Source of the DNA: Thermosipho africanus Ob7
GTDB taxonomy: Bacteria > Thermotogota > Thermotogae > Thermotogales > Fervidobacteriaceae
Length of the DNA stretch: 64,000 bases
Assembly (NCBI RefSeq): GCF_003351105.1
Contig: NZ_NKRG01000003.1
Location: forward strand, 62,001-126,000
Direction of reading: 5' to 3'
Shown: in pieces, positions 1 through 64,000 of the stretch
How the letters are laid out: every line of letters starts with the position of its first letter
Numbering within the stretch: position 1 is the stretch's first letter
The notes under the pieces: model-generated
Database searches by the model: none
The model's input: only the letters and a program-made list of their open reading frames with translations
Told to the model about the DNA's origin: nothing
Program-made: the position numbers and the translations under genes

Positions 1-5
1 TAAAC

Positions 6-1001
6 TCACACCCCCTCTTTTTCTACCAGGTGACAAGAGACCTGGTGATTTTCAGAAATTTTATACATCTGTGGATATTCTTTTTCACATTTTTCCATTT
101 TAAATGGACATCTTGGGTGGAAGAAACATCCGCTTGGTCTTGCAATTGGGTTTGGAACATTTCCTGTTAAAATAATTCTCTTTCTTTGTTTTTCTACTTT
201 TGGATCAGGAATTGGAGAAGCTGATAATAATGCCTTCGTATATGGGTGAATTGGATTTTCAAAGACTTCATCAACATCACCCATTTCAACAATTCTTCCA
301 AGATACATAACAGCAACCTTATCACTAATAAATCTAACAAGTGATAAATCGTGTGAAATAAAAATATATGTTAAATCAAGTTCTTCTTGGAATTTTAAAA
401 ATAGATTAATAATCTGGGCTTGAACTGACACGTCAAGAGCTGATGTAGGTTCATCCAAGAAAATTATCTCAGGTCCAACAGACAAAGCCCTTGCAATTGC
501 TATCCTCTGTTTTTGACCTCCACTGAATTGGTGAGGATATCTATCCATATGGTAAGGTTTAAGTCCAACCATCCTCAATATTTCAACTGCTTTATCATAT
601 GCCTCTTTCTTATCTTTAACAATTTTATGGAACAACAATGGCTCTGTCAATATCTGACCAATCGTCATACGTGGATTTAATGAACCAATAGGATTTTGGA
701 AAACTATCTGCATTTTTCTTCTAAATGGTAATAACTCTTTTCTATTTAAGTTAGAAATATCTTGGCCAAATATCTCAATTTTCCCATCTGTCGGATCTAT
801 TAATCTTAACATTGTCCTTGCAGCAGTTGTCTTTCCACATCCTGACTCTCCAACTAAAGCAAATGTTTCTTTCTTTTTTACCTCAAAAGATATATCATCT
901 ACTGCTTTTACATCTCCGACATGTTTTTTAACAAGAAAACCTTTTGTAATCGGAAAGTATTTTTTTAGATTTTGTACTTTTATTATTGTTTCATTATTCA
1001 T
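6..1001 (-). CDS. Oligopeptide/dipeptide ABC transporter ATP-binding protein (OppF/DppF type)
   Basis: ATPase subunit of a peptide (or, as often in Thermotogales, oligosaccharide) importer; it powers uptake from the cytoplasmic face. Visible: Walker A GESGCGKT at residues 51-58, ABC signature FSGGQKQR near 160, Walker B IIFLDEPTSALD just after, the H-loop (ISHDLS), and a C-terminal oligo_HPY-type region with a cysteine cluster (CFFHPRCPFKMEKC). At 331 aa it is full length for OppF. The ATG follows GGAGG by 9 nt and overlaps the end of the upstream OppD gene by 8 bp, so the two are cotranscribed. The permease and binding-protein genes are not in the window, so the substrate cannot be told. Confidence 0.93.
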   Translation of the reverse strand: MNNETIIKVQNLKKYFPITKGFLVKKHVGDVKAVDDISFEVKKKETFALVGESGCGKTTAARTMLRLIDPTDGKIEIFGQDISNLNRKELLPFRRKMQIVFQNPIGSLNPRMTIGQILTEPLLFHKIVKDKKEAYDKAVEILRMVGLKPYHMDRYPHQFSGGQKQRIAIARALSVGPEIIFLDEPTSALDVSVQAQIINLFLKFQEELDLTYIFISHDLSLVRFISDKVAVMYLGRIVEMGDVDEVFENPIHPYTKALLSASPIPDPKVEKQRKRIILTGNVPNPIARPSGCFFHPRCPFKMEKCEKEYPQMYKISENHQVSCHLVEKEGV

Positions 1002-2004
1002 TCTTCATCGCCTCCGATTCTTTCTTGTCTAGTACTGGATTGAAGCACCTTACAAAGTGTCCTGGTTCCAACTCTACCAATTCAGGTAATTCTTTCGTAC
1101 ATTTATCAAGTTTTCTCGGACATCTTGGTGCAAATGGACATACGTTTGGCACATCAATCATTCTCGGAGGTTGTCCTGGAATTGCCTCAAGCTTATCTTG
1201 CTTCTTATCAAGCCTTGGTATCGCCCTAAGCAACATATGTGTATATGGATGGAGTGGGTTATAGAAAATATCTTCTGCTGTTGCAATTTCCATTTGCCTA
1301 CTTCCATACATAACTATAATTCTATCCGCCATCGATGCAATTACGCCTAAATCGTGAGTTATAAACAACAAACCGGTCTTAAATTCCTTTTGCAAATCCT
1401 TCATCAATTCCAATATTTGAGCCTGGATAGTAACATCCAAAGCAGTTGTAGGTTCATCCGCAATCAAGACTTTTGGATTACAAGAAAGAGCAATTGCTAT
1501 AACAGCACGCTGCCTCATACCACCGCTAAATTCAAATGGGTATGCAAACATTCTCTTTTCAGGCGCAGGAATCTGAACCTTTCTAAGCATTTCAGTACCT
1601 ATTTCCCACGCTGTCTTTCTATCAACATTTTGGTGCCTTATAATAGTCTCAGTCAATTGATCACCAATTGTATAAAGAGGATTTAAGGAAGTTAGTGGGT
1701 CCTGGAAAATCATACTAATTTCTTTTCCTCTTATCTCTGCAATTTCATCTTTTGACAACTTTAACAAATCTTCCTCTTTCCCTCTACCTCTGTAAATAAT
1801 CTGCCCATTAACGATCTTTCCAGGCTTGTGTATAAGCCTCATAATAGACTTTACAGTTACACTTTTTCCGGAACCTGTTTCACCAACAATTCCTACAACT
1901 TCGTTTTCATGAAGGTCAAAACTGACATCGTTTACAGCCTTTACTACCCCTTCTTCCATATAAAACCATGTGCTCAGGTTTCTAACTGATAATATGGGTT
2001 CCAA
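994..2004 (-). CDS. Oligopeptide/dipeptide ABC transporter ATP-binding protein (OppD/DppD type)
   Basis: Partner ATPase of the OppF-like gene that follows it with an 8-bp overlap; the two would form the heterodimeric motor of an ABC importer. Visible: Walker A GETGSGKS at residues 41-48, signature FSGGMRQR, Walker B VLIADEPTTALD, and a C-terminal oligo_HPY region with CPFAPRCPRKLDKC, a cysteine pattern common in OppD. Length 336 aa is normal. The start is TTG, 6 nt after AGAGGTGA. Substrate class is unknown; sugar-oligomer import is equally possible in this group of bacteria. Confidence 0.93.
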   Translation of the reverse strand: MEPILSVRNLSTWFYMEEGVVKAVNDVSFDLHENEVVGIVGETGSGKSVTVKSIMRLIHKPGKIVNGQIIYRGRGKEEDLLKLSKDEIAEIRGKEISMIFQDPLTSLNPLYTIGDQLTETIIRHQNVDRKTAWEIGTEMLRKVQIPAPEKRMFAYPFEFSGGMRQRAVIAIALSCNPKVLIADEPTTALDVTIQAQILELMKDLQKEFKTGLLFITHDLGVIASMADRIIVMYGSRQMEIATAEDIFYNPLHPYTHMLLRAIPRLDKKQDKLEAIPGQPPRMIDVPNVCPFAPRCPRKLDKCTKELPELVELEPGHFVRCFNPVLDKKESEAMKNE

Positions 2005-2023
2005 AAGATTTCACCTCTCTTAA

Positions 2024-2629
2024 CTAGTTTTTTTCATCGGCTATTAACTCCAAAATTTCTAGAGTCGGTTCATAAGTAGCAATTAATACCCAATTATCAT
2101 ACCGTCTATAAATATACATTTTGTTAACAAAATATTCATTTTCAAAGCCTTGATAATTACCTTTTAAGATATTTAAAATTGTTCGGAAAACTAATTTTTC
2201 TAAATTTTCATACATTTCTGGGAGTATCATTATATTTATACCACAAGATGTTTCAAATGTAAAGTGTTTGTAAAAATACTGATTTTTAAGGTAAAAGTCG
2301 TCATTTTTACTTAAAACTTTACAATTACGGTTTTCAATTAATGATATTACCTTATTTATCAATTTTTCACTATATTTTATATTAAAATGCATTCCATTAT
2401 ACAAAGAAACTTCTAAGTTATCTAAATCAATAACAACATTTGCTTTTTTTATATCTACAATTTTGAATTTATATCCATTTAAGTTCAAATAATCTATTAA
2501 TTTACCAACATAATAGTTATCTCCTTTTACATATATTTTTTTTGCAGAATTAAAATTAAAATACAATGCTACAATTATAAAAGCAGAAATTATAAATATA
2601 AAAAACCAGTTCCTACTTATTTTTATCAC
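2024..2629 (-). CDS. Membrane-anchored protein of unknown function
   Basis: I do not recognise this 201-aa protein. It has one N-terminal hydrophobic segment (about residues 8-24) after a short basic stretch, and the rest looks soluble, so it is probably a signal-anchored extracytoplasmic protein. It has two cysteines spaced far apart and is rich in Asn, Ile and Tyr. It sits 19 bp upstream of the oppD-like gene on the same strand. The start is unclear: the called GTG lies inside the ribosome binding site GAGGTGAT, while the best-spaced codon is an ATA at 2620. Confidence 0.7.
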   Translation of the reverse strand: MIKISRNWFFIFIISAFIIVALYFNFNSAKKIYVKGDNYYVGKLIDYLNLNGYKFKIVDIKKANVVIDLDNLEVSLYNGMHFNIKYSEKLINKVISLIENRNCKVLSKNDDFYLKNQYFYKHFTFETSCGINIMILPEMYENLEKLVFRTILNILKGNYQGFENEYFVNKMYIYRRYDNWVLIATYEPTLEILELIADEKN

Positions 2630-2716
2630 CTCAACATAATATATTTTTCACAAGTTAATAGGTTACCATATTGAAAAAATTTTTCAAGTCTTATTAAACT
2701 TTGTAATTTTGATTTT

Positions 2717-2745
2717 TTGACAATTATACAGAATAATGTTAAAAT
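2717..2745 (+). promoter_or_regulatory. Promoter of the SRP RNA gene
   Basis: A perfect -35 TTGACA (2717-2722), 17-bp spacer and -10 TAAAAT (2740-2745). Transcription would start about 7 bp on, at 2752-2753, exactly where the terminal helix of the SRP RNA begins. It is the closest match to the sigma-70 consensus that I noticed here, as expected for a stable RNA gene. Confidence 0.85.
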
Positions 2746-2752
2746 AATTCAT

Positions 2753-3023
2753 GGTGCCGTGCTAAGCGGGGGGTTGGTGGTCCCCTGTACCCGAAATCCA
2801 CCTAGCGGGGCTTAATTCCCTTGCCAAGGTTTGTGGGGTCTGAAAACGGTCCTCGGTAGGGCGCTGAAGGTTGAGTCCTACGCAACAACTACCTGTGAAC
2901 CGGGTCAGGTCCGGAAGGAAGCAGCCCTAAGCAGGCAAGTGTGTGCCGTAGGGGTGCTCAGCCGGAGCCCGATTCGAGAATACGCTCAGGTCCCGCGTAA
3001 TCGAAGCAAGGGTGCACGGCACC
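2753..3023 (+). ncRNA. ffs: Signal recognition particle RNA, large bacterial type
   Basis: Scaffold RNA of the signal recognition particle, which binds Ffh and directs membrane-protein synthesis. The hallmark domain IV loop is present (GGTCAGGTCCGGAAGGAAGC around 2899-2918). The ends pair perfectly: GGTGCCGTGC at 2753 with GCACGGCACC at 3014-3023. At about 271 nt it is the long form with an Alu domain, as in Firmicutes and Thermotogae, not the 4.5S form. It is far more GC-rich than its surroundings, typical of structural RNA in an AT-rich thermophile. Open reading frames across it are spurious. Confidence 0.97.
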
Positions 3024-3028
3024 TTTTT
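3014..3028 (+). terminator. 3' end of SRP RNA with T-run
   Basis: The 3' strand of the SRP RNA terminal helix is followed directly by TTTTT (3024-3028). The T-run contains the stop codon of the convergent ABC exporter gene, so the two genes meet here with no spare sequence. Confidence 0.7.
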
Positions 3029-4763
3029 ATTTTGAAAATTGCACTTCATAGAGCTTGTAATAAATTCCTTTTTTGTTTAATAATTCTTTATGTGATCCTT
3101 CCTCAACAACTTCTCCTTTGTGAACTACATATATTTTATCTGCATTTACTACTGTAGCAAGCCTATGTGCTATCATTATAACCGTTTTATTTTCAGAAAG
3201 TTTTCTAACAGCCTTTTGAATCCTTTCTTCAGTTTGAACATCAATATTACTTGTAGCCTCATCAAGAATAAATATCTTTGCATCAAAAAGAACAGATCTT
3301 GCAAGTGCAATCAACTGCCTTTCTCCTGCCGATATACCTTTTCCACGTTCAATAACTTCTGTATATAAACCATTTGGCAATCTTTCAATCAAGTCCCAAA
3401 CATATACTTTTTTTAATGCATCTATTACCTGATCTTCCGAAATTTCTTCATGAAAAAGTCTAACATTATCTAAAAGTGTCCCGGAAAATAAAACTACATC
3501 TTGTGGAACAGTTGATATCTGCTTTCTAAGTTCATGGATATTGTATTTTTCAAGTTCTGTACCATCTATCAAAATTTTACCCTTTTGAATTCTATACATG
3601 CCATTTACAAGATTCATTAACGATGTTTTTCCTGCGCCGGTTTCACCTACAACGGCTATTAATTGCCCTGGTTCAAACTTTAAATTAATATTTTTTAATA
3701 TCCATCTATCCTCGTTATATCTAAACCATACATTTTTAAACTCTACAACACCTTTTTCAATTTCTACTTTTCCATTTTCGTCTCCAAAATGTTCTTCAGT
3801 CTCATCCATTAATGTAAATATCTTTTCCGCACTTGCCACAGTATTCTGAATTATATCGTACTTTTCAGACAAGTCCTCAAGTGGCCTCATAAACAATTCT
3901 AGATATGCAACAAAGGCATATAGATCACCAAAATTGAGAGTTTTAGAAACTATGTATTTTGCACCCATCCATATAATTGCGGCAATTGCAAGTCTGTAAA
4001 GTGTACTAACAGTCGGTCTAAAAATTGCAAAAACATACATCTGCTGTATTCTAGACTTATACAATTCTTTATTTACTTTGTCGAAATTCTTCCTTTCAAA
4101 ATCTTCAGCATTAAATAATTTAACAACTGGCATACCAGCAATATGTTCTGCAAGGTACGCATTAACCTTAGAAATATTAGTTCTGACCGCTCTATATGCT
4201 TTTAAATCAAAGTACCTAAACAAAATCATTGACACTATTAAAACTGGAAATACAAATGAAATATTTGCAAACAACCTTGGGCTAACTCTTAACATCATAA
4301 TAATTACGCCTGTAAGTAAAAAAACGTCATTAAAAATACTCGTTATTACAGACGTAAAAAATTCCATTATATTCTGGGTATCATTTGCAATTCTTGTAGT
4401 TATTTGACCACTTGGATGCTTATCAAAAAAAGACATTGGAAGTTTTAAAACATGGTCAAAAAGCTCTTTTCTAATATCGTATACAATTTTTCCACCAAGA
4501 TACGTTGTAATATATATTGAAATATATTCAAATACAAAAATCATAGAAGTAGTTAATAAGAAATAAAGAGACATTTTAAAAATACCAGAAAACCTTTCAT
4601 TTAAAGGCAATGAATCGTTAGTTATATAATTATTTACTGTATTTCTTACTATCTGAGGTGGAAGAAGAGTTACAAAAGTAAGAGAAATAACAACTAAAAT
4701 TGCAAGGACGAATAATAGCGTATACGGTTTAGCATATTTTAACAATCTTTTCAAAAGCTTCAT
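3027..4763 (-). CDS. ABC transporter, fused permease/ATPase (exporter type)
   Basis: Half-transporter exporter of the MsbA/LmrA type that would act as a dimer in the inner membrane, exporting a lipid or drug-like substrate. Six transmembrane helices fill residues 1-320 (ABC_membrane domain), followed by the nucleotide-binding domain: Walker A GETGAGKT near 375, signature ISAGERQL, Walker B IFILDEATSNID, H-loop IAHRLAT. The chosen ATG at 4763 has GGGGA 6 nt upstream; a TTG one codon earlier is less likely. At 578 aa it is normal length. The signature is SAGER instead of the usual SGGQ, a known variant. Substrate unknown. Confidence 0.93.
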   Translation of the reverse strand: MKLLKRLLKYAKPYTLLFVLAILVVISLTFVTLLPPQIVRNTVNNYITNDSLPLNERFSGIFKMSLYFLLTTSMIFVFEYISIYITTYLGGKIVYDIRKELFDHVLKLPMSFFDKHPSGQITTRIANDTQNIMEFFTSVITSIFNDVFLLTGVIIMMLRVSPRLFANISFVFPVLIVSMILFRYFDLKAYRAVRTNISKVNAYLAEHIAGMPVVKLFNAEDFERKNFDKVNKELYKSRIQQMYVFAIFRPTVSTLYRLAIAAIIWMGAKYIVSKTLNFGDLYAFVAYLELFMRPLEDLSEKYDIIQNTVASAEKIFTLMDETEEHFGDENGKVEIEKGVVEFKNVWFRYNEDRWILKNINLKFEPGQLIAVVGETGAGKTSLMNLVNGMYRIQKGKILIDGTELEKYNIHELRKQISTVPQDVVLFSGTLLDNVRLFHEEISEDQVIDALKKVYVWDLIERLPNGLYTEVIERGKGISAGERQLIALARSVLFDAKIFILDEATSNIDVQTEERIQKAVRKLSENKTVIMIAHRLATVVNADKIYVVHKGEVVEEGSHKELLNKKGIYYKLYEVQFSK

Positions 4764-4786
4764 CAAATCTCCCCTTTTAAAAAAGT

Positions 4787-5725
4787 TTATCTTTCTTCAA
4801 GCAACTTCTCATCCCATATTTTTGGAATATCTTCACAAACTTTCTCTAAAAATTTTCTGTCTCTCTCATCAAAAGGAGTTATATAATGGCTGTCAATATC
4901 CAATTCGCCTATTACCTCTTTATTTTTAAATATTGGTACTACTATCTCACTTTTTACTTTAGGACTACACGATAAATAATTTGTTTCTTTAGAAACATCC
5001 TGAACTATAAATACATCCTTTAACATTGCTGCTTGTCCACAAATCCCCTCTCCAATATTTATTTTCACATGCTCGGTAGGTTCACCAACAAATTCAAACA
5101 ACTCTAAAACATTGTCTTTGTTAATCATGTAAAATCCTACCCAATCATAATATGGAATTTCATCATAAAGATACTGACAAATCTTTCTCATATATTTTAC
5201 AGGATCATCTTTAGATTCTTTTTCTAATTTATCAAGCAATTTATCAAATAATTCATCTTTATCATAATAAATCCCATTCATTTCTCCATTTCTAAAATGA
5301 ATTATCGCCTGATAAACTGCTTCACTTAGTTTAGAAAGTTTTCCTTTCTTCCACAGCGAATATACATTGTAAAAAAGTATATAATTTCCATTAAAATCAA
5401 CAACTATCCAATCAAAATCTTTTGGATACACTCCTAAAAATACTATAAAATCTTCTTTATTAAGTTCTAACTCTTTTGCATTTTTACGAATCTTTGTTGT
5501 TACATTATCCTTATTTTCTTTTGCAAATTCTCTAAAATCATTTAATAACTTATCTAATTCTCTTCTTTCAACACTATCAAAATTTATTTCTCCTAATTTT
5601 TCCTCAATTTCTTTGAAAAATTTATATTTATTTGTAGTCTTACTCCAAAATTCTCCCCAATGGGACTTGTCATATCTTAATATTTCTAAAAATTCTTCAA
5701 CATGGTTTTCTACAATGTTTCTCAT
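4787..5725 (-). CDS. GAF-domain protein, free methionine-(R)-sulfoxide reductase-like, with extra N-terminal region
   Basis: Residues about 175-305 form an fRMsr-type GAF domain, which reduces free Met-(R)-sulfoxide. The segments GEGICGQAA and YLSCSPKVKSEIVVPI match the positions of E. coli MsrC Cys94 and the catalytic Cys118; the third cysteine (Cys84) is absent, being Val/Lys here. The first 170 residues are charged and helical, and I recognise no family in them. The downstream GAF domain is preceded by YDWVGFYMI, the usual fRMsr entry motif. ATG with AGGAGGG upstream; it overlaps the S4-domain gene by 4 bp. Function as reductase is inference. Confidence 0.75.
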   Translation of the reverse strand: MRNIVENHVEEFLEILRYDKSHWGEFWSKTTNKYKFFKEIEEKLGEINFDSVERRELDKLLNDFREFAKENKDNVTTKIRKNAKELELNKEDFIVFLGVYPKDFDWIVVDFNGNYILFYNVYSLWKKGKLSKLSEAVYQAIIHFRNGEMNGIYYDKDELFDKLLDKLEKESKDDPVKYMRKICQYLYDEIPYYDWVGFYMINKDNVLELFEFVGEPTEHVKINIGEGICGQAAMLKDVFIVQDVSKETNYLSCSPKVKSEIVVPIFKNKEVIGELDIDSHYITPFDERDRKFLEKVCEDIPKIWDEKLLEER

Positions 5726-5961
5726 AGCTGTCCCTCCTCAATCTTTTTTTCTTCAAGTATTTCATACTCTACATCAGAAATAACTTTTACCTTTAAATAT
5801 CTGTTTTTTAAAAAAATTTCTAATATATCACCTGATTTTATTTCACTAGAGGGTTTTAAAGCTATTTGATTTCTAAAAATCCTCTTATTTTTAGCCAACT
5901 CTTGGGCTATAGTACGCCTTTTAATAATTCTAGTAGATTTTAAAAACTTATCTAATCTCAA
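5722..5961 (-). CDS. S4-domain RNA-binding protein, RqcP-like
   Basis: A 79-aa S4 protein (MRLDKFLKSTRIIKRRT) of the RqcP/YabO/Hsp15 group. In Bacillus, RqcP binds the 50S subunit with RqcH and helps add alanine tails to nascent chains on stalled ribosomes. The S4 signature RLDKFLK and the Arg/Lys-rich alpha-loop are clear, and nothing else is fused to it. The start is TTG, with AGGGGTGG just upstream. It is the first gene of the three-gene group that ends with the ABC exporter. Confidence 0.82.
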   Translation of the reverse strand: MRLDKFLKSTRIIKRRTIAQELAKNKRIFRNQIALKPSSEIKSGDILEIFLKNRYLKVKVISDVEYEILEEKKIEEGQL

Positions 5962-6005
5962 AATACCACCCCTAAAAGATTATAACACAAATTGTTCGTA
6001 TTGCT

Positions 6006-6040
6006 AAAAAATTTAAGCGGCCGAAAAGGCCGCTTAAATT
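6006..6040 (-). terminator. Strong intrinsic terminator of the long leftward operon
   Basis: A 13-bp perfect hairpin (arms 6010-6022 and 6028-6040, GC core AAGCGGCC) followed on the minus strand by TTTTT (6010-6006). It lies 18 bp past the last gene of the 15-kb gene run and is the only strong terminator in that run. Confidence 0.93.
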
Positions 6041-6057
6041 AGATGTAAAAGTAAGTT

Positions 6058-7686
6058 TTAGTTGCTAGTTGATGTTGAATTTTTCATCATCTCAAGTTCA
6101 TTGAAAGCTGCCTCAAAATCCATATAAGTTGGTGTTGCTTCTCTTAATTTTTCAAGATATTGTTCAGCAGTTGTTGCATCTTTCAACATTTTATTTATTT
6201 CGTATAAATCATATAAAACTTCTGCTTTCCAATCTAAAGAAATATCTGTTGCTTCAGAAAGGGTATTTAATCCTCCGTATAGGTCTATAAAGTCATTTAC
6301 AACGCTTTGGAGCATTCCATACTCAACATAAGGTTTTATCTTTAAATACAATTTTGTATAGTAATTATATAATACATCCGTTCTTTTTGGATATAACGTT
6401 TTCATTTTCTTTGCAGCAATAAATGATTCTGGATAATCATTGTAAATACTTTCCAAAACTAATTTTGATTCTTTACTTGCATCATCCAAAATTTGTTTGT
6501 ACACTGCATCGTTTGTTAATTCAGTAGCTGACTGCATTTTTTCAACAAGTGTAACAAATGCTGCTTTAATTTCAACAGGTGCATCCAGTTTGACAGTAAC
6601 CTTCGTAGATTCATCAAAAACCATTTCATTTAACTTTTTATATACATTTAACAAGCTAGTTCCAGAATTTGTTAAAACTTGGTTCCATGTCTTGTATACA
6701 GGATCAATAATTTCGGAAGAAACATTTTCACTTTTCTTAAACTCATCAATAGCTTTTCTAAATTTATCACTCTTTAATTGATTTAAAACATCTTGATATC
6801 CCTGAGAAAGGGTAAATTTTTCAAATGTATCTACAGTTTTCACATCTTTTACATTGAATACGAAAAAGTTACTGCCAAGAGGAATAGGTCCAACAATGGT
6901 ATTTGTAGAACCAAAAATGCTATCTTCAAACTTTTTGTCAATTATGCCTCTTTTAAAGCCATCGTAATTTTGAACTGATAAGCTCATATTTGTTGCAGCT
7001 TGATAAAATCCAGTATTCATAGCTTCATTGATAAAGTCGTTTGCACTCGCTTGTGATGAGAAACTTACAAAATCAACATTTGCTTGATCATATTTATTCA
7101 TTAAATCTTCTCTATTTTCACTATAATAATTTTTCATCTCATCATCACTTACACTAGCTATAGTATCTCTAACCTTTGCAATTGTAAGATACTTTACTAC
7201 CTCTGGCTCAATTGTCTTTTTGTAATTTTCAACACTTCCATATTTTTGCTTAATATAATTTAACAATTGTTCGTTCTTTTCAATATCTGCAACCTGCTTA
7301 TCAAGTTCTTGATTTATTTCATCTTTAGTAGGTGAAATTTTATTTACTTGAGCATAATATAGTATTGTCTTAGTTTCAATTAAATCATTTAGTATTGAAG
7401 TCTTTAACATTGGTTCCTCAAAAACAGGATCAACATCTGAAATTTGATAGTAACTTAAAGCCTTACTATATGAATCTTCAACTTCCCATGGGAAAATCCA
7501 ATATTCTTCACTAAGTGCTGTGCCATCTTTTGTTAAATAAGCAACTGAATCCTCTAAATTATACTTTACACTGCCTTTTCTCGAAGATACATATGAAGAA
7601 ATTGACCATACAACAATACCTGCGACAAATGCAATAGCAATCGTCCAAATTATAGCACCATGTGCTTTTTCAAACCATTTTCTCAT
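6058..7686 (-). CDS. SurA/PpiD-like membrane-anchored chaperone
   Basis: One N-terminal transmembrane helix (about residues 14-30), then a SurA_N-type helical chaperone domain (about 80-190) and a poorly conserved parvulin-like stretch (about 195-285); the last 250 residues look helical and repeat-like (TPR-like). Such proteins help fold secreted or envelope proteins outside the membrane. I cannot see the conserved parvulin active-site residues, so isomerase activity is doubtful. It overlaps lysS by 4 bp (ATGA) and is the last gene before the terminator at 6006-6040. ATG has GGGGGATC upstream. Confidence 0.8.
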
Positions 7687-9191
7687 TCTTGCGATCCCCC
7701 TTCTAAGTTCATTTCTTCCTCTTCAAATGAAATTGGTCTTACCAGTGGAAATGCAATTACATCTCTGATAGTAGGCGAATTAGTTAAAAGCATAACCAAT
7801 CTATCAATTCCTATACCAAGACCACCAGTAGGTGGCATACCGTATTCGAGAGCTCTAACAAAATCTTTATCCATCATCTGGGCTTCCTCATCTCCAGCTT
7901 CACGAAGTTTAGCTTGCCTTAAAAATCTTTCGTATTGATCAACAGGATCATTCAATTCACTAAATGCATTTGCCATTTCTCTACCATAAATTATAAGCTC
8001 AAATCTTTCAGTAACTCTTGGATCCTCTCTATGTTTCTTTGCAAGAGGAGATATTTCCACTGGATGTTCTAACAAGAATGTTGGTTGAACAACTTTGTCC
8101 TCTACTAAATCCCAGAGTTTTTCAATTAAATGCCCCTTATCTTTTATCTCAACTTCAACATCGTGTTGCTTTAATACTTCTAACATCTTTTCTTCTGTAT
8201 CTTCAAGGATATCAACACCTAAATGTTCTTTAATGAAGTCTCTCATTTTAACTCTTCTCCATGGCCTTGAAAAATCAATTTCTATATCTTGATATTTGAC
8301 TTTTGTTGTTCCAAAAAGTTTTTCAACAATAAACACAAAAAGTTCTTCAGTTAAGTTCATCATATCTTCATAGTCGGCATATGCCTGATAAATTTCAATT
8401 GAAGTAAATTCAGGGTGATGCTTGTAAGAAAGACCTTCATTTCTAAAATTTTTTCCTAATTCATATACTTTTTCAAATCCACCCACTATGAATCTCTTCA
8501 AATAAAGTTCTGTAGCAATTCTCATGTACATATCAATATCAAACACATTCAAGTGTGTTATAAATGGCCTTGCTGATGCCCCGCCTGTAACATATTCTAA
8601 TATTGGTGTTTCAACCTCAATGAATCCTTTTGAATTCAAAAATTCTCTAATAAGCTTTATTATCTCAAATCTTATTCTAAATCTATTTAGTGTTTCATCG
8701 TTAGCAATCATATCAACATATCTTTGTCTATACAAAACTTCCTTATCTTTAATTCCATGCCATTTTTCTGGCATCGGCCTTAAAGGCTTATTAAGAAGCT
8801 CAATTTCTTTTACCAAAATTGTCACTTCTCCAGTTTTACTTTTAAAGACACTTCCCTTTACACCAACTATATCTCCAATTGCAATATGTTCTTTAAAAAA
8901 TTCGTATACATCTTTTCCAACTATATCTTGCCTAATATATGCCTGAATTCTACCAAAGAAATCTTTAATATGGAAAAATGCACTTTTACCATGATGCCTT
9001 AAAGACATTATTCTTCCAGCAGTAGACACACTTGCATCTTCTTTAACTTCTCCAGGGTTTAAGTTCTCAAATTGAGCTTTTATATCCTGGCTACTATGTG
9101 TTTTTTCAAATTTGTATGGATATGGATTAACACCTTTTGCACTTATCTGCTTAATTTCATTTATCCTCTGTTCCCTAAACTCCTTTAACAA
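7683..9191 (-). CDS. lysS: Lysyl-tRNA synthetase, class II
   Basis: Charges tRNA-Lys in the cytoplasm. An N-terminal OB-fold anticodon-binding domain (about 55-165, with [19 protein letters not shown]) leads into the class II catalytic core: motif 2 around [14 protein letters not shown] and motif 3 around [14 protein letters not shown] near the end. Length 502 aa matches bacterial LysRS. The start is TTG (9189-9191) six nucleotides after AGGAGGG; no ATG fits. It is followed by the SurA-like gene with a 4-bp overlap and preceded by greA at 26 bp. Confidence 0.97.
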
Positions 9192-9217
9192 CTTAATCCC
9201 TCCTAAATCTCCAAATC

Positions 9218-9688
9218 TTATATTTTGATACCTAAAATTTGATACTTAAATACCCCTTTCGGTGCTTTAATTTTGACAACTTCTCCTACCTTTTTACCTA
9301 CTAAAACTCTCCCAATCGGAGACTCAAAGCTTATCTTATTGTTAAAAACATCTGCTTCATGAGGTGTTACAATCTGAATTGTTTTTTCTTCTCCCGTATC
9401 CAAATTCTTAATTAACACCCAATTACCAATGTTAATAACATTGGTATCCAATCCTTCAATAACTTCTGCTTTTGAAAGCATATTTTCAAGTTCATTAATT
9501 CTTGCTGCAATTCTTCCTTGTTCATTTTTTGCTTCCTGATATTCTGAATTTTCCGATAAATCACCTAGTTCTCTAGCTTCTTTAATTCTTTGAGCTATTT
9601 CAAACATAAGCTTTTGCTTTAACTGATCAAGCTCTGCTTTTAATTTTTCATACCCTTCTTTTGTTAAATAAATACTCTCTTTTTTCAT
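9218..9688 (-). CDS. greA: Transcription elongation factor GreA
   Basis: Rescues backtracked RNA polymerase by stimulating transcript cleavage. The 156-aa protein has the N-terminal antiparallel coiled coil (residues 1-75, with the acidic tip around [14 protein letters not shown]) and the C-terminal FKBP-like globular domain ending in [18 protein letters not shown]. Full length. ATG follows GGAGGTG. Placed between nrdR and lysS in the long operon. Confidence 0.97.
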
Positions 9689-9704
9689 TCAAACACCTCC
9701 AACA

Positions 9705-10160
9705 CTATTTTTCATTTTTCAATTCTTTTACAACTTCTAAAAATTGATCAATTTCTCTAAAATCTTTATACACCGAAGCAAATCTAACATATGCAACTTC
9801 GTTGATCTTTTTTAATCCCTCCATAACAAGCTTTCCTATCTCAAGACTTGAAATTTCCAAATTACCGGTTTTCTGGATTTGATTTACCACATCATCAACT
9901 AACTTTTCCATCTCTTCAAGAGTTACATTAGTCTTTTCACAAGCCTTCATGATACCACTCAAAATCTTTGACCTATCAAATTTTTCTCTACGCCCATCTT
10001 TTTTTATTACAAAAACTGGCCCAAATTCATATCTTTCATACGTAGTAAAACGACCTTTACATTTCAAACATTCTCTGCGACGTCTTATTGTCATTCCTGA
10101 TGAATCGACTCTTGAATCAAGTACTCTAGTTTCATCATTGCCACAATATGGACATTTCAT
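9705..10160 (-). CDS. nrdR: Transcriptional repressor NrdR
   Basis: Zinc-ribbon and ATP-cone repressor of ribonucleotide reductase genes. The zinc ribbon (MKCPYC near the start, CLKC about 30 residues on) is followed by [18 protein letters not shown] and an ATP-cone from about residue 45. The start at 10160 gives the canonical MKCPYC N-terminus and sits 8 nt after GGAG; ATG or GTG codons a few residues upstream are in frame but badly spaced. 151 aa, as usual. Adjacent to the end of whiA. Confidence 0.96.
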
Positions 10161-10165
10161 ATTCA

Positions 10166-11083
10166 TCACTCCATATTCTTTGATTCAAGTTCCTCATATA
10201 TCTTAAATATCTTTTTTATTCTGTTATAAACCATACTCTTTGAAAGAGGAGGATCAAAAAGCTTTCCAAGATCACTTAAACTCAAATCTTCATTTTCCAA
10301 TCTCAAAAGTGCTATTTTCTTTAACTCATCATTTAGAATATCTTCACCATATTTTTCAAATAAATTTTTTATAATCCTGATCTGTTTTGCGTTACTTTCA
10401 CCAACTCTTTTAGCATTGGCCGTTAGAAAATTCATAGATCTATTAAAATCACTTTTAATTTCTCTTGAGCTTACTATTTTTTCCATCTTGTCAGCGTTTC
10501 TTTGAGCTCCCATATAATAGAGAATTTCAATTATATCTTTTGCCCTTTTTAGATAGAATCTGTAATTTTTCTGACCAAAACTTGCAATTTTACCAAGTAT
10601 ACCTAAATTATCGAAAAGATATTTTTGTATCTCATTTAGAAATTTATAATTATGTGAAATAATTTCAAAGTGGTAATTTTTAGTAGGATCAGTTACAGAA
10701 CCAGTCGATATAAAAACTCCACGCAAAAATGCACCAAATAGCCCAAGATCCTCAAATATATATGCTGGAATCTCAAGAATATCCAACTCTAGCTTAGATA
10801 ATATTGAAAAAGGAATAAAAATTTGCACTCTCTTCTTTTTCAACTTATTTTTAATCATTGTCAACCTTTTTTTATCAGTACCTACTATAGCCATTAAATT
10901 CATTATCCTTCTTGCAGCAGGTATAAAACCCACTTCAATTTTTACAACAACATCATTAAAAGACCTTATTATTACTCCCCTTGATTTTAAAAATCCAGCC
11001 AATTCAGATTTTGCTTCCAATTCGGAGTTAACAACCGTATGACACAATTCACCTTTTACATCTTCAGAAAATGTATATAACAT
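10166..11083 (-). CDS. whiA: WhiA family DNA-binding protein
   Basis: WhiA combines a degenerate LAGLIDADG homing-endonuclease fold (residues about 1-210; FLKSRGVII and [14 protein letters not shown] are visible) with a C-terminal helix-turn-helix ([25 protein letters not shown]). It affects cell division or sporulation genes in Gram-positives. It follows yvcK by 4 bp, so rapZ-yvcK-whiA keeps the order well known from Firmicutes and Actinobacteria. 305 aa. ATG has AGGTGATA upstream. Confidence 0.95.
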
Positions 11084-11087
11084 TATA

Positions 11088-12026
11088 TCACCTTATAAGT
11101 TTAATTATTAAACTTGCTAGTTTCATAGAATTATGTCTTATCTTCTCTTTGCCATCACTGTCAACCTTTACTTCTAATAAATCCTCAAAAATTAGTCTTT
11201 CATCATTTTCGATATCTACTTTCACTGGAATTGATCCTTCATTTTCATATCTTTCTAATATATATTCAGGTATATTCGATCTCGATGCAATAATCATATC
11301 AACTTTCCTTTCAAGATATCTTTCTATCACACTCACATGATCAAATAATGTAAAATTGTATGACTCGGAAGCTTGAGTCATTAAATTGGAAATATATATT
11401 ATTTTTGCGTTTGAATAATTAACTGCCTCTTTGAATCCATCAACCAAAAAATTCGTAATTATACTAGTATATATACTACCAGGCCCTAAGATAATATAAT
11501 CAGAATTTACTAAAGCTTTTTGAGCATCTAAATTTATCTTAGCATCTCTATTTAAATAAACTTTTTTTATTCTTTTTTTTGTTATTTTCATTATTTCACT
11601 TTCGCCAAAAGCTTTTGTGCCATCTTCATATTCTGCAACTAACCTGATTAAGTCCTCAGAAATGGGAATTACTTTACCGTTAATTGCTAAAACTTCAGAT
11701 GCATACTCTATTGCCTTTGTAAAGCTCCCTAAAATTTTTGTAAGTGCTGTCAAAATGATATTTCCTACACTATGACCTGCCAAAAATCCATCTTTAAACC
11801 TGTAAGAAAAAAGTTGTCCTAAAATTTCCTCATCTTTTGCAAGCGCAACCAAGTTATTTCTAACATCACCCGGTGGAAGAACGTTATATTCTTTTCTTAA
11901 AACCCCAGAACTTCCTCCCTCATCGGTTACAGCAATTATAGCTTTTAAATCTATATTATTGAAATATTTCAATCCTCTTAAAAGCGTTGAGACTCCAGTT
12001 CCACCACCAACTACTGTTAGATTCAT
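11088..12026 (-). CDS. YvcK/CofD-like gluconeogenesis factor
   Basis: Conserved cytoplasmic protein of the CofD-like fold that binds UDP-sugars in Bacillus and is needed for normal cell shape and growth on gluconeogenic carbon. Visible: N-terminal GGGTGVSTLLRGLK, then VTDEGGSSGVLR and GDVRNNLVALA. 312 aa, typical. The start ATG overlaps the rapZ stop (TAATG). Between rapZ and whiA. Confidence 0.94.
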   Translation of the reverse strand: MNLTVVGGGTGVSTLLRGLKYFNNIDLKAIIAVTDEGGSSGVLRKEYNVLPPGDVRNNLVALAKDEEILGQLFSYRFKDGFLAGHSVGNIILTALTKILGSFTKAIEYASEVLAINGKVIPISEDLIRLVAEYEDGTKAFGESEIMKITKKRIKKVYLNRDAKINLDAQKALVNSDYIILGPGSIYTSIITNFLVDGFKEAVNYSNAKIIYISNLMTQASESYNFTLFDHVSVIERYLERKVDMIIASRSNIPEYILERYENEGSIPVKVDIENDERLIFEDLLEVKVDSDGKEKIRHNSMKLASLIIKLIR

Positions 12027-12865
12027 TACTTCACATCCCTATGTTCCAAAAGAACTTCATACCTTTGCCTATAAATACTTGCAAGCTCTTCAGCAAAGAA
12101 AACTGATCGGTGTTGGCCTCCAGTACAGCCTATACCAATACTGAGTTCCATTCTTCCCTCATTTTCATATCTTTTCAGCGCAAAATCAACAACGTTTTTT
12201 ATCATTTCTATATATTCCTTAACTCCTTGAGTATTATACAAAAACTCTTTTACTTTTTCATCTCTTCCACTTTTTTCTCTCAAGTCTTTTATATAAAAGG
12301 GATTAGGAAAAAATCGAACATCAAAAATAAAATCTACATCTAAAGGCAATCCATATTTAAATCCAAAACTTAAAATTCTTACCAAAAATTTCTTTTTAAC
12401 ACTACCTAATATTTCCACTAATTTTTCTCTAAGCTGATGTGGATTCAAATTAGAAGTATCGATTACTATGTCGGAAAATTCTAAAGCTTTTGTTAAAATT
12501 TCCCTTTCAAGCTGTATTGCTTTTTCAAGAGAATTTACTCTCTTAAGAAGAGGATGATTCCTTCTAGTGTGGGCAAACCTGTTAATTATAATCGCATCTT
12601 TTGCAGTTAAAAAAATGACCTTCAGATTACTAGCATATTTCTTCTTTAAATTATTTAAAATCTCATCAATACGTTCAAAATTTTCGCTTCTAGCATCTAA
12701 GACAAAAGCAATGTTGTCTACATTCATAGATATTACTGGTAAAATTGTTTCAACCAAATTTATGGGAAGATTATCTATACAATAAAATCCCATATCTTCA
12801 AGTAAACCTAAAGCTGTACTTTTACCAGCGCCCGACAACCCTGTCAGAATAATTAGGTTTTTCAA
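12026..12865 (-). CDS. rapZ: RapZ/YvcJ nucleotide-binding protein
   Basis: P-loop ATP/GTP-binding protein; E. coli RapZ is an RNA-binding adaptor in amino-sugar control, YvcJ acts in competence. Walker A GLSGAGKST at residues 9-17; the C-terminal domain carries GIGCTGGQHRSVFFAE, the family signature. 279 aa. The start is TTG after AAAGGTGATA. It overlaps murI by 44 bp and yvcK by 1 bp. Confidence 0.95.
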   Translation of the reverse strand: MKNLIILTGLSGAGKSTALGLLEDMGFYCIDNLPINLVETILPVISMNVDNIAFVLDARSENFERIDEILNNLKKKYASNLKVIFLTAKDAIIINRFAHTRRNHPLLKRVNSLEKAIQLEREILTKALEFSDIVIDTSNLNPHQLREKLVEILGSVKKKFLVRILSFGFKYGLPLDVDFIFDVRFFPNPFYIKDLREKSGRDEKVKEFLYNTQGVKEYIEMIKNVVDFALKRYENEGRMELSIGIGCTGGQHRSVFFAEELASIYRQRYEVLLEHRDVK

Positions 12866-13613
12866 TTTGTATCACCTTTTTTGTTTTAAATTTGTTTATA
12901 GTATACGGTACTCTGAAATTAATCCTTTTTAATTTTTTCTCAAATACCTTTGGATCACCAGTAACATAAAACTCAACAAATGCTTTTTTAGAGTTATTTT
13001 TTGCCAGTTTTTTTGACAACTCTTCAGCTGGGTCAATTATTCGAACCTTCGGTAATACTCTGGATATAACTCCTTTTAAAAATGGAAAATGAGTGCATCC
13101 TAAAATCAACTCTTCAATATTTTTCTTCTTTAATGGAAGCAAATAATAATTTGCTATTGCTTCAACCATTCTACCGTAAAAAATACCCTCTTCTACCAAA
13201 GAAACAAAAAGCTGAGTTGATTTTTGATATACTTCTTTATTTTCCATTTCAAGGTATTTTTTATAAATCCCATTACTAACTGTAATATTTGTTCCAATAA
13301 CTCCCACCTTTTCACTTTTTGGTGCCTGAATCGCAGCTTTAATTATGCTATTATATTTAATGCCTAAATCCAAATTTTTCTCTAGTATAATTGAATCTGT
13401 TGTATTACAGGCTGCAAAAATTTCATTAACTCCTTTTTTGTGAAAAAACTCTGCAAATTCAAAAATAAAGCTCTCCAGAACTTCTGGAGTTTTAATACCA
13501 TAAGGAGCTCTTTCGGTATCTGCAATATAAATATAATGTGCTCCATTAATGTAAGTGAGCTTCTTTAATACAGAAATACCACCTATCCCCGAATCAAATA
13601 GACCTATCTTCAA
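12822..13613 (-). CDS. murI: Glutamate racemase
   Basis: Makes D-glutamate for peptidoglycan. Both catalytic cysteines are visible, in AACNTTDS and LGCTHFPFL, with the N-terminal FDSGIGGISVL. I place the start at TTG 13613, 9 nt after GGAGG, giving MKIGLFDSG as in other MurI; a longer reading from 13634 would overlap the ZapA-like gene further and has no better binding site. 263 aa. Confidence 0.93.
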   Translation of the reverse strand: MKIGLFDSGIGGISVLKKLTYINGAHYIYIADTERAPYGIKTPEVLESFIFEFAEFFHKKGVNEIFAACNTTDSIILEKNLDLGIKYNSIIKAAIQAPKSEKVGVIGTNITVSNGIYKKYLEMENKEVYQKSTQLFVSLVEEGIFYGRMVEAIANYYLLPLKKKNIEELILGCTHFPFLKGVISRVLPKVRIIDPAEELSKKLAKNNSKKAFVEFYVTGDPKVFEKKLKRINFRVPYTINKFKTKKVIQIEKPNYSDRVVGRW

Positions 13614-13854
13614 GGCTTCTTTCCTCCAGATCATTCAACCTTTTCAAAATTTCGTTAATCTTTTCCGTTAAATAATACTCTCTCTCAATTAATTCACACA
13701 ACATTACCAAAAGTCTTTCATCGGTAGATGAAAGCTCTTCATATTTTTCATTTAGCTCTTTAATTCTTTTTTCAATGTAATCTAAAATTTTTTCATCTGA
13801 ATCAGATTCAACAATATAGTTTCTTCCGTTAATATTAAACCTTTTCTTGATCAT
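13594..13854 (-). CDS. ZapA-like cell division protein
   Basis: 86-aa protein beginning KKRFNINGRNYIVESDSDEKI, the ZapA head motif (beta strand, G-x-x-Y, D/E-D/E), followed by a long helix able to form a coiled coil. ZapA binds and bundles FtsZ filaments. Its place beside murI, rapZ and a second small coiled-coil protein fits a division role. Overlaps its neighbours on both sides by about 20 bp. Identification rests on the head motif and length, so it is moderate. Confidence 0.7.
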   Translation of the reverse strand: MIKKRFNINGRNYIVESDSDEKILDYIEKRIKELNEKYEELSSTDERLLVMLCELIEREYYLTEKINEILKRLNDLEERSLEDRSI

Positions 13855-14080
13855 TTATCTCCGTTGAACTCTCCATTAAATTTTTTAATTTTCCAAGCAA
13901 TTTATCAAAAGTTCCGTTGATCTCCTCTTTTAAAGTTCTGTTTTCTTGTTCAAGTTGATTAGCCCTCTCTATTGCTGCATTTAATTCTTTCCAAAGTTCC
14001 TTATTTTCTTTCTGGAGCTCTTGATATTTATTTATCAAATCTTCAAAAGCCTGTTCTAATTCCTTAATTTTCTCTTCCAT
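13835..14080 (-). CDS. Small coiled-coil protein, ZapB-like
   Basis: 81 aa, nearly all heptad-like Glu/Lys/Leu/Asn sequence (MEEKIKELEQAFEDLINKY and on), hence a continuous coiled coil. It resembles ZapB, which bridges ZapA-FtsZ to MatP in E. coli, and lies directly upstream of the ZapA-like gene with a 20-bp overlap. ATG at 14080 is 8 nt after GGGGG. Coiled coils resemble each other easily, so the name is an inference from composition and context. Confidence 0.6.
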   Translation of the reverse strand: MEEKIKELEQAFEDLINKYQELQKENKELWKELNAAIERANQLEQENRTLKEEINGTFDKLLGKLKNLMESSTEINDQEKV

Positions 14081-14084
14081 CACC

Positions 14085-14705
14085 TCATCCCCCTTTTCCT
14101 ATAATCAAAATGTCTGTAATATGATTTATGAAATTAACAAATGGTTCCATAATCATAGGAAGTATCCATATCAATAACATACCCAATAAAAATAATATAC
14201 CATAAACTTCGTATTTTATATACCAATCCCAGTATTCATCAGGCAAAAAAGCACCTAAAAGCTTTGAACCATCCAATGGAGGAATAGGAAACAAAGAAAA
14301 AATAGCATAAGTTAAACTCCATTTACATGCTTTATAAAAAGTAACGTATACAAATTTATTATCAACTTCTTTTGCTATTATACCATACAGAATAAATAAT
14401 CCAACACCTAAAATCGAACCAATCAGTGAAGAAAAAATTAAAACTTTTCTTATTCTTCTATTTTTCATTGGAACAACCGGTATTGGTCTTGACCACCCAA
14501 AATCAAATAATATAAAAGCTGTTGTTCCTATAGGATCAAGGTGTACGAACGGATTCAGCGAAGTCCTTTTTAACTTTTTTGGAGTACTATCTCCTGCTAA
14601 CACAACAAGATGTGCTTTTAACAATTCTCTAGGATAAACAACCAGTATAACTGCTAAAAATCCTGTAAGAAGATTAATAATTACTTTTTCAATCGTAACA
14701 ATCAC
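14085..14705 (-). CDS. S2P/M50-family membrane protein lacking the catalytic histidines
   Basis: Multi-pass membrane protein of the YwhC/M50 site-2 protease family: GDSTPKK, RTSLNPFVHLDPIGT and LFPIPPLDGSKLL all match family motifs. The metalloprotease HExxH, however, reads R-E-L-L-K (in YPRELLKAH); I checked this in the DNA at about 14607-14633. Glu and the LDG aspartate remain. It is therefore probably a pseudoprotease. The start is unclear: GTG 14705 (used here, 206 aa), or an ATT at 14693 that overlaps the stop of the upstream gene by 1 nt. Upstream in the operon: a radical SAM protein. Confidence 0.8.
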   Translation of the reverse strand: MIVTIEKVIINLLTGFLAVILVVYPRELLKAHLVVLAGDSTPKKLKRTSLNPFVHLDPIGTTAFILFDFGWSRPIPVVPMKNRRIRKVLIFSSLIGSILGVGLFILYGIIAKEVDNKFVYVTFYKACKWSLTYAIFSLFPIPPLDGSKLLGAFLPDEYWDWYIKYEVYGILFLLGMLLIWILPMIMEPFVNFINHITDILIIGKGG

Positions 14706-16044
14706 CTTCTTTAATCTCACGAGCAAGCATTTTTAAATTTTGTACTGTTTGCTCATCCATACCATGCTTCCACCAGAAAGGTAACACTGTATTATTCAAT
14801 AACACTGGATCTTCTTTTCCGCTTAGTTTTCCTTCACTGACAAGTTTTAACCAATCTTCAGTTCCCACAATTGGTGTAAACTCATTAATTGAAAAACTTA
14901 TACCTTCACTTTTACATATCTTCATCGCATTTATAACATCTTCAACCTTTTGTCCCGGTATATTTACCATAATATAAGCAGAGATCTCTTCTTCAGTAAA
15001 ACCTGCATTTCTTAAAATTCTTGCTGCGTTAACTAAATCCTTATCAACTACCTTTCCACCAGTTTTTAATTGTAATTCTCCAGATGTTTCATATCCTAAT
15101 TTTATAGTTTTAAAATTAAGTTCTTTCATTAAAAATGCAAGCTCTTCATCTATGAGTCTAGCATGTATACCATTTGGGAGATGAAATCTAATATCCTTAC
15201 TAAAATTTTTCTCTAAAAGTTTTTTTAATATAACCTTTGCATGTTTATTTGAATTTACCAAAAATGCGTCATCAAAAAATACTACATCTTTTACTTTAAA
15301 TTTTTCAACATACCTTTCAATATCACTAACAACCCTTTCAGGATCTCTAAACTTTATTCCATCCCATAATTTATGAGCAACACAATACGAACATTTAAAT
15401 GGGCATCCCAAAGTAGTTAAAAATACTAGATAACCAATATTTTCATATACATCATACAATGGCGAAAGCTCCATAAACCAATCTATGCCTATCCTTTTAA
15501 CACTTTTACCAGTCAAATCTTCCAACATCTTTGGAATTCTATTTAAATCACTAAATGGAAAAATTATTGCATTAGTTTTCCTTGCATGTTGTGGTAAATT
15601 TCTTACATAAAATCCTCCAAAAAATATTGGAACTTTATTACCGTAGTAGCCTCTTAAAAAATTAATCGTATCCCAATATCCTGGATACCAGTAAGTTAAT
15701 GTTGAAGTTACAAAAATAGCATCAACATTTCCAACTTCCTTAAGTTTATCATAAAAGTACTGTTCTGGAGCACCATAACGTTTGTATTTTCTTGGAACAA
15801 ATGCCAAAACATCAGGTTTTTTTATCTCTACAAATGGAAACTTTCCTGTACCATAAAACTTATCTTTGGGGACTTTTGTAAATTTTTGTAAAGACTTATC
15901 ATGCCTATTCATTAAATCTATAAAATGTATTTCAATTCCTAACTTTTTCAAATATGAAGCAATATATAAAAGCCCAATTGGCTTTAACCAGAAATCATAT
16001 GCTGCAAAATCTTCTATCCATGGATTAACAAGCAATATTTTCAT
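14689..16044 (-). CDS. Radical SAM protein with N-terminal B12-binding-like domain
   Basis: Residues 1-150 look like the Rossmann-type B12-binding domain of B12-radical SAM enzymes (MKILLVNPWIEDFAAYDFW, LGIEIHFIDL), though I see no DxHxxG cobalamin motif. The radical SAM core starts near residue 215 with CPFKCSYC (CxxxCxxC), which binds the [4Fe-4S] cluster. Reaction unknown; related proteins do methylations and rearrangements. It overlaps coaX by 20 bp. 451 aa. Confidence 0.85.
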   Translation of the reverse strand: MKILLVNPWIEDFAAYDFWLKPIGLLYIASYLKKLGIEIHFIDLMNRHDKSLQKFTKVPKDKFYGTGKFPFVEIKKPDVLAFVPRKYKRYGAPEQYFYDKLKEVGNVDAIFVTSTLTYWYPGYWDTINFLRGYYGNKVPIFFGGFYVRNLPQHARKTNAIIFPFSDLNRIPKMLEDLTGKSVKRIGIDWFMELSPLYDVYENIGYLVFLTTLGCPFKCSYCVAHKLWDGIKFRDPERVVSDIERYVEKFKVKDVVFFDDAFLVNSNKHAKVILKKLLEKNFSKDIRFHLPNGIHARLIDEELAFLMKELNFKTIKLGYETSGELQLKTGGKVVDKDLVNAARILRNAGFTEEEISAYIMVNIPGQKVEDVINAMKICKSEGISFSINEFTPIVGTEDWLKLVSEGKLSGKEDPVLLNNTVLPFWWKHGMDEQTVQNLKMLAREIKEGDCYD

Positions 16045-16774
16045 AAAAGTAATAAATCCCCCTAAGTCCGAGTTCTAAGTCGTAAATTATATCTTTTTTC
16101 AAATATTCCCTTATAAGTTTTGATTGACCTCCTGTGTATATTATAGGAGCGCTTTTCAAATCATAATCACTTTTTATTCTTTCAATAGTATAATCTATAC
16201 CTCCAAGAATTGTATTTATAACCCCGATTCTAATATTTGATCCGGTATCTTTTCCAACAAAAGTATCTGAAGGTTTTAATTCAACCTTTGGTAATTTAGC
16301 GGTTCCTTTAAAAAGCGCATTAACCATCATATTAAATCCTGGAATTATTACTCCACCTTCATATCTGTTCTCTTTTAATACTTCTATTGTAATTGCTGTC
16401 CCAAAATCAACAACTATTGCATCTTTTCCATAATCTCTGCTAGCAGCAATTACATCAACAACTCTATCTGCTCCTATCTCCTCTGGAGTATTTACATTCC
16501 AAATAATTTCATTATACTCTTTAGCACTAACAAATATAGCCTTTTTATTTAAATATTTTTCTGCAAAAAATTCAAATATATAGTTTATATTCGGTACTAC
16601 CGAAGAAACCACTATATCTTTAAAATCATTTCTATAAAACATCTTTAAAAATACATACAATTCATCCTCTGTTTGGATGGAATGTGTAGAAACCCTTTTA
16701 ATATCAAATGATTTTCCATCCTTTGTTAAGGCAATTGTTGTATGTGTATTTCCCACATCAAAAAGTAAGAGCAC
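16025..16774 (-). CDS. coaX: Type III pantothenate kinase
   Basis: First step of coenzyme A synthesis. ASKHA-fold motifs are clear: LFDVGNTHTT at the N-terminus (phosphate 1), GADRVVDVIAA, DFGTAITIEV and GGVIIPG. The start is GTG 16774, with GAGGTGG just upstream and 1 nt after the stop of the HD gene; a longer frame to 16831 only reads through that gene. 249 aa, typical. Confidence 0.95.
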   Translation of the reverse strand: MLLLFDVGNTHTTIALTKDGKSFDIKRVSTHSIQTEDELYVFLKMFYRNDFKDIVVSSVVPNINYIFEFFAEKYLNKKAIFVSAKEYNEIIWNVNTPEEIGADRVVDVIAASRDYGKDAIVVDFGTAITIEVLKENRYEGGVIIPGFNMMVNALFKGTAKLPKVELKPSDTFVGKDTGSNIRIGVINTILGGIDYTIERIKSDYDLKSAPIIYTGGQSKLIREYLKKDIIYDLELGLRGIYYFYENIAC

Positions 16775-16775
16775 A

Positions 16776-18284
16776 TTACCACCTCGTAGTAAGAGATGTA
16801 TCCACTTTTGGGATAATATTATATTTCTCAAGTAAATTTCTTACATCTTTTGTTACATAAAACCTTACAATTTGAATCAAATTACTAGTCATTAATTTAT
16901 AAGCAGGATATTCCCTTACATATTCGTCAAAAGAAAGTACGTGTTCTTTCCAAGAATCATAAATATAAATATTGCTCTTTAAAAATTCATCAGGATGAAC
17001 AAGAGATAATTTATACGGTGTATCAACCTTAAATATTTCATCAAAATTTGAAAGTATTTTTAACAACTCTTCTCTATCTGATTCATCAGATATTTCAACA
17101 GCCTTTTCTAGCCTTAGCCTTATCTTTTGTAAAATATCCATTGCAAATCCTTGACTTGCCGCTGATGGATCTATACCCTCAACTGAAAATGGAGTTTCAA
17201 GGATTGTCTTCCAAAAATCTCTATTCTTCAACCTTTCTACAATTTCATAAGCCATAACTATATCTAACTCTACTGGTTGCAAATCTATCTCAAAATTTAA
17301 GATCTTTTCTTTTGTATCTTCAAAAGAACTTATGTTATACTCTTCCACTATCTGATTAAAGCATATTTCAACTTCATTAATTATCCTTTGATCTGTTAAT
17401 TCCATAAATGTTTCAAGATTTTCCACTCTCTCTTTTAATTTTAAAGGTCTATAACAAAGCTCCAATAAATCTTGAATCATTAAATCCGCTGCACGTGACG
17501 TCTTATGGAAATAAACATTCTTGTACATCATGAACCTACCAAACAATGTAGTATAAATCTCATCAATCACCTTGATATTATATGCCAGAAATTTTTTACC
17601 ATCTTTTTCAACAACCATGGAATTTCTTACAAGCCTATCTAAAGAACCTGTTCCGAATCCTCTTGTTCCTGCAAAATATGAATCTCTTAAAACAAAATCC
17701 ATTCTATCGGCACCAAGGGGTCCTTGTATCACAGCAAATTCTATTGTACCTTCATTTTCACCTTTATAAGTTTCTACGACCTTTTCCATGACTTTTCTAA
17801 AGTCATCTTCTAAATCGTCAACTTCTCCCAATACCATATTGAGATCTTCTAAAACAGCGTTCTTTAATTTTTCAGGTGCTCTTTCAAAGACTTTATACAT
17901 TGCCTTAGGCATATACTCAAGCAAAATTTTTTCACGGTACTCATCATGACCGTCTTCTAACCCCATATTTTTGTAAACTACCTCGTCAAATTGATGACTG
18001 AAAGGTCCATGACCAATGTCATGTAAGAGCCCTGCAAGTCTTAAAATCCTAACTTTTGCTGGATCATCTCCAAACAAATGGCTAGCATACATTCCAGAAA
18101 TATGCATTACTCCAAGAGAATGTGCAAAACGTGTATGAGTTGCACATGGATAAACATATTCTGAACCTACAAGTTGTGATAAATATCTCAACCTTTGCAT
18201 TGCTTTCGTATCTGATGCTATTATTTCAAGTGGATACATAAAAATTTCAGCATGAATAGGATCCCTCGATACTTTATAATACAT
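16776..18284 (-). CDS. HD-domain phosphohydrolase (dGTPase/SAMHD1-like)
   Basis: Metal-dependent HD-superfamily hydrolase, probably on (d)NTPs. Motifs: HTRFAHSLGVMH (first His), LAGLLHDIGHGPFSH (His-Asp pair), and PLGADRMDFVLRDSY (distal Asp), the layout of SAMHD1-like dNTPases. 502 aa. The start is ATG 18284 after AGAGGTG; an in-frame extension to 18344 only overlaps udk. Sits between udk and coaX, in keeping with nucleotide or cofactor metabolism. Confidence 0.9.
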   Translation of the reverse strand: MYYKVSRDPIHAEIFMYPLEIIASDTKAMQRLRYLSQLVGSEYVYPCATHTRFAHSLGVMHISGMYASHLFGDDPAKVRILRLAGLLHDIGHGPFSHQFDEVVYKNMGLEDGHDEYREKILLEYMPKAMYKVFERAPEKLKNAVLEDLNMVLGEVDDLEDDFRKVMEKVVETYKGENEGTIEFAVIQGPLGADRMDFVLRDSYFAGTRGFGTGSLDRLVRNSMVVEKDGKKFLAYNIKVIDEIYTTLFGRFMMYKNVYFHKTSRAADLMIQDLLELCYRPLKLKERVENLETFMELTDQRIINEVEICFNQIVEEYNISSFEDTKEKILNFEIDLQPVELDIVMAYEIVERLKNRDFWKTILETPFSVEGIDPSAASQGFAMDILQKIRLRLEKAVEISDESDREELLKILSNFDEIFKVDTPYKLSLVHPDEFLKSNIYIYDSWKEHVLSFDEYVREYPAYKLMTSNLIQIVRFYVTKDVRNLLEKYNIIPKVDTSLTTRW

Positions 18285-18306
18285 AAAATACACCTCTTTT
18301 CTAAGT

Positions 18307-18921
18307 TCAATTTTGAGACATTTTCTTAAATATAAATTCAACAACTACATTAATTGCCTTTTCATTAAAACCACCACGTGGAATTATTAAATCTGCATAT
18401 TTTTTACTTGGTTCAACGTATGCATCATGCATTGGTTTTACCATGTTTAAGTATTGATTTATTACACTATCTATAGTTCTTCCCCTCTCCTTTATATCTC
18501 TTTCAAGCCTTCTTATAAACCTTACATCACTTTCTGCATCAACAAAAATGGAAAGATCATAAAACTTTCTTAATTCTTCGTAGTACAACGCAAATATACC
18601 CTCAATTATTATCACCGGTTTTGGATCTAATAATGTAAAATTTCCGGTTCTAGTATACTGTGCAAAATCATACTCGGGCAATTTTATGCTTTTTCCATCC
18701 AAAAGTTCTTTTAAATGATCTACAAGCAAAGAAAATTCAATCATATCAGGGTGGTCATAATTATACTTTTTCCTTTCTTCAAAAGGCACATGACTCATAT
18801 CTTTATAATAGTTATCCATTGGCAAAATAACACTATTTGACTCCCCTATAATCTCATTTATCTTCTGAGCTACAGTTGTCTTTCCCGAACCTGTTCCTCC
18901 TCCAATCCCAATTATAAACAT
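18307..18921 (-). CDS. udk: Uridine kinase
   Basis: Phosphorylates uridine and cytidine in pyrimidine salvage. Walker A GGTGSGKTT at residues 8-16, the conserved DNYYKD and YNYDHPDMIEF, and ERDIKERGRT typical of Udk. 204 aa, full length. ATG after AGGTGATAGG. In the long operon, 6 bp after the membrane protein. Confidence 0.96.
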   Translation of the reverse strand: MFIIGIGGGTGSGKTTVAQKINEIIGESNSVILPMDNYYKDMSHVPFEERKKYNYDHPDMIEFSLLVDHLKELLDGKSIKLPEYDFAQYTRTGNFTLLDPKPVIIIEGIFALYYEELRKFYDLSIFVDAESDVRFIRRLERDIKERGRTIDSVINQYLNMVKPMHDAYVEPSKKYADLIIPRGGFNEKAINVVVEFIFKKMSQN

Positions 18922-18927
18922 AACCTA

Positions 18928-19476
18928 TCACCTTATTCCTAATTTTCCATCTTTTTCTACAAAATAACGATCAAGTATTAAATGCAGTACATACCCAGAT
19001 ACTGAAATTATACCAAGAAATAGTGCATTATTTAAATTAGAAGTGATATAAAATGTTCCATACCCAATAATACCACCATATATTAAAGATGCCCATACTG
19101 TATGTAAAGGGCCTCTATGACGTGGTATAATTAGCTCATACAAAATGCCTATTAATATTCCAAAAAGAAAAGAAAACAAAAATCTTAAAAACACATCTTC
19201 AACATTTAAATTAAAATAAGAAATTATAATTTCTCCAGTAAACTCAAAATAAATTGCCGCTGAAATAGTAAGTAATTTTACAAATCTGTGTAAAAGAGAA
19301 TGATTGTGATCAATATCTGGCATATCGGAAGAAAGAACAAATATCAAAAAACCTATAGCAATAATTTTATCTTCGGGCATTGAAAAATTCAAAAATTGAG
19401 AAGCTATCTTGTAAATAAGCAAGACAAAGGGGTAAAAATAAATTCCAAAATTTACATGCGTATTAAAATTGGGCAA
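18928..19476 (-). CDS. Membrane protein, YdjM/DUF457-like putative metal-dependent hydrolase
   Basis: 182 aa with about five hydrophobic segments. The family marks are visible: THVNFG near the start, SDMPDIDHNHS in the middle (metal-ligand-like Asp/His), and HRGPLHT near residue 120, then LHLILDRYF. YdjM-type proteins are inner-membrane, mostly uncharacterised, sometimes LexA-linked. The start is TTG after AGGAGTG. Two bases separate it from the prenyl synthase gene. Confidence 0.8.
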   Translation of the reverse strand: MPNFNTHVNFGIYFYPFVLLIYKIASQFLNFSMPEDKIIAIGFLIFVLSSDMPDIDHNHSLLHRFVKLLTISAAIYFEFTGEIIISYFNLNVEDVFLRFLFSFLFGILIGILYELIIPRHRGPLHTVWASLIYGGIIGYGTFYITSNLNNALFLGIISVSGYVLHLILDRYFVEKDGKLGIR

Positions 19477-19478
19477 AA

Positions 19479-20495
19479 CTAATCACTCCTTAATCTGGAT
19501 ATTAGATCTATTAGAATATCTTTAGAAGTATCATTTAAATCTAACTTTCTTATTTTTGAGATTGATTCTTCAAACAAAGTATACATAGCATTCTTAGCTT
19601 TTTTAATTGCTCCACTTTTTAAAATCTGATCTAAAATATATTGTATTTCTTCGGAAGATTTTTCTTGTTTTGAATAAACTTCAAAAAATTTTTCATCATA
19701 CTCTCCAAAATCAATTAATGCAGTTAATTTACCTTCCAAAATATCTGTAACATTAGATTTTCCAGATTTTTCATCGAATGTACTTATAATATCATCTCTA
19801 ATTTGAAAGGCTATTCCTGCTGGAATAATTGCATCTTCAATCTTTTTCTTATCAATATTCTCATTTGAAAGTAACACCCCTAGATAAAATGGATAAAAAA
19901 ATGTATAATATGCCGTTTTCAATCTAGCAATCTCAAGAGAAATTTTATCTTCATCTGGTTTATATTTTCCTAGAGAATATAAAACATCAAGTGTTTGACC
20001 ATAACCTGTGTTTATATAGCAATTTGAAAACTCCTCTAAAAATTTTGATGATAAATTCAATTTACTTAGCTGTCTGATAGCAATAAAAAATAGTATGTCA
20101 CCAAATACCAAAGCCAAATCTTCACCAATTTTTTCATTGTTATTTTTTTCTTTAAATTCTTCATAAAAAACTACATGCAATGATGGAAGTCCCCGTCTTA
20201 AAGTAGACCGATCCATTATATCATCGTGAATTAAAAGAAAACAATGCATAATTTCTATTACCGCAGCTATCTTATATAATTTTTCATAATCTAATTCTTT
20301 TTTTGCATATGAAGTTGCACCTAATAAAAATAAAAGAGGGCGTATTCTTTTGCCTGGTCTTAAACAATACTCTACCATCCTCTTAATTAACGACTCTATT
20401 TGTTTTGGTGGGTTGACTTTATTTTCCAAAATAACTTTTTCAATGTACTCTTCCACTTTTTTTTGATGCATTTTTTTAAATTCATTAAAATCCAT
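19479..20495 (-). CDS. Polyprenyl diphosphate synthase
   Basis: Head-to-tail chain-elongating prenyltransferase making geranylgeranyl or longer diphosphates for lipid carriers. First aspartate motif DDIMD with RRGLPSLH after it, and GKRIRPLLFLLGA near the start. The second aspartate motif reads DDIIS, lacking the last Asp (usually DDxxD). 338 aa. ATG after GGGAGGATA. Second gene of the long operon. Confidence 0.92.
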   Translation of the reverse strand: MDFNEFKKMHQKKVEEYIEKVILENKVNPPKQIESLIKRMVEYCLRPGKRIRPLLFLLGATSYAKKELDYEKLYKIAAVIEIMHCFLLIHDDIMDRSTLRRGLPSLHVVFYEEFKEKNNNEKIGEDLALVFGDILFFIAIRQLSKLNLSSKFLEEFSNCYINTGYGQTLDVLYSLGKYKPDEDKISLEIARLKTAYYTFFYPFYLGVLLSNENIDKKKIEDAIIPAGIAFQIRDDIISTFDEKSGKSNVTDILEGKLTALIDFGEYDEKFFEVYSKQEKSSEEIQYILDQILKSGAIKKAKNAMYTLFEESISKIRKLDLNDTSKDILIDLISRLRSD

Positions 20496-20497
20496 TT

Positions 20498-21112
20498 TTA
20501 TCCTCCCAAGTAATCTTCATCTTTATCTCCAACTAACTTTTTAAGTATTTCATAGTACATAGAGTTTCTTGTCACAATATTTGAAAGAGCCTTTTTTATT
20601 ATCTCTAGATCTTCACCAGAAAAATCACCACTATCTATTGCTTGAACCAAATCTTTAACAACTTCGGGCATTTCTATGTAAGAAAGCGCAATTGCAGCTT
20701 GCGCGCCATATTTTTTTCTATCAGCATCCTCCAGGAGAAAATATCTCAATATTTTATAAACTTTTTCACCATCTCCAAGTTTTGAAAGCGCTTCATAAAT
20801 TATTAATTCTGCTTCTTCAAAATCAAAAAGCGATAACACATTATAGAGATCCTTTTTTATCCTTTCATCTCCAAGATCAGCAAGTAAATCTATAATATAA
20901 AGAAGCGTTATATCATTCCTATTACCTTCATGGAGTCTTTTTTTAAATTCCCTGTATAAAGGATCTTTTGAAGCTTCTCCCAATTTAAATAAAGTTTCTG
21001 ATGCAATCTCTTTAACCTGAGAATCTTCATCCTCCAAAAGCTTTATTAAATCATCTATTGCTTGTTCTCCTTTTTCCTCTATTATCCTTTTTATAAGTTC
21101 TTCTCTTTCCAT
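20498..21112 (-). CDS. HEAT-repeat protein
   Basis: 204 aa made of about five HEAT-like helical pairs (for example AIDDLIKLLEDEDSQVKEIAS and EVVKDLVQAIDSGD), a scaffold for protein contacts. No catalytic motif. First gene of the 18-gene run, so it follows the presumed promoter at 21147. ATG with GAGGG upstream. Confidence 0.8.
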   Translation of the reverse strand: MEREELIKRIIEEKGEQAIDDLIKLLEDEDSQVKEIASETLFKLGEASKDPLYREFKKRLHEGNRNDITLLYIIDLLADLGDERIKKDLYNVLSLFDFEEAELIIYEALSKLGDGEKVYKILRYFLLEDADRKKYGAQAAIALSYIEMPEVVKDLVQAIDSGDFSGEDLEIIKKALSNIVTRNSMYYEILKKLVGDKDEDYLGG

Positions 21113-21146
21113 ATTAGCCCTCCAAAATATTTTATTCTTGTTAATT

Positions 21147-21155
21147 ATTATACCA
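21147..21155 (-). promoter_or_regulatory. Extended -10 promoter of the leftward 18-gene operon
   Basis: On the minus strand TGG TATAAT (21155-21147), an extended -10, 35 bp upstream of the first start codon. No good -35 is visible at 17 bp, as is usual for extended -10 promoters. Confidence 0.55.
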
Positions 21156-21281
21156 TAATTGCTTATTCTGCACTATTATAACTCTATATGATCTACACAA
21201 AAAATGGATGTTGTCTCATCATTTTCTCCTAAACTATATTACCCCATCACCAAATGCCGTTTCTTTTTTAACATTTGAATA

Positions 21282-21295
21282 ATGCGATAACGCAT
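21282..21295. repeat. Short perfect palindrome, possible operator
   Basis: ATGCG-ATAA-CGCAT, five-base arms around 4 nt, relatively GC-rich in a very AT-rich gap. It is 80 to 95 bp upstream of the hydF -10. Could be a protein site or chance. Confidence 0.3.
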
Positions 21296-21371
21296 CTTTC
21301 TGCCTTTTATGTCTATAAATTATTCTATTCTAATTTAATTTGTTTTGCCTATTCATTGTTTTAGCATTTTC

Positions 21372-21380
21372 TGATATAAT
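21372..21380 (+). promoter_or_regulatory. Extended -10 promoter of hydF
   Basis: TGA TATAAT, 42 bp before the hydF start; no clear -35. Confidence 0.6.
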
Positions 21381-21422
21381 TATTAACGACAATAGCTGTT
21401 AGTTTAAAAAAGGGGTGAACAA

Positions 21423-22622
21423 ATGATAGCAAGTGGAGGATTTAGAAAATATATAGCAATTACAGGAAGAAGAAATGTTGGAAAATCATCTTTTATGAAC
21501 GCACTTATTGGACAAGATGTTTCAATAGTTAGCAACGTAGCAGGGACAACTACCGATCCTGTATTTAAAAGCATGGAACTTTCTCCAATTGGCCCTGTTA
21601 CTTTAATAGATACTCCTGGACTTGACGATATTGGAGAACTTGGTCAAAAAAGAATTGAAAAAGCAAAAAAAACTTTATATAGAGCAGATTGTGGAATACT
21701 AATAGTTGACAGTCAACCAAAAGAATATGAACACCAAATAGTAGAAATTTTCAAACAATTAGAAATCCCATATATTATTGTTATTAATAAAATAGACACA
21801 ATAAACAGTGATGAAGTTGAAGAAACGTATAAAAAATTTAATGTACCAATAGTTAAAGTTTCCGCCTTAAAAAAGATAGGTTTTGAAAATATTGGAAATG
21901 TAATAGATTCTGTAATTCCTAAAGATGATGAAATTCCATATCTTTCTGATTTAATAGATGGGGGAGATCTTGTAGTTTTGGTAGTTCCAATAGATCTGGG
22001 AGCACCAAAGGGAAGGTTAATTATGCCACAAGTGCACGCAATAAGAGAAGGTTTGGATAAGGAAGCATTAGTTCTTGTTGTCAAAGAAAGAGAATTAAGA
22101 TATGCACTTGAAAACATAGGAATGAAGCCAAAGATTGTGGTAACTGATTCTCAAAGTGTAATGAAAGTAGTTTCTGATGTACCTGAAGAAATAAAACTTA
22201 CAACGTTTTCTATACTTGAATCAAGATACAGAGGTGATCTAAATTATTTTGTAGAAAGTGTAAAGCATATTGAAAACTTAAAAGACGGAGATAAAGTAAT
22301 AATTATGGAAGGTTGTACCCATAGACCACTTACAGAAGATATTGGAAGAGTTAAGATCCCAAGATGGCTTACAAATCATACCGGCGCAGCACTTGAATTT
22401 AAAGTGTGGGCTGGTGTTGATATGCCTGAATTAAATGAAATAGAAGATGCAAAGCTTGTTATACACTGCGGAGGATGTGTAATGAACAGGAATTCAATGA
22501 TGAGAAGAGTTAGGATGTTTAAAAGGTTAGGTATTCCAATGACAAATTATGGTGTTGCAATTTCATACCTTCACGGTGTTTTAGAAAGGGCTTTAAGTCC
22601 ATTTAAGGATGTGGAAATATGA
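21423..22622 (+). CDS. hydF: [FeFe] hydrogenase H-cluster maturation GTPase HydF
   Basis: Scaffold GTPase that carries the 2Fe subcluster made by HydE and HydG and hands it to the hydrogenase. GTPase motifs: GRRNVGKSS (about residue 16), [19 protein letters not shown]. The C-terminal cluster-binding set fits CxHx(44-53)HCxxC: CTH in EGCTHRP, then 47 residues, then HCGGC. 399 aa, full length. SD AAAGGGG. Followed with a 4-bp overlap by an aspartase-like lyase; hydE and hydG are not in the window. Confidence 0.97.
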
Positions 22623-23983
22623 GAGAAGAAAAAGACTATCTTGGCAAAGTCGAAATTGAAGATGACAAACTATACGGTATAAGCTCCTACAGAGCACATA
22701 AACTTTTTCCAGAAACGGGCGAAAAATTTGATGAAAGATTCATCTGGGCATATTTTATGATAAAAAAGGCAGCTGCAACATTAAATAAAGAATTAGGATA
22801 CTTAGATTCAAATATTGCAGATGCAATAATTTCAACATGTGATGAATGGAAAACTTTAAAAGATCATATTATTGTTGATCCTCTTTCAGGTGGCGCTGGT
22901 ACATCGGTTAACATGAATATCAATGAAGTAATTGCAAACAGAGCTTCACAACTTTTAAATAAAGAAATTGGTTATGTAAAACCAATTGAACATGTTAACC
23001 TTCACCAATCAACCAATGATACATTTGTAACAGCGGGTAAAATTGCCATAATTGTAAGACTTAGGGAATTAATAGATCAAATAATTAAGCTTCAAGAAAT
23101 AATTCAAGCAAAAGAAAAAGAATTCTACAGAATAAGAAAAGTTGGAAGAACACAATTAATGGATGGCCCACCAATAATGCTTGGTCAGGAATTTGGAGCA
23201 TGGGCAGATGCACTTGCAAGAGATAGGTGGAGATTAAACAAAGTGGAAGAAAGAATAAGAAACGTAAATATTGGAGGCACTGCAATAGGTACTGGAATAG
23301 GAGCTCCAAAAAATTACGTATTAAAAATAGTTAATGTACTCAGAGAAATATGTAATGTGAAAATTGCAAAAGCTGATAATCTAATCGATGCAACTCAAAA
23401 TATGGATGTTTTTTCTGAAATTCACGGTCTTTTAAAGGCTCTTTCAGTAAACCTATACAAAATTTCTAATGATATTAGGTTACTTAGTAGTGGGCCAAAT
23501 ACTTCAATAGGAGAATTAATTCTTCCAAAAGTTCAAATTGGAAGTTCTATAATGCCGGGAAAAAATAATCCGGTAGTACCTGAATATGTTATGCAAATTT
23601 CATTAGTTGTTTTCTCACACGATAGTATGATAAACCACGCAAGTGCGCTTGGAAATCTTGAACTCAATCAATTTTCACCTTTAATTGTTCACTATACATT
23701 AAAATCAATTAATTTGTTAAAAAATGCATGTTATTCTCTTTCAAATTACATTGAAAACATTAAGGCAAACGAAGAAAGATGCAGAGAAAATCTTGAAAAA
23801 TCTATATCAAACCTTACCCCACTTATAAATATATTTGGGTATAATGAAGTTTCACAGGCAGTAAAAGAATCAAATTACGATGTTGATAAAGCAATAAAAT
23901 TATTATCAGAAAAATTTTCTATTTCAGTTGAAGATATTAAAAAGAAAATAAATCCAGATAACCTCACAAAATTAGGGTTTTAA
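22619..23983 (+). CDS. Aspartate ammonia-lyase-like enzyme
   Basis: Fumarase/aspartase superfamily. The loop signature [12 protein letters not shown] is perfect, with [16 protein letters not shown] and HQSTNDTF as the two other conserved blocks. 454 aa. The likely reaction is L-aspartate to fumarate plus ammonia; fumarase or another amino-acid lyase is possible. It overlaps hydF by 4 bp (ATGA), so it is translated with the hydrogenase maturase. Such lyases are known to recur beside hydEFG genes, where ammonia for the azadithiolate bridge has been suggested. Confidence 0.88.
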
Positions 23984-23990
23984 AATTTTT

Positions 23991-24024
23991 AAATCAAATT
24001 TTTAATAAATTATTTGATTTTTTT
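23991..24024 (+). terminator. AT-rich terminator candidate after the lyase gene
   Basis: Nine-base arms AAATCAAAT (23991-23999) and ATTTGATTT (24012-24020), then a T-run. Weak because the stem has only two GC pairs. Confidence 0.4.
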
Positions 24025-24041
24025 GTTTTGTGTGTTATACT
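24014..24041 (+). promoter_or_regulatory. Promoter of the GTAIN-protein/GntR/ABC operon
   Basis: TTGATT (24014-24019), 16-bp spacer, TATACT (24036-24041). The -10 lies inside the palindrome at 24032-24053. Confidence 0.5.
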
Positions 24042-24053
24042 TTTATAGAACAC
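24032..24053. promoter_or_regulatory. Palindromic operator candidate for the GntR-type regulator
   Basis: GTGTTnTA, 6 nt, TAnAACAC: a 22-bp dyad covering the -10 and start site of an operon that encodes a YtrA-type GntR repressor. YtrA proteins normally control their own operon, so this is the natural binding site. Inferred from symmetry and place. Confidence 0.5.
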
Positions 24054-24086
24054 TATATATTTATAACAAAAAAGGGGGTTAAATGT

Positions 24087-25028
24087 ATGAAGTTTTTTAA
24101 TAGCTATCCTACTTTTTCCAAATTAATTCTAGTCTTAGTTATTGGGCTACTATCATTTTTAATACCACTTTGGACCATTAAGATAATTTTGTTCATAGTG
24201 GGATTATTTATTTTTTCTACTATCTTAAAAAAAGGAAAGATTGTATTTTTTATATTAGTCTTCATATTTTCTATACCCTTTATATCGGCAAAAAGATTTT
24301 CAACTAATTTTTTTGAATTCTACAACTTTTTTGGAAATTTTGAAGTAAGTTCAAATGAAAAATATATTATTCAACCTGATAAGAAGCAATTCCCAATATA
24401 CAGTGATATAACAATAAACATTAAAAATCAAAATGGAGTAATTATTGAGCTAGTAGATGGAGATTCTATAGAATTTCCATCAAAGCTTAATTTAATAACA
24501 GACAATAAAAAAATTGAAATTAACAATTATGGGTATTTTTCAAAAAATTATTATTTTGTAATCAAAATAGGAACTAAAGACCTTAAAAACTTAAAAATTT
24601 CTGCAACAAAAATTGAAATAAACGGAAAAGCAAAACTTGATAATCTAATTTTGAATGGTACTGCCATTAACATGAAAAACTGTTCAATAGAAAGTGAATA
24701 TCTGCACGTATCTGGTACAGCTATTAATTTATCCGATTTTTTCATAGGAAATTACGCTTATATCGATGGAACAGCTCTTAATTTTTCTGGAACATTTGAT
24801 TTTCAACAAATAAAAATAGATGGTACAAGTATAAATATAAATTTAAATATTGGCAAATTAAATAAAGAAACAATAATAGATGGTACTGCTATTAATGCAA
24901 CTATAAATTTTCTTTCAGATAATCCAAAAATTCTAAATATTGATGGTACAAGCGGCACTGTAAAAGTGAAAAATTATGAAAGTGCAACTATAAACGTTGA
25001 TGGTCCAAAAATTATCTTAGAAAAATAG
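24087..25028 (+). CDS. Membrane protein with tandem GTAIN beta-repeats
   Basis: 313 aa. Two or three hydrophobic segments in residues 1-75, then an outer or cytosolic domain. From about residue 185 a motif of the form (D/S/N)GTAIN or DGTSIN recurs six times about every 19 to 22 residues, with beta-strand-like sequence between, as in a right-handed beta-solenoid; it is akin in style to DUF4097-type repeats. I do not recognise a named family. The start is ATG 24087 after AAGGGGG. It heads an operon with a GntR regulator and an ABC transporter. Confidence 0.75.
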   Translation: MKFFNSYPTFSKLILVLVIGLLSFLIPLWTIKIILFIVGLFIFSTILKKGKIVFFILVFIFSIPFISAKRFSTNFFEFYNFFGNFEVSSNEKYIIQPDKKQFPIYSDITINIKNQNGVIIELVDGDSIEFPSKLNLITDNKKIEINNYGYFSKNYYFVIKIGTKDLKNLKISATKIEINGKAKLDNLILNGTAINMKNCSIESEYLHVSGTAINLSDFFIGNYAYIDGTALNFSGTFDFQQIKIDGTSININLNIGKLNKETIIDGTAINATINFLSDNPKILNIDGTSGTVKVKNYESATINVDGPKIILEK

Positions 25029-25043
25029 TATGGAGTGATTCTT

Positions 25044-25406
25044 ATGCTAAGACCTGTTGATAAACACAGTGGGATACCATCTTACATTCAAATTGTTAAT
25101 ATGATTAAGGCTGAAATACTTCTTGGAAAAATAAATCCAGGCGAGCAACTATTGCCTGTTAGAAAATTAAAAGAAATTTTTCAGGTAAATATAAATACAG
25201 TTTTAAAAGCACTTGAAAAACTTAAACTTGAAGGGTACATAACTTCTGAACAAGGAATTGGCTATTTTGTAAGTAAAGAGCTTCAAATTGCTCCAACTAT
25301 AATGGCAGAGGTAAAAGAGGCTATAAAAAAACTTAAAAGCACAAAAATAGACCTTAATACTTTGTTTATAATCCTCGAGGAGGTGTGGAAAGATGAAAAA
25401 GATTGA
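25044..25406 (+). CDS. GntR-family transcriptional regulator, YtrA type
   Basis: 120 aa: winged helix in residues 1-75 (GIPSYIQIVNMIKAEIL, LPVRKLKEIFQVNINTVLKALEKL, GYITSEQGIGYFVS) and a short helical tail, without a ligand-binding domain, which is the YtrA subtype. These repress operons with ABC transporters, as here. The start is ATG 25044, about 6 nt after TGGAGTG. Overlaps the next gene by 14 bp. Confidence 0.92.
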   Translation: MLRPVDKHSGIPSYIQIVNMIKAEILLGKINPGEQLLPVRKLKEIFQVNINTVLKALEKLKLEGYITSEQGIGYFVSKELQIAPTIMAEVKEAIKKLKSTKIDLNTLFIILEEVWKDEKD

Positions 25407-25959
25407 AAATCTCTTTGAAATTACTCTAAAAGAAAAAAGTGGCGGATGGTTTTTCTGGTTTTTTCTTCTATTTATACCACATTTAAATCTTTTTTCAATA
25501 TTTTTCATATCCAATTTGCTACTTGCATCAAAAATAAAGAATAAGAAAGACAAATCTTTTTATTACCTTCCATTTACAAAAAAAGACGTTTTCTTTATTT
25601 TATACTTTTTCTTAATTCTTTTAATTTTTTCAACTTCATTTTTTAATTCACTATTGATTTCCAGATACTCATTAAAATATATATTAAGTCCACTAATATT
25701 TTCCACAGCAATTTATTCTATAGGTATAATAGCATCGTCTCTAAATGGAGATAATTTTGCAATTACTATACTTTTCATTATCTTTGATGCAATACTTTCA
25801 AATCTAGGTTCATCACATCTAGGTGCTAATTTCAATCCTTACATTTTAATTAGTCCAATAAGGCAAGAAAGTTTAATAGGCTCAATATTATTTTCTTTGG
25901 CATTATTATTTATTGCATTTAAATTATATGTAGGTGGTGAAAGCTATGTTAAAAATTGA
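25393..25959 (+). CDS. ABC transporter membrane subunit (YtrC/YtrD-like), unknown substrate
   Basis: 188 aa, strongly hydrophobic with about five membrane segments after a short basic cytosolic head; no named family recognised, but its place between a YtrA-like regulator and an ABC ATPase makes it the permease. GAGGAGGTG precedes the ATG by 7 nt. The soluble end overlaps the ATPase start by 14 bp. Confidence 0.72.
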   Translation: MKKIENLFEITLKEKSGGWFFWFFLLFIPHLNLFSIFFISNLLLASKIKNKKDKSFYYLPFTKKDVFFILYFFLILLIFSTSFFNSLLISRYSLKYILSPLIFSTAIYSIGIIASSLNGDNFAITILFIIFDAILSNLGSSHLGANFNPYILISPIRQESLIGSILFSLALLFIAFKLYVGGESYVKN

Positions 25960-26755
25960 AAATTTAAAAAAGTCTTTCAAAAATAAATTCGTTCTAAATA
26001 ACGTTTCTTTAGAAGTAGAAGAAGGTGAAATTCTTGCACTAATAGGTCCAAATGGTGTTGGAAAAACAACAACACTAAATTGTATTTCGTTTGTTATAAA
26101 AAAAGATGGTGGAAAAATAATATTAGACGATCAAGAATTTACTGAAGAAGAAAAATATAAAATATCATACGTTCCAGAAGATAGAGTCTTTTTTCAAAAT
26201 TTAACAGGAAAAGATTATCAAAAAATTTGGTCATCTATTTATCCTGAATGGAACGAAAATGTATTTCAAAAATTTATTACAAAATACAATCTTGATTTAA
26301 ATCAAAAGGTTGAAAAATATTCACAAGGAATGAAAACATTATTTCTTGTGGGACTTTCTGTGTCAACTAATGCAGATATATTACTTTTAGATGAACCAAC
26401 CCAACATCTTGACCCTACAATAAGACTTGAAATAATGAAAATAATTCGAAATTATGCTGACCTTGGAAAATATGTTATTATTTCATCACATGAAATCTTT
26501 GAAATAGAAGAGTACGCAGATAAAATTGCTATTATTAAATCCGGTGAGGTTATTTACAAAGATTACATCGATGATGCTAAAGAAAAACACAAAATAATAG
26601 ATTCAGAAGAAAAAATAACCTCTGGAGAAGTTATAGGACTTGTAGGTGACAAAATTCTTATAAAAACAGATGAAGAAATTGGTAGGTATCCAAAATTAAA
26701 TGAAATAGTTGTAGGGTATTTAAACAGTAAAAATAAAGTTGATATTTTCAAATAA
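25946..26755 (+). CDS. ABC transporter ATP-binding protein
   Basis: 269 aa. Walker A GPNGVGKT near 36, signature region KYSQGMKT, Walker B ILLLDEPTQHLD, and the switch histidine in SSHEIFEIEE. The Q-loop and the YSQGM signature are those of the ECF/antibiotic-export type (CcmA/YtrB-like). ATG 25946 is 8 nt after AGGTGG. The last 60 residues form a small extra domain. Works with the preceding membrane protein. Confidence 0.92.
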   Translation: MLKIENLKKSFKNKFVLNNVSLEVEEGEILALIGPNGVGKTTTLNCISFVIKKDGGKIILDDQEFTEEEKYKISYVPEDRVFFQNLTGKDYQKIWSSIYPEWNENVFQKFITKYNLDLNQKVEKYSQGMKTLFLVGLSVSTNADILLLDEPTQHLDPTIRLEIMKIIRNYADLGKYVIISSHEIFEIEEYADKIAIIKSGEVIYKDYIDDAKEKHKIIDSEEKITSGEVIGLVGDKILIKTDEEIGRYPKLNEIVVGYLNSKNKVDIFK

Positions 26756-26763
26756 AACAATGC

Positions 26764-26806
26764 AAAGACTTCTGAGATATTTAAGTTATCTCAGAAGTCT
26801 TTTTTA
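26764..26806 (+). terminator. Intrinsic terminator after the ABC operon
   Basis: 16-bp stem AAAGACTTCTGAGATA (26764-26779) with its complement (26787-26802), then a T-run. It points to the plus strand and lies 9 bp past the ATPase stop. Confidence 0.88.
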
Positions 26807-26809
26807 TAT

Positions 26810-27652
26810 CTAAAATAATTCTTTAATATTCATGTGAGTTACCTTTTTTGGAACAATTAAATCCTTAGCAGATGTCATAATAACAACTATACCAGGCCCA
26901 TGTCCTGTTTGTACACAATTTGAATGTACAACTACTCCAATAGATATTGCTCCTTTTCTAAAACCTCCAACCCCAAAACCGCTATAATGATCTTTGATTG
27001 CTACTATATCTCCAATTTTTACCTTATCAATTCCATACCTTTTTATTTCTTCCATATCATGAGTATTTATATCATAGTCGGTTCCTGCAGGATTTGAAGA
27101 GCCTATTCCTGAACCGGTAAGATGCGCTGGAATTTCTGCAGTAACAGGAACTATTAATTTCCCATCTTTTTCTTCAATTGGTAATTTTTCAAATAGCTCT
27201 GGATCAATATTAAATACTTTTACTTCAGGATAATCTAAAAGTTCTAAACCTTGACCCCAAGCTTTGATTTGGATCTTATCTCCTACTCTCAGCTTTTCTT
27301 TTTCTGGAAAATAGACTAAAATATGGTTAATTCCACCATGCTTACCTATCACAAATCCTTTCATTCCTTTAGCATCACCAGAAATAACCTCTGCTTCATT
27401 TCCTATACAAGCCAAGGTCATACAAGTTGAATTAAGCTTGTCGTTACTATTTTTAGTTGAAACATCCGGTTCAATATGATCACCATGCATTTTAAATGCA
27501 TTATCACCCAATCCAAAATTATAGGTTATACCACCAACGCCAGGAAAATAAAATGCATTCCCTTCGCCATCGAGAACAGGCGTTCTAACTACAGGATGCG
27601 CTACTTCAACCATTATCGAAAGCTTAACTACTTTTTCTTTATTAGTAATCAT
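26810..27652 (-). CDS. DUF4438 protein
   Basis: 280-aa protein of the DUF4438 family, best known from Thermotoga TM1086 (structure solved, function unknown). Conserved stretches: GEGNAFYFPGVGGITYNFG, HGDHIEPDVS, GSGIGSSNPAGTDYDI, and VHSNCVQTGHGPGIVVIMT with a possible Cys/His site. Start ATG 27652, 6 nt after GGAGGTGG; a longer frame to 27691 overlaps the MATE gene. Cytoplasmic, no membrane segment. Confidence 0.85.
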   Translation of the reverse strand: MITNKEKVVKLSIMVEVAHPVVRTPVLDGEGNAFYFPGVGGITYNFGLGDNAFKMHGDHIEPDVSTKNSNDKLNSTCMTLACIGNEAEVISGDAKGMKGFVIGKHGGINHILVYFPEKEKLRVGDKIQIKAWGQGLELLDYPEVKVFNIDPELFEKLPIEEKDGKLIVPVTAEIPAHLTGSGIGSSNPAGTDYDINTHDMEEIKRYGIDKVKIGDIVAIKDHYSGFGVGGFRKGAISIGVVVHSNCVQTGHGPGIVVIMTSAKDLIVPKKVTHMNIKELF

Positions 27653-27665
27653 TTTTGCCACCTCC

Positions 27666-29030
27666 CTACACTCTTTTATATTTCCAATCACCTTTCTTGT
27701 AGAAATAGATCGCTATTAAAAATTCTGCTATATCTCCAAATGTAAATGATAGCCATAACCATATAATTGATAATTTTAGTATATATGAAAAAATGTACAT
27801 AAGTGGGATCTGAACAATCCATCTTGAGAAAAGACTCATGAAAAAATATGGCATATTATATCCTGAACCAGTAAAAACAATGCTTATACCAATACCATAT
27901 CCAAGAAAAACTAATCCTATTACACTATATCTTAAAAACAATACCCCTATATCTATTATCTCACTTTCTTTTGTAAACAATTGCATCATTTCTGGGGCAA
28001 ATACAACTATGAGAATTACAAAAATAAATGTCAAAGTAGCTGTAAGCCATCCGGACACTTTAGCAACTTTTTCTGCACGTTCTACCTTCTCAGCACCAAG
28101 TGTTTGACCAATTATTGCAGATCCTCCCATTAAAAGTCCCATCAGTGGCATGAATAAAAATCCAAAAATTCTCCCACCAATTGTATATGCTGAAACTGCT
28201 GTTGTACCATACCTGGAAACAAAATAAAGTATTATCGCTCCAGACATATTTCTCATAAAAACCTCAAACCCATTTGGCAAACCTATAGTTATAAGCTTTT
28301 TATCAATCTCCCAATTAAGTTTAAATAAACCTTTTATTGAAGGTTTAATATTTTCAATGCCACTAAACAAGAAATAAAAACCTATCAAAAATGCAACCGT
28401 TTGAGAAACAATAGTTGCCCATGCAGCACCAGAAACACCTAAATTCAAACCTTTTAATCCTAAAATCGGAACCTTTTCAAACATAAAAATAGGGTCCAAA
28501 ATTATATTCAATATACTCGACAAAATCATCAGATTCATCGGTGTCTTTGAATCTCCAATACTCCTTAAAGCAGTATTCACAGAATATGATGAAAACATAA
28601 TAGGCAAGAAAAATATTCTTATATATCCGTATTCAATTCCTAGACTTATAACTTCATTTTCTTCTGAAAATAATCCCAATATTGGCTTTAAAAAAACATA
28701 AAGGAAAAAACTCCCTAATAGTGCTACTAAAAATTTAAATGTTATAGTCTGTTCTATAGCCAAATTAGTCCTCTTGTAGTCTTTTTTTCCAAAACTTTGT
28801 GAAATCAGAGAAATTGAACTTACTCCAATAACTTCATTTAATGCTTCAACAACCCAAAAAACTGTCGAGAAAATCCCTACACCTGCAATTGCCTCTGATG
28901 ATATTTTTCCAATCCAAAAAAGATCAACAACATCATAAAACATCTGGAAAGAAAAGCCAATTGCAGTGGGAAGTCCCATAACTAAAATTTGTTTTAATAT
29001 ATTTCCCCTTGTTAGGTCTTTTGCTGGAAT
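27666..29030 (-). CDS. MATE-family multidrug/metabolite efflux transporter, ATT start
   Basis: Twelve-helix Na+- or H+-coupled exporter of the MATE family: MGLPTAIGFSFQMFYDVVDLF, GVGIFSTVFW and later GLPNGFEVFMRNMSG are MATE-like. The first ATG (28979) has no ribosome binding site. Upstream the frame stays open through IPAKDLTRGNILKQILV, the usual MATE N-terminus, to an ATT at 29030, 7 nt after AGGAGG. I therefore take ATT as the start (454 aa). Directly upstream lies its -10 (29056-29051), so the 5' UTR is only about 14 nt. Substrate unknown. Confidence 0.85.
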   Translation of the reverse strand: MPAKDLTRGNILKQILVMGLPTAIGFSFQMFYDVVDLFWIGKISSEAIAGVGIFSTVFWVVEALNEVIGVSSISLISQSFGKKDYKRTNLAIEQTITFKFLVALLGSFFLYVFLKPILGLFSEENEVISLGIEYGYIRIFFLPIMFSSYSVNTALRSIGDSKTPMNLMILSSILNIILDPIFMFEKVPILGLKGLNLGVSGAAWATIVSQTVAFLIGFYFLFSGIENIKPSIKGLFKLNWEIDKKLITIGLPNGFEVFMRNMSGAIILYFVSRYGTTAVSAYTIGGRIFGFLFMPLMGLLMGGSAIIGQTLGAEKVERAEKVAKVSGWLTATLTFIFVILIVVFAPEMMQLFTKESEIIDIGVLFLRYSVIGLVFLGYGIGISIVFTGSGYNMPYFFMSLFSRWIVQIPLMYIFSYILKLSIIWLWLSFTFGDIAEFLIAIYFYKKGDWKYKRV

Positions 29031-29050
29031 ATTTTCACCTCCTGCAAATG

Positions 29051-29056
29051 ATTATA
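29051..29056 (-). promoter_or_regulatory. -10 of the MATE gene
   Basis: TATAAT on the minus strand (29056-29051). Transcription would start near 29044, so the ribosome binding site AGGAGG is at the very 5' end. Confidence 0.55.
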
Positions 29057-29066
29057 ACATTTAATA

Positions 29067-29075
29067 TGATATAAT
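29067..29075 (+). promoter_or_regulatory. Extended -10 of the acyltransferase gene
   Basis: TGA TATAAT at 29067-29075, 37 bp before the ATG; lies back to back with the MATE -10. Confidence 0.55.
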
Positions 29076-29111
29076 TCTAAATGCTAACAAAATATATAGG
29101 AGGAAAAATAT

Positions 29112-30176
29112 ATGCATCCTATATGGTATTTAAGAATTCCTCTCGGATATTTAATTAAAAAACGATACAATCTTGAAATACTTGGAAGCTTTCCAAAACC
29201 TCCATTTTTATTAATTGCAAATCACACGCACAACTTTGATCCTTTATTTATAAGCACATTTCTAAAGAACCCTATATATTGGATAGTTGCAAAAGGTACG
29301 TTTGAAAAACCAATACTTGGTCCTCTATTTAAATCCATGAACTTTATTCCTAAACAAAAAGGAGAACCTGATGTAAGTACAATACGAAAAATACTCAAAA
29401 ATCTAAAAGAAAATAAGATTGTGGGAATATTTCCCGAAGGTTCAATAACATGGGATGGAAACTTTCAGGAAATGCCACCTGGCACAGACAAACTATTAAA
29501 CATAGTAAAAGTTCCAATTGTTGCTGTAAAAATAATGGGAGGATATCTAACAAAACCCAGATGGGCAAATTTTGAGAGAAAAGGTAAAATAATACTTAAT
29601 GTGCAAACCTTTGACGACAGCCGTGCCCTAGATTTTATTAAACACAACGAATGGGAATGGCAAAAGGTACAAAAAATAAAATTTAAAGGTAAAAGCCTAG
29701 CAAGTGGAATTGAAAGAATTCTATGGTTTTGCCCAAAATGTCATGCTTTCAAAAGTATTAGTTCAAATGGTAATAAAGCAATTTGTAAAAACTGTAATAG
29801 TTCATTTATAGTAGATGAGTTTGGCTATATAAACAACCAAACTGTTGAAAAAATACTTAAAGAACAAGTTGAAATATTAGACAAACGTTTTAAAGAAATA
29901 AATACTATTAAAAATGTAAAAATAATTATTAGAGACAAAAAAACAAACAAATTGCACGCAATTAAAAAGGGAGACTTACTCATTTCAAATGCAGAATTAT
30001 CTATAAAGGATTTATATTTAGAATTTTCTCATATTAAAGGTGTAACAACTTTCTTAAAAAAATTTACAGAATTTATTTATAATTCAAATTATGTGGTAAG
30101 GATAAAAAGTGAAAACGAAAGCCTATTATTATACCACATACTAAGGAGGTATCTACATGTTTACAGCAACGGTTAA
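29112..30176 (+). CDS. PlsC-type acyltransferase with C-terminal zinc ribbon
   Basis: Residues about 1-200 are a 1-acylglycerol-3-phosphate acyltransferase domain: catalytic NHTHNFDP (NHx4D), and FPEGSITWDG as the acceptor-binding motif. After it comes a CxxC...CxxC zinc ribbon (CPKC, then CKNC about 18 residues on) and an unknown 100-residue tail. The ribbon is unusual for PlsC. Membrane-associated phospholipid synthesis is likely. 354 aa. ATG after AGGAGG; overlaps the gltS-like gene by 20 bp. Confidence 0.85.
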   Translation: MHPIWYLRIPLGYLIKKRYNLEILGSFPKPPFLLIANHTHNFDPLFISTFLKNPIYWIVAKGTFEKPILGPLFKSMNFIPKQKGEPDVSTIRKILKNLKENKIVGIFPEGSITWDGNFQEMPPGTDKLLNIVKVPIVAVKIMGGYLTKPRWANFERKGKIILNVQTFDDSRALDFIKHNEWEWQKVQKIKFKGKSLASGIERILWFCPKCHAFKSISSNGNKAICKNCNSSFIVDEFGYINNQTVEKILKEQVEILDKRFKEINTIKNVKIIIRDKKTNKLHAIKKGDLLISNAELSIKDLYLEFSHIKGVTTFLKKFTEFIYNSNYVVRIKSENESLLLYHILRRYLHVYSNG

Positions 30177-31491
30177 TACATTTTTCATAATTTCTATATT
30201 ATATGCAATTGCTATACTTTTAAAAAGATTTATTCCCCTTTTAAGAAAAATCATCATTCCAAATTCAATTTTAGCAGGTTTTTTGGGATTTTTACTAGGT
30301 CCAAATTTGCTTAATATAGTAAAAATTGATGTAGATTTTCTTGGAAAAATCATATATCACCTTATGGCCATTGGATTTATAGCGTTAGCTCTTAGAAAAG
30401 TTGAAAAAAACGGTCAAAAAGGTTATTTAGGTGCTGGGTTAATAATAGTAGGAACATACCTTTTCCAAGGTATTTTAGGAGTTTCATTAGGTTTTCTAAT
30501 CAATTTATTTGACAAAGATTTTTCTCCTGCAATTGGATATCTAATACCATTGGGTTTTGGACAAGGCCCAGGACAAGCTTATTCAATAGGAATGCAATGG
30601 GAAACTCTTGGTCTCCACAGTGGAAGTTCGATAGGTCTTGCAATTGCAGCTGCCGGCTTTGGATGGGCCACAGTAGGTGGATTGGTTATACTTAACATTT
30701 TATTAGTAAAATGGAAAAAATCGCATCAAAGAACTTTAATTGAAAAGAAGGCTATAGAAGTAAGGGACTATGAATTTTCAGATATGGATGGAATGACAAT
30801 TCAAATGGTAATTATAGGAATTGTATATTTTATTACATTCATACTTTTGAAAATAATAGAAGGTGTATTATCTCCACTTGGAAATACAGGACGAACTTTT
30901 TCAACTGTTCTTTGGGGTTTCCACTTTGTTATTGGTGCAATTGTTGCAATGGTTTTTAGAAAACTATACGATAAATTGAAAGCTAAAAATATTGCAAAAG
31001 AAAACTATCTAAATAATTTTCTTTTGCAAAGAATAGCCGGTGTAGTTTTTGATTTTATGGTTACCGCTTCAATTAGTGCCGTAGTTTTAGCAAAAATCCA
31101 AAAAGAATTTTGGGGAATTTTTATACTAACATTTGCTGCAGGTATTTTAACTTATTTCTTTGTAATGATGCTGACAAAGAAAGTCTTTACAAAAAATGAA
31201 GTAGAAAACAGAATTGCATTTTTTGGTATGCTTACTGGAACAATTTCTACAGGTATGGCCCTTTTAAGAGAAGTAGACCCTGCGTTAGAATCAGGTGCAT
31301 CAGAAAATTTAGTTTTTGGAAGTGGCTTTTCAATGTTAGTTGGAGTTCCTCTAATTGCTATACTTAACTTCCCTGCTTTTGCTATCTCAAATCAAAAAAA
31401 TATCTTAAATCTTTACGGTTTAATTGCAATGATTTTATATGGTCTTTTATTACTAGTCATAGGAAAGCTATTTTTAAGGTCCAAAAACTAA
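30157..31491 (+). CDS. Sodium/glutamate symporter family protein (GltS-like)
   Basis: About eleven hydrophobic segments. The family's two similar halves each carry a Gly-rich motif: GFGQGPGQAYSIG and LTGTISTGMALLREVDP. Probably Na+-coupled uptake of glutamate or a related acid; the exact substrate cannot be read. 444 aa. ATG 30157 after AAGGAGG, starting inside the previous gene. Confidence 0.85.
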   Translation: MFTATVNTFFIISILYAIAILLKRFIPLLRKIIIPNSILAGFLGFLLGPNLLNIVKIDVDFLGKIIYHLMAIGFIALALRKVEKNGQKGYLGAGLIIVGTYLFQGILGVSLGFLINLFDKDFSPAIGYLIPLGFGQGPGQAYSIGMQWETLGLHSGSSIGLAIAAAGFGWATVGGLVILNILLVKWKKSHQRTLIEKKAIEVRDYEFSDMDGMTIQMVIIGIVYFITFILLKIIEGVLSPLGNTGRTFSTVLWGFHFVIGAIVAMVFRKLYDKLKAKNIAKENYLNNFLLQRIAGVVFDFMVTASISAVVLAKIQKEFWGIFILTFAAGILTYFFVMMLTKKVFTKNEVENRIAFFGMLTGTISTGMALLREVDPALESGASENLVFGSGFSMLVGVPLIAILNFPAFAISNQKNILNLYGLIAMILYGLLLLVIGKLFLRSKN

Positions 31492-31562
31492 ATAAACTAA
31501 GTAAAAACAGCGACATATTTAATTTAAAAAGAATAATTTCACATAACAACCTACCATGTTTA

Positions 31563-31591
31563 TTTACTTTATTTAACATAAGTTATATAAT
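31563..31591 (+). promoter_or_regulatory. Promoter of tdh-kbl
   Basis: TTTACT (31563-31568), 17 bp, TATAAT (31586-31591), 32 bp before the tdh ATG. Confidence 0.6.
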
Positions 31592-31623
31592 TTAACTGGA
31601 TGTTAATTGAAAGGAGGATAAAT

Positions 31624-32655
31624 ATGAAAGCCATTTTAAAAGAAACAGCAGGTCCTGGTTTTGTAATGAAAGAAGTTCCAAAGCCAGATAAATTAGGTCC
31701 AAGAGAAGTTTTAGTGAAAATTAGGCGTGCTTCTATATGTGGAACTGATGTCCATATATACAAATGGGATGAATGGTCTCAATCGAGAATAAATCCACCA
31801 CTAATAGTTGGTCACGAAATGGCAGGTGAAGTTGTTGCAATTGGTGAAGCTGTAACTCAAGTAAAGGTTGGAGATCTAGTATCTGCAGAAACCCACATTC
31901 CTTGCGAGCATTGCGTGCAATGTAAAACTGGAAGAATGCATGTATGTAAAAACCTAGAAATTTTAGGTGTTGATAGAAATGGGGTTTTTACAGAATATGC
32001 GATCATTCCCGAAACAGTACTCTGGAGATTTTCAAAAGAAATTCCATTAGATTATGCATCGGTTATGGAACCATTCGGGAATGCAATTCATACAGCCCTT
32101 GTAACAGATCTTACAGGAAAAAAAGTTTTGATTACCGGTGCTGGACCAATAGGTTTAATGGCAATACAGGTAGCAAAGGCATCAGGTGCAAGTCTTGTTA
32201 TAACCAGTGAAGTTGATCCAAATAGAATTCAAATGGCAAAGGAAAACGGTGCAGATATTGTAATTAATCCAGCAGAGCAAGATTTAGTAAAAAGTATATA
32301 TACAATAACAGATGATGGAGTAGACATATTACTTGAAATGAGCGGAAATAAAAAGGCTTTAGAGGATGGATTAAAATGTGTAACGATGGGAGGAGAAGCT
32401 TCATTACTTGGAATTTTTGGTGGTAGCATCGATATCAATCTAGATTCTCTTGTCATAATGAGAGGAATCACTATTTATGGAATCACAGGAAGAAAAATGT
32501 TTGATACATGGAAGGTTGCAGATGAGCTTTTAAGAAGTAAAAAGGTTGACCTTTCAAAAGTTGTTACTCATGTTCTTCCATTTGAAGATTGGGAAAAAGG
32601 CTTTGAATTAATGTTAAACAAACAATGTGGAAAAGTTGTTTTAAATCTTGATTAG
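31624..32655 (+). CDS. tdh: L-threonine 3-dehydrogenase
   Basis: Oxidises threonine to 2-amino-3-ketobutyrate with NAD+. Zinc-dependent MDR family: catalytic zinc site in [21 protein letters not shown], structural zinc cysteines in [18 protein letters not shown] site [14 protein letters not shown]. Start ATG 31624 after GGAGG; 8 codons upstream in frame are not needed. 343 aa, as E. coli Tdh. Followed by kbl at 11 bp, completing threonine to glycine plus acetyl-CoA. Confidence 0.96.
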
Positions 32656-32666
32656 GGGGTGTAAGT

Positions 32667-33842
32667 ATGTTTGATTACTCTATTTTTTCAAAAGAGCTTG
32701 AAAATTTAAAAGAACAAGGTCTTTATACATACATTAAAACTCTTGAGTCACCACAGGGTGCATGGTTAACAATAAATGGCAAAAAAGTACTAAATTTGTG
32801 CTCAAACAACTATTTAGGATTTGCAAACGAAGAACGTCTTAAAAAGGCAGCAATAGAAGCAATTGAAAAGTGGGGCGTTGGTCCTGGTGCAGTAAGAACC
32901 ATTGCAGGTACTTTCTCCTTGCACAACGAACTTGAAAAAACTCTTGCCGAGTTTAAAAAAGTAGAAGCTACAATATTCTTACAATCAGGATTTGTTGCAA
33001 ACCAAGCTGTTATTCCTGCAATTACTAATGAAGAAGATGCAATATTGTCAGATGAACTTAACCATGCAAGTATAATAGATGGAGTAAGACTTTCCAAGGC
33101 AAAAAGATACGTATGGAAGCACAGAGACGTTAAAGACCTCGAGGAAAAATTAAAAGAAGCAAAGGACGCAAGAAGAAAGCTAATTATTACCGATGGTGTA
33201 TTTAGTATGGATGGAGATCTTGCTCCACTTCCAGAAATTGTTGAGCTTGCTGAAAAGTACAATGCAATGGTCATGGTAGATGATGCCCACGGTGAAGGAG
33301 TGCTTGGAAGCCACGGAAGAGGAATTGTGGATCACTTTGGACTTCATGGACGTGTTGATATAGAAATCGGAACATTATCAAAGGCATTTGGTGTACTAGG
33401 AGGATACGTAGCAGGTAAAAAGGAACTTATTGATTATCTTAAACAAAAAGCAAGACCATTCTTGTTCAGTAGTCCACTATCACCTGCCGATACAGCAGCA
33501 GCACTTGAAGCTACAAAAATCCTTCAAGAATCAGATGACAGGGTAAAAAGACTTTGGGATAATGCAAAATATTTCAAAGAAGAAATGAAAAAATTAGGAT
33601 TTGACACAGGAGAAAGTGAAACACCTATAACACCAGTTATGTTGTACGATGCAAAATTATCCACTAACTTTAGTAAAGAACTTTTTGAAGAAGGAATCTT
33701 TGCACAATCAATAGGATATCCAACTGTTCCTAAAGGAAAAGCAAGAATAAGAGTAATGATAAGTGCTGTTCACACAAAAGAAGATCTTGACTTTGCACTT
33801 GAAAAATTTGAAAAAGTTGGAAAAAAATTAGGTGTTATATAA
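32667..33842 (+). CDS. kbl: 2-amino-3-ketobutyrate CoA ligase (glycine C-acetyltransferase)
   Basis: PLP enzyme of the alpha-oxoamine synthase family that splits the Tdh product into glycine and acetyl-CoA. [23 protein letters not shown] and [16 protein letters not shown] (the PLP lysine) are all present. 391 aa. ATG after GGGGGTG. A strong terminator follows. Confidence 0.95.
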
Positions 33843-33849
33843 AGTAGAA

Positions 33850-33884
33850 AACCTCCGAAGGAAACTTCGGAGGTTTATTTTTTT
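33850..33884 (+). terminator. Bidirectional terminator between kbl and the GDPD gene
   Basis: AACCTCCGAAG / CTTCGGAGGTT hairpin (33850-33860, 33865-33875) with A-runs or T-runs on both sides. It touches the stop of the convergent gene at 33875. Confidence 0.85.
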
Positions 33885-34567
33885 ATATATCCAACCATTT
33901 TTTCAACTGAATTTGTAATTATAATATCAGCAAAGTCTTTGATTACCTCTACCTCTTCTATCTTATTCACCGTCCAAAAGACAATCTTTTTTTCTATTTT
34001 CTTTAGATATTTTACCAATGAAAAAAATTTCTCTTTATCAATATATAATAAGTCAATTGGAAGATGAGCACTATATATATTATGATTTTCAAAAAGCTCT
34101 CTTATATCTTCAAAACTCAAATTTTGGTGTCTTTCGTCAAATAAAAGCCCGAATTTCTCATCTTTATACTTTTCAACACATTTTAATATAATTTCATGTT
34201 CAAATGAACTAAAGATTATATCATGTTTTTTATTTTCAATAACGTATTCTACTATTTTTTCTCCCTTTTCTTTATCCTTTATTTCTACATTTATTAATTT
34301 TTCTTTCGGCAAAACATTGAATACTTCAATAAGCTCAGGTACTGGTGCTACTTCCTTAATTTCTTTCAAAAAAGATTTTGTTACCTCTAAATCAACATTA
34401 AATACCCTTCTTAGATTAGAATCATGCGTTACAACAATTTTCTCATCCAACGTCATATATACATCAAGTTCCACACCATCTGCTCCATAATCAATTGCAG
34501 CTTTAAATGAATCAATAGTATTCTCAACATACTTTTCAGGATAACCTCTATGTCCCAAAATCTTCAT
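33875..34567 (-). CDS. Glycerophosphodiester phosphodiesterase
   Basis: Cytoplasmic TIM-barrel GDPD, about 230 aa, with no signal peptide. LGHRGYPEKYVENT carries HRG and the first catalytic His; VELDVYMTLDEKIVVTHD (metal-binding Glu and Asp, second His) follows. It releases glycerol-3-phosphate from deacylated lipids. Start ATG 34567, 8 nt after GAGAGG; GTG 34576 upstream is less suitable. Confidence 0.93.
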   Translation of the reverse strand: MKILGHRGYPEKYVENTIDSFKAAIDYGADGVELDVYMTLDEKIVVTHDSNLRRVFNVDLEVTKSFLKEIKEVAPVPELIEVFNVLPKEKLINVEIKDKEKGEKIVEYVIENKKHDIIFSSFEHEIILKCVEKYKDEKFGLLFDERHQNLSFEDIRELFENHNIYSAHLPIDLLYIDKEKFFSLVKYLKKIEKKIVFWTVNKIEEVEVIKDFADIIITNSVEKMVGYIKK

Positions 34568-34645
34568 CCATCTCACCTCTCAATAATAGTTAAAAAAATA
34601 AAAAAATACTGTTAAAATAACTACGTAATAAGGGGGTAAGAAAAA

Positions 34646-36190
34646 ATTAAAACATTAATAAAAATTATCTTAACTTTAGTGTTTTCATTTATTTTTGTTT
34701 TAGTTTTAATAAATTTATACAATTATTCATTAAAAGTCGAAGGGCTAAAAATCGAAAGTTTTTCCGTTGTCGAAAACTCTAAAAAATACGGTGGAAATTT
34801 AAAAATTCCCTTTTTCTTTTTGCTTAAAAAGCCCTCGAAAATTTCTTTAGTAACAAAATTAGATAATGTACCTAAAAATTCATTTCTATATATCCCTCAG
34901 ATTGATGCTTCTTATATTGAAATATATATTAATGACGTATTAATTAAAAAAATAGGGTATAAAAGCAAAATAGGACACTTTTTTTATTCACCATTTTTAA
35001 TAACTTTGCCGGATGAATCTAGAGAATTAAAAATAAAAATGTCAGGAACATATGAGCTAGGTATAGACTTTCCAATATTTATAATCCAAGAAAATCAAAT
35101 TCCAAAATATTGGACATTAAAAATCATAACATTTTATCTAGTAATATTTTTGATGGGAACTCTATTATCACTTTCAATTATATTACTCTTATTCTCTATT
35201 AACTCAAAAAGAAACGAAAAGAAATTATTCTTACATTTTACCTTAGCTTCTTTTCTTGGATCAATATGGCTCTTTGATACATTACCACTTCCAATTTTTG
35301 ATTCATTAGAAAATTTTACTTTATTTAAAAAAATAACTTTAGTTAGTCTTTACCTATCTTTTTCATTTCTTTCAAAAGGTAGTTATATATACTTTAACTA
35401 CAATGGATTATCTGGTAAGATCTTAACTTTTCTTTATTATCTTTCATGCATTATCTTAATGTTTTCACCTTCAGTCTACCACACTCACATATTCCATAAC
35501 TACCTTTCTGTAATTTTTGTCCTTAATGCAGTATTTTTGATTTATCTTTTCTTTAAGTCAAATACAAAAAAATCACTTATTTTACTCTTTATTTTATCAT
35601 CATTTATTTTGACGGCAATACATGATGTAATTGTTCTAATCTTTGATATCGAAACAAAATTTTTAAGCCCTTTAGGCGTTCTTATACTATTTTTTGTATT
35701 TTCGTATATAATTATCTCAAGCTATAAAGAAACTGTAAAAGAAAAACATATATACTATAAAAAAAGTGTTTTTGATAATCTAACCAAAGCATATAATAGA
35801 AATATATTTGACTTTGAAAAATTTCATGAATCTGATCTTTTTATATACATCGATATCAACAAACTAAAAGAAATAAATGATACTCTCGGCCATAAATATG
35901 GTGATAAAATACTTAAAAAATTCTCGCAAATTGCTTTGAATAACATAAGAAAAGATGATCTACTAATCAGACTTGGTGGTGACGAATTCCTTATTGTCCT
36001 TAAAAACTGTTCTAAGAGAAAAGGAAAATTAACAATTAATAGAATACTAAATGAATTTAGAAATAGCGATGAAACTTCACCAACCTTTTCGTGGGGTATA
36101 ATTCGATACAAAGATTCGCTTGAAAAAACCCTTGAATCCGGAGATCTACTTATGTACAAAATGAAAAATAAATATAAATACAGGAATTAA
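34646..36190 (+). CDS. Membrane diguanylate cyclase (7TM sensor-GGDEF), ATT start
   Basis: Makes cyclic di-GMP in response to an outside signal. N-terminal signal anchor, an extracytoplasmic domain of about 110 residues, seven transmembrane helices (7TMR-DISM-like), then a GGDEF domain. RLGGDEFLIV is an intact active site; RKDD five residues upstream is the RxxD inhibitory site. The usual start would be GTG 34679, but that cuts off the positive head of the anchor. An in-frame ATT at 34646, 9 nt after AGGGGG, gives MKTLIKIILTLVFSF, so I use it. 514 aa. Confidence 0.87.
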   Translation: MKTLIKIILTLVFSFIFVLVLINLYNYSLKVEGLKIESFSVVENSKKYGGNLKIPFFFLLKKPSKISLVTKLDNVPKNSFLYIPQIDASYIEIYINDVLIKKIGYKSKIGHFFYSPFLITLPDESRELKIKMSGTYELGIDFPIFIIQENQIPKYWTLKIITFYLVIFLMGTLLSLSIILLLFSINSKRNEKKLFLHFTLASFLGSIWLFDTLPLPIFDSLENFTLFKKITLVSLYLSFSFLSKGSYIYFNYNGLSGKILTFLYYLSCIILMFSPSVYHTHIFHNYLSVIFVLNAVFLIYLFFKSNTKKSLILLFILSSFILTAIHDVIVLIFDIETKFLSPLGVLILFFVFSYIIISSYKETVKEKHIYYKKSVFDNLTKAYNRNIFDFEKFHESDLFIYIDINKLKEINDTLGHKYGDKILKKFSQIALNNIRKDDLLIRLGGDEFLIVLKNCSKRKGKLTINRILNEFRNSDETSPTFSWGIIRYKDSLEKTLESGDLLMYKMKNKYKYRN

Positions 36191-37180
36191 TTATTTTTCT
36201 TCAAATTTAATCTTTTCCATTAGACGTGCTTGTCTTCTAAATTCATTTGCATCCATTTCCTTTAAAATAAATCTTGCAAGAAAATATTGAAAAGGCAGCC
36301 ACGTAACATGTCCGGAGAATATGACATGCCTTCTTGGTTTTCCAAGCATCTCCCACAACATTTTTCTAGTCGATTTTGGCAAAGCTTTATCAAACAAGGC
36401 TTCAATAAATATTATTCTTTCAGTTTTTACAAATTTTGCGTATGCAATTGGATCTATTTTCAAAAATGGATGAATATCACTTTGCTGCATTTGCTTTACA
36501 TTTTCAAATTTTTTCAATTTTTCTATATCTTTTTTAAACCTTTCCAAGAATTCTTCTTTGTGTATTATATCTCCGCCAAATCCTTTTTTCATTTCTCTTC
36601 TCATAAAAGCAAGCGTTGGTGAGTACCAAATCAACGTTCCAACATCACCACCGGTTGTCATCAAAATAGTCTTTTTAAAATCATCTGTCAATGAATTTAG
36701 TATTACACTTAACATTCCACCAAGGCAAAATCCAAGCAAACAATTATTTTCATGCCACAAATTTAAATTTTTTGCAAAATTTAAAACACTTAATGTATCA
36801 ACAACAGCATGTTCCCAAAATCTGGTAGCACGTTCAACATCGGTTGAAAAATAATCTTTCCCACTTACCGATTTATCTGCTACTCTTGTAAAATTACCCG
36901 GAAGTATTGGAACAATTGTTCTAACTCCTGCATTAGCAAGATGTGTTCCCATCCAAAGTAAAAATGGAATATTACTTGTTCCCAGTCCATGCAGGATCAT
37001 TAAACTTCCGGCAATATCTTTTTTAGGTTCAAACAAGTAAGTCTCAACTACCTCTGTTCCCTTTTCTGCAAATTTATATTGAGTTGGAAATTTAATAAAT
37101 GACACTCGAAAATTTTTTGATTTTAGTATATAACCAGATGTATATTCTGGCATTGAAAAATCAAAATCAAAACTAATCAT
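36191..37180 (-). CDS. Alpha/beta hydrolase with PhaC-like cysteine nucleophile box
   Basis: 329-aa alpha/beta-hydrolase fold. The nucleophile elbow is LGFCLGGM: Cys replaces Ser (DNA TGC checked), as in PHA synthases (GxCxGG) and dienelactone hydrolases. HGLGTSNIPF may give the oxyanion hole, and FSGHVTWLP the catalytic His. Whether it polymerises, hydrolyses or transfers is unknown. Start ATG 37180 is 8 nt after AAAGGG. It overlaps the next upstream hydrolase gene by 8 bp and abuts the convergent GGDEF gene. Confidence 0.78.
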   Translation of the reverse strand: MISFDFDFSMPEYTSGYILKSKNFRVSFIKFPTQYKFAEKGTEVVETYLFEPKKDIAGSLMILHGLGTSNIPFLLWMGTHLANAGVRTIVPILPGNFTRVADKSVSGKDYFSTDVERATRFWEHAVVDTLSVLNFAKNLNLWHENNCLLGFCLGGMLSVILNSLTDDFKKTILMTTGGDVGTLIWYSPTLAFMRREMKKGFGGDIIHKEEFLERFKKDIEKLKKFENVKQMQQSDIHPFLKIDPIAYAKFVKTERIIFIEALFDKALPKSTRKMLWEMLGKPRRHVIFSGHVTWLPFQYFLARFILKEMDANEFRRQARLMEKIKFEEK

Positions 37181-38072
37181 ATCCATCACCCTTTAAAAAA
37201 TCAACTGTTTTTAGTAAAATACTTTTTGTTTTTTCATCTTTCAAAATAAACTCAAATCCATGATCTCCAAATGGATGAAGTAGTAACTTTGCTTTATTTG
37301 AAAAACTCCGCAACTTTTTGTACATTTTTACTGAGGAGATATAAGGTACAACCTTATCCTTCATACCGTGGACTAATAATATTGGTACAACACCTTTTTC
37401 CACGTAAGAAATAGGCGAATAATATTTGTAAACATCTTTTGATTTGGACGGAAGTCTTTTTAAAGTTGTAGAAACTGCAAATCTCGCAAATAAAGATTCA
37501 CTCTTCCATATATCTAGTAAATCACAGGGAGAATAATATGAAACTATATTCTCCAGTTTTACTTTATGTTTCAATCCAAAGTATAAAGCAAGATGTCCTC
37601 CAGCCGAAAGTCCCATTAAGCTTATTTTTTTAACATTTATATTATTCTTTACAAAATTATATGCATCTGATAAATCTTCCACAAGTTGTTCAATTTCATT
37701 TAAAAAACCGTATCTATAATCAATTGTGGCAACTATAAAGCCTTTTGAGACAAGAAATCTATACCATGATACGTTATTAGGTTGCCTTCTATATCCACTA
37801 ATCCAGCCACCACCATGTGCAAATAAAATAAGATGTTCAGATTTTTCCTTTGGAAAATAAACATCAAGCCACAAATTTTTTTTATATTCAAAAGTTTCTT
37901 TCTTGCTCCATGGCTCCTTTTCAAGCTTAAAAGGTAATCTACCAAGTATAGACTTTCTAATAACTGGTATTTGTAATATAAAAATTATTAACAATGTAAG
38001 TCCAAAATTTATGAATGATAAAATTATCAAAAAAATGTACACAATATACTTAAAAAAAATTTTTAAATTCAT
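37173..38072 (-). CDS. Membrane-anchored alpha/beta hydrolase (esterase/lipase type)
   Basis: N-terminal hydrophobic anchor (about residues 5-30), then a BD-FAE/HSL-like hydrolase: HGGGWISG (oxyanion hole), MGLSAGGHLAL (Ser nucleophile), HGMKDKVVP (Asp), FGDHGFEF (His). Complete catalytic triad; 299 aa from ATG 38072, which has AGGTGAT upstream. A longer frame to 38147 runs across the promoter and is rejected. Two different hydrolases in tandem suggest a lipid or ester substrate. Confidence 0.88.
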   Translation of the reverse strand: MNLKIFFKYIVYIFLIILSFINFGLTLLIIFILQIPVIRKSILGRLPFKLEKEPWSKKETFEYKKNLWLDVYFPKEKSEHLILFAHGGGWISGYRRQPNNVSWYRFLVSKGFIVATIDYRYGFLNEIEQLVEDLSDAYNFVKNNINVKKISLMGLSAGGHLALYFGLKHKVKLENIVSYYSPCDLLDIWKSESLFARFAVSTTLKRLPSKSKDVYKYYSPISYVEKGVVPILLVHGMKDKVVPYISSVKMYKKLRSFSNKAKLLLHPFGDHGFEFILKDEKTKSILLKTVDFLKGDGYD

Positions 38073-38081
38073 TATATCACC

Positions 38082-38097
38082 TGGTATAATTATACCA
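38082..38097. promoter_or_regulatory. Perfectly palindromic bidirectional extended -10
   Basis: TGGTATAATTATACCA is its own reverse complement, so each strand carries TGG TATAAT. It serves ogt (ATG 38111, +) and the hydrolase pair (ATG 38072, -). Both 5' UTRs would be about 10 to 14 nt. Confidence 0.7.
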
Positions 38098-38110
38098 AAG
38101 GAGTGAAAAA

Positions 38111-38548
38111 ATGGAAAAAGGAATTGTAAATACTGAAATTGGTTCAATAATTGTATATGTTAAAGACAACAAAGCAATTAAAATTGAATTTAAAAATGAA
38201 TTTTTAAAAGAAATAGAATTAGGTATATTCACAAGTCAAATAAAAGAATACTTTGAAGGTAAAAGAAAAAAACTTTTGTTTAATGTAGAAATTAATACAG
38301 GAAAAACATTTAAAAAAATATGGGATTTTGTAAGAGAAATTCCATATGGTCAAACCATGACATATGGCCAAATAGCAAAAATATTAAATGTAAACCCAAG
38401 AGTTGTAGGTTTTGCAATGTCAAAAAATCCATTGCCTATTTACATTCCATGCCATAGAGTTGTTGGGAAAAACGATATACATGGTTTTACTGGAGGAAGA
38501 AAATGGAAAGAATATCTTTTGAATTTAGAATCTTCTCAGCAATATTAG
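38111..38548 (+). CDS. ogt: Methylated-DNA-protein-cysteine methyltransferase
   Basis: Repairs O6-methylguanine by taking the methyl group to its own cysteine. Active-site IPCHRVVGKND, helix-turn-helix YGQTMTYGQIAKILNVNPRVVGFAMSKNP. 145 aa: short N-terminal domain, whole C-terminal domain. SD AAAGGAG. Confidence 0.94.
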   Translation: MEKGIVNTEIGSIIVYVKDNKAIKIEFKNEFLKEIELGIFTSQIKEYFEGKRKKLLFNVEINTGKTFKKIWDFVREIPYGQTMTYGQIAKILNVNPRVVGFAMSKNPLPIYIPCHRVVGKNDIHGFTGGRKWKEYLLNLESSQQY

Positions 38549-39087
38549 CAGCTGGTCAAGGGAAAAGATTCCAAAACAACGTAAAAATTTTACATAATAT
38601 AAACGGAAAACCTATGCTTCAACACGTCATTGACGTAGTAAAATCTATAAACTTTGAAAAGAACTTTTTAGTAGTTAATCCTCTTTGGAATAAGATTAAT
38701 CCTCACTTTATAATTCCAAAAAGTTTTACAATTTTAATTAATAAAGAATATGAAAAAGGAATTTCAACTTCTCTAAAATTGTTGATTAAAAACATTATCC
38801 CTTTTGAGCCTGATTACATTGCTATCTTTCTAGCAGATATGCCTTATATAAGTACTGATATAGTATATAACATCTTGTCAAAAATTGAAAAAGAAGATAA
38901 AATAATTGCCCCTTACTATAAAGATATTAAAGGTTTTCCAACAATAGTTCACAAAAGTTTATTTCAAAATATTTTAAATCTTCAAGGTGATAGTGGTATA
39001 AAACAAATAATTTATAAAAATCCAAACTTAGTAAAAAAGATAGAATTTAAAACAGACAAAGTTATAAAAGATATAGATCAACCATAA
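38503..39087 (+). CDS. MobA/MocA-like nucleotidyltransferase
   Basis: 194 aa NTP transferase: LAAGQGKRF (nucleotide loop), GKPMLQHVID, and LADMPYIS (metal Asp). Closest in style to MocA, which makes molybdopterin cytosine dinucleotide, but the substrate cannot be fixed; no molybdenum genes are near. ATG 38503 has TGGAGGAAG upstream and lies inside ogt (46-bp overlap). Converges on the MFS gene with a 10-bp overlap. Confidence 0.85.
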   Translation: MERISFEFRIFSAILAAGQGKRFQNNVKILHNINGKPMLQHVIDVVKSINFEKNFLVVNPLWNKINPHFIIPKSFTILINKEYEKGISTSLKLLIKNIIPFEPDYIAIFLADMPYISTDIVYNILSKIEKEDKIIAPYYKDIKGFPTIVHKSLFQNILNLQGDSGIKQIIYKNPNLVKKIEFKTDKVIKDIDQP

Positions 39088-40235
39088 AATTCTGAATCTT
39101 TACCCTTCATTATCCGGTAGAAAACATAAATTACCAATGCATTTACAAAATAAAATATTGAACTTATTAAAAAAATAATAGAATATCCACTTGAGCTTGT
39201 GGCTAGCACAGAAAACAACATTGCAGCAAAAGCTCTACTAGTGTTATTTGCAAAGCTTCTTATTCCAGCAGTTGATGCAAGTATACTTTTAGGTAAGTAT
39301 GATAAAACCAGAGTATTAAATATTGGATTTACCATATTCATTATTGTAAATCTTGCAACATATATAGCTGTAAAGCTTATAGGTTCTCTAACAAAGGAAA
39401 GCATTAGTATTAAGATTGGAACAGCAAGATTAGAAAGCATCAATACTTTGGATGCTCCAAATTTCTTTCCTAACTTGTGTGAAAAAGTTGAACCTATACT
39501 TGTTCCAAATTGTGCAAGCGCCAATATAAAACCAATTACTGTTGCACTTAAAGCAAATAAATCATAGAATATGACATTTCCAAAGTGAATGAATAGACCT
39601 GCACCAAAGCCTACACTAGCAGTTGAAAAAATATAAAATGCAAATATCTTTTTTTGAAATTCATCCATCTTTATTTTTTCTTTTAGAACTACTACTTCAT
39701 TTATTTTAAGAATTGGAATAAGCGCAAAAATTCTCAATACCATAGACCAAATCATTACATTTCTAAATCCAAAAACATCTCCCAAAAATCCTCCCAATGC
39801 ATTCCCAAAAACACCTGTCAACATCCTTACTCCAAAATTCATTCCAAAAAATTTAGCTCTATTTTTGTTATGCGTACTTTCAACCAAAAATACATCAGTC
39901 AATATCATTATTGCAGAATTAAAGCCACCAAATAAAAAAGAAGTAGCATAAAGCCAAGTCAAATTAACTGGAAATAATCTCATTATCGCAAATAATGCTC
40001 CAAGTGGTTGAACAAATAAAAGCATCTTTTTTCTACCGAGTTTATCTGAAAGAATTCCTAAAAACACTGCAAGTATTGCTGAACCCCAAAGATTAAAAGA
40101 CATTATTTTTCCAATAATGGAGTTATCATAACCAAAATTTTTCAAATATAAATTGAATAGGACTTGATATACATTTCTTGATATACCATTTAAGAATGTA
40201 TAAAAAACAATTCTTACTGGTGCACTCAAAAACAT
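39078..40235 (-). CDS. Major facilitator superfamily transporter
   Basis: Twelve-helix permease, about 385 aa. The MFS loop motif GILSDKLGRKKMLL is plain between helices 2 and 3, and the second half repeats it weakly (SHKLGKKFGASKVL). Substrate unknown. Start ambiguous: ATG 40235 or TTG 40229; the latter is 9 nt after GGAG. Confidence 0.9.
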   Translation of the reverse strand: MFLSAPVRIVFYTFLNGISRNVYQVLFNLYLKNFGYDNSIIGKIMSFNLWGSAILAVFLGILSDKLGRKKMLLFVQPLGALFAIMRLFPVNLTWLYATSFLFGGFNSAIMILTDVFLVESTHNKNRAKFFGMNFGVRMLTGVFGNALGGFLGDVFGFRNVMIWSMVLRIFALIPILKINEVVVLKEKIKMDEFQKKIFAFYIFSTASVGFGAGLFIHFGNVIFYDLFALSATVIGFILALAQFGTSIGSTFSHKLGKKFGASKVLMLSNLAVPILILMLSFVREPISFTAIYVARFTIMNMVNPIFNTLVLSYLPKSILASTAGIRSFANNTSRAFAAMLFSVLATSSSGYSIIFLISSIFYFVNALVIYVFYRIMKGKDSEFYG

Positions 40236-40292
40236 CAACTCCTAAAGATTAATTCGGTTTACAAACTAATTATACAATAAATATTAAAATTA

Positions 40293-40333
40293 TCAACAAA
40301 AAAAGTCGCTATGGAATATCCCATAGCGACTTT
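40293..40333 (-). terminator. Terminator of the secreted-protein pair
   Basis: AAAGTCGCTATGG / CCATAGCGACTTT stem (40302-40314 and 40321-40333), followed on the minus strand by a T-run reaching 40298. It is 21 bp beyond the stop of the beta-helix gene. Confidence 0.9.
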
Positions 40334-40353
40334 CTAAAAATTCTTTTTATTTA

Positions 40354-41256
40354 CTATTTCCAAAAGTATTTTCCAAAACTTTCATTTAAAATTTCTGGAG
40401 ACTGTAAAATATTTGAAAAGCCTATAATCTTTCCAGAAAAATGCCTAAAGTTTTGATAAGAATCATAATCATCCTTTTTAATTACAAAATTATATGAGTT
40501 ATCTTTAAATACATTTCCTACTAACTCTACTTCAGGAGAATTTGCAACTTTAAATGTCTCAACATTTAATTCAAATCTGTTGTTTATGAATTTTTGTTGT
40601 CCACTTAATATAATTGCTACATTTTCATTTTCTAAAAAGTCTGAATTGTATATATATGACATTTTGTTATTTAAAATTAATCCATTTTTCATTCCTTTCA
40701 TCTCAATATTATTTGCTACAAACATTGAATCCCCAGAAAGCATTATTCCAACACTGTTAAAATTTAGACTTACATTTTTACCTGAACTACTTTTATAATT
40801 TACATCTTCAACGCTCAAATTTGAAACTTCTAAGAACGATTCTTTTTCTTCATCAGCTACACATACTACTCCATACGCATTATCAAGATTCATATTTACA
40901 TTGCTCAATGAAATCTTAGAATTTAAAAGTCCAATTCCAATTGAGTTTACTGAGCCAATTTCCAAATTTTTTATTATAACATTTGAATTTTCAATATAAA
41001 TTGTTGGACTCGAATTAAAAATATTTTTTGGATCTTTACCAACATAGCTTATATAAGCTCCTTCTTCACCAACTAAAGTTAAATTTTTAGATACTATCGA
41101 CAAATTTTCTTTGTAAGTACCAGCTTTCAGATAAATTATGTCACCATCTTTTGCCTTATCGATAGCTTGTTGAATATTTTCCTCAACTATTATAGTTTCT
41201 GAAACAAGAATAATACTAAATACAAGTAAAAATATGAAAATTAAACTTTTTTTCAC
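40354..41256 (-). CDS. Secreted right-handed beta-helix protein
   Basis: Signal peptide (MKKSLIFIFLLVFSIILVS), then NosD/pectate-lyase-like coils: NIQQAIDKAKDGDIIYLKAGTYKENLSI is the standard entry, and Asn/Ile/Val rungs follow to the end (YIENSNVIIKNLEIGSVNS, FLENENVAIILSGQQKF). Possibly binds or cuts polysaccharide, or works as a surface adhesin; no active site is recognisable. Start GTG after GGGGGGAT. 300 aa. Operon with the cysteine-rich protein 15 bp upstream. Confidence 0.86.
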   Translation of the reverse strand: MKKSLIFIFLLVFSIILVSETIIVEENIQQAIDKAKDGDIIYLKAGTYKENLSIVSKNLTLVGEEGAYISYVGKDPKNIFNSSPTIYIENSNVIIKNLEIGSVNSIGIGLLNSKISLSNVNMNLDNAYGVVCVADEEKESFLEVSNLSVEDVNYKSSSGKNVSLNFNSVGIMLSGDSMFVANNIEMKGMKNGLILNNKMSYIYNSDFLENENVAIILSGQQKFINNRFELNVETFKVANSPEVELVGNVFKDNSYNFVIKKDDYDSYQNFRHFSGKIIGFSNILQSPEILNESFGKYFWK

Positions 41257-41271
41257 AAATATCCCCCCTTT

Positions 41272-41625
41272 TTAATATCCCCAATTACACGGATAAACTC
41301 TTATTACGTCCCAATCAAGACATTTCTTGCTTTCAGGTTTCCAACAAGCTCCATAACAACCTACAGAACAAGCAAGTACAGCAATTTTATTAGGAAGTAC
41401 TTGACAAGCAGTTTGACAAATATTTAAACAAGTATTATCTAAATATCCTGGTTTTTCTTCCCATTTTTTACATATTGCATATGTAACAGGTTCTGTTAAA
41501 CTTTCATCACATTCTCTATCAAGCTTTGGAAACGACCTAGATACTATCATTTCAAAATCATAATATTGAGAAAAGATTGTCACAGATAACACTAAAAACA
41601 ATAAAATCCCCCAAAATTTCTTCAT
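41272..41625 (-). CDS. Small secreted cysteine-rich protein
   Basis: 117 aa, unknown family. Signal peptide (MKKFWGILLFLVLSVTIFSQ), then a mature part of about 97 residues with ten cysteines, including two C-x3-C-x3-C sets (CLNICQTAC and CSVGCYGAC) 11 residues apart. Spacing i, i+4, i+8 puts the cysteines on one helix face, so two disulfide-linked helices are likely. Start ATG 41625 after GGGAGGTG; the in-frame extension to 41685 has no binding site. Same operon as the beta-helix protein. Confidence 0.78.
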   Translation of the reverse strand: MKKFWGILLFLVLSVTIFSQYYDFEMIVSRSFPKLDRECDESLTEPVTYAICKKWEEKPGYLDNTCLNICQTACQVLPNKIAVLACSVGCYGACWKPESKKCLDWDVIRVYPCNWGY

Positions 41626-41685
41626 AGTCTCACCTCCCATGTAATAATAGCTATTAAAATTTTTATATAATTTTACAATCTTCAA

Positions 41686-42059
41686 TTAAAGGAAATACAA
41701 GTCTAATATATATTATTTTTATCTTAAATCCAAGCTTTAATTTTGCTAATATTTTCAAATTATCTTAAAAAAAAAAATAACAAACCGTTTTTTATCCCGC
41801 TCATAATATTTCAATATTATCAACAAATGACTAATTTTAGTTGTTTATTGACATATTAAATATATTATTGAATATATAACAATCATTATAAACAAACAAT
41901 ATAATTATATTTAAAAACAATCAAAAGAAAAATAATTTATATTTAATTAATTTTAAAATATTTTATAGTTAAATTTTTTATTAATTTAACCAATAAAAAC
42001 TCAATCAAATCATTTCGTCGACTTCAAAAAATGAAACAGAATAAAAATTAATAAAAAAA
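41686..42059. other. AT-rich non-coding gap
   Basis: About 370 bp over 80 % A+T, no reading frame. A TTGACA at 41848-41853 has no good -10 partner. It borders decayed IS sequence and the start of the secreted-protein operon. No structured RNA or repeat recognised. Confidence 0.6.
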
Positions 42060-42127
42060 CACTCCCAAAGTGGTATAATAAAACCAACAATGGGGTGTTT
42101 TTCTTTGGTTAAGGAAGGGAAAAAGCA

Positions 42128-42315
42128 ATGTATCCTTTGGATATAAAACAAGAAGCCATTAAGCTTTACACAGACGAAAAACTTCCTAAGAAAGCTATTG
42201 CTTCTCTCTTAGGGGGCCTGAAAGTAGAGTACAATTGTGGATAAATAATTATCTAACATATGGCAGCACTGAACTTACAAAAAAAGAGATTAGAAAACTA
42301 TATTGGAATACATAA
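42128..42315 (+). pseudogene. IS3 transposase orfA fragment
   Basis: ATG 42128 reads MYPLDIKQEAIKLYTDEKL, the HTH head of orfA, then shifts frame at the G-run near 42211-42216; the second frame gives SRVQLWINNYLTYGSTELTK and ends at 42315. Confidence 0.75.
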
Positions 42316-42347
42316 AGAAAGCAAAAAGAAGTTTTCAAAGAAAGATA

Positions 42348-42860
42348 GTTCCAACCAGGCCAAGACAGGTACTGGGAATAGACATGACGAAAGTAATGAC
42401 AAAAGACGCAAGATGGTAAATTACATAGCAGTAATAGACTGGTATACAAGGGAAGTACTTGGCTCACAAATAAGTCTCAGAGGAAGAACAGAAGAATGGA
42501 AAAAGCATTAAATGAAGGGTGTAAAGACGGAGAGTATGAGGAAAGAAAGTAATACAGACAAGTGATAATGGTAGTCAGCCTACAAGCAGGAGATTTATGC
42601 AAGAATGTAAGATATTAGGAATACAGCAAATATTTACAAGTTACAACAATGAACGTGGAAATGCAAATATAGAAAGGTATTTTAGAACGTATAAAGAAGA
42701 AGTAGTATGGCCGGTTGAAGAAATGAGCTGTTCAGAGTTAGTAGTAAAAACAAAAAGATACGAGATATTTTACAATAGTAGATATCCACACAGTGCATTG
42801 AAATACAGAAGCCCACGAGAGGTATACGAAGAATACTTAAACTACACAAAAGTTTCTTGA
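42348..42860 (+). pseudogene. IS3 transposase orfB fragment
   Basis: Three frames hold the rve/DDE core: VLGIDMTKVMTKDARW (first Asp), VNYIAVIDWYTREVLG, then VIQTSDNGSQPTSRRF (second Asp) and ANIERYFRTYKEE (Glu). About 100 residues of the usual N-terminal part are missing. End at TGA 42858-42860. Confidence 0.8.
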
Positions 42861-42885
42861 TTTCTGTCCAATTTTTCGGGATGCT

Positions 42886-43031
42886 TTACAATAACGAAAT
42901 AATAGAATATACAGTAAGTGAAAGTAACAATATGGAGTTAGTGACAAACTCAATAAAAAATGGCTTCAATGGATTACCAAAGCCATTCTGTTTAAATTAC
43001 AGAGTAAATCTACACTATAGAACGATTTATT
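42886..43031 (+). pseudogene. Possible remnant of a second IS3-type transposase
   Basis: Reads NEIIEYTVSESNNMELVTNS and on to IKNGFNG, which looks like the segment between the first and second Asp of IS3-type transposases (typically REIIGYSVS...ELV..AL). It lacks its Asp residues and start. It directly follows the right end of the first IS. Confidence 0.4.
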
Positions 43032-43646
43032 CTAATTATAATAAAAGCATTTTGAAATAGTATAACCAATAAATGCCCCAAAAATGACATCGCTAAGCCA
43101 GTGATAATTTCCTACAACCCTTGATATTGAAAATAAAATAGGAAAAATATATAATCCTTTATTATACCTTTCAGCAAGCGGAGTAAATAGGGCCCAGGCA
43201 AATGAACTATGTCCGGAAGGGAAGGAAAAATTTTTATCTTCAAAAGAAAAAGGTTTAAAAACAAAAGGACTATCGTATGCATAAGGCCTTCCTCTACCAA
43301 TTGAAATTTTCATTGCATACGTTACCACCGAAGTAAAAAAAGTACTTTCAAGTATAGTGTATGAAAGTGCAGGATCATCAAAATAAGTAATTCCTGCAGC
43401 AAGTGCAGTTAAAATTAAAAAATCTTTCTCATCTAAATTGTTAATTGTTTCAAAACAAAAATTATCAAACTTAGAAAGCTCTAATCTTTTAACTTTTCCA
43501 TCAACCAAGAATGTAGTTGAAAATAGCAATGGCTCTTTAATATCGAACTGTAATGCACTTATGTCTTTTTGTGTTTCATCTAAAATGTTAAATGTAAAAG
43601 AAAAAACTTGAAAAAACAGTAAAACAAATAAAAATAACTTTTTCAT
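43032..43646 (-). CDS. Secreted/membrane PAP2-type phosphatase
   Basis: PAP2 acid-phosphatase fold: KISIGRGRP (motif 1), PSGHSSF (motif 2), SRVVGNYHWLSDVIFG (motif 3), all catalytic residues kept. Signal peptide at residues 1-17. Likely dephosphorylates undecaprenyl pyrophosphate or another lipid phosphate. 204 aa. ATG after AGGGGTG. Its 3' end meets IS debris. Confidence 0.9.
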   Translation of the reverse strand: MKKLFLFVLLFFQVFSFTFNILDETQKDISALQFDIKEPLLFSTTFLVDGKVKRLELSKFDNFCFETINNLDEKDFLILTALAAGITYFDDPALSYTILESTFFTSVVTYAMKISIGRGRPYAYDSPFVFKPFSFEDKNFSFPSGHSSFAWALFTPLAERYNKGLYIFPILFSISRVVGNYHWLSDVIFGAFIGYTISKCFYYN

Positions 43647-43686
43647 TTATAACACCCCTGAAATGTTATAAAAATACTAATATCAG

Positions 43687-44073
43687 TTACATATCTATTA
43701 ACTTTTTAGCCTCAATAATAAATCTGGATATAGTATTATTTATTTTTTCAAGTTCTTCAACACTTTTTGCTAAATATTCAAGGCCTTTAGGTGTGATATA
43801 ATATACTTTTTTAGAAGGTCCTTGATTTGTATTATCCCATTCAAACCTCAAAAGCCCTTCTTCTTCAAGCTTTGAAAGAATTCTATAAAGGTTCCCCATC
43901 TGTCCAAGTCCTGTAAGTTCTATACCAAATTCTAAAAGTTTATTTGCTATTTCATATCCATGCAAAGGACTTTGTGCTATTATTAACAAAACAAAAGGTT
44001 CAATAAACGTTTTCCTAAAGCGTCCCATTCCTCTTCTTCGCATTCCGTTAATTTTATCTCCTCCATTCATCAC
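43687..44073 (-). CDS. PadR-family transcriptional regulator
   Basis: 128 aa: winged helix with FIEPFVLLIIAQSPLHGYEI, GNLYRILSKLEEEGLL and KKVYYITPKGLEYL, then a C-terminal dimer helix. Start uncertain: ATG 44073 (used) has no clear binding site, but GGAGG inside the frame precedes an ATT at 44052 by 7 nt. Overlaps the upstream hydrolase end by 20 bp. Confidence 0.88.
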   Translation of the reverse strand: MMNGGDKINGMRRRGMGRFRKTFIEPFVLLIIAQSPLHGYEIANKLLEFGIELTGLGQMGNLYRILSKLEEEGLLRFEWDNTNQGPSKKVYYITPKGLEYLAKSVEELEKINNTISRFIIEAKKLIDM

Positions 44074-44797
44074 CAGAATTTAAAATAATGCACTTATCCT
44101 TTAATCTATTTTTCATAAATTTTATTGCATTTTCACCAGTACAATGTAGAGGTATCACTTTTAAATCATATTTTTCAAAAAGCTCAGTAATTTTTCTTAT
44201 CCTTTCACTTGATGCATTTACTAAGTGAAATCCTCCTACTACATATTCTATATTATACCTTTTTATCACCTGCTCTACAATATTTTCAATACCTCTATGC
44301 GCACAACCAGTAAACAAAAAATTTTCAATTACTATGTTTATTTCATCTTCAAAAAAATCCTTTCTTCCATCTGATAATCTAAATTTCTCATCAATAATAT
44401 CTTCTCTCATTTTAATATTTGTTATTATTCTAACTTCGTCAGTTGAAATATCACTATCTATAAAGTTTACTTTTAGTTCAATTTTGTTCCAATCATACGG
44501 TACTCCTGCAAATTTACTAGCACTATATCTTTCAACCAACGCTTTTTTGTGAATAAACACCTCAGGATTTGCTACATTTTGTAAAAAAATCAACCCACCA
44601 ATATGATCATAATGCCCATGTGAAATTATAACTTTTTCAATCTTAGAAAAATTAATTCCAAGCTTTTCTCCGTTTTTTATAAATACATCTGTTTGCCCTG
44701 TGTCAAATAATACCCTATCATTTATCAATATAGAAAGTCCATGTTCTTTTAAAAAAGCATCTCTAGAAGTATCATTGCATAAAACTGTAATTTTAAT
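44054..44797 (-). CDS. Metallo-beta-lactamase-fold hydrolase, ATT start
   Basis: MBL fold of the type often annotated as dihydropterin-phosphate synthase-like: SHGHYDHIGGL (HxHxDH), VGGFHL and LHCTGENA supply metal ligands. The only standard start, TTG 44728, begins in mid-domain. Read upstream, the frame gives IKITVLCNDTSRDAFLKEH before ILINDRVLFDTGQTD, a normal N-terminus, beginning at ATT 44797, 7 nt after AAGGGG. 247 aa. -10 TATAAT on the minus strand at 44840-44835. Confidence 0.88.
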   Translation of the reverse strand: MKITVLCNDTSRDAFLKEHGLSILINDRVLFDTGQTDVFIKNGEKLGINFSKIEKVIISHGHYDHIGGLIFLQNVANPEVFIHKKALVERYSASKFAGVPYDWNKIELKVNFIDSDISTDEVRIITNIKMREDIIDEKFRLSDGRKDFFEDEINIVIENFLFTGCAHRGIENIVEQVIKRYNIEYVVGGFHLVNASSERIRKITELFEKYDLKVIPLHCTGENAIKFMKNRLKDKCIILNSGDEWRR

Positions 44798-44834
44798 TTT
44801 TAATCCCCTTCCAAATAATATTCTACCTATTTAA

Positions 44835-44860
44835 ATTATACATCATTTTTGTTATATAAT
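44835..44860. promoter_or_regulatory. Divergent -10 elements
   Basis: TATAAT on the minus strand (44840-44835, for the MBL gene) and on the plus strand (44855-44860, for the hexosaminidase gene). Confidence 0.55.
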
Positions 44861-44893
44861 AGAAATAAGAAAATCAGAAGAGGTGATCACTAT

Positions 44894-46693
44894 ATGATTT
44901 TTATCCCTGCTCCAAAGAAACTAAAAATAAACCAAGGTGAATTCAACTTTCCAAGTAAACTTTTCATATCTATTCCTACAAAGTCACTACTTACAAGTGC
45001 CAAAATGCTAAAAAAAGAACTTGAAAATATTGGTATTGAATCATTCATCAGTCTTCATAATGGTGAAAAAACAGTTATTGAAAGTAAAATAAACCGCTCA
45101 AAAATTAAAAAAAATTCTGGATATATATTAACAATTTCAAATAAAAAGATAGAAATAACGGCAAATAATGTAGCTGGTGTACATTATGCCTTTATGACAT
45201 TAATCCAAATTATCAAAAATTTTGGTCTAAAAATTCCTCAACTTGAAATTTTCGATTTTCCTAGCATAAAAAATAGAGGATATTTGTTAGATATTAGTAG
45301 AGATAAAGTACCAAAGCTCGAGACGTTATTTTACATTGTAGATTTACTAGCCCAACTAAAATTCAATCAACTCCAACTTTATATCGAACATACCTTTTCA
45401 TATCAAGAACATGAAAAGGTTTGGAAAGACTATTCACCACTAAGTGGAGAAGATATCATTCTTCTAGACAATTACTGTAAAGAAAGATTCATAGAACTTG
45501 TTCCAAACCAGGCTTCCTTTGGACATATGGAAAAATGGTTAACACACAATGAATATAGCTATCTAGCTGAGACTTTTGAATTTGATACACCTTGGGGAGA
45601 GCATTACAATACACCATTTTCTCTCTCTCCAGTTATTGAAGATTCTATAAAATTTCTGGATAACTTATATAAAGAGTTACTTCCTCATTTTTCAAGCAAA
45701 TATTTCAATATAAATGGTGATGAAACATTTGATTTGTGCCAGGGAAAATCCAAAAAATTGTGTGAAAAGATGGGAAAAGGCAAAGTCTATCTTGATTTCA
45801 TTCTTAAAATTTATAATTTACTAAAAAAATACAACAAAAAGATGATGATGTGGGCAGATATAATTAAAAATTATCCTGAACTTGTAAATGAAATTCCAAA
45901 TGATATAACTTTTTTAATATGGGGATATGAAAAAAATCATCCATTCGAAGATGAATGCAAATTGTTCAAAAGCAAAAAATTCTATGTATGTCCAGGAACA
46001 TCATCATGGAATTCATTAATTGGAAGGTTAGAAAATTTTATTTTAAACGTTAAAAATGCAGCTGAAAACGCCGTAAAATTCAAAGCTTCTGGTTTACTTT
46101 TAACTGATTGGGGAGACAACGGCCATTGGCAACACCTTCCGATCTCACTACCGGCAATATTTTATTCAGCAGGAGTTTTTTGGGGATTTGAAGAAAACAA
46201 AGATGTTAACTTAGAAAATGCTATTAGTCTTTATTTTGAAAAAGAGGTGGCTGAAATTTTAATTGCATTAGGCAATGCATATAAATTAACAGGTATTGAA
46301 TTTTCTAATTCTGCACTTTTTGCACTTGTATATATATACCCAGATAAAATAAATAAAGATTTTCTTGAAAAAATAAACGTTGAAAACTTATTATTAACAA
46401 AGCAATTCTTGGAAGAACAATTGCAAAAGGCTAATAATATTGATGACTCATTAATAAAAGAAGAAATTAAAAATAATATAGAACTTTCAATTTTGGCAAC
46501 TGAGCTTCTTATTTCCACAAAAAAGGCTAATGTTAACAGTATTTCCAAGCTGCCCAGTGTTACAAAAGAAGAATTTTCAATTAGATTAGAAAAACTTATT
46601 GAAAATTATAAAAAAATATGGCTTTCCAGGAATAGACCCGGAGGACTTAAGTTCAGTATTGAAAAATTAAGCAAAATAAAAAAATTGTTATAG
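44894..46693 (+). CDS. Family 20 glycoside hydrolase (beta-N-acetylhexosaminidase)
   Basis: Residues 1-115 are the GH20b-type small domain; the TIM barrel starts at KNRGYLLDISRDKVP and has the catalytic D-E pair in NINGDETFD near 276. 599 aa from ATG 44894 (AGGTGATC upstream); the frame to 44849 is not needed. No signal peptide, so it acts in the cytoplasm on imported GlcNAc-type sugars. Its stop overlaps the convergent ldh by 6 bp. Confidence 0.9.
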   Translation: MIFIPAPKKLKINQGEFNFPSKLFISIPTKSLLTSAKMLKKELENIGIESFISLHNGEKTVIESKINRSKIKKNSGYILTISNKKIEITANNVAGVHYAFMTLIQIIKNFGLKIPQLEIFDFPSIKNRGYLLDISRDKVPKLETLFYIVDLLAQLKFNQLQLYIEHTFSYQEHEKVWKDYSPLSGEDIILLDNYCKERFIELVPNQASFGHMEKWLTHNEYSYLAETFEFDTPWGEHYNTPFSLSPVIEDSIKFLDNLYKELLPHFSSKYFNINGDETFDLCQGKSKKLCEKMGKGKVYLDFILKIYNLLKKYNKKMMMWADIIKNYPELVNEIPNDITFLIWGYEKNHPFEDECKLFKSKKFYVCPGTSSWNSLIGRLENFILNVKNAAENAVKFKASGLLLTDWGDNGHWQHLPISLPAIFYSAGVFWGFEENKDVNLENAISLYFEKEVAEILIALGNAYKLTGIEFSNSALFALVYIYPDKINKDFLEKINVENLLLTKQFLEEQLQKANNIDDSLIKEEIKNNIELSILATELLISTKKANVNSISKLPSVTKEEFSIRLEKLIENYKKIWLSRNRPGGLKFSIEKLSKIKKLL

Positions 46694-47599
46694 TTCTATT
46701 TCTTCTATTTGCTTTCTTATTATATTTTTTGAATTTTCAAACAAACTAATTTCGAATTCATCCATTTCAATTGGAATAATTCTTTCTATTCCATTTTTAC
46801 CTACAATTGCGGGAAAACCTATGAAAATACCATCAATATATGTTGATGGAGTTAAGACTTTTTTCTCATCTTTAAAAATACTCTCAACAAGTTGAGCTGT
46901 AACTACTCCTATAGCAAAGTTTGTAGCTCCTTTTTTCTCAATAATTGTATAAGCTGCATTTTTAGTTTCCTCAAATATGTCTCTCAAATTTCTACAATTT
47001 TTTCTATTACATACCTTGCAAAAATCTTTTATATTTACACCACCAATAGTTGCACTACTCCAAACCATTAGTTCACTATCGCCATGTTCACCCACAATAT
47101 ATGCATGAACACTTGCCGGTGAAACTCCACACTGCTTTGAAACCAAAGCTCTAAATCTTGCTGTATCAAGTATTGTCCCTGTACCAATCACTTTATTTTT
47201 TGGAAAGTCTAGTTCTTTCCAAAGAAAATAAGTAAGCACATCAACTGGATTAGTTACGTTTATTATAATACTTTCATTAGCGCATTTTTTTATTTCTTTA
47301 GATATTTCTTTTATTATCTCATAGTTTCTTTTTGTTAAATCTAACCTTGTTTCACCAACTTTTTGAGCTGCACCAGCGGTAATAATAACAATATCACTGT
47401 TTTTTAAATCTTGGAAATTTCCAGCATAAATATTACATCGCTTGAGTAAAGAAGTACCATGATAAAGATCTAATGCTTCACCATAAGCCTTTTCATAATT
47501 TTTATCAATAATTACTATCTCATTAGCTATCTTTCTATGAAGCAAAGAATATGCTATGCTTGTACCTACTCTTCCTGCACCAATTATTGAAATTTTCAT
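46688..47599 (-). CDS. ldh: L-lactate dehydrogenase
   Basis: Pyruvate to L-lactate, NADH dependent. IIGAGRVGTSIA (NAD), AGAAQKVGETRLDL (Gln at the specificity loop, hence LDH not MDH), VGEHGDSE (catalytic His). A loop CKVCNRKNC matches the cysteine-bearing insert that I recall from Thermotoga LDH. Start ATG 47599 after AAAGGAGTG; 303 aa. Confidence 0.94.
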   Translation of the reverse strand: MKISIIGAGRVGTSIAYSLLHRKIANEIVIIDKNYEKAYGEALDLYHGTSLLKRCNIYAGNFQDLKNSDIVIITAGAAQKVGETRLDLTKRNYEIIKEISKEIKKCANESIIINVTNPVDVLTYFLWKELDFPKNKVIGTGTILDTARFRALVSKQCGVSPASVHAYIVGEHGDSELMVWSSATIGGVNIKDFCKVCNRKNCRNLRDIFEETKNAAYTIIEKKGATNFAIGVVTAQLVESIFKDEKKVLTPSTYIDGIFIGFPAIVGKNGIERIIPIEMDEFEISLFENSKNIIRKQIEEIEL

Positions 47600-47712
47600 A
47601 TTATCACTCCTTTCCAAAAAAATTTTACCACATTTTTATAAGGTAAGACTAATTAATTTATTCTGAAATAATTTTTTTACAAATAATTAATTTATATTCC
47701 ACATGAATCTGT

Positions 47713-47718
47713 TATAAT
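47713..47718 (+). promoter_or_regulatory. -10 of cysE-cysK
   Basis: TATAAT; -35 weak (AT-rich). Confidence 0.5.
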
Positions 47719-47757
47719 AAAAACAACAAACTAGACAGGAAGGTGATATTTTATGGG

Positions 47758-48327
47758 GTGCGCAAATTTTTTAAAGACTTAAAAAATACTTTTATTGCTA
47801 TCAAAAAAGATAAGGAAGAAATACTAAAAAAAGATCCTTCCATTGAAAATTCATATCAAGTTCTATTCCATGTTGGATTTATCTCTTTAACATTTTATAG
47901 AATCTCCCACCTATTTTATATTAATAACCTTAAGTTTATTTCATTCTTAATTCATTTTCTATCAAGAATATTGTTTTCAATCGATATTCACCCTGCAGCT
48001 AAAATTGAACCAGGAGTAGTTATAGATCACGGAATAGGAACTGTAATAGGCTCTACTGCGTCAGTTGGTGAAGGTACAATAATCTATCATGGAGTTACTT
48101 TGGGGGCAAGAAATATTCAAAAAGGAAAAAGACATCCAGATGTTGGAAAAAACGTACTTATAGGTGCCGGCGCAAAAATTCTTGGGCCAGTCAAAATAGG
48201 AAATAATGCAAAAATAGGTGCAAACTCAGTAGTTTTAGACGATGTTCCAGAAAATTCAGTGTTTGTAGGGATTCCCGCAAAAAATATAAATGAAATAAAA
48301 AAAGAAGAAATAGAATGGATTATATAA
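47758..48327 (+). CDS. cysE: Serine O-acetyltransferase
   Basis: First step of cysteine synthesis: acetyl-CoA plus serine to O-acetylserine. Left-handed beta-helix acyltransferase: IDIHPAAKIEPGVVIDHG, VTLGARNIQKGKRHP, GAGAKILGPVKIGNNAKIGANSVVL. 189 aa from GTG 47758. The start is odd: the best-spaced codon is an ATG at 47753 in another frame (MGCANFLKT, then stop), which meets A-AAT-TTT, a -1 slip site leading into this frame. Followed by cysK at 17 bp. Confidence 0.92.
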   Translation: MRKFFKDLKNTFIAIKKDKEEILKKDPSIENSYQVLFHVGFISLTFYRISHLFYINNLKFISFLIHFLSRILFSIDIHPAAKIEPGVVIDHGIGTVIGSTASVGEGTIIYHGVTLGARNIQKGKRHPDVGKNVLIGAGAKILGPVKIGNNAKIGANSVVLDDVPENSVFVGIPAKNINEIKKEEIEWII

Positions 48328-48344
48328 AAGGGAGGTAAATTAAT

Positions 48345-49202
48345 ATGATTGGAAATACTCCAGTATACTTTATTGAAGAATTAGGCATATATGCAAAATT
48401 TGAACGAAACAATCCTTCAGGTAGTGTGAAGGATCGTGCAGCTTATTTTATGATAAAAGCTGCTATTAACAACAACTTAATCAAAAATGGAATTATCGTG
48501 GAACCAACTAGTGGCAACACAGGAATCTCTCTTTCATGGATTGGTAAAAAATTAGGACTTAAAACAATCTTAACAATGCCTGAAAGTATGAGTAAAGAAA
48601 GAATTGAAATTATGAAAGCATTCGGTGCTGACGTTGTACTAACTCCTGCTGATAAGGGAATGAAAGGTGCAATTGAAAAAGCAAAAGAAATAGTTGCTGA
48701 AAAAGATGCTTTTATGCCAAATCAATTTGAAAATCCTTTCAACGTTTTAGCTCACGAGCTTACAACTGGACCTGAAATACTAAGACAAACCAATTTTGAA
48801 TTAGATGTTTTTGTTGCAGGAGTTGGGACGGGTGGAACAATTAGTGGTGTTGGTAGAGTTTTAAAAAAATTCTTTAACAAAAAAGTTAAAATTGTAGCTG
48901 TCGAACCTGAAAATTCAGCCGTTTTATCAGGAAAAAATCCTGGAAAACACAAAATTCAAGGTATTGGTGCAGGATTTATTCCAAAAATTTTGGATCAAAC
49001 AGTTATCGATAAAATAGAAACTGTAAAAGATGAAGAAGTCCTGGATATGTTCGTATATCTCAACAAAAAGCTTGGTCTCAACGTTGGAATTTCAGCTGCA
49101 GCAAACGCACTTGTTGCTACTAAATACAAAAATTTTGGAAAAGTCCTAACCGTTTTTCCCGATGATGTTACTAAATACATGTCAATTTTAGAATCAATTT
49201 AA
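48345..49202 (+). CDS. cysK: Cysteine synthase (O-acetylserine sulfhydrylase)
   Basis: PLP enzyme: NPSGSVKDRAAYFM (PLP Lys), EPTSGNTGISLS, GVGTGGTISGVGR. Begins at MIGNTPVYF, lacking the 10 to 15 residues before IGNTP that most CysK have. 285 aa. ATG after GGGAGG. With cysE makes cysteine from serine and sulfide. Confidence 0.94.
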   Translation: MIGNTPVYFIEELGIYAKFERNNPSGSVKDRAAYFMIKAAINNNLIKNGIIVEPTSGNTGISLSWIGKKLGLKTILTMPESMSKERIEIMKAFGADVVLTPADKGMKGAIEKAKEIVAEKDAFMPNQFENPFNVLAHELTTGPEILRQTNFELDVFVAGVGTGGTISGVGRVLKKFFNKKVKIVAVEPENSAVLSGKNPGKHKIQGIGAGFIPKILDQTVIDKIETVKDEEVLDMFVYLNKKLGLNVGISAAANALVATKYKNFGKVLTVFPDDVTKYMSILESI

Positions 49203-49232
49203 CTTTTTTACAATCTTTTAACCATATATGAG

Positions 49233-49262
49233 TTGACCTAATCATAAAATACATGTTATACT
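49233..49262 (+). promoter_or_regulatory. Promoter of the pur operon
   Basis: TTGACC (49233-49238), 18 bp, TATACT (49257-49262). Start near 49269, just before the PyrR-type loop. Confidence 0.7.
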
Positions 49263-49271
49263 TAAGTTGTA

Positions 49272-49303
49272 CCTTTAATTTGGTCCCGTGAGGCCAAAAA
49301 GGA
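49272..49303 (+). promoter_or_regulatory. PyrR-type RNA binding loop in the pur leader
   Basis: CCTTT (49272-49276) pairs with AAAGG (49298-49302) and holds TGGTCCCGTGAGGCCA, which fits the PyrR anti-antiterminator consensus (UCCNGNGAGGY). The lower stem also covers the AAGGAG ribosome site of the leader peptide. PyrR loops normally control pyrimidine genes, so its presence before purE is unexpected. Consensus from memory. Confidence 0.65.
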
Positions 49304-49312
49304 GTGAGAAAA

Positions 49313-49408
49313 ATGAGTAAATTGCGCTCAATACTTTTGTTATTTAAATATTTTAGAAAAATCCCTGCCATCTATGATGGCGGGGATTTTTTGCTTTATA
49401 GGGGGTGA
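49313..49408 (+). CDS. Leader peptide of the pur operon
   Basis: 31-codon reading frame, [14 protein letters not shown] then [17 protein letters not shown], with AAGGAGTG 9 nt before its ATG. It covers both arms of the terminator and ends 4 nt before the purE start. Probably translated for control, not for its product. Confidence 0.55.
49357..49392 (+). terminator. Attenuator terminator before purE
   Basis: AAAAATCCCTGCCATC / GATGGCGGGGATTTTT hairpin with a 3-nt loop and a T-run, entirely inside the leader peptide frame. Confidence 0.9.
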
Positions 49409-49412
49409 TGAG

Positions 49413-49865
49413 GTGATAAGTATTATTGCAGGCAGCAAAAGTGATTCAAACATAGTAGAAAAAGTAGAAAAAGTCCTAGAAGAATTTTCAGTACCATATG
49501 AAACAAAATATCTTTCAGCACACAGAACACCAGATTTGTTGGATGAATACATTCAAAGCTGCGAAAAGAAAGGTACCAAAGTATTTATTGCAATCGCAGG
49601 TGGAGCAGCTCATCTTCCAGGGGTAATTGCTTCAAAAACATTAAAACCAGTCATTGGGGTACCTGTAAAATCTAACGACTTAGGGGGATTAGATTCTTTA
49701 TTATCTATTGTTCAAATGCCAAATGACATTCCAGTTGCTACCGTGGGGATCGATAGGGGGAAAAATGCCGCATTACTTGCAATTGAAATACTTGCGTTAA
49801 GTGATGAAAGTTTATCAAAAAAACTAAAAGATTACCGCTCAAAGCTTGTGGGGAAGTATCTTTAA
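49413..49865 (+). CDS. purE: N5-carboxyaminoimidazole ribonucleotide mutase
   Basis: Converts N5-CAIR to CAIR in purine synthesis. [17 protein letters not shown], and [12 protein letters not shown] are the PurE marks. 150 aa from GTG 49413, 7 nt after GGGGG. An ATG at 49374 in frame would start in the terminator and is rejected. First gene of purE-C-S-Q-L; a purK partner is not seen. Confidence 0.95.
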
Positions 49866-49879
49866 GGGGGGATGTATTT

Positions 49880-50566
49880 ATGGAAGGAAAAACAAAGATT
49901 GTTGAAAATTTTGGGGATTACGTTATTTTAAATTTTAAAGATGATATCACTGCCGGGGATGGGGAAAAACATAACGTTTTAGAAGGGAAAGGTGCTATTT
50001 GCGCAGAAATTACCGCAATTTCAATGAAATATTTAAACTCAATGGGGATATATACACAATTTTTAGATTTCATTTCACCTAACAAAATAAAAGCAGTATC
50101 ATTAAAAATGTTACCACTTGAAGTTGTAGTAAGGTTAAAAAAAGCGGGATCTTTTATAAGAAGATACGGGGGTAATGAGGGAGAAGAATTTAAAGAACCT
50201 CTAGTTGAATTTTTTATAAAAGATGATGAAAGACATGATCCTATGGTATGTAAAAACCATCTTGTATTATTTGAAATCTGTAATGAAAAACAAGCAGAAG
50301 AAATAGAAAAAAGTGCTAAAAAAACAGCAATTGAACTTAAAAACTTTTTTGAAAAACTTGGATTTGATCTATGGGATATGAAGTTTGAATATGGTATTGA
50401 CAATGAAGGAAAAGTCTGTTTAGGTGATGAAATTTCACCTGATACTCTGAGACTTAGAAAAAAAGATGGTATATTTGATAAGGATGTATATAGAAAAGAT
50501 TTAGGAGATCCACTTGAAAAATATAGGGAGGTTCTCTCAGCATGCAGAAGTTTAAATTTGTTATAG
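49880..50566 (+). CDS. purC: SAICAR synthetase
   Basis: Joins CAIR and aspartate. EGKTKIVENFGDYVILNFKD at the start, MLPLEVVVR, GDEISPDTLRL. 228 aa, normal. ATG after GGGGGGATG. Overlaps purS by 25 bp. Confidence 0.95.
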   Translation: MEGKTKIVENFGDYVILNFKDDITAGDGEKHNVLEGKGAICAEITAISMKYLNSMGIYTQFLDFISPNKIKAVSLKMLPLEVVVRLKKAGSFIRRYGGNEGEEFKEPLVEFFIKDDERHDPMVCKNHLVLFEICNEKQAEEIEKSAKKTAIELKNFFEKLGFDLWDMKFEYGIDNEGKVCLGDEISPDTLRLRKKDGIFDKDVYRKDLGDPLEKYREVLSACRSLNLL

Positions 50567-50790
50567 ACATTCAATACAAAAGCAACGTCAGAGATCCAAG
50601 AGGAGAAACTATTGCAAGAGTTTTAAGAGAAGAAGGTAACATACCAATAGAAAGCATACGAATTGGTAAATCCATACATGGGGAAGTTCAAGCTGAAAGC
50701 AAAGAACAAGCAGAAAAATTAGTTATAAAAGCTTGTGAGGAATTACTGGTTAACCCTGTTACAGAGGAGTTTAAGGTGGAGATAAAATGA
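50542..50790 (+). CDS. purS: FGAM synthetase subunit PurS
   Basis: 82-aa structural subunit that bridges PurQ and PurL. KFVIDIQYKSNVRDPRGETI is the PurS head. ATG after GGGAGG, inside purC. Overlaps purQ by 4 bp. Confidence 0.95.
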   Translation: MQKFKFVIDIQYKSNVRDPRGETIARVLREEGNIPIESIRIGKSIHGEVQAESKEQAEKLVIKACEELLVNPVTEEFKVEIK

Positions 50791-51419
50791 AAGCTGGAGT
50801 TATAGTATACCCAGGTTCAAATTGCGATCGAGATGCATTTTATGCATTAAAACTTTCAGGTTTTAAACCATATTTTGTTTCCACAAAGGACAATCTAGAT
50901 GATTTTGAGCTTGTAATTCTTCCTGGAGGATTTTCATACGGTGACTATCTAAGACCTGGTGCTGTATCAGCAAGAGAATCATCTAATGTAAAAAAATTTG
51001 CAGAAAATGGCGGACTCGTACTTGGAATTTGCAATGGATTTCAAATACTTGTAGAAATGGGACTCCTTCCAGGTGGATTACTTCAAAATAAAAACGGAAA
51101 ATTTATTTGTGAAACTGTTGAACTTGAAGTTGTTAATAACGAAACACCTTTTACATTAATGTATAAAAAAGGAGAGGTAATAAAATTACCAATTGCTCAT
51201 GGCTTTGGAAGATATGTTATAGATAAGCAACCAAATGTTGTATTCAAATACAAAGAAGATGTAAATGGTTCCGATCAAAACATAGCAGGAATAATAAATG
51301 GAAATATTTTAGGAATGATGCCACATCCAGAAAGAGCCGTTGAAAAAATAATGGGGAGTGACGATGGGATAAAACTTTTTAAATCACTTTATGAATACAT
51401 AAGAGGTGGTAAAAAATGA
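50787..51419 (+). CDS. purQ: FGAM synthetase glutaminase subunit PurQ
   Basis: Class I glutamine amidotransferase: GICNGFQILVEMG (Cys), MMPHPERAVE (His-Glu). YPGSNCDRDA at the start is typical PurQ. 210 aa. Overlaps purS and purL by 4 bp each, so all three are made together. Confidence 0.95.
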   Translation: MKAGVIVYPGSNCDRDAFYALKLSGFKPYFVSTKDNLDDFELVILPGGFSYGDYLRPGAVSARESSNVKKFAENGGLVLGICNGFQILVEMGLLPGGLLQNKNGKFICETVELEVVNNETPFTLMYKKGEVIKLPIAHGFGRYVIDKQPNVVFKYKEDVNGSDQNIAGIINGNILGMMPHPERAVEKIMGSDDGIKLFKSLYEYIRGGKK

Positions 51420-53209
51420 AATACTTAGACATACTCGAAGAAAGCCTTGGTAGAAAAGCCACCACAAACGAAATAGAAGCTTTTACAGTAATGTGGAGCG
51501 AACACTGTGGATACTCTCATACCAAAAAGTATATAAAAAGACTTCCACTTGTAAGTGAGGAATCGGGAAACGCAGGTCTTGTACCTCTAAATGATAAGTA
51601 TTATATATCGTTTAAAATTGAAAGTCATAACCATCCAAGCGCAATTGAGCCTTACAACGGAGCTGCAACTGGTGTTGGAGGGATAATAAGAGATATACTT
51701 GCAATGGGAGCAAGGCCTACTGCTATTCTTGATTCTTTACATATGCACAAGATAATAGACGGAATAATTGAAGGAATTGCCGATTATGGAAATTCAATAG
51801 GCGTTCCAACTGTTGGCGGAGAACTAAGAATCAGTGACGCCTATAAATATAATCCACTTGTTAACGTTATGGCAGCAGGTATAGTAAAAAAAGAAAATAT
51901 CATTACTTCTAAAGCAACAAGAAAAGGACAGGTAATTGTAATTTTTGGTGGAGCAACCGGAAGAGATGGAATTCATGGAGCTTCATTTGCTTCAGAAGAC
52001 CTTACGGGTGAAAAAGCAAACAAACTTTCTATTCAAGTTGGTGACCCATTTGCAGAAAAACAACTCATTGAAGCATTTTTAAAAATGGTAGAAGAGGGCC
52101 TGGTAGAAGGAGCACAAGATCTTGGTGCTGGGGGTGTTCTTTCTGCTACTTCTGAGCTTGTAGCAAAAGGAGGTTTTGGAGCAATAATAGACCTAGAAAA
52201 TCTTCCACTAAGGGAACCTGACATGAAACCAATAGAAATATTAATAAGTGAAAGCCAGGAAAGAATGGCAGTAATAACATCAAAAGAAAAAGCAGAAAAA
52301 ATATTAAAAATAGCTAAAGATCACTTACTATTTGGAGCAATTGTCGGAGTAGTTACGGATGATGGTATATACCATGTAAGACACAATGGCAAGACCATTT
52401 TGAAAGTTCCTGCAAAATTACTTTCAAATGCTCCTGAAGAAGAAATATATGAATTTGAAAAAGATGCACTCCCAGAAAATATAGATCTTACATTTTCACC
52501 TGTTGATGCAAGCTATGTTTACACTCAATATGATTATATGGTTGGAACTGATACAATAATTAAACCAGGATATGGAGCTGCTCTCATGAGAATAAAAGAT
52601 GAAGATATATACTATTCTCTTCTTACACATAGCAGAGCAGACATTGGAAAAGTTAGTCCATATTGGGGTTCTTTTATTGCTGTTATTGAAAGCGTTAGAA
52701 AAACAATAGCTGTAGGTGCCGAGCCACTTGCAATAACCGATTGTATAAATTATGGAGATCCTGATGAAGAGCCTGAAGGACTAGCTGCTATGATGCAAGG
52801 GTTGAAAGATGCCTGTGAATTTTCTAATATAAAAGTTGCAAGTGGAAATGCTTCACTTTACAATACAAACAACAAAATTCCAATTCCACCAACAATGGTA
52901 ATTGGCATGGTAGGAAAAGCTACCAAGGCATTATTACCTAAATCTGGAGATGTATATATTATTGGTTGGAAAGATTTTGATCTTGAAAGAGAAAAAATTC
53001 TTTGGAATGAAATCAAAAAACAAACATCAAAAGGAAATTTTGTACTTGCTTTATCAAACTACAAAGAAAATCCAACGTACACAAAAAATTTAGGTTTAAA
53101 GATCTCCGATATCCAACACTCTCCAATTCACCAGCTAATTTTAGTAATAGGAAACGATGTAAAGAGTGACTTGCCTATAAAAAAGATAGGAAAAGCTACC
53201 CTACAGTAG
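51416..53209 (+). CDS. purL: FGAM synthetase large subunit PurL
   Basis: Small (597 aa) PurL that works with PurS and PurQ. WSEHCGYSHTK at the N-terminus, ESHNHPSAIEPYNGAATGVGG, GATGRDGIHGASFAS. The last part is somewhat short but intact. Ends the operon before a terminator. Confidence 0.95.
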   Translation: MKYLDILEESLGRKATTNEIEAFTVMWSEHCGYSHTKKYIKRLPLVSEESGNAGLVPLNDKYYISFKIESHNHPSAIEPYNGAATGVGGIIRDILAMGARPTAILDSLHMHKIIDGIIEGIADYGNSIGVPTVGGELRISDAYKYNPLVNVMAAGIVKKENIITSKATRKGQVIVIFGGATGRDGIHGASFASEDLTGEKANKLSIQVGDPFAEKQLIEAFLKMVEEGLVEGAQDLGAGGVLSATSELVAKGGFGAIIDLENLPLREPDMKPIEILISESQERMAVITSKEKAEKILKIAKDHLLFGAIVGVVTDDGIYHVRHNGKTILKVPAKLLSNAPEEEIYEFEKDALPENIDLTFSPVDASYVYTQYDYMVGTDTIIKPGYGAALMRIKDEDIYYSLLTHSRADIGKVSPYWGSFIAVIESVRKTIAVGAEPLAITDCINYGDPDEEPEGLAAMMQGLKDACEFSNIKVASGNASLYNTNNKIPIPPTMVIGMVGKATKALLPKSGDVYIIGWKDFDLEREKILWNEIKKQTSKGNFVLALSNYKENPTYTKNLGLKISDIQHSPIHQLILVIGNDVKSDLPIKKIGKATLQ

Positions 53210-53235
53210 TTAACTTTTTATCCTTTTTAAATTTT

Positions 53236-53267
53236 AAGGCTCCATTTCAAATAAATGGAGCCTTTTT
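53236..53267 (+). terminator. Terminator of the pur operon
   Basis: AAGGCTCCATTT (53236-53247) and AAATGGAGCCTT (53253-53264), then TTT. Confidence 0.9.
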
Positions 53268-53529
53268 ATTAAAATTCACAAATAATTAACCTATTGTTCC
53301 AATCATTAATCTTTTCTCTATCCACTCCAAGTTAATATTCCTCTCTTAAATCTCCCTGATTTAACTTTTTCAAAATCTTAAGTTTTTTAAAATTAGTTAT
53401 ATTCTTTCATTTTCAGACAAAATTTCTCCAAATAATTTTTATTCTTTCATTTTCTAATTTATAATATTCGATTATGTATTTTTATACTCTCCACTTTACT
53501 GTTATAATTTCCCTTGTCAGAGGGGAGGG
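53268..53529. other. Gap between pur operon and pckA
   Basis: About 260 bp, AT-rich, no gene; TATAAT at 53503-53508 is the probable -10 of pckA, -35 weak. Two copies of a TTCTTTCATTTTC sequence (near 53403 and 53442) are about 39 bp apart. Confidence 0.5.
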
Positions 53530-55170
53530 ATGGTGTTGGCAACAAAGCAATATTTCAAAATCAATGAAATATCAAAGGAAAATTCACTCTTTTCTAGAAT
53601 GAGAGTTACAATTGAAACAGCATTCTATGGCAACAACGTCGAAATCATTACAAGCCCAAAAGAAGCATACAAGCTTGCTAAAAATTCTCCTGGTACAATA
53701 GTTACAAGCTGGAAAGTTTACCAACCAGAACTTTTAGGTCTTGACAAAGATACAAAAGTTCTTCTCTTCAATGATGGTACTGTCACTGGAAGGTATGCAG
53801 CAGGTAGAAGGATCATAGGAGATCCAAATATAGACAATAAAAAATACGAAGAAATTGTAAGAGAAGCAGTTTACAACTCTAGACACAAAAAAATGTATCA
53901 TGGAATATCTTTTACTGGACTTTCTAAAGAGTTCATGGTTAAAAATCACTTACTAATTCCAGAAGGACATGAAAATTTGTTATATAACTGGTTGCTGAAT
54001 TTTCAATATCTTTCCTTGGAATACGAAAAAATGTATAATGAGTCCCATATTTTTAATGAAGGTGATATCTACGTTTTTGCAGATCCTGATTGGAAACATC
54101 CAGATTATCCATTAGGACTCGCTATTTTTGATCCTCAACATAACTGTGCTGCTATACTTGGAATGAGATATTTTGGGGAATTAAAAAAAGGAACTTTAAC
54201 CCTTGCATGGAGCATTGCAAATAGAAATGGATATGCTTCCTGCCATGGTGGATTAAAAAGATTAAAAAATGAAAAAACTGATTTTGTTGCTGCATTTTTT
54301 GGATTATCTGGTTCAGGAAAATCGACACTTACACACGCAAAACATAAAAATTATGATGTAACTATTTTACACGATGATGCCTTCATTATATCAACCAAAG
54401 ATTTATCTTCAATAGCACTTGAACCATCTTATTTTGATAAAACTGCAGATTATCCAACATCCAAGGAAGATAATAAATACCTTCTTACCATTCAAAATTG
54501 TGGGGCAACAATGGATGAAAATGGAAACATAGTACCTATAATGGAGGATATTAGAAACGGAAATGGACGTGCAATAAAATCAAAGCTCTGGTCACCAAAT
54601 AGGGTTAATAAAATAGATTCTAAGATTAATGCTATATTCTGGCTTATGAAAGATCCAACACTTCCACCTATAGTTAAAATAGAAAATCCAGTACTCTCTT
54701 CAACCATGGGCGCATTACTTACTACAAAAAGAACATCTGCTGAAAAATTGGATGATGGTGTTGACCCAAATGCATTGGTATTTGAACCATACGCAAATCC
54801 ATTTAGAACTTATCCACTTTCCGAGGATTACCAAAAATTCAAATTACTCTTTGAAAAAGGGGTAGAAGGATACATCTTAAATACCGGTTACTTTTTAGAT
54901 AAGAAAATCCCAAAAGAACTGACAATATCGCTTGTAGAAAAAGTAGTAGAAGGTTCTTTAAAATGGTATAAATGGTTTGGAGATTTCTACATAACACGTA
55001 TAGAAGGCTTTGAATCTGAGATGAATGACATTAAATATATTCAATCATTAAAAGAAAGTTTCAAAAGAAGAATAGAATTTGTTAAAACAAAAGAAGTAGA
55101 AAATTCCGGTAAAGATAAATTACCAGATGAAGTGTTAAAAATATTAGAAGAATTAATACCAAACATTTAG
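53530..55170 (+). CDS. pckA: Phosphoenolpyruvate carboxykinase (ATP)
   Basis: Interconverts oxaloacetate and PEP. FGLSGSGKSTLTH is the kinase P-loop, HDDAFII the metal site, EPYANPFRTYPL near the end. ATP-type family, 546 aa. Start is ambiguous: ATG 53530 is 1 nt after GGAGG, so GTG 53533 or TTG 53536 may be real. Confidence 0.92.
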   Translation: MVLATKQYFKINEISKENSLFSRMRVTIETAFYGNNVEIITSPKEAYKLAKNSPGTIVTSWKVYQPELLGLDKDTKVLLFNDGTVTGRYAAGRRIIGDPNIDNKKYEEIVREAVYNSRHKKMYHGISFTGLSKEFMVKNHLLIPEGHENLLYNWLLNFQYLSLEYEKMYNESHIFNEGDIYVFADPDWKHPDYPLGLAIFDPQHNCAAILGMRYFGELKKGTLTLAWSIANRNGYASCHGGLKRLKNEKTDFVAAFFGLSGSGKSTLTHAKHKNYDVTILHDDAFIISTKDLSSIALEPSYFDKTADYPTSKEDNKYLLTIQNCGATMDENGNIVPIMEDIRNGNGRAIKSKLWSPNRVNKIDSKINAIFWLMKDPTLPPIVKIENPVLSSTMGALLTTKRTSAEKLDDGVDPNALVFEPYANPFRTYPLSEDYQKFKLLFEKGVEGYILNTGYFLDKKIPKELTISLVEKVVEGSLKWYKWFGDFYITRIEGFESEMNDIKYIQSLKESFKRRIEFVKTKEVENSGKDKLPDEVLKILEELIPNI

Positions 55171-55171
55171 A

Positions 55172-55205
55172 GTAAATTCCCCGCATTGTGGGGAATTTAC
55201 TTTAT
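55172..55205 (+). terminator. Terminator of pckA
   Basis: GTAAATTCCCC and GGGGAATTTAC arms (55172-55182, 55190-55200), then TTT. Confidence 0.85.
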
Positions 55206-55207
55206 GA

Positions 55208-55213
55208 TATAAT
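55208..55213 (+). promoter_or_regulatory. -10 of the secreted-protein/psuG genes
   Basis: TATAAT; 21 bp before the ATG and just after the pckA terminator. Confidence 0.5.
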
Positions 55214-55233
55214 CAACATAGGAGGTGAAATCC

Positions 55234-55992
55234 ATGAAAAAATTCCTTTCATTATTTTTAACTATTTTTAGTATAATTATTCTCTCAAACTCTGTTTTTA
55301 TCTACCCTGTAGATAAAGAACTACCGGATAATCTATTTCAATATGAAGGAACAAAAAACAACATGGTTTACTATTTAAAACTTTTTGAAAATAACCAAGA
55401 AAAGGGATATATAATAAAAGGTTGGTACTTTACACCGAAAAGTGCTATTGAAACTACTAAAATTTTAATTAGATTCAACAATGAAGAACATAACTACACT
55501 ATTAAAACATTAAGAAAAGGAAACTATTCTATTATTCCTTCTTTTTTAATAATTTGTCCAAAAAATGCTACCGTTATAATTGGAAATTATGAAATTGACA
55601 AAAAGCAAGTAACAAAAAATGTAGAAATAGGTGAAATTATGACACCAGAATTTAGAGAAATGGGAATTTACGTCTTTACTATAGAAAATAAGATAGTCTT
55701 AAAAGACACATTTTCAACTAACGACGATATTTTTATTGTCGTATCAATGGGGCTCAAAAAAACTGGAGGATATTCACTTGAACTTGAAAATTATGAAATA
55801 AAAGAAAACCAGATCTTAATCAACCTTGTATTAAATGAACCCAAAAAGGGTGAAATGGTCACCCAAGCATTTACAATCCCAACATACAGACTCAATATTG
55901 GAAAACTTGAAAAAGGAAATTACGTGATAAAGGTGAATGTAAAGAGTGGAAATAACGTTTTAAAGTTTTCAAAAGAAATAGAGGTAAAATAA
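55234..55992 (+). CDS. Secreted protein of unknown function
   Basis: 252 aa. Signal peptide (MKKFLSLFLTIFSIIILSNSV), then beta-rich sequence with Ig-like or lipocalin-like feel; I recognise no family. Start ATG 55234 after GGAGGTG (GTG 55225 is inside it). Thirteen bases before psuG. Confidence 0.75.
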   Translation: MKKFLSLFLTIFSIIILSNSVFIYPVDKELPDNLFQYEGTKNNMVYYLKLFENNQEKGYIIKGWYFTPKSAIETTKILIRFNNEEHNYTIKTLRKGNYSIIPSFLIICPKNATVIIGNYEIDKKQVTKNVEIGEIMTPEFREMGIYVFTIENKIVLKDTFSTNDDIFIVVSMGLKKTGGYSLELENYEIKENQILINLVLNEPKKGEMVTQAFTIPTYRLNIGKLEKGNYVIKVNVKSGNNVLKFSKEIEVK

Positions 55993-56005
55993 CGGAGGTG
56001 TAATT

Positions 56006-56887
56006 TTGATCATTTCAGAAAAAGTCCAAAAGGCTCTTGAAGAAAACAAGCCAATTGTTGCACTAGAAAGTACAGTAATAGCTCACGGTCTTCCATATCC
56101 AGAAAATCTCAAAGTAGCACAAGAATTTGAAGATATCGTTTACGAAAATGGTTGTGTTCCTGCAACAATCGGTATATTAAAAGGTGAAGTTATTGTAGGT
56201 CTTTCAAAAGAACAACTAATTGAACTTGTCGATGATAATCCAATAAAAGTAGGAACAAGGGAAATTTCCTACGCCATTGCAATGAAAAAATCTGCTGCAA
56301 CTACTGTTAGCTCCACTGCAAAGATTGCTAGTCTTGCAGGAATAAAAGTATTTGCAACAGGTGGCATCGGTGGAGTACATAGAGGGGAATGGGACGTTTC
56401 ACAAGATATTATAGAACTTTCAAAAACAAATATAATTGTGGTTTCGGCAGGTTGTAAATCAATACTTGATATAAAGAAAACACTTGAATTTTTAGAAACT
56501 TTTCAGGTCTTAACTGTGGGCTACAAAACTGAATATTTCCCAATATTTTACAACGGACTTTCAAAAGAAAAAATATATAAGGTAGAAAGTGCAGATGAAA
56601 TTGCTAATATTTTTAATGAAAAAAATAAACTTAAATTAGAAAGTGCACTTTTGGTTGCAAATCCAATTCCAGAAGACTATGTTTTAGATAATAATGAAAT
56701 AGAAGGTTATATAAAAATAATAGAAAAAGAGATAGCAGAAAAAGAAATTCACGGAAAAGAAGTTACCCCCTATATGTTAAAAAGACTTGTAGAGCTTTCA
56801 AATGGTAAAACTCTTGAATCAAATATAGCTCTCTTAAAGAACAACGTTGAACTGGCATGTAAAATTGCGCAAAGCTTAAAAAAATAG
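56006..56887 (+). CDS. psuG: Pseudouridine-5'-phosphate glycosidase
   Basis: Cuts pseudouridine 5'-phosphate to uracil and ribose 5-phosphate. ALESTVIAHGLPYPENL at the start, VPATIGILKGEVIVGL, FATGGIGGVHRG, all PsuG marks. 293 aa. TTG after GGAGGTG. A psuK kinase is not next to it. Confidence 0.94.
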   Translation: MIISEKVQKALEENKPIVALESTVIAHGLPYPENLKVAQEFEDIVYENGCVPATIGILKGEVIVGLSKEQLIELVDDNPIKVGTREISYAIAMKKSAATTVSSTAKIASLAGIKVFATGGIGGVHRGEWDVSQDIIELSKTNIIVVSAGCKSILDIKKTLEFLETFQVLTVGYKTEYFPIFYNGLSKEKIYKVESADEIANIFNEKNKLKLESALLVANPIPEDYVLDNNEIEGYIKIIEKEIAEKEIHGKEVTPYMLKRLVELSNGKTLESNIALLKNNVELACKIAQSLKK

Positions 56888-56987
56888 AGTTCTATATATT
56901 TTTGCCCTATTTTTTACAAAAATAAAGAATTTTACAAAAGTGCCTATTAAAAAAATATTTGTTATATTCTTATTAAGGGGTGAAATA

Positions 56988-57542
56988 GTGAAAGTACTAG
57001 TTATTTCAGATACTCACGGTTCAGTATATTATTGGAATAAAATCAAAAAAATTGCAGAACAAGTTAATGAAATATTCCATCTTGGAGATGTTTTATACCA
57101 TGGTCCAAGAAATCCTCTCCCAGAAGGCTATAATCCAAAAGAACTTGTAGAAGAACTTAAAAATTTTAACATCAACTACATAAGGGGCAACTGTGATGCA
57201 GATGTTGATGTTAAGGTATTAGGATTGCAGGAAATGCCAAAGCAAACTATGGAATTTTTTAAAGATATTCCAATCTATCTTTTTCATGGTGAAAGCATTG
57301 AAAATGATAATTTTGATGTTACAAGCTTTGCAAAAAATCATAATGTTAGAATAATTCTACATGGGCATACCCATATTCCTAAAATTGAAGAAAAAGAAGG
57401 AATAATAATTGCAAATCCGGGTAGTCTTTCTTTGCCTAAAGGAGGTTACCCTCAAACATATATGATTATTGATCTTTCAAATACTCCTAAAATTACAATA
57501 TATGATTTGGATAATAAAGAGGTGTTAAGCAAGACAATATGA
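56988..57542 (+). CDS. YfcE/MJ0936-family phosphodiesterase
   Basis: Small calcineurin-like phosphoesterase: VLVISDTHGS, HLGDVLYHG, GNCDADVD, HGHTHIP, the five metal motifs. 184 aa as E. coli YfcE from GTG 56988 (AAGGGGTG upstream). Natural substrate unknown. Overlaps the YigZ gene by 4 bp. Confidence 0.93.
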   Translation: MKVLVISDTHGSVYYWNKIKKIAEQVNEIFHLGDVLYHGPRNPLPEGYNPKELVEELKNFNINYIRGNCDADVDVKVLGLQEMPKQTMEFFKDIPIYLFHGESIENDNFDVTSFAKNHNVRIILHGHTHIPKIEEKEGIIIANPGSLSLPKGGYPQTYMIIDLSNTPKITIYDLDNKEVLSKTI

Positions 57543-58141
57543 ATTATATAAAATATAAAACAATATTTGGAGTACATGAACACAAAAAAAATATAGAACG
57601 CTCTATATTTATTGCCACTCTTTCGCACATTGAAAGCCAAGAAGAAGCTAAAGAGTTTATAAGAGAGATTTCTAAAAAATATAACGATGCAACTCACAAT
57701 TGCCCTGCATATAGAGTAATTGAAAATAACCAAATAATAGAATTTTCTTCTGATAATGGTGAGCCTTCTGGAACTGCCGGAAGGCCGATTTTAGGTGTTT
57801 TAAAAAAATATGATCTTTTAAATGTTGCGGTTGTCGTAACTAGGTATTTTGGTGGAGTAAAACTCGGCGTTAGAGGCCTTATTGATGCCTATTCTTCAAC
57901 CGTCGATGAATTAATTTCTAATTTAAAAGTAACAACACTTGTACCCGTACCAGTTTACATAATTAAAGTTGGGTACTATGAGTATGGAAAAGCAATGCAA
58001 GATTTGCACTATAAAGGATACGAAATAATAAACACTGAATTTTTTGAAACCTTTGCCCATATTAAAATTAGAGGAACTAAAAAACCTGAAGAATACAATG
58101 TTTTAGATGAAAGCATAACATACATTAAGGAGGAGGAGTAA
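57539..58141 (+). CDS. YigZ/IMPACT-family protein
   Basis: UPF0029 family: residues 10-120 with SDNGEPSGTAGRPIL and VTRYFGGVKLGVRGL, then the ferredoxin-like YigZ C-terminal domain. Thought to touch ribosomes or RNA; true role unknown. 200 aa. ATGA overlap with yfcE. Confidence 0.92.
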   Translation: MNYIKYKTIFGVHEHKKNIERSIFIATLSHIESQEEAKEFIREISKKYNDATHNCPAYRVIENNQIIEFSSDNGEPSGTAGRPILGVLKKYDLLNVAVVVTRYFGGVKLGVRGLIDAYSSTVDELISNLKVTTLVPVPVYIIKVGYYEYGKAMQDLHYKGYEIINTEFFETFAHIKIRGTKKPEEYNVLDESITYIKEEE

Positions 58142-58142
58142 A

Positions 58143-59333
58143 ATGATATCCAAAAGGGCTCAAAATGTCCCAGCAAGTCCTATAAGAAGGCTTGTACCTT
58201 ATGCAGACGCAGCAAAAGCTAAGGGAATACATGTATATCATCTTAATATAGGCCAACCTGATATTAAAACTCCAAAACAGTGGCATGAATATATTCAAAA
58301 ATTCAAAACAGAGGTAGTTGCATATACTCACTCTCAAGGTATAAAACCACTTAGAGAAAAATTCGCAGAATACTATCATAAATGGAATATAAATGTTGAA
58401 CCTGACGAGATCATGGTTACAAACGGAGGAAGTGAAGCAATATTATTTGCATTAGGTGTTGTATGTGATCCAGGTGATGAAGTAATTGTTATTGAACCAT
58501 TCTATGCAAATTATGCTGGCTTTGCCGCATACCTTAATGTTAAACTTGTACCAGTAACTGCAAAACCAGAAAACGGCTATAGAATGCCAACAATGGATGA
58601 CTTTGAAAAAGTAATTTCACCTAAGACTAAAGCAATATTATTCTCCAACCCGTCAAACCCTACAGGTGTTGTTTATACTAAAGAAGAACTAGAAATAATT
58701 GCAAATATTGCAAAAAAATTCAATTTAGTAGTTATATCCGATGAAGTATATAGAGAATTTACTTTTGATAACACAAAAGCAATTTCAATGTTTGAATTTG
58801 AAGAACTAAGAGAAAATAACTTGATTATTGTAGATAGTTTATCAAAAAGATACAGCGCATGTGGCGCAAGAATAGGAACATTTGTAACCAAAAATAAAGA
58901 TTTTTATGCTGCTGCATTAAAACTTGCCCAAGCAAGGCTTTGTCCACCGGAAATTACTCAATACGGCGCAATTGGTTTGTTAAACACCGATGAAGAATAC
59001 ATGAAGAATGCTATGAATGAATACAGATTAAGAAGAGATGTGGCATACGATGAAATTAGTAAAATTCCAGGAATTATTGCTCATAAACCTCAAGGTGCAT
59101 TTTATCTATCCGCCAAACTTCCTGTAGATGATTCAGAAGAATTTATCAAATGGATGCTCTCAGAATTTAATGTAGATGGAAAAACTACAATGGTAGCACC
59201 TCTTTCTGGATTTTACGCAACTAAAGGACTTGGAAAGAGTGAAATTAGAATCGCATATGTACTTGAATCTGAAAAACTAAAAGATGCAATTAATATAATG
59301 GCAAAGGCAATTGAAGCATATAATAACAGATAA
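58143..59333 (+). CDS. Class I/II aminotransferase (aspartate aminotransferase-like)
   Basis: PLP enzyme, fold type I: NIGQPDIKTP, NGGSEAILFALG, SNPSNPTGVVYTKEE, SDEVYREF, DSLSKRYSACGARIG (PLP Lys). 396 aa. Substrate (Asp or aromatic) cannot be read. ATG after GGAGGAG. Confidence 0.92.
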   Translation: MISKRAQNVPASPIRRLVPYADAAKAKGIHVYHLNIGQPDIKTPKQWHEYIQKFKTEVVAYTHSQGIKPLREKFAEYYHKWNINVEPDEIMVTNGGSEAILFALGVVCDPGDEVIVIEPFYANYAGFAAYLNVKLVPVTAKPENGYRMPTMDDFEKVISPKTKAILFSNPSNPTGVVYTKEELEIIANIAKKFNLVVISDEVYREFTFDNTKAISMFEFEELRENNLIIVDSLSKRYSACGARIGTFVTKNKDFYAAALKLAQARLCPPEITQYGAIGLLNTDEEYMKNAMNEYRLRRDVAYDEISKIPGIIAHKPQGAFYLSAKLPVDDSEEFIKWMLSEFNVDGKTTMVAPLSGFYATKGLGKSEIRIAYVLESEKLKDAINIMAKAIEAYNNR

Positions 59334-59335
59334 GA

Positions 59336-59369
59336 AAAAATCCCCCTTCTTTTCATGAAGGGGGATTTT
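59336..59369. terminator. Bidirectional terminator
   Basis: AAAAATCCCCCTTC with GAAGGGGGATTTT and A/T-runs on both sides; closes both the aminotransferase operon and rny. Confidence 0.9.
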
Positions 59370-59371
59370 CA

Positions 59372-60904
59372 TTACTTTGCGTAAGCTACACTTCGTTTTT
59401 CTCTAATTACCACAACTTTTAAAACTCCTGGATATTGCAGCTCTTCTTCGATCTTCATAGCAATGTCGTGGGACAATTTATCAGCCAAAACATCATCAAC
59501 TTTATCTGGTTGTACTATAACCCTTACTTCTCTACCAGCTTGAATTGCATATGCATTTTCAACATATTTAAAGCTTTTTGCAATTTCTTCAAGTTTAATA
59601 AGCCTTTTAATATAATTCTCAACGTCTTCTCTTCTCGCACCCGGTCTTGCAGCAGATAATGCATCTGCAGCTGCAACAATTACAGCTTCTGGGGTCATCG
59701 GCTCTTCTTCACCATGGTGAGCCATTATCATATTAATAACTTCTTTCTTTTCACCATATCTCTTTAATATTTCAGCACCAATAATAGTATGTGAGCCTTC
59801 AACTTCATGATCAAGTGCTTTGCCTATATCATGCAACAATCCTCCACGTTTGGCCATTTCTACATTCAACCCAAGTTCTGAGGCTAACAAACCAGCAATA
59901 AGTGCAACTTCTATAGAGTGATTCAACACATTCTGGCCATAACTTGTTCTAAATTTCAATCTACCTAAAAGTTTTACTATTTCTGGATGTAATCCTCCAA
60001 CACCTGTTACAAATGTTGCTTCCTGACCTGCCTCTTTAATTATTCTTTCAACCTCGTCTTTTGCTTTCTCGTACATTTCTTCAATTCTTGTAGGATGTAT
60101 TCTTCCATCTGCAACCAACTTTTCAATTGTTCTTCTTGCAATTTCCCTTCTCAATGGATTAAAACAACTTACTGTAACCATTTCTGGTGTATCATCTATA
60201 ATTAAATCTACGCCTGTAACCTTTTCGAATGCTCTTATATTTCTACCTTCTCTACCAATAAGTCTTCCCTTCATATCATCATTTGGAAGCATCACAGTAC
60301 TTACTGTTACTTCTCCAGAATACTCAGGTGCATACCTTTGAATCGCATCTGCTATAACCTTTTTTGCATATTTCTCAGCATCTTCTTCATACCTTGTCTT
60401 AATTTGAGAATAAACCTTTGCAATTTCATACTCATACTTTTCACGCGCTTCATTTAAGACAATTTCTCTTGCCTGCTCTGGAGTAATACCTGCAAGTTTT
60501 TCAAAACTTTCTTCAATTTCTTTTTCTTTCTCAATTAACTCTCTTTGTTTTTCTTCCAATTCTTTTCTCAGCTCTTCTATATAATTTTCTTTTTTATCTA
60601 AAAGTTCTTCACGCTTTGAAACCATTTCTTCTCTTTTAATAAGTCTTTCTTCAGCATACTTTAATTCCTCTTCACGAGCCTTTTTCTCTTTTTCCCAATC
60701 TTCCCTAAGCTTGTGAAGTTCCTCTCTTGATTCAATAACAGCCTTTTTCTTGATCTCACTTGCTTCTTTTTCAGCCTCTTTGATAATATGTTCTGCGTCT
60801 TTTTTTGCTAATAACAAATCTTTTTCAATTTTTCTTTTAGCTACTACATAACCAACTAAAGCTCCAACAAAAACACCAACAAATGCTAATATATATATCA
60901 ACAT
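59372..60904 (-). CDS. rny: Ribonuclease Y
   Basis: Membrane-bound endonuclease that begins mRNA decay. N-terminal transmembrane helix, coiled coil (about 30-190), KH domain (GRLIGREGRNIRAFE), HD domain (LLHDIGKALDHE). 510 aa from ATG 60904 (GGAGGTG); the frame to 60958 runs into recX. Confidence 0.95.
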   Translation of the reverse strand: MLIYILAFVGVFVGALVGYVVAKRKIEKDLLLAKKDAEHIIKEAEKEASEIKKKAVIESREELHKLREDWEKEKKAREEELKYAEERLIKREEMVSKREELLDKKENYIEELRKELEEKQRELIEKEKEIEESFEKLAGITPEQAREIVLNEAREKYEYEIAKVYSQIKTRYEEDAEKYAKKVIADAIQRYAPEYSGEVTVSTVMLPNDDMKGRLIGREGRNIRAFEKVTGVDLIIDDTPEMVTVSCFNPLRREIARRTIEKLVADGRIHPTRIEEMYEKAKDEVERIIKEAGQEATFVTGVGGLHPEIVKLLGRLKFRTSYGQNVLNHSIEVALIAGLLASELGLNVEMAKRGGLLHDIGKALDHEVEGSHTIIGAEILKRYGEKKEVINMIMAHHGEEEPMTPEAVIVAAADALSAARPGARREDVENYIKRLIKLEEIAKSFKYVENAYAIQAGREVRVIVQPDKVDDVLADKLSHDIAMKIEEELQYPGVLKVVVIREKRSVAYAK

Positions 60905-60905
60905 T

Positions 60906-61313
60906 TTATTCACCTCCAAATCCTCTTCTATATAAGTATTCTTTAGCTTTTCTTGCATCCATATCTTTTACCAATTCTCTTTTTATCTGCTCAATATCAA
61001 CTTCAGATAAAACTTTTGAAATTGCATCATCAATTATGTATTCATCAACTCCAAGGTTTAAAAGCTCCCTTTTAATCAAAAATGGTCCCTTTTTTTTCAA
61101 AGTCAAAGAATCATAAGCATAAAGGTATGCAAATTTTTCATCATCTAAAAAACCTTTTGATTTTAGTTCCTCAATTGTTTTTTTTATTTCTTCATCACCA
61201 TAACCTTTATCTTTTAATCTCAAATATATCTCTTTTTCTGAACGTATTCTAAACTTTAAAAGCCTTAACGCATCATTTATCAGATTCTTTTTTCTCATCG
61301 GCTTTTTCTTCAC
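60906..61313 (-). CDS. recX: Regulatory protein RecX
   Basis: Inhibitor of RecA. Three-helix repeats: [38 protein letters not shown]. 135 aa, overlapping recA by 41 bp, the usual pair. Start uncertain (GTG 61313 or ATG 61298). Confidence 0.92.
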
Positions 61314-62334
61314 CCTTCTTAATTAAACCATGCTTTTCTCTTATTATTCCTTCTATTTCGTCCAACAATTCAGGATGTTCTAAAAGATATGCAATTGAAT
61401 TATTTTTACCTTGTCCAAGTGAATGCTCTACGCCCTTCAAATCAACATATGAGAACCAACTTCCACGTCTTGTTATAAGCTGCTCATCGACTGCAATATT
61501 AAATAATTCATTTTCTCTTACTATACCTTTTCCGTAAATAATATCAACAATTGCTTCTTTAAATGGTGGAGCAACTTTATTCTTTACAAATTTTACCCTT
61601 ACCTGATTTCCAACACTTTCGCTCCCCTCTGTAATTTTTCCAATTCCTCTAACTTCAAGTCTCATAGTAGCATAGAATTTCAATGCAACCCCACCAGTTG
61701 TAGTTTCCGGATTTCCATACATTACTCCTATTTTCATACGAGTCTGGTTTATAAATATCACAACTGTTTTTGATTTATTTATATTTCCTGCAAGTTTTCT
61801 CAAAGCTTGAGACATCAACCTAGCCTGAAGACCAACCTGTACATCGCCCATAGAACCTTCTATTTCTGCACGTGGAACAAGCGCTGCCACAGAATCAATC
61901 ACAACAATATCAACGGCATTACTTCTCACAAGTTCATCAACAATTTCAAGTGCCTGCTCACCATAATCGGGTTGAGCTATCAATAAATCATTTACATTAA
62001 CTCCAAGATTTTGGGCATATACAGGATCAAGTGCATGCTCTGCATCAATAAATGCTGCAACTCCCCCATTTTTTTGAGCCGAAGCTATAGCATGCAAAGC
62101 AATCGTAGTTTTTCCACTTGACTCTGGACCATATATTTCAATTATCCTCCCACGTGGATATCCACCAACACCAGATGCTATATCGATTGCAACAGAACCA
62201 CTTGGAATAGTCTCAATATTTTGTATACTTGATTCTTCACCCAAAAACATTATTGAACCCTTACCGTAAGTTTTTTCAATCTTTCCTATAGCTTTTTTCA
62301 AAACCTCTCTTTTTTTTGCATTATCATTGCTCAT
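61273..62334 (-). CDS. recA: Recombinase RecA
   Basis: DNA strand exchange and [16 protein letters not shown] (Walker A), [27 protein letters not shown]. 353 aa from ATG 62334, 11 nt after GGAGG; 7 upstream codons are not needed. Confidence 0.97.
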
Positions 62335-62896
62335 TCTTTTCCAAACCTCCTTCAAATTTTACCTTGTAAAGCCACTTATAAATAGGACCAGCTGGAGTTA
62401 AAGTTGACGAATATATCGTCACCTTGTCAACTGAAACTATTGTTTTAGGAACAGTAATACCTTTTATTAACTCTTCCCAATTTTCTGGACTAAATTTTAA
62501 CCTGCCAAGTGTAATATGTGGAACAAAATTACCCTTATCGTCAAAAGACAACCTGAGCTTTTTCAGCTCAGACCTCATTTCAAGATAAAGTGTTTGCAAA
62601 ATTTTATCTTGGGTAACCTTCAAAAAGAATACCCGCGGTAAATGTTTAAATCTAAAAAACCCAAAATCAGAAACTTCATACGAAAAACTAGGAAAACCTG
62701 CCAACCTTTTATGCAAACGTTGGGCAAGTAAATCAACCTTTTCTTCGCTTAAATCACCCATAAAAAATAATGTCAGATGCAAATTTTCAGGACTTGTCCA
62801 TGAAGCTTTAAAGCCCATTTTTTTAAGTTTTTCAATAACTTCCTCTGCTATGCTTCTTACCTCTGAATTTATATCGATAGCAATAAAGGTACGCAA
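62324..62896 (-). CDS. thpR: RNA 2',3'-cyclic phosphodiesterase (2'-5' RNA ligase family)
   Basis: Two HxTL motifs: HLTLFFMG near 44 and HITLGRLK near 130. 190 aa. TTG start after AAGGGGTG. Acts on tRNA ends with 2',3'-cyclic phosphate. Overlaps recA by 11 bp. Confidence 0.93.
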
Positions 62897-62903
62897 ATTA
62901 AAA

Positions 62904-63428
62904 TCACCCCTTTAATATCTCTTTATTTTGTACCATATAAACCAAGCCCGATACCACGGTTAAAAACACAACTAAATAAGAAAGCAATACATTGAAAATT
63001 ACCAAACTTTCAAAGCCTACAAGTTGTAAAAAAATACCAATAGTCCAAACCATCTGTGAAACAGTCTTTAGCTTTCCAAAATAATTTGCAGCAATAACCT
63101 TGTTTCCATATGCAGCTGCCATTCTTACTGTGCTTACAAGTGTATCTCTGAAAACTATAACAACTAAAATCCATGATGGAACTAATCCAAGTTGGACAAA
63201 AACAATTAAAATGCTAGTAATAAGAATTTTGTCACTCATTTGGTCAAATATCTTTCCAAAGTTAGTAACCTGATTTAGTTTTCTTGCAAAATAACCGTCA
63301 AAGTAATCACTAATAGAAGCTATTAAAAATAAAACAAAAGCACTTAAATAAAAACCATTTAATAAAAGAAAAACAATAATAGCCGTTAAAACTACTCTCA
63401 CCCAGGTTATAAAATTTGGTACGTTCAT
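62904..63428 (-). CDS. pgsA: CDP-diacylglycerol-glycerol-3-phosphate 3-phosphatidyltransferase
   Basis: Integral membrane enzyme of phospholipid synthesis. CDP-alcohol transferase motif DGx2ARx8Gx3Dx3D is exact in DGYFARKLNQVTNFGKIFDQ and on to MSD. 174 aa from ATG 63428 (GGAGTG upstream). Confidence 0.94.
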   Translation of the reverse strand: MNVPNFITWVRVVLTAIIVFLLLNGFYLSAFVLFLIASISDYFDGYFARKLNQVTNFGKIFDQMSDKILITSILIVFVQLGLVPSWILVVIVFRDTLVSTVRMAAAYGNKVIAANYFGKLKTVSQMVWTIGIFLQLVGFESLVIFNVLLSYLVVFLTVVSGLVYMVQNKEILKG

Positions 63429-63432
63429 AAAC

Positions 63433-64000
63433 TCACTCCTCAACAATTTTACCTTCTAAATCGTATACATCAGCAGAGGTCACTTTTACCTTGAAAAATC
63501 CTTCTTCAAACTTTCCTGGAACAAAAATATTACCATCAATTTCTGGGGCATCCATATAGCTTCTTGCAATTAAAACACCTTCTTCTTCCTCATCAAAAAG
63601 CACTTTAAAAGTTTTTCCAACCATCTTTTCATTTATTTCGAAAGAAATCTTAGACTGTTCTTCCATCAAAATATCAAGCCTTTCTTGAGCTACTATCTCT
63701 GGAACTTTTCCTTCAAAATGATAAGATGGTGCTTCTTCTTCATCTGAATAAATAAATGCTCCAAGCCTCTCAAATCTAACCATTTTTATAAAATCTAATA
63801 ACTCTTCAAAATCTTCATCAGTTTCTCCAGGAAAGCCAACGATAATACTAGTTCTCAAAACCGCATCTTCATACCTTTTCCTTATTTTTTCAACCAGCTT
63901 TAATATATGCTCAGATTTTTTTGTTCTGTTCATAAGTTTTAATACCTTGTCACTCCCATGTTGAACTGGTATATCAAAATATTTCAAAACCTTGTCATAT
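63433..64000 (-). CDS. rimO: Ribosomal protein S12 methylthiotransferase RimO, 3' part
   Basis: Runs off the window edge; the visible 189 codons give the second half of the radical SAM domain (YFDIPVQHGSDKVLKLMNR, IIVGFPGETDEDFEELLDF) and the TRAM domain (GKTFKVLFDEEEEGVLIAR, ...). RimO rather than MiaB by the short TRAM and DAPEIDG. Confidence 0.9.
   Translation of the reverse strand, partial: YDKVLKYFDIPVQHGSDKVLKLMNRTKKSEHILKLVEKIRKRYEDAVLRTSIIVGFPGETDEDFEELLDFIKMVRFERLGAFIYSDEEEAPSYHFEGKVPEIVAQERLDILMEEQSKISFEINEKMVGKTFKVLFDEEEEGVLIARSYMDAPEIDGNIFVPGKFEEGFFKVKVTSADVYDLEGKIVEE

Follow-up and report, generated by a model that had tools for sequence, protein, structure and literature searches.

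A probable AUU start codon for a Tm1679-type MBL-fold hydrolase gene in Thermosipho africanus Ob7, and a proposed minority class of AUU, AUA and AUC starts

AUU serves as the start codon of infC and pcnB in Escherichia coli (PMC5472188, PMC1780047), and in Staphylococcus aureus cvfC1 (AUU) and ccpN and citZ (AUA) carry such codons behind extended Shine-Dalgarno (SD) sequences, with output at ~10% of AUG (PMC13009471). An AUU start has also been proposed for lepA in two species, initiation factor IF3 acts as a repressor at the GTC start of sigR (PMC5472188), and Thermotoga maritima is reported to have strong ribosome binding sites (PMC3636130). A literature search that took in few subscription journals returned, in the text available, no report of an AUU start for this bacterial group. 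Here, we describe a metal-dependent hydrolase gene of T. africanus Ob7 that appears to start with AUU. It lies in a 64,000-nucleotide stretch (contig NZ_NKRG01000003.1, positions 62,001 to 126,000), referred to below as the window, and all coordinates given without a contig are positions in it.

The hydrolase gene resembles E. coli infC and pcnB in its proposed start codon; such cases are very few in E. coli, and IF3 autoregulates infC there, but no link to IF3 is known for the hydrolase. The S. aureus genes are similar to those described here in having an AUU or AUA start that follows an SD and is conserved between species. They differ in number and evidence, with four cases including infC, mapped by experiment, against more cases here, inferred from sequence alone; their SDs are extended, whereas that of the hydrolase is not. 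As with lepA, the full-length protein is recovered only with the AUU start, the lepA proposal concerning one gene in two unrelated species. Each gene fits a known kind of AUU start, and the density of such starts is the notable part.

The hydrolase gene and its start

The hydrolase gene (44054..44797, minus strand) has 247 codons counted from ATT and lies in a minus-strand frame (44830-44054) that is open for 258 codons from stop to stop. As the sequence-only reading had stated, the first ATG, GTG or TTG in this frame is TTG 44728 (44726..44728, minus), codon 24 from the ATT, and the proposed ATT start (44795..44797, minus) stands exactly 7 nt past a Shine-Dalgarno-like AAGGGG (44805..44810, minus); reading of the frame confirmed both. 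AAGGGG is weak in the SD energy model; the corresponding site in the sister genome (G001) is GGGAGGGG, with an energy of -12.2. Further upstream, TATAAT (44835..44840, minus), with the same letters in the sister, may be a -10 element; a consensus promoter scan called no promoter on the strand of the gene. Folding of the leader RNA was unremarkable (z -0.44).

The protein matches Pfam Lactamase_B (8.9e-11) and is similar over its full length to Tm1679-type MBL-fold hydrolases. Its nearest solved relative is Tm1679 (PDB 3h3e, E 2.8e-48), with 2p4z also related, and its HxHxDH metal motif, SHGHYDH, is invariant in 15/15 aligned proteins. Tm1679, a metal-dependent hydrolase, is like this protein in both family and N-terminus: the residue encoded by ATT aligns with Met 13 of 3h3e chain A, residues 1-12 of which we take to be an expression tag. 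By comparison, L189, L191 and L192, from members of the order further removed, start with GTG or ATG.

A first scan for relatives with the single hydrolase protein as query found none. In a first homologue set, 30 loci were read at the start and 15 were carried on to alignment, the excluded 15 being partial or weak matches or having a different N-terminus (among them L024, with ATG in the column). The aligned proteins have ATG, GTG or TTG in the exact column of ATT 44797 in 13 cases and ATT in 2, namely this genome and its sister; ATT is kept in that one other genome only, and the remaining genomes are canonical there. A wider search of 103 genomes of the phylum matched 40 and gave 29 loci (L171-L199, best first), many of them from genomes already in the first set, with ATG, GTG or TTG in the column in 25/29, ATT in 2/29 (again this genome and its sister) and neither in 2/29 (L187 and L197, both with longer N-termini). 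No canonical codon stands at the homology-defined start of the hydrolase gene itself. The earlier proposal of a real ATT start draws support from the 25/29 canonical codons in its column, from the ATT of the sister and from invariant residues upstream of the TTG; its suggested comparison of the upstream residues shows close homologues beginning at the ATT column and not at TTG 44728. An alignment scan returned 80 distant named loci, of which 27 had gaps or a match that began late and were set aside. The column codon of the remaining 53 is canonical in 18 (13 ATG, 3 TTG, 2 GTG), ATT in 3, ATA in 4, ATC in 2 and another codon in 26; in many of the 35 non-canonical rows an ATG lies a single codon or a few codons further upstream. 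Because these loci are too distant, they were not used to place the start.

The sister genome is 96% identical to this one, and AGGGGATTAAAAATTAAAATTACAG around the start is identical in the two. Substitutions and a 2-nt indel separate the two leaders ahead of it; AGGGGATTAAAAATT is unaltered in G001, where an indel and a stop break the leader before it. In G001 an in-frame TAA lies nine codons ahead of the ATT, and with this stop and the leader differences there is therefore no canonical upstream start in that genome.

Sequence comparison establishes the position of the start and its conservation in the sister and, as set out below, an enrichment at the level of the class. Our main reading, with a probability of roughly 0.88, is that AUU 44797 starts a full-length Tm1679-type MBL-fold hydrolase, and that the gene is one of a minority class (~2%) with AUU, AUA or AUC starts. 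The start could instead be another non-canonical codon a few codons off, such as TTA 44803, ATT 44791 or ATA 44821, since SD spacing by itself is unable to separate neighbouring codons and a predictor blind to start-codon identity weakly chose TTA 44818. We consider this improbable: among nearby codons only ATT 44797, at 7 nt, falls in the column where 25 relatives have their start, and ATA 44821 precedes the SD and is not conserved in the sister. Slightly less probable still is translation from TTG 44728, the first canonical codon in the frame, which would give a protein 23 residues shorter and make the upstream homology a relic. Such a start would lose five residues (D9, E18, H19, G20 and S22) that are invariant across the 15 aligned proteins and all lie upstream of the TTG; moreover, homologues begin upstream of the TTG column, and the coding upstream of it is retained in the sister genome. 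That an assembly or sequencing error hides a true ATG, one base away from ATT, is very hard to credit, because the same ATT is read in the sister, whose nearby sequence differs from that of this genome, and the ATTs of the MATE and GGDEF genes described next are likewise common to both genomes.

Other genes with non-canonical starts

The sequence-only reading had also proposed ATT starts for two further genes in the window, and homologue columns bear this out strongly for the first and well for the second. A MATE transporter gene (27666..29030, minus; Pfam MatE 1.3e-58) has ATT at 29030-29028 after AGGAGGTGA (29043-29035). A homologue search matched 22/25 genomes; this genome and the sister both start with ATT, and ATG stands in the same column in L282, L283, L284 and L285. 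A gene for a membrane GGDEF protein (34646..36190, plus; Pfam GGDEF 4.2e-25) has ATT at 34646-34648 after AAGGGGG (34630-34636), again in this genome and the sister. ATT lies one to three codons off the column in its relatives L298 and L300, and L310, in a gene that carries stop codons, has ATC in the start column. Because ATT, ATC and ATA each encode isoleucine, replacement of one by another may reflect a conserved residue; the diagnostic exchanges in these alignments are those with ATG, GTG or TTG, at the hydrolase and MATE genes.

A gene for a PadR-like regulator (43687..44052, minus; Pfam PadR) possibly provides a fourth ATT start in the window, at 44052-44050, although the case is ambiguous. 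GGAGGAG (44064-44058) lies shortly before this ATT, within the last codons of the upstream hydrolase gene; an ATG at 44043 is AGG in the sister, and an upstream in-frame ATG has a poor SD. At 42260-42860, short ORFs resemble transposase pieces in translation and are probably a broken insertion sequence.

For a dehydrogenase gene (46688-47617, minus), whose protein begins MKISIIGAGRVG, the codon is ATG here and ATA in the sister; on this comparison the start codon has changed between close relatives. A small membrane protein gene (L067, contig 4 of this genome, ~92589), whose product reads as fliO-like, has ATT in three genomes; a fourth genome has ATA. Every one of these codons is preceded by an SD, and no canonical start lies nearby.

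Frequency of AUU, AUA and AUC starts

Start frequency was surveyed in six genomes (400 kb each, plus the window; 464 kb of 1.93 Mb and 450 ORFs for this genome, G000). Codon usage and SD pairing served to predict the starts, blind to start-codon identity, with a consensus anti-SD that may differ from the host's 16S end; a search of the assembly for the anti-SD tail GGATCACCTCCTT gave no match. A case had to combine a margin >= 3 with an SD energy <= -11 and to lack ATG, GTG and TTG at SD distance; ORFs whose first 120 codons include no canonical one were excluded from the counts, and the expectation was computed from each gene's own downstream codons.

ATT, ATA or ATC stood at SD distance in 14/19 cases in G000 (3.76 expected, p 6e-7) and in 8/14 in G001 (3.14 expected, p 0.005), the two genomes being close kin. 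Enrichment was not significant singly in G003 (6/16, 3.66 expected), G007 (5/16, 2.97), G033 (3/11, 1.14) or G024 (3/10, 2.00). Other thresholds in G000 gave 16/27 (5.3 expected), 15/24 (4.7), 15/20 (4.0) and 13/16 (3.2), and an SD energy <= -13 gave 13/13 (2.4 expected); these are cuts of one sample and not independent. The excess in G000 is ~10-11 of 450 ORFs, near 2%. In 4/15 of its hits at <= -11 and margin >= 1.5, a canonical codon lies 2-4 codons further upstream, within the SD or next to it. The hydrolase gene, with an SD energy of only -7.58 at a weakly supported predicted start (TTA 44818), falls short of the cut-off and so is not one of the hits.

A homologue-anchored test gave a lower rate than the survey, with 1 ATT, 3 ATA and 0 ATC among 134 positions in G000, where the sole ATA with a strong SD adjoins an ATG, and 2 ATT and 4 ATA among 234 positions in G001, several beside an ATG; since a canonical partner is required, this test is blind to starts that are AUU, AUA or AUC in the relatives too. 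A genome-wide count of AGGAGGN{5,9}ATTAAA, run as a check, was uninformative (1 match, which is an ATG site; the reversed pattern, as control, gave 7).

The suggestion that ATT starts are common in this organism thus holds in part: the non-canonical class is enriched, but at a low percentage (~2%) and as a mix of ATT, ATA and ATC. AUU, AUA and AUC probably serve as starts for ~2% of genes here, as a minority and not as AUU alone.

Initiation and IF3

At 44797, fMet-tRNA would pair with two of the three AUU bases, the codon being positioned by an SD at good spacing. Such initiation would be inefficient and repressed by IF3, so genes with AUU, AUA or AUC starts would run at low, IF3-sensitive levels; by analogy with S. 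aureus, strong SD pairing in this group may make these codons tolerable at a reduced rate. A wider reading, to which we give slightly less than even odds, is that AUU, AUA and AUC form a regular fourth start class throughout the genus, serving ~2-3% of genes (tens), enabled by unusually strong SD pairing, with output set by IF3 and with the cross-species GGDEF and fliO-like starts included. Across the group, gene callers limited to ATG, GTG and TTG would cut such genes short or place them wrongly. If the class is real, it would provide a natural gene set for asking how far a strong SD replaces codon matching, and whether IF3 levels coordinate these genes.

Loss of IF3 in this group was considered and rejected, as the IF3 gene, with its N-domain, is present in 21/21 genomes searched. 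The E. coli initiator tRNA anticodon-arm sequence GGGCTCATAACCC has a single match, so nothing points to an altered initiator. Non-canonical infC starts have precedent in other bacteria (PMC5472188), and IF3-based start discrimination is therefore probably intact. Among 20 infC loci read, ATC follows a good SD and occupies the start column in 8, all in the family of the host; one has ATA at the column, and in the others ATT, ATA or ATC is visible near an SD, whether or not in the column; at the sequence level, near relatives of this organism have an AUC-type infC start.

Follow-up and report, generated by a model that had tools for sequence, protein, structure and literature searches.

A predicted PyrR-dependent, translation-gated attenuator ahead of the purine operon of Thermosipho africanus Ob7

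Textbooks present PyrR as the attenuation protein of the pyrimidine genes. Why, then, should a PyrR-type binding loop stand in front of the purine genes purE-C-S-Q-L in Thermosipho africanus Ob7, as an earlier note on this DNA had claimed? The locus lies within a 64,000-nucleotide stretch of contig NZ_NKRG01000003.1 (positions 62,001 to 126,000, forward strand), the whole of which is referred to as the window; the coordinates of its relevant features are collected in Table 1.

A check of the sequence located GGTCCCGTGAGGCC within a CCTTT/AAAGG stem at 49272-49302, as claimed. Searching with the Rfam PyrR model returned a match at 49268-49396 (RF00515; score 62 bits, gathering score 54; E=4.1e-6 when 64 kb are searched on both strands with 4227 families). 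No other match in the 1.93-Mb genome exceeds the cut-off, and the core pattern GTCCNNNGAGGNY likewise has a single occurrence there; together, the E-value and the uniqueness of the core rule out a chance match as the origin of the loop. The element consists of a 5-bp lower stem (49272-49276/49298-49302), an AAU bulge (49277-49279), a 6-bp upper stem (49280-49285/49292-49297) and a terminal loop of the form C-NGNGA (49286-49291). All 11 base pairs are intact in 17 distinct relatives, eight of which carry a G-C to C-G double change. The consensus of PyrR sites is described as ARUCCAGAGAGGYU for the loop and upper stem, with an internal bulge (PMC7430163). The match to this consensus that had been noted holds for GGUCCCGUGAGGCC, with a closing G-C pair instead of A-U; the two remaining deviations fall on loop positions that are variable among the relatives. 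From its sequence, 49272-49302 is thus a predicted PyrR-binding loop of the RF00515 class. The full feature is wider than the loop first pointed out, and includes the leader, a terminator and the start of purE (49233-49415).

Table 1. Features of the purE leader and operon (window positions)
Feature	Position	Strand	Basis and remarks
Promoter-like TTGACC (49233-49238), 18-nt spacer, TATACT (49257-49262)	49233..49262	+	Sequence, genus conservation
PyrR-binding loop (predicted)	49272..49302	+	RF00515, 62 bits; pairs kept in 17 distinct relatives; genus identity 94-100%
Shine-Dalgarno (SD) AAGGAG of leader ORF	49299..49304	+	Sequence; 4 of 6 bases within 3' arm of loop
Leader ORF, 31 codons	49313..49408	+	Start 8 nt past SD; passes through terminator; frame kept in relatives
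Intrinsic terminator hairpin, 17 bp, 3-nt loop, T run at end	49356..49392	+	Folding, relatives
purE	49413..49865	+	TIGR01162, 198.8 bits; start GTG 49413
purC	49880..50566	+	TIGR00081, 153 bits, below curated cut-off 189.9
purS	50542..50790	+	TIGR00302, 50.6 bits, cut-off 39
purQ	50787..51419	+	NF002957, 275.7 bits
purL	51416..53209	+	NF010690, 1157.8 bits

The promoter-like element would start the RNA a few nucleotides before the loop, placing the loop at the 5' end of the transcript. The distance from TTGAC(C/T) and TATACT to the loop is constant in all four genus members, the 60 nt upstream being 57% identical in the distant pairs. The SD is made up of the 3' arm AAAGG and the next AG, a layout with the SD in the stem that is seen at every uraA and purE loop in the family. 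The leader ORF ends 4 nt before the GTG of purE, which itself lies 111 nt beyond the loop. A mechanical ORF list begins purE at ATG 49374; this codon lies within the terminator and is an unlikely normal start. In the folding model the terminator forms with a probability of 0.99 at 37 °C and about 0.89 at 70 °C. Elsewhere in the window, at 2757-3019 (+), we found a bacterial large SRP RNA (RF01854, 177.7 bits).

The earlier note had made its case depend on a pyrR gene in the genome and on conservation of the loop in close relatives, and both were found. A pyrR gene is located away from the purine operon (C2:114190-114705; 228.6 bits, cut-off 138), and its product matches PyrR crystal structures, among them that of Bacillus caldolyticus (1non, E=3e-56). 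The PRPP motif VILVDDVLFTGRT is kept. So are the equivalents of B. subtilis H22, R141, R146 and K152, residues with RNA-binding roles in PyrR; T18 is replaced by M. Across 103 Thermotogota genomes the loop (E<=0.01) is present in 33, of which 31 encode pyrR. Of the other two, one (G008) is a 60%-complete genome and the second (G030) has a weak match, E=0.009. Among the same 103 genomes, no loop was found in family genomes without pyrR, G008 excepted, nor in any member of family f3. Apart from the purE leader, our search of the Ob7 genome for further PyrR loops gave a good one at uraA only; another Rfam match (C6, 32.8 bits) has a visible terminator and lacks the loop. The uraA loop covers the SD of the strain's own uracil permease gene (NCS2 family, L139:6674-7915, minus strand).

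The loop is kept before purE in all four genus members and in two sister-genus genomes. Loop and SD are 94-100% identical within the genus and 94-97% identical to those of the two more distant species. Compared with these two, the leader is 48-61% and the upstream DNA 57% identical, and outside the closest genus pair the DNA around the loop falls to 48-61% identity. The two closest species differ by a single indel, which is situated between SD and ATG and leaves the frame of the leader ORF intact; among the relatives generally this frame is retained although the sequence diverges. The leader peptides, one of which is MSYTFGLCVLKNMNINKAPTFFMVGAFCF, show no conservation of their amino acids, and each of the purE leaders compared has a different terminator hairpin in the same place; for hairpins and peptides alike, sequences differ and positions are kept. 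An SD, a start codon 7-9 nt from it, an ORF and a terminator recur in six purE leaders from two genera with divergent sequences.

How could such a leader act? The likely answer, in our view, is that the purine operon is controlled by a PyrR-dependent attenuator gated by translation. PyrR with its co-repressor, which is UMP in known PyrR proteins, would clamp the loop and leave the leader untranslated; the terminator would then fold and purE-C-S-Q-L would not be transcribed. With PyrR free, a ribosome would trail the RNA polymerase along the leader and hold the terminator open, stopping beside the purE start, and the operon would be made. Binding by PyrR, UMP as co-repressor and repression as the outcome are what we infer from known PyrR biology. 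In the folding model most of the SD is already concealed in the free RNA at 37 °C. At 70 °C the lower stem of the free loop is marginal (about 0.3) and the terminator holds, so bound PyrR could make the difference.

A leader of this class could also work by classical Bacillus-type attenuation, in which PyrR stabilises an anti-antiterminator and thereby frees the terminator, the leader ORF being incidental. The full-length match to the Rfam model, terminator positions included, is what such a leader would give; the middle antiterminator region of the model, however, aligns poorly, and no pairing competes with the terminator in any of the six purE leaders in a fold test that had no Bacillus leader as positive control. 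Blocking the loop in silico left the terminator probability essentially unchanged in these six leaders (0.99 both with and without blocking in the window). Since the terminator is indifferent to blocking of the loop, a Bacillus-type antiterminator is unsupported and leader translation is the remaining route; we regard the classical mechanism as very unlikely here.

The openness of the purE leader ORFs is weak evidence when taken alone (shuffle P 0.2-0.5 each), because these leaders are short. The case for translation gating at purE rests on the conserved SD in the stem, the start spacing, the terminator and a parallel with pyrC. In all eight pyrC leaders of the sister genera (L063-L070) the first codons of a leader ORF (MVNLV-RG--) lie within the loop itself. 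These ORFs of 68-97 codons are open through a terminator about 110-160 nt downstream in 8/8 cases, and the two other forward frames are always closed. When shuffled, seven of the leaders stay open in 1-6% of cases and one in 32%. Read in this way, the pyrC leader ORFs lend independent support to the predicted translation-gated attenuation.

No PyrR loop was found upstream of the strain's own pyrCKDFE operon (L135:9317-13067, minus strand). What precedes it is a GGGGGG run, a 17-codon leader ORF and then, immediately, a strong terminator. Two other genus members share this arrangement, which may represent UTP-sensitive attenuation of the pyrBI type. This raises the alternative that the purE leader too is a pyrBI-type device sensitive to UTP or to ribosome speed, with only a minor part for PyrR. 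A leader ORF running through a terminator behind T-rich DNA is the pyrBI layout as well, and the strain's own pyrC leader has that form with no PyrR loop. Such control would have no need of an SD placed within a conserved PyrR loop, however, and we hold it to be highly improbable at purE.

The wider distribution of the loop bears on how a PyrR site came to precede purE. In the sister genera the loop covers the SD of the uracil permease gene uraA, and in eight genomes (G001-G005, G009-G011) it heads a uraA-purK-purE-C-Q-L operon, a layout read directly in seven and inferred from gene positions in G003. The gap between uraA and purK ranges from 4 to about 95 nt. In two genomes of the Fervidobacterium group (G006 and G007), uraA and purK are missing at the locus, where the loop is followed by a leader ORF, a terminator and then purE. 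Among the family genomes with a purine-operon loop, purK is absent exactly where the loop directly precedes purE, that is, in the four genus members and in G006 and G007; two genus members give only a partial 45-bit match to the purK model. In genome searches of G000, G012-G014, G006 and G007, purK was not found and purE is retained. The PurE of these genomes may use AIR directly, or N5-CAIR may form unassisted. A PurL tree groups G006 and G007 with the sister genera, so the direct loop-purE layout would be either ancestral or have arisen twice. Recent horizontal transfer of purE between the genus and G006/G007 is not supported, as the tree keeps both in their own genus group.

Because the loop precedes uraA-purK-purE in sister genomes, and purK is absent precisely where the loop abuts purE, one could take the loop for a relic of a lost uraA-purK segment, left in front of a purE that is no longer regulated. 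The loop in the genus is 94-97% conserved against 48-61% for its flanks, however, its differences are confined to two unconstrained loop positions, and promoter spacing, SD, ORF and terminator have all been kept. A relic is accordingly a very improbable reading, and a functioning attenuator is preferred.

Within the family, 14/14 genomes that possess both pyrR and purE carry a PyrR loop at the start of their purine operon, and no loop was found in the one genome that has purE and lacks pyrR (G019). The uraA-associated loop occurs almost throughout families f1 and f2. About 80 loci in all genomes have the pattern of loop plus SD, and purE or purK lies within 2.5 kb of it (tblastn) in the Fervidobacterium group only. 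Somewhat more tentatively than for the purE leader itself, we favour a family-wide scheme in which PyrR would jointly regulate uracil uptake and pyrimidine and purine synthesis. It would do so by controlling translation at ribosome-binding sites, acting directly at uraA and through terminator-reading leader ORFs at purE and at the pyrC of the sister genera.

By analogy with known PyrR systems, purE-C-S-Q-L would be tied to pyrimidine levels, as the earlier note inferred. The PyrR of B. caldolyticus is antagonised by purine nucleotides (PMC7430163). In the present case the wiring would run the other way too, from PyrR to the purine genes. Should GTP counteract PyrR in this strain as it does in B. 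caldolyticus, high GTP would switch the purine genes on, so the wiring would not be the simple balancing of purines and pyrimidines that had been suggested, nor simple feedback, and the sign of control is puzzling. PRPP antagonises UMP on PyrR and should build up whenever nucleotide synthesis slackens. As a signal for both pathways it would make more sense than GTP. The locus would be a conserved example, open to experiment, of a single RNA-binding protein that sets the two nucleotide pools.

The element itself is known (RF00515), the mechanism has already been proposed for Thermus, and the purine target is the part not found described. The text of a regulon census presents PyrR as controlling pyrimidine metabolism (PMC3766115). 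We found no description of PyrR control of a purine operon in the freely readable article texts that were searched. With the B. subtilis pyr attenuators (RF00515) the purE leader shares the loop, stems and bulge, a score above gathering, a downstream terminator and a cognate pyrR. It differs from them in targeting purE-C-S-Q-L instead of pyrimidine genes, in having its SD inside the stem, and in lacking an antiterminator by the fold test, which had no Bacillus control.

For the pyr attenuator of Thermus ZO5, Van de Casteele et al. reportedly proposed in 1997 that PyrR acts on the leader and that a translating ribosome prevents the terminator, with no antiterminator involved; ribosome-dependent PyrR attenuation in Thermus is said to have stayed a proposal. 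The purE leader has the same traits, in that its loop overlaps the ribosome-binding site of the leader and its leader ORF runs into and through the terminator, but the target in Thermus is pyrR-pyrB-pyrC and here it is a set of purine genes. In Mycobacterium smegmatis, Fields and Switzer are said to have reported in 2007 translational repression by PyrR through a loop that overlaps the ribosome-binding site. There the structural gene is repressed directly, as at the family's uraA, where the SD overlapped by the loop is likewise that of the first structural gene; at purE that overlap is not found, and the leader ORF would gate the terminator instead. Clostridial carA leaders (L148, L150, L165, L174, L185, L217 and others) have a PyrR loop, an SD in the stem and a leader ORF of about 30 (20-50) codons that extends to a terminator. 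Their anatomy is that of the purE leader and their target is a pyrimidine/arginine gene; apparently they follow the same translation-gated design. The purE leader would add comparative support for ribosome-dependent attenuation by PyrR.

Follow-up and report, generated by a model that had tools for sequence, protein, structure and literature searches.

The purE-purC-purS-purQ-purL operon in the window (the whole 64,000-nucleotide stretch of DNA that was analysed) is probably regulated by a PyrR-controlled, translation-dependent transcription attenuator. Sequence comparison supports the PyrR site and the pyrR gene, the leader frame with its terminator, the missing specific antiterminator and the conservation of this arrangement. 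We infer that PyrR binds, which effector it carries, which way the control runs and that termination takes place. According to the proposed mechanism, transcription would start a few bases before a hairpin that effector-loaded PyrR would bind and keep closed; judging by other studied PyrRs, the effector would be UMP or UTP. The closed hairpin would hide the Shine-Dalgarno (SD) sequence of a short leader frame, no ribosome would follow the RNA polymerase, the terminator would fold and the purine genes would be off. With PyrR unloaded, the hairpin would be weak at growth temperature and a ribosome would initiate on the leader frame; by translating into the terminator stem, or by stopping at it, the ribosome would block its folding and transcription would reach purE. 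The earlier note had proposed that closing the hairpin stops leader translation, lets the terminator act and shuts purE, and the comparison with relatives supports this attenuation reading. In those relatives, the element also appears to regulate pyrC operons, where the frame begins within the PyrR stem, and a uracil permease gene, without a leader peptide.

Table 1. Coordinates of the purE leader elements and of the operon's genes in the window.
Feature	Position	Strand	Basis or detail
Promoter-like TTGACC-18-TATACT	49233-49262	+	Consensus scan only: 10/12 matches; 4 sites found versus 2.2 expected
Predicted PyrR-binding hairpin (anti-SD stem)	49272-49302	+	Loop consensus TCCCGTGAGG at 49284-49293
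SD sequence AAGGAG of the leader frame	49299-49304	+	AAGG paired within the hairpin
31-codon leader frame	49313-49408	+	ATG 49313-49315, stop TGA 49406-49408
Intrinsic terminator inside the leader frame	49357-49392	+	-23.6 kcal/mol at 37 °C
Likely SD sequence of purE, AGGGGG	49400-49405	+	Read from sequence
purE (AIR carboxylase), first gene of the operon	49413-49865	+	Pfam AIRC PF00731, 205.6 bits
purC	49880-50566	+	Named from sequence and matching gene order in relatives
purS	50542-50790	+	Named from sequence and matching gene order in relatives
purQ	50787-51419	+	Named from sequence and matching gene order in relatives
purL	51416-53209	+	Named from sequence and matching gene order in relatives

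The predicted hairpin (CCTTT-AAT-TTGGTC-CCGTGA-GGCCAA-AAAGG) begins ten bases past the promoter-like boxes by a base-by-base re-reading, and the comparison of leaders places boxes resembling TTGAC and TATACT at the equivalent position in three relatives (G012, G013 and G014). The Rfam PyrR model RF00515 matches positions 49268-49396 with 62 bits (curated cut-off 54), the hairpin forming the 5′ part of the match and the terminator being included; with a pyrR gene also present in the genome, the PyrR-type stem reported earlier before purE is confirmed. RF00515 elements usually control pyrimidine synthesis genes; in the window, the element precedes purE. The statement that the 3′ arm covers AAGGAG holds for the paired AAGG and not for the final AG, which lies just outside the stem. 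The leader ATG is eight bases past AAGGAG, and the terminator starts 44 nt past this ATG, with its stem-loop (49357-49391) and U run (49387-49392) wholly within the leader frame. The re-derived coordinates agree with the earlier claim that the 31-codon frame spans the whole terminator and ends 4 nt before purE, whose GTG is at 49413. Elsewhere in the window, positions 2757-3019 hold a bacterial large signal recognition particle RNA (RF01854, 177.7 bits).

The window genome (G000) encodes one PyrR (G000:C2:114190-114705; 228.6 bits versus a cut-off of 138, with equivalog-level NCBIfam matches), whose alignment with solved PyrR structures covers almost the whole protein; the pyrR gene is not adjacent to pyr or pur genes. 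The purE leader is this genome's sole RF00515 match above the cut-off, and such matches occur as well in G012, G013 and G014, which together with G000 represent the window genus (g1). Below the cut-off in the window genome, the match at C1:283854-283934 is real and is the hairpin of the uracil permease gene; those at L003, L052 and L054 looked like chance matches to terminators. The only two PyrR hairpins in the window genus are those before purE and before the uracil permease gene, and in the window genome no PyrR loop was found near its own pyrBI-type fusion or before its own pyrC-type gene. We built a hairpin model (R1) and ran it on 103 Thermotogota genomes, calling a match strong when it was full-length with E < 1e-6. 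Strong hairpins occur in 31 of the 103 genomes, and PyrR is encoded in 31/31 of these versus 11/72 of the others (Fisher P 2e-17, with relatedness ignored). Two near-complete genomes from the same family as the window (G018 and G019) have neither PyrR nor the hairpin. R1 matches with E > 1e-6 outside the groups named here were, among those inspected, in coding sequence or without the loop. The 11 genomes that have PyrR and no strong R1 hairpin are G022, G023, G031-G036, G039, G041 and G073, where the targets of PyrR may carry another form of the hairpin.

Across these genomes, the element takes three forms. Form I is found in most hairpin-bearing genomes: the 3′ arm of the hairpin is the SD sequence of an NCS2 permease gene, nearest to uracil permeases, and there is no leader peptide. 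In most genomes of g2 and both genomes of g3 (other genera of the same family), the permease gene is followed by purK-purE-purC-purS-purQ-purL, and in family f2 it is followed by a purH-like gene; these permease-headed purine loci are L070-L074 and L077-L079 (g2, g3) and L114-L123 (f2). Because a uracil permease gene with a PyrR hairpin heads purine genes in g2, g3 and f2, the link between pyrimidines and purines predates the window genus.

In form II, the 3′ arm is the SD sequence of a short frame before purE, an arrangement present in six genomes, namely the four of g1 and two of g2 (G006 and G007). The SD sequence pairs with the stem in all of them, the start codon lies 7-9 nt past it in 6/6 leaders, and the terminator starts 43-48 nt past the start codon in 5/6, with terminator sequences that vary among species. 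The frames have 31, 31, 29 and 21 codons in g1, 13 in G006 and 67 in G007. They cross the terminator in G000, G013, G014 and G007, the stop codon lies in its 3′ arm in G012, and the G006 frame stops 4 nt before the terminator stem. The relatives have not lost the frame while keeping the terminator; it reaches or crosses the terminator in 6/6 purE leaders, despite the turnover of both terminators and peptides. In G007 (L076:2175-2816), the purE frame is also open for ~60 codons upstream of its usual start, after the terminator-crossing leader frame.

Form III surfaced in a search aimed at something else. It precedes the pyrC-led operon in nine genomes of g2 and g3 (L126-L133 and L151, upstream of pyrC), and its hairpin, of type TGGTTAATTTGGTCCAGCGAGGCCAAAACC, includes the beginning of a 68-97-codon frame (MVNLVQRGQN...) that crosses a terminator and stops close to the pyrC start or overlaps it, with an SD sequence just upstream of the frame start in most cases. 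At the five loci tried, the Rfam PyrR model gave no match at E 0.01. The logic is the same as in form II with another geometry, and form III is the strongest support that sequence comparison lends to the interpretation of a PyrR-gated leader frame.

The openness of the leader frames was tested by shuffling the spacer with its dinucleotides kept, together with a random frame shift, while the terminator was left intact. Taken alone, the window leader is not significant, as shuffles are open to the stem end with P 0.16. For a frame to stay open up to at most 6 nt from the stem, the chance probability per leader is 0.15-0.41 in form II and 0.01-0.36 in form III. By this measure, all five form II lineages are open (joint P ~0.001, of moderate significance only), as are all seven form III lineages (joint P ~3e-10), where the joint P is the product of per-lineage values with close pairs counted once, and its assumption of independence overstates the result somewhat. 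The amino acids of the leader peptide are not conserved among purE leaders. The third-base variation in the peptide that the earlier note had proposed to look for did not appear: substitution counts between close pairs show no bias and no excess of silent changes (codon positions 3, 1, 2 for G000/G013). Selection, if any, consequently concerns the frame rather than the peptide, and the sequence of the peptide does not seem to matter to the mechanism. The AAGG in the 3′ arm is also carried by the PyrR hairpins of four Bacillota controls (two leaders from Bacillus velezensis, one from Lactobacillus kefiranofaciens and one from Paenibacillus cellulosilyticus), so what sets the purE leaders apart is not the AAGG itself but the extra AG and a start codon 7-9 nt farther on. 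An SD-preceded frame just past the hairpin, in the style of the purE leaders, is absent from all four controls.

The same controls bear on classical Bacillus-type attenuation, in which a default antiterminator would overlap the hairpin and the terminator, and PyrR would shift the RNA to the hairpin plus terminator without any ribosome. We took the part of each leader between GAGG and the apex of the terminator and compared its stability with that of shuffles, using folding and duplex energies. No antiterminator stands out in the six purE leaders (z 0.1, 0.9, -1.6, -0.8, 0.6 and 0.3) or in the pyr leaders (z 0.6 to -1.6), whereas the four Bacillota leaders gave z -2.4, -2.5, -2.6 and -3.7 by the same procedure. 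The middle part of the RF00515 alignment is also mostly unpaired in the window sequence. Against these two results stand the alignment of RF00515 to the entire element, terminator included, and the presence of PyrR in the genome; on balance, we consider the Bacillus-type explanation improbable. Because the full hairpin and the terminator coexist in the minimum-energy folds of 5/6 purE leaders, hairpin formation by itself would not switch the terminator. In g1, the hairpin retains -1.3 to -2.2 kcal/mol at 65-70 °C and the terminators keep -8 to -12; a hairpin this weak would be easily opened when no protein holds it.

A second alternative is a purely translational, mycobacteria-like regulation, in which PyrR would occlude the leader SD sequence and lower purE expression through translational coupling, with the terminator acting as a constant partial stop. 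The plain SD occlusion of form I is consistent with it, and so is the geometry of coupling into purE suggested in the earlier note, which stands for G000 and G013 (4 nt from the leader stop to purE) and fails for G014 (13 nt) and G012 (stop inside the terminator). However, this geometry is lost in G014, G012, G006 and G007 while the leader frame and the terminator are kept, and purE carries a strong SD sequence of its own, which makes a purely translational control unlikely.

The leader could also be an attenuator of the leader-peptide kind, pyrBI-like or other, that responds on its own to translation or nucleotide supply, its PyrR hairpin being a relic of an upstream uracil permease gene. We judge this very improbable: the hairpin and PyrR loop were kept in four g1 species while the spacer and terminator turned over, the presence of the hairpin tracks that of PyrR, and the SD sequence of the frame sits in the stem. 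These observations outweigh the frame's passage across the terminator to end just before the gene, as in the E. coli pyrL/pyrBI leader, the occurrence of the hairpin before uraA-purK-purE in other genera, and the leader frame and terminator, without a PyrR loop, that precede g1's own pyrC. The latter leaders are present in 4/4 g1 genomes (L153-L156) and consist of a GGGGGG run and a 16-18-codon frame followed by pyrC, the frame ending right at the terminator base; in G000, the locus is L155, upstream of the pyrC-type gene at C1:73930-74997 on the minus strand. They are possible PyrR-independent leader-peptide attenuators. On the minus strand at L094 (G000:C1:216000-226000), we also observed a carbamoyltransferase-family gene, amidohydrolase-like genes and a dihydroorotate or dihydropyrimidine dehydrogenase-like gene, all named by eye, which possibly serve purine or pyrimidine breakdown.

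The PyrR-gated, translation-dependent attenuator relies on the ribosome arriving in time. In E. coli, ribosomes that stop a few bases from a terminator, or that translate through it late in a gene, suppress termination, and terminators lying within 100 nt of a frame's start frequently evade the ribosome unless the polymerase pauses (PMC4824070). Because terminators this early can escape, most form II leaders, with their distance of ~44 nt, pose a real difficulty for this reading; form III, where the terminator lies 145-185 nt from the frame start, does not.

For the window genus as a whole, we regard as evenly balanced the proposition that its PyrR has been redeployed from pyrimidine synthesis, which it no longer serves, to purine synthesis and uracil uptake, that purE is controlled through a sequence-indifferent leader frame translated through the terminator, and that pyrimidine status throttles purine synthesis. 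A single RNA element would then tie pyrimidine sensing to purine synthesis, and why pyrimidines should repress purine synthesis is not obvious in homeostatic terms. The three forms suggest a path from direct SD occlusion, as at the uracil permease gene, to attenuation.

Among the closest known systems is the pyr cluster of Thermus ZO5, for which Van de Casteele et al. in 1997 (J Bacteriol) reportedly described PyrR and a terminator-containing leader without an antiterminator, and proposed that a translating ribosome blocks the terminator hairpin. The two systems share an antiterminator-free leader whose PyrR site would gate a frame extending as far as the terminator; the Thermus target is pyrR-pyrB-pyrC, whereas the target in these Thermotogota is a purine operon. 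In Mycobacterium smegmatis, the PyrR hairpin reportedly covers a ribosome-binding site in a leader without a terminator (Fields and Switzer 2007). Here too the hairpin covers the transcript's first ribosome-binding site, and form I looks alike; in contrast to that terminator-free leader, a terminator (49357-49392) lies inside the leader frame. The earlier note's comparison with translational control in mycobacteria is fair, and the model reported for Thermus ZO5 is closer. PyrR-dependent translational repression in M. smegmatis is known, as cited in PMC13328217. Bacillus-type PyrR attenuators (RF00515) have the same PyrR loop, stem and downstream terminator, but use a competing antiterminator where the present leaders have a leader frame.

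In E. coli, the pyrL leader frame of pyrBI runs across the terminator and stops shortly ahead of the gene. As proposed for the leaders described here, that terminator within a leader frame is suppressed by a close ribosome (PMC4824070); coupling is set there by UTP-sensitive polymerase pausing, whereas here PyrR would decide whether translation starts. The B12 riboswitch of M. tuberculosis ppe2 controls a translated upstream frame that the downstream gene requires (PMC11260477). It is likewise a metabolite switch on a translated upstream frame with a dependent downstream gene, but it is a riboswitch rather than a protein, and its downstream expression arises mainly by termination-reinitiation (PMC11260477). 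A literature search, with most subscription journals outside its scope, found no report that PyrR controls a purine operon or any Thermotogota gene. Consequently, while Bacillus PyrR attenuation, PyrR repression in M. smegmatis and the ribosome-suppressed terminators in the pyrBI leader frame are already known, the phylum, the purine-operon target, the two geometries and the comparative support are new. One family of bacteria provides a natural series of leaders, before pur and pyr operons alike, in which a PyrR-gated ribosome seems to stand in for the antiterminator, and through which the proposal reported for Thermus becomes testable by comparison.
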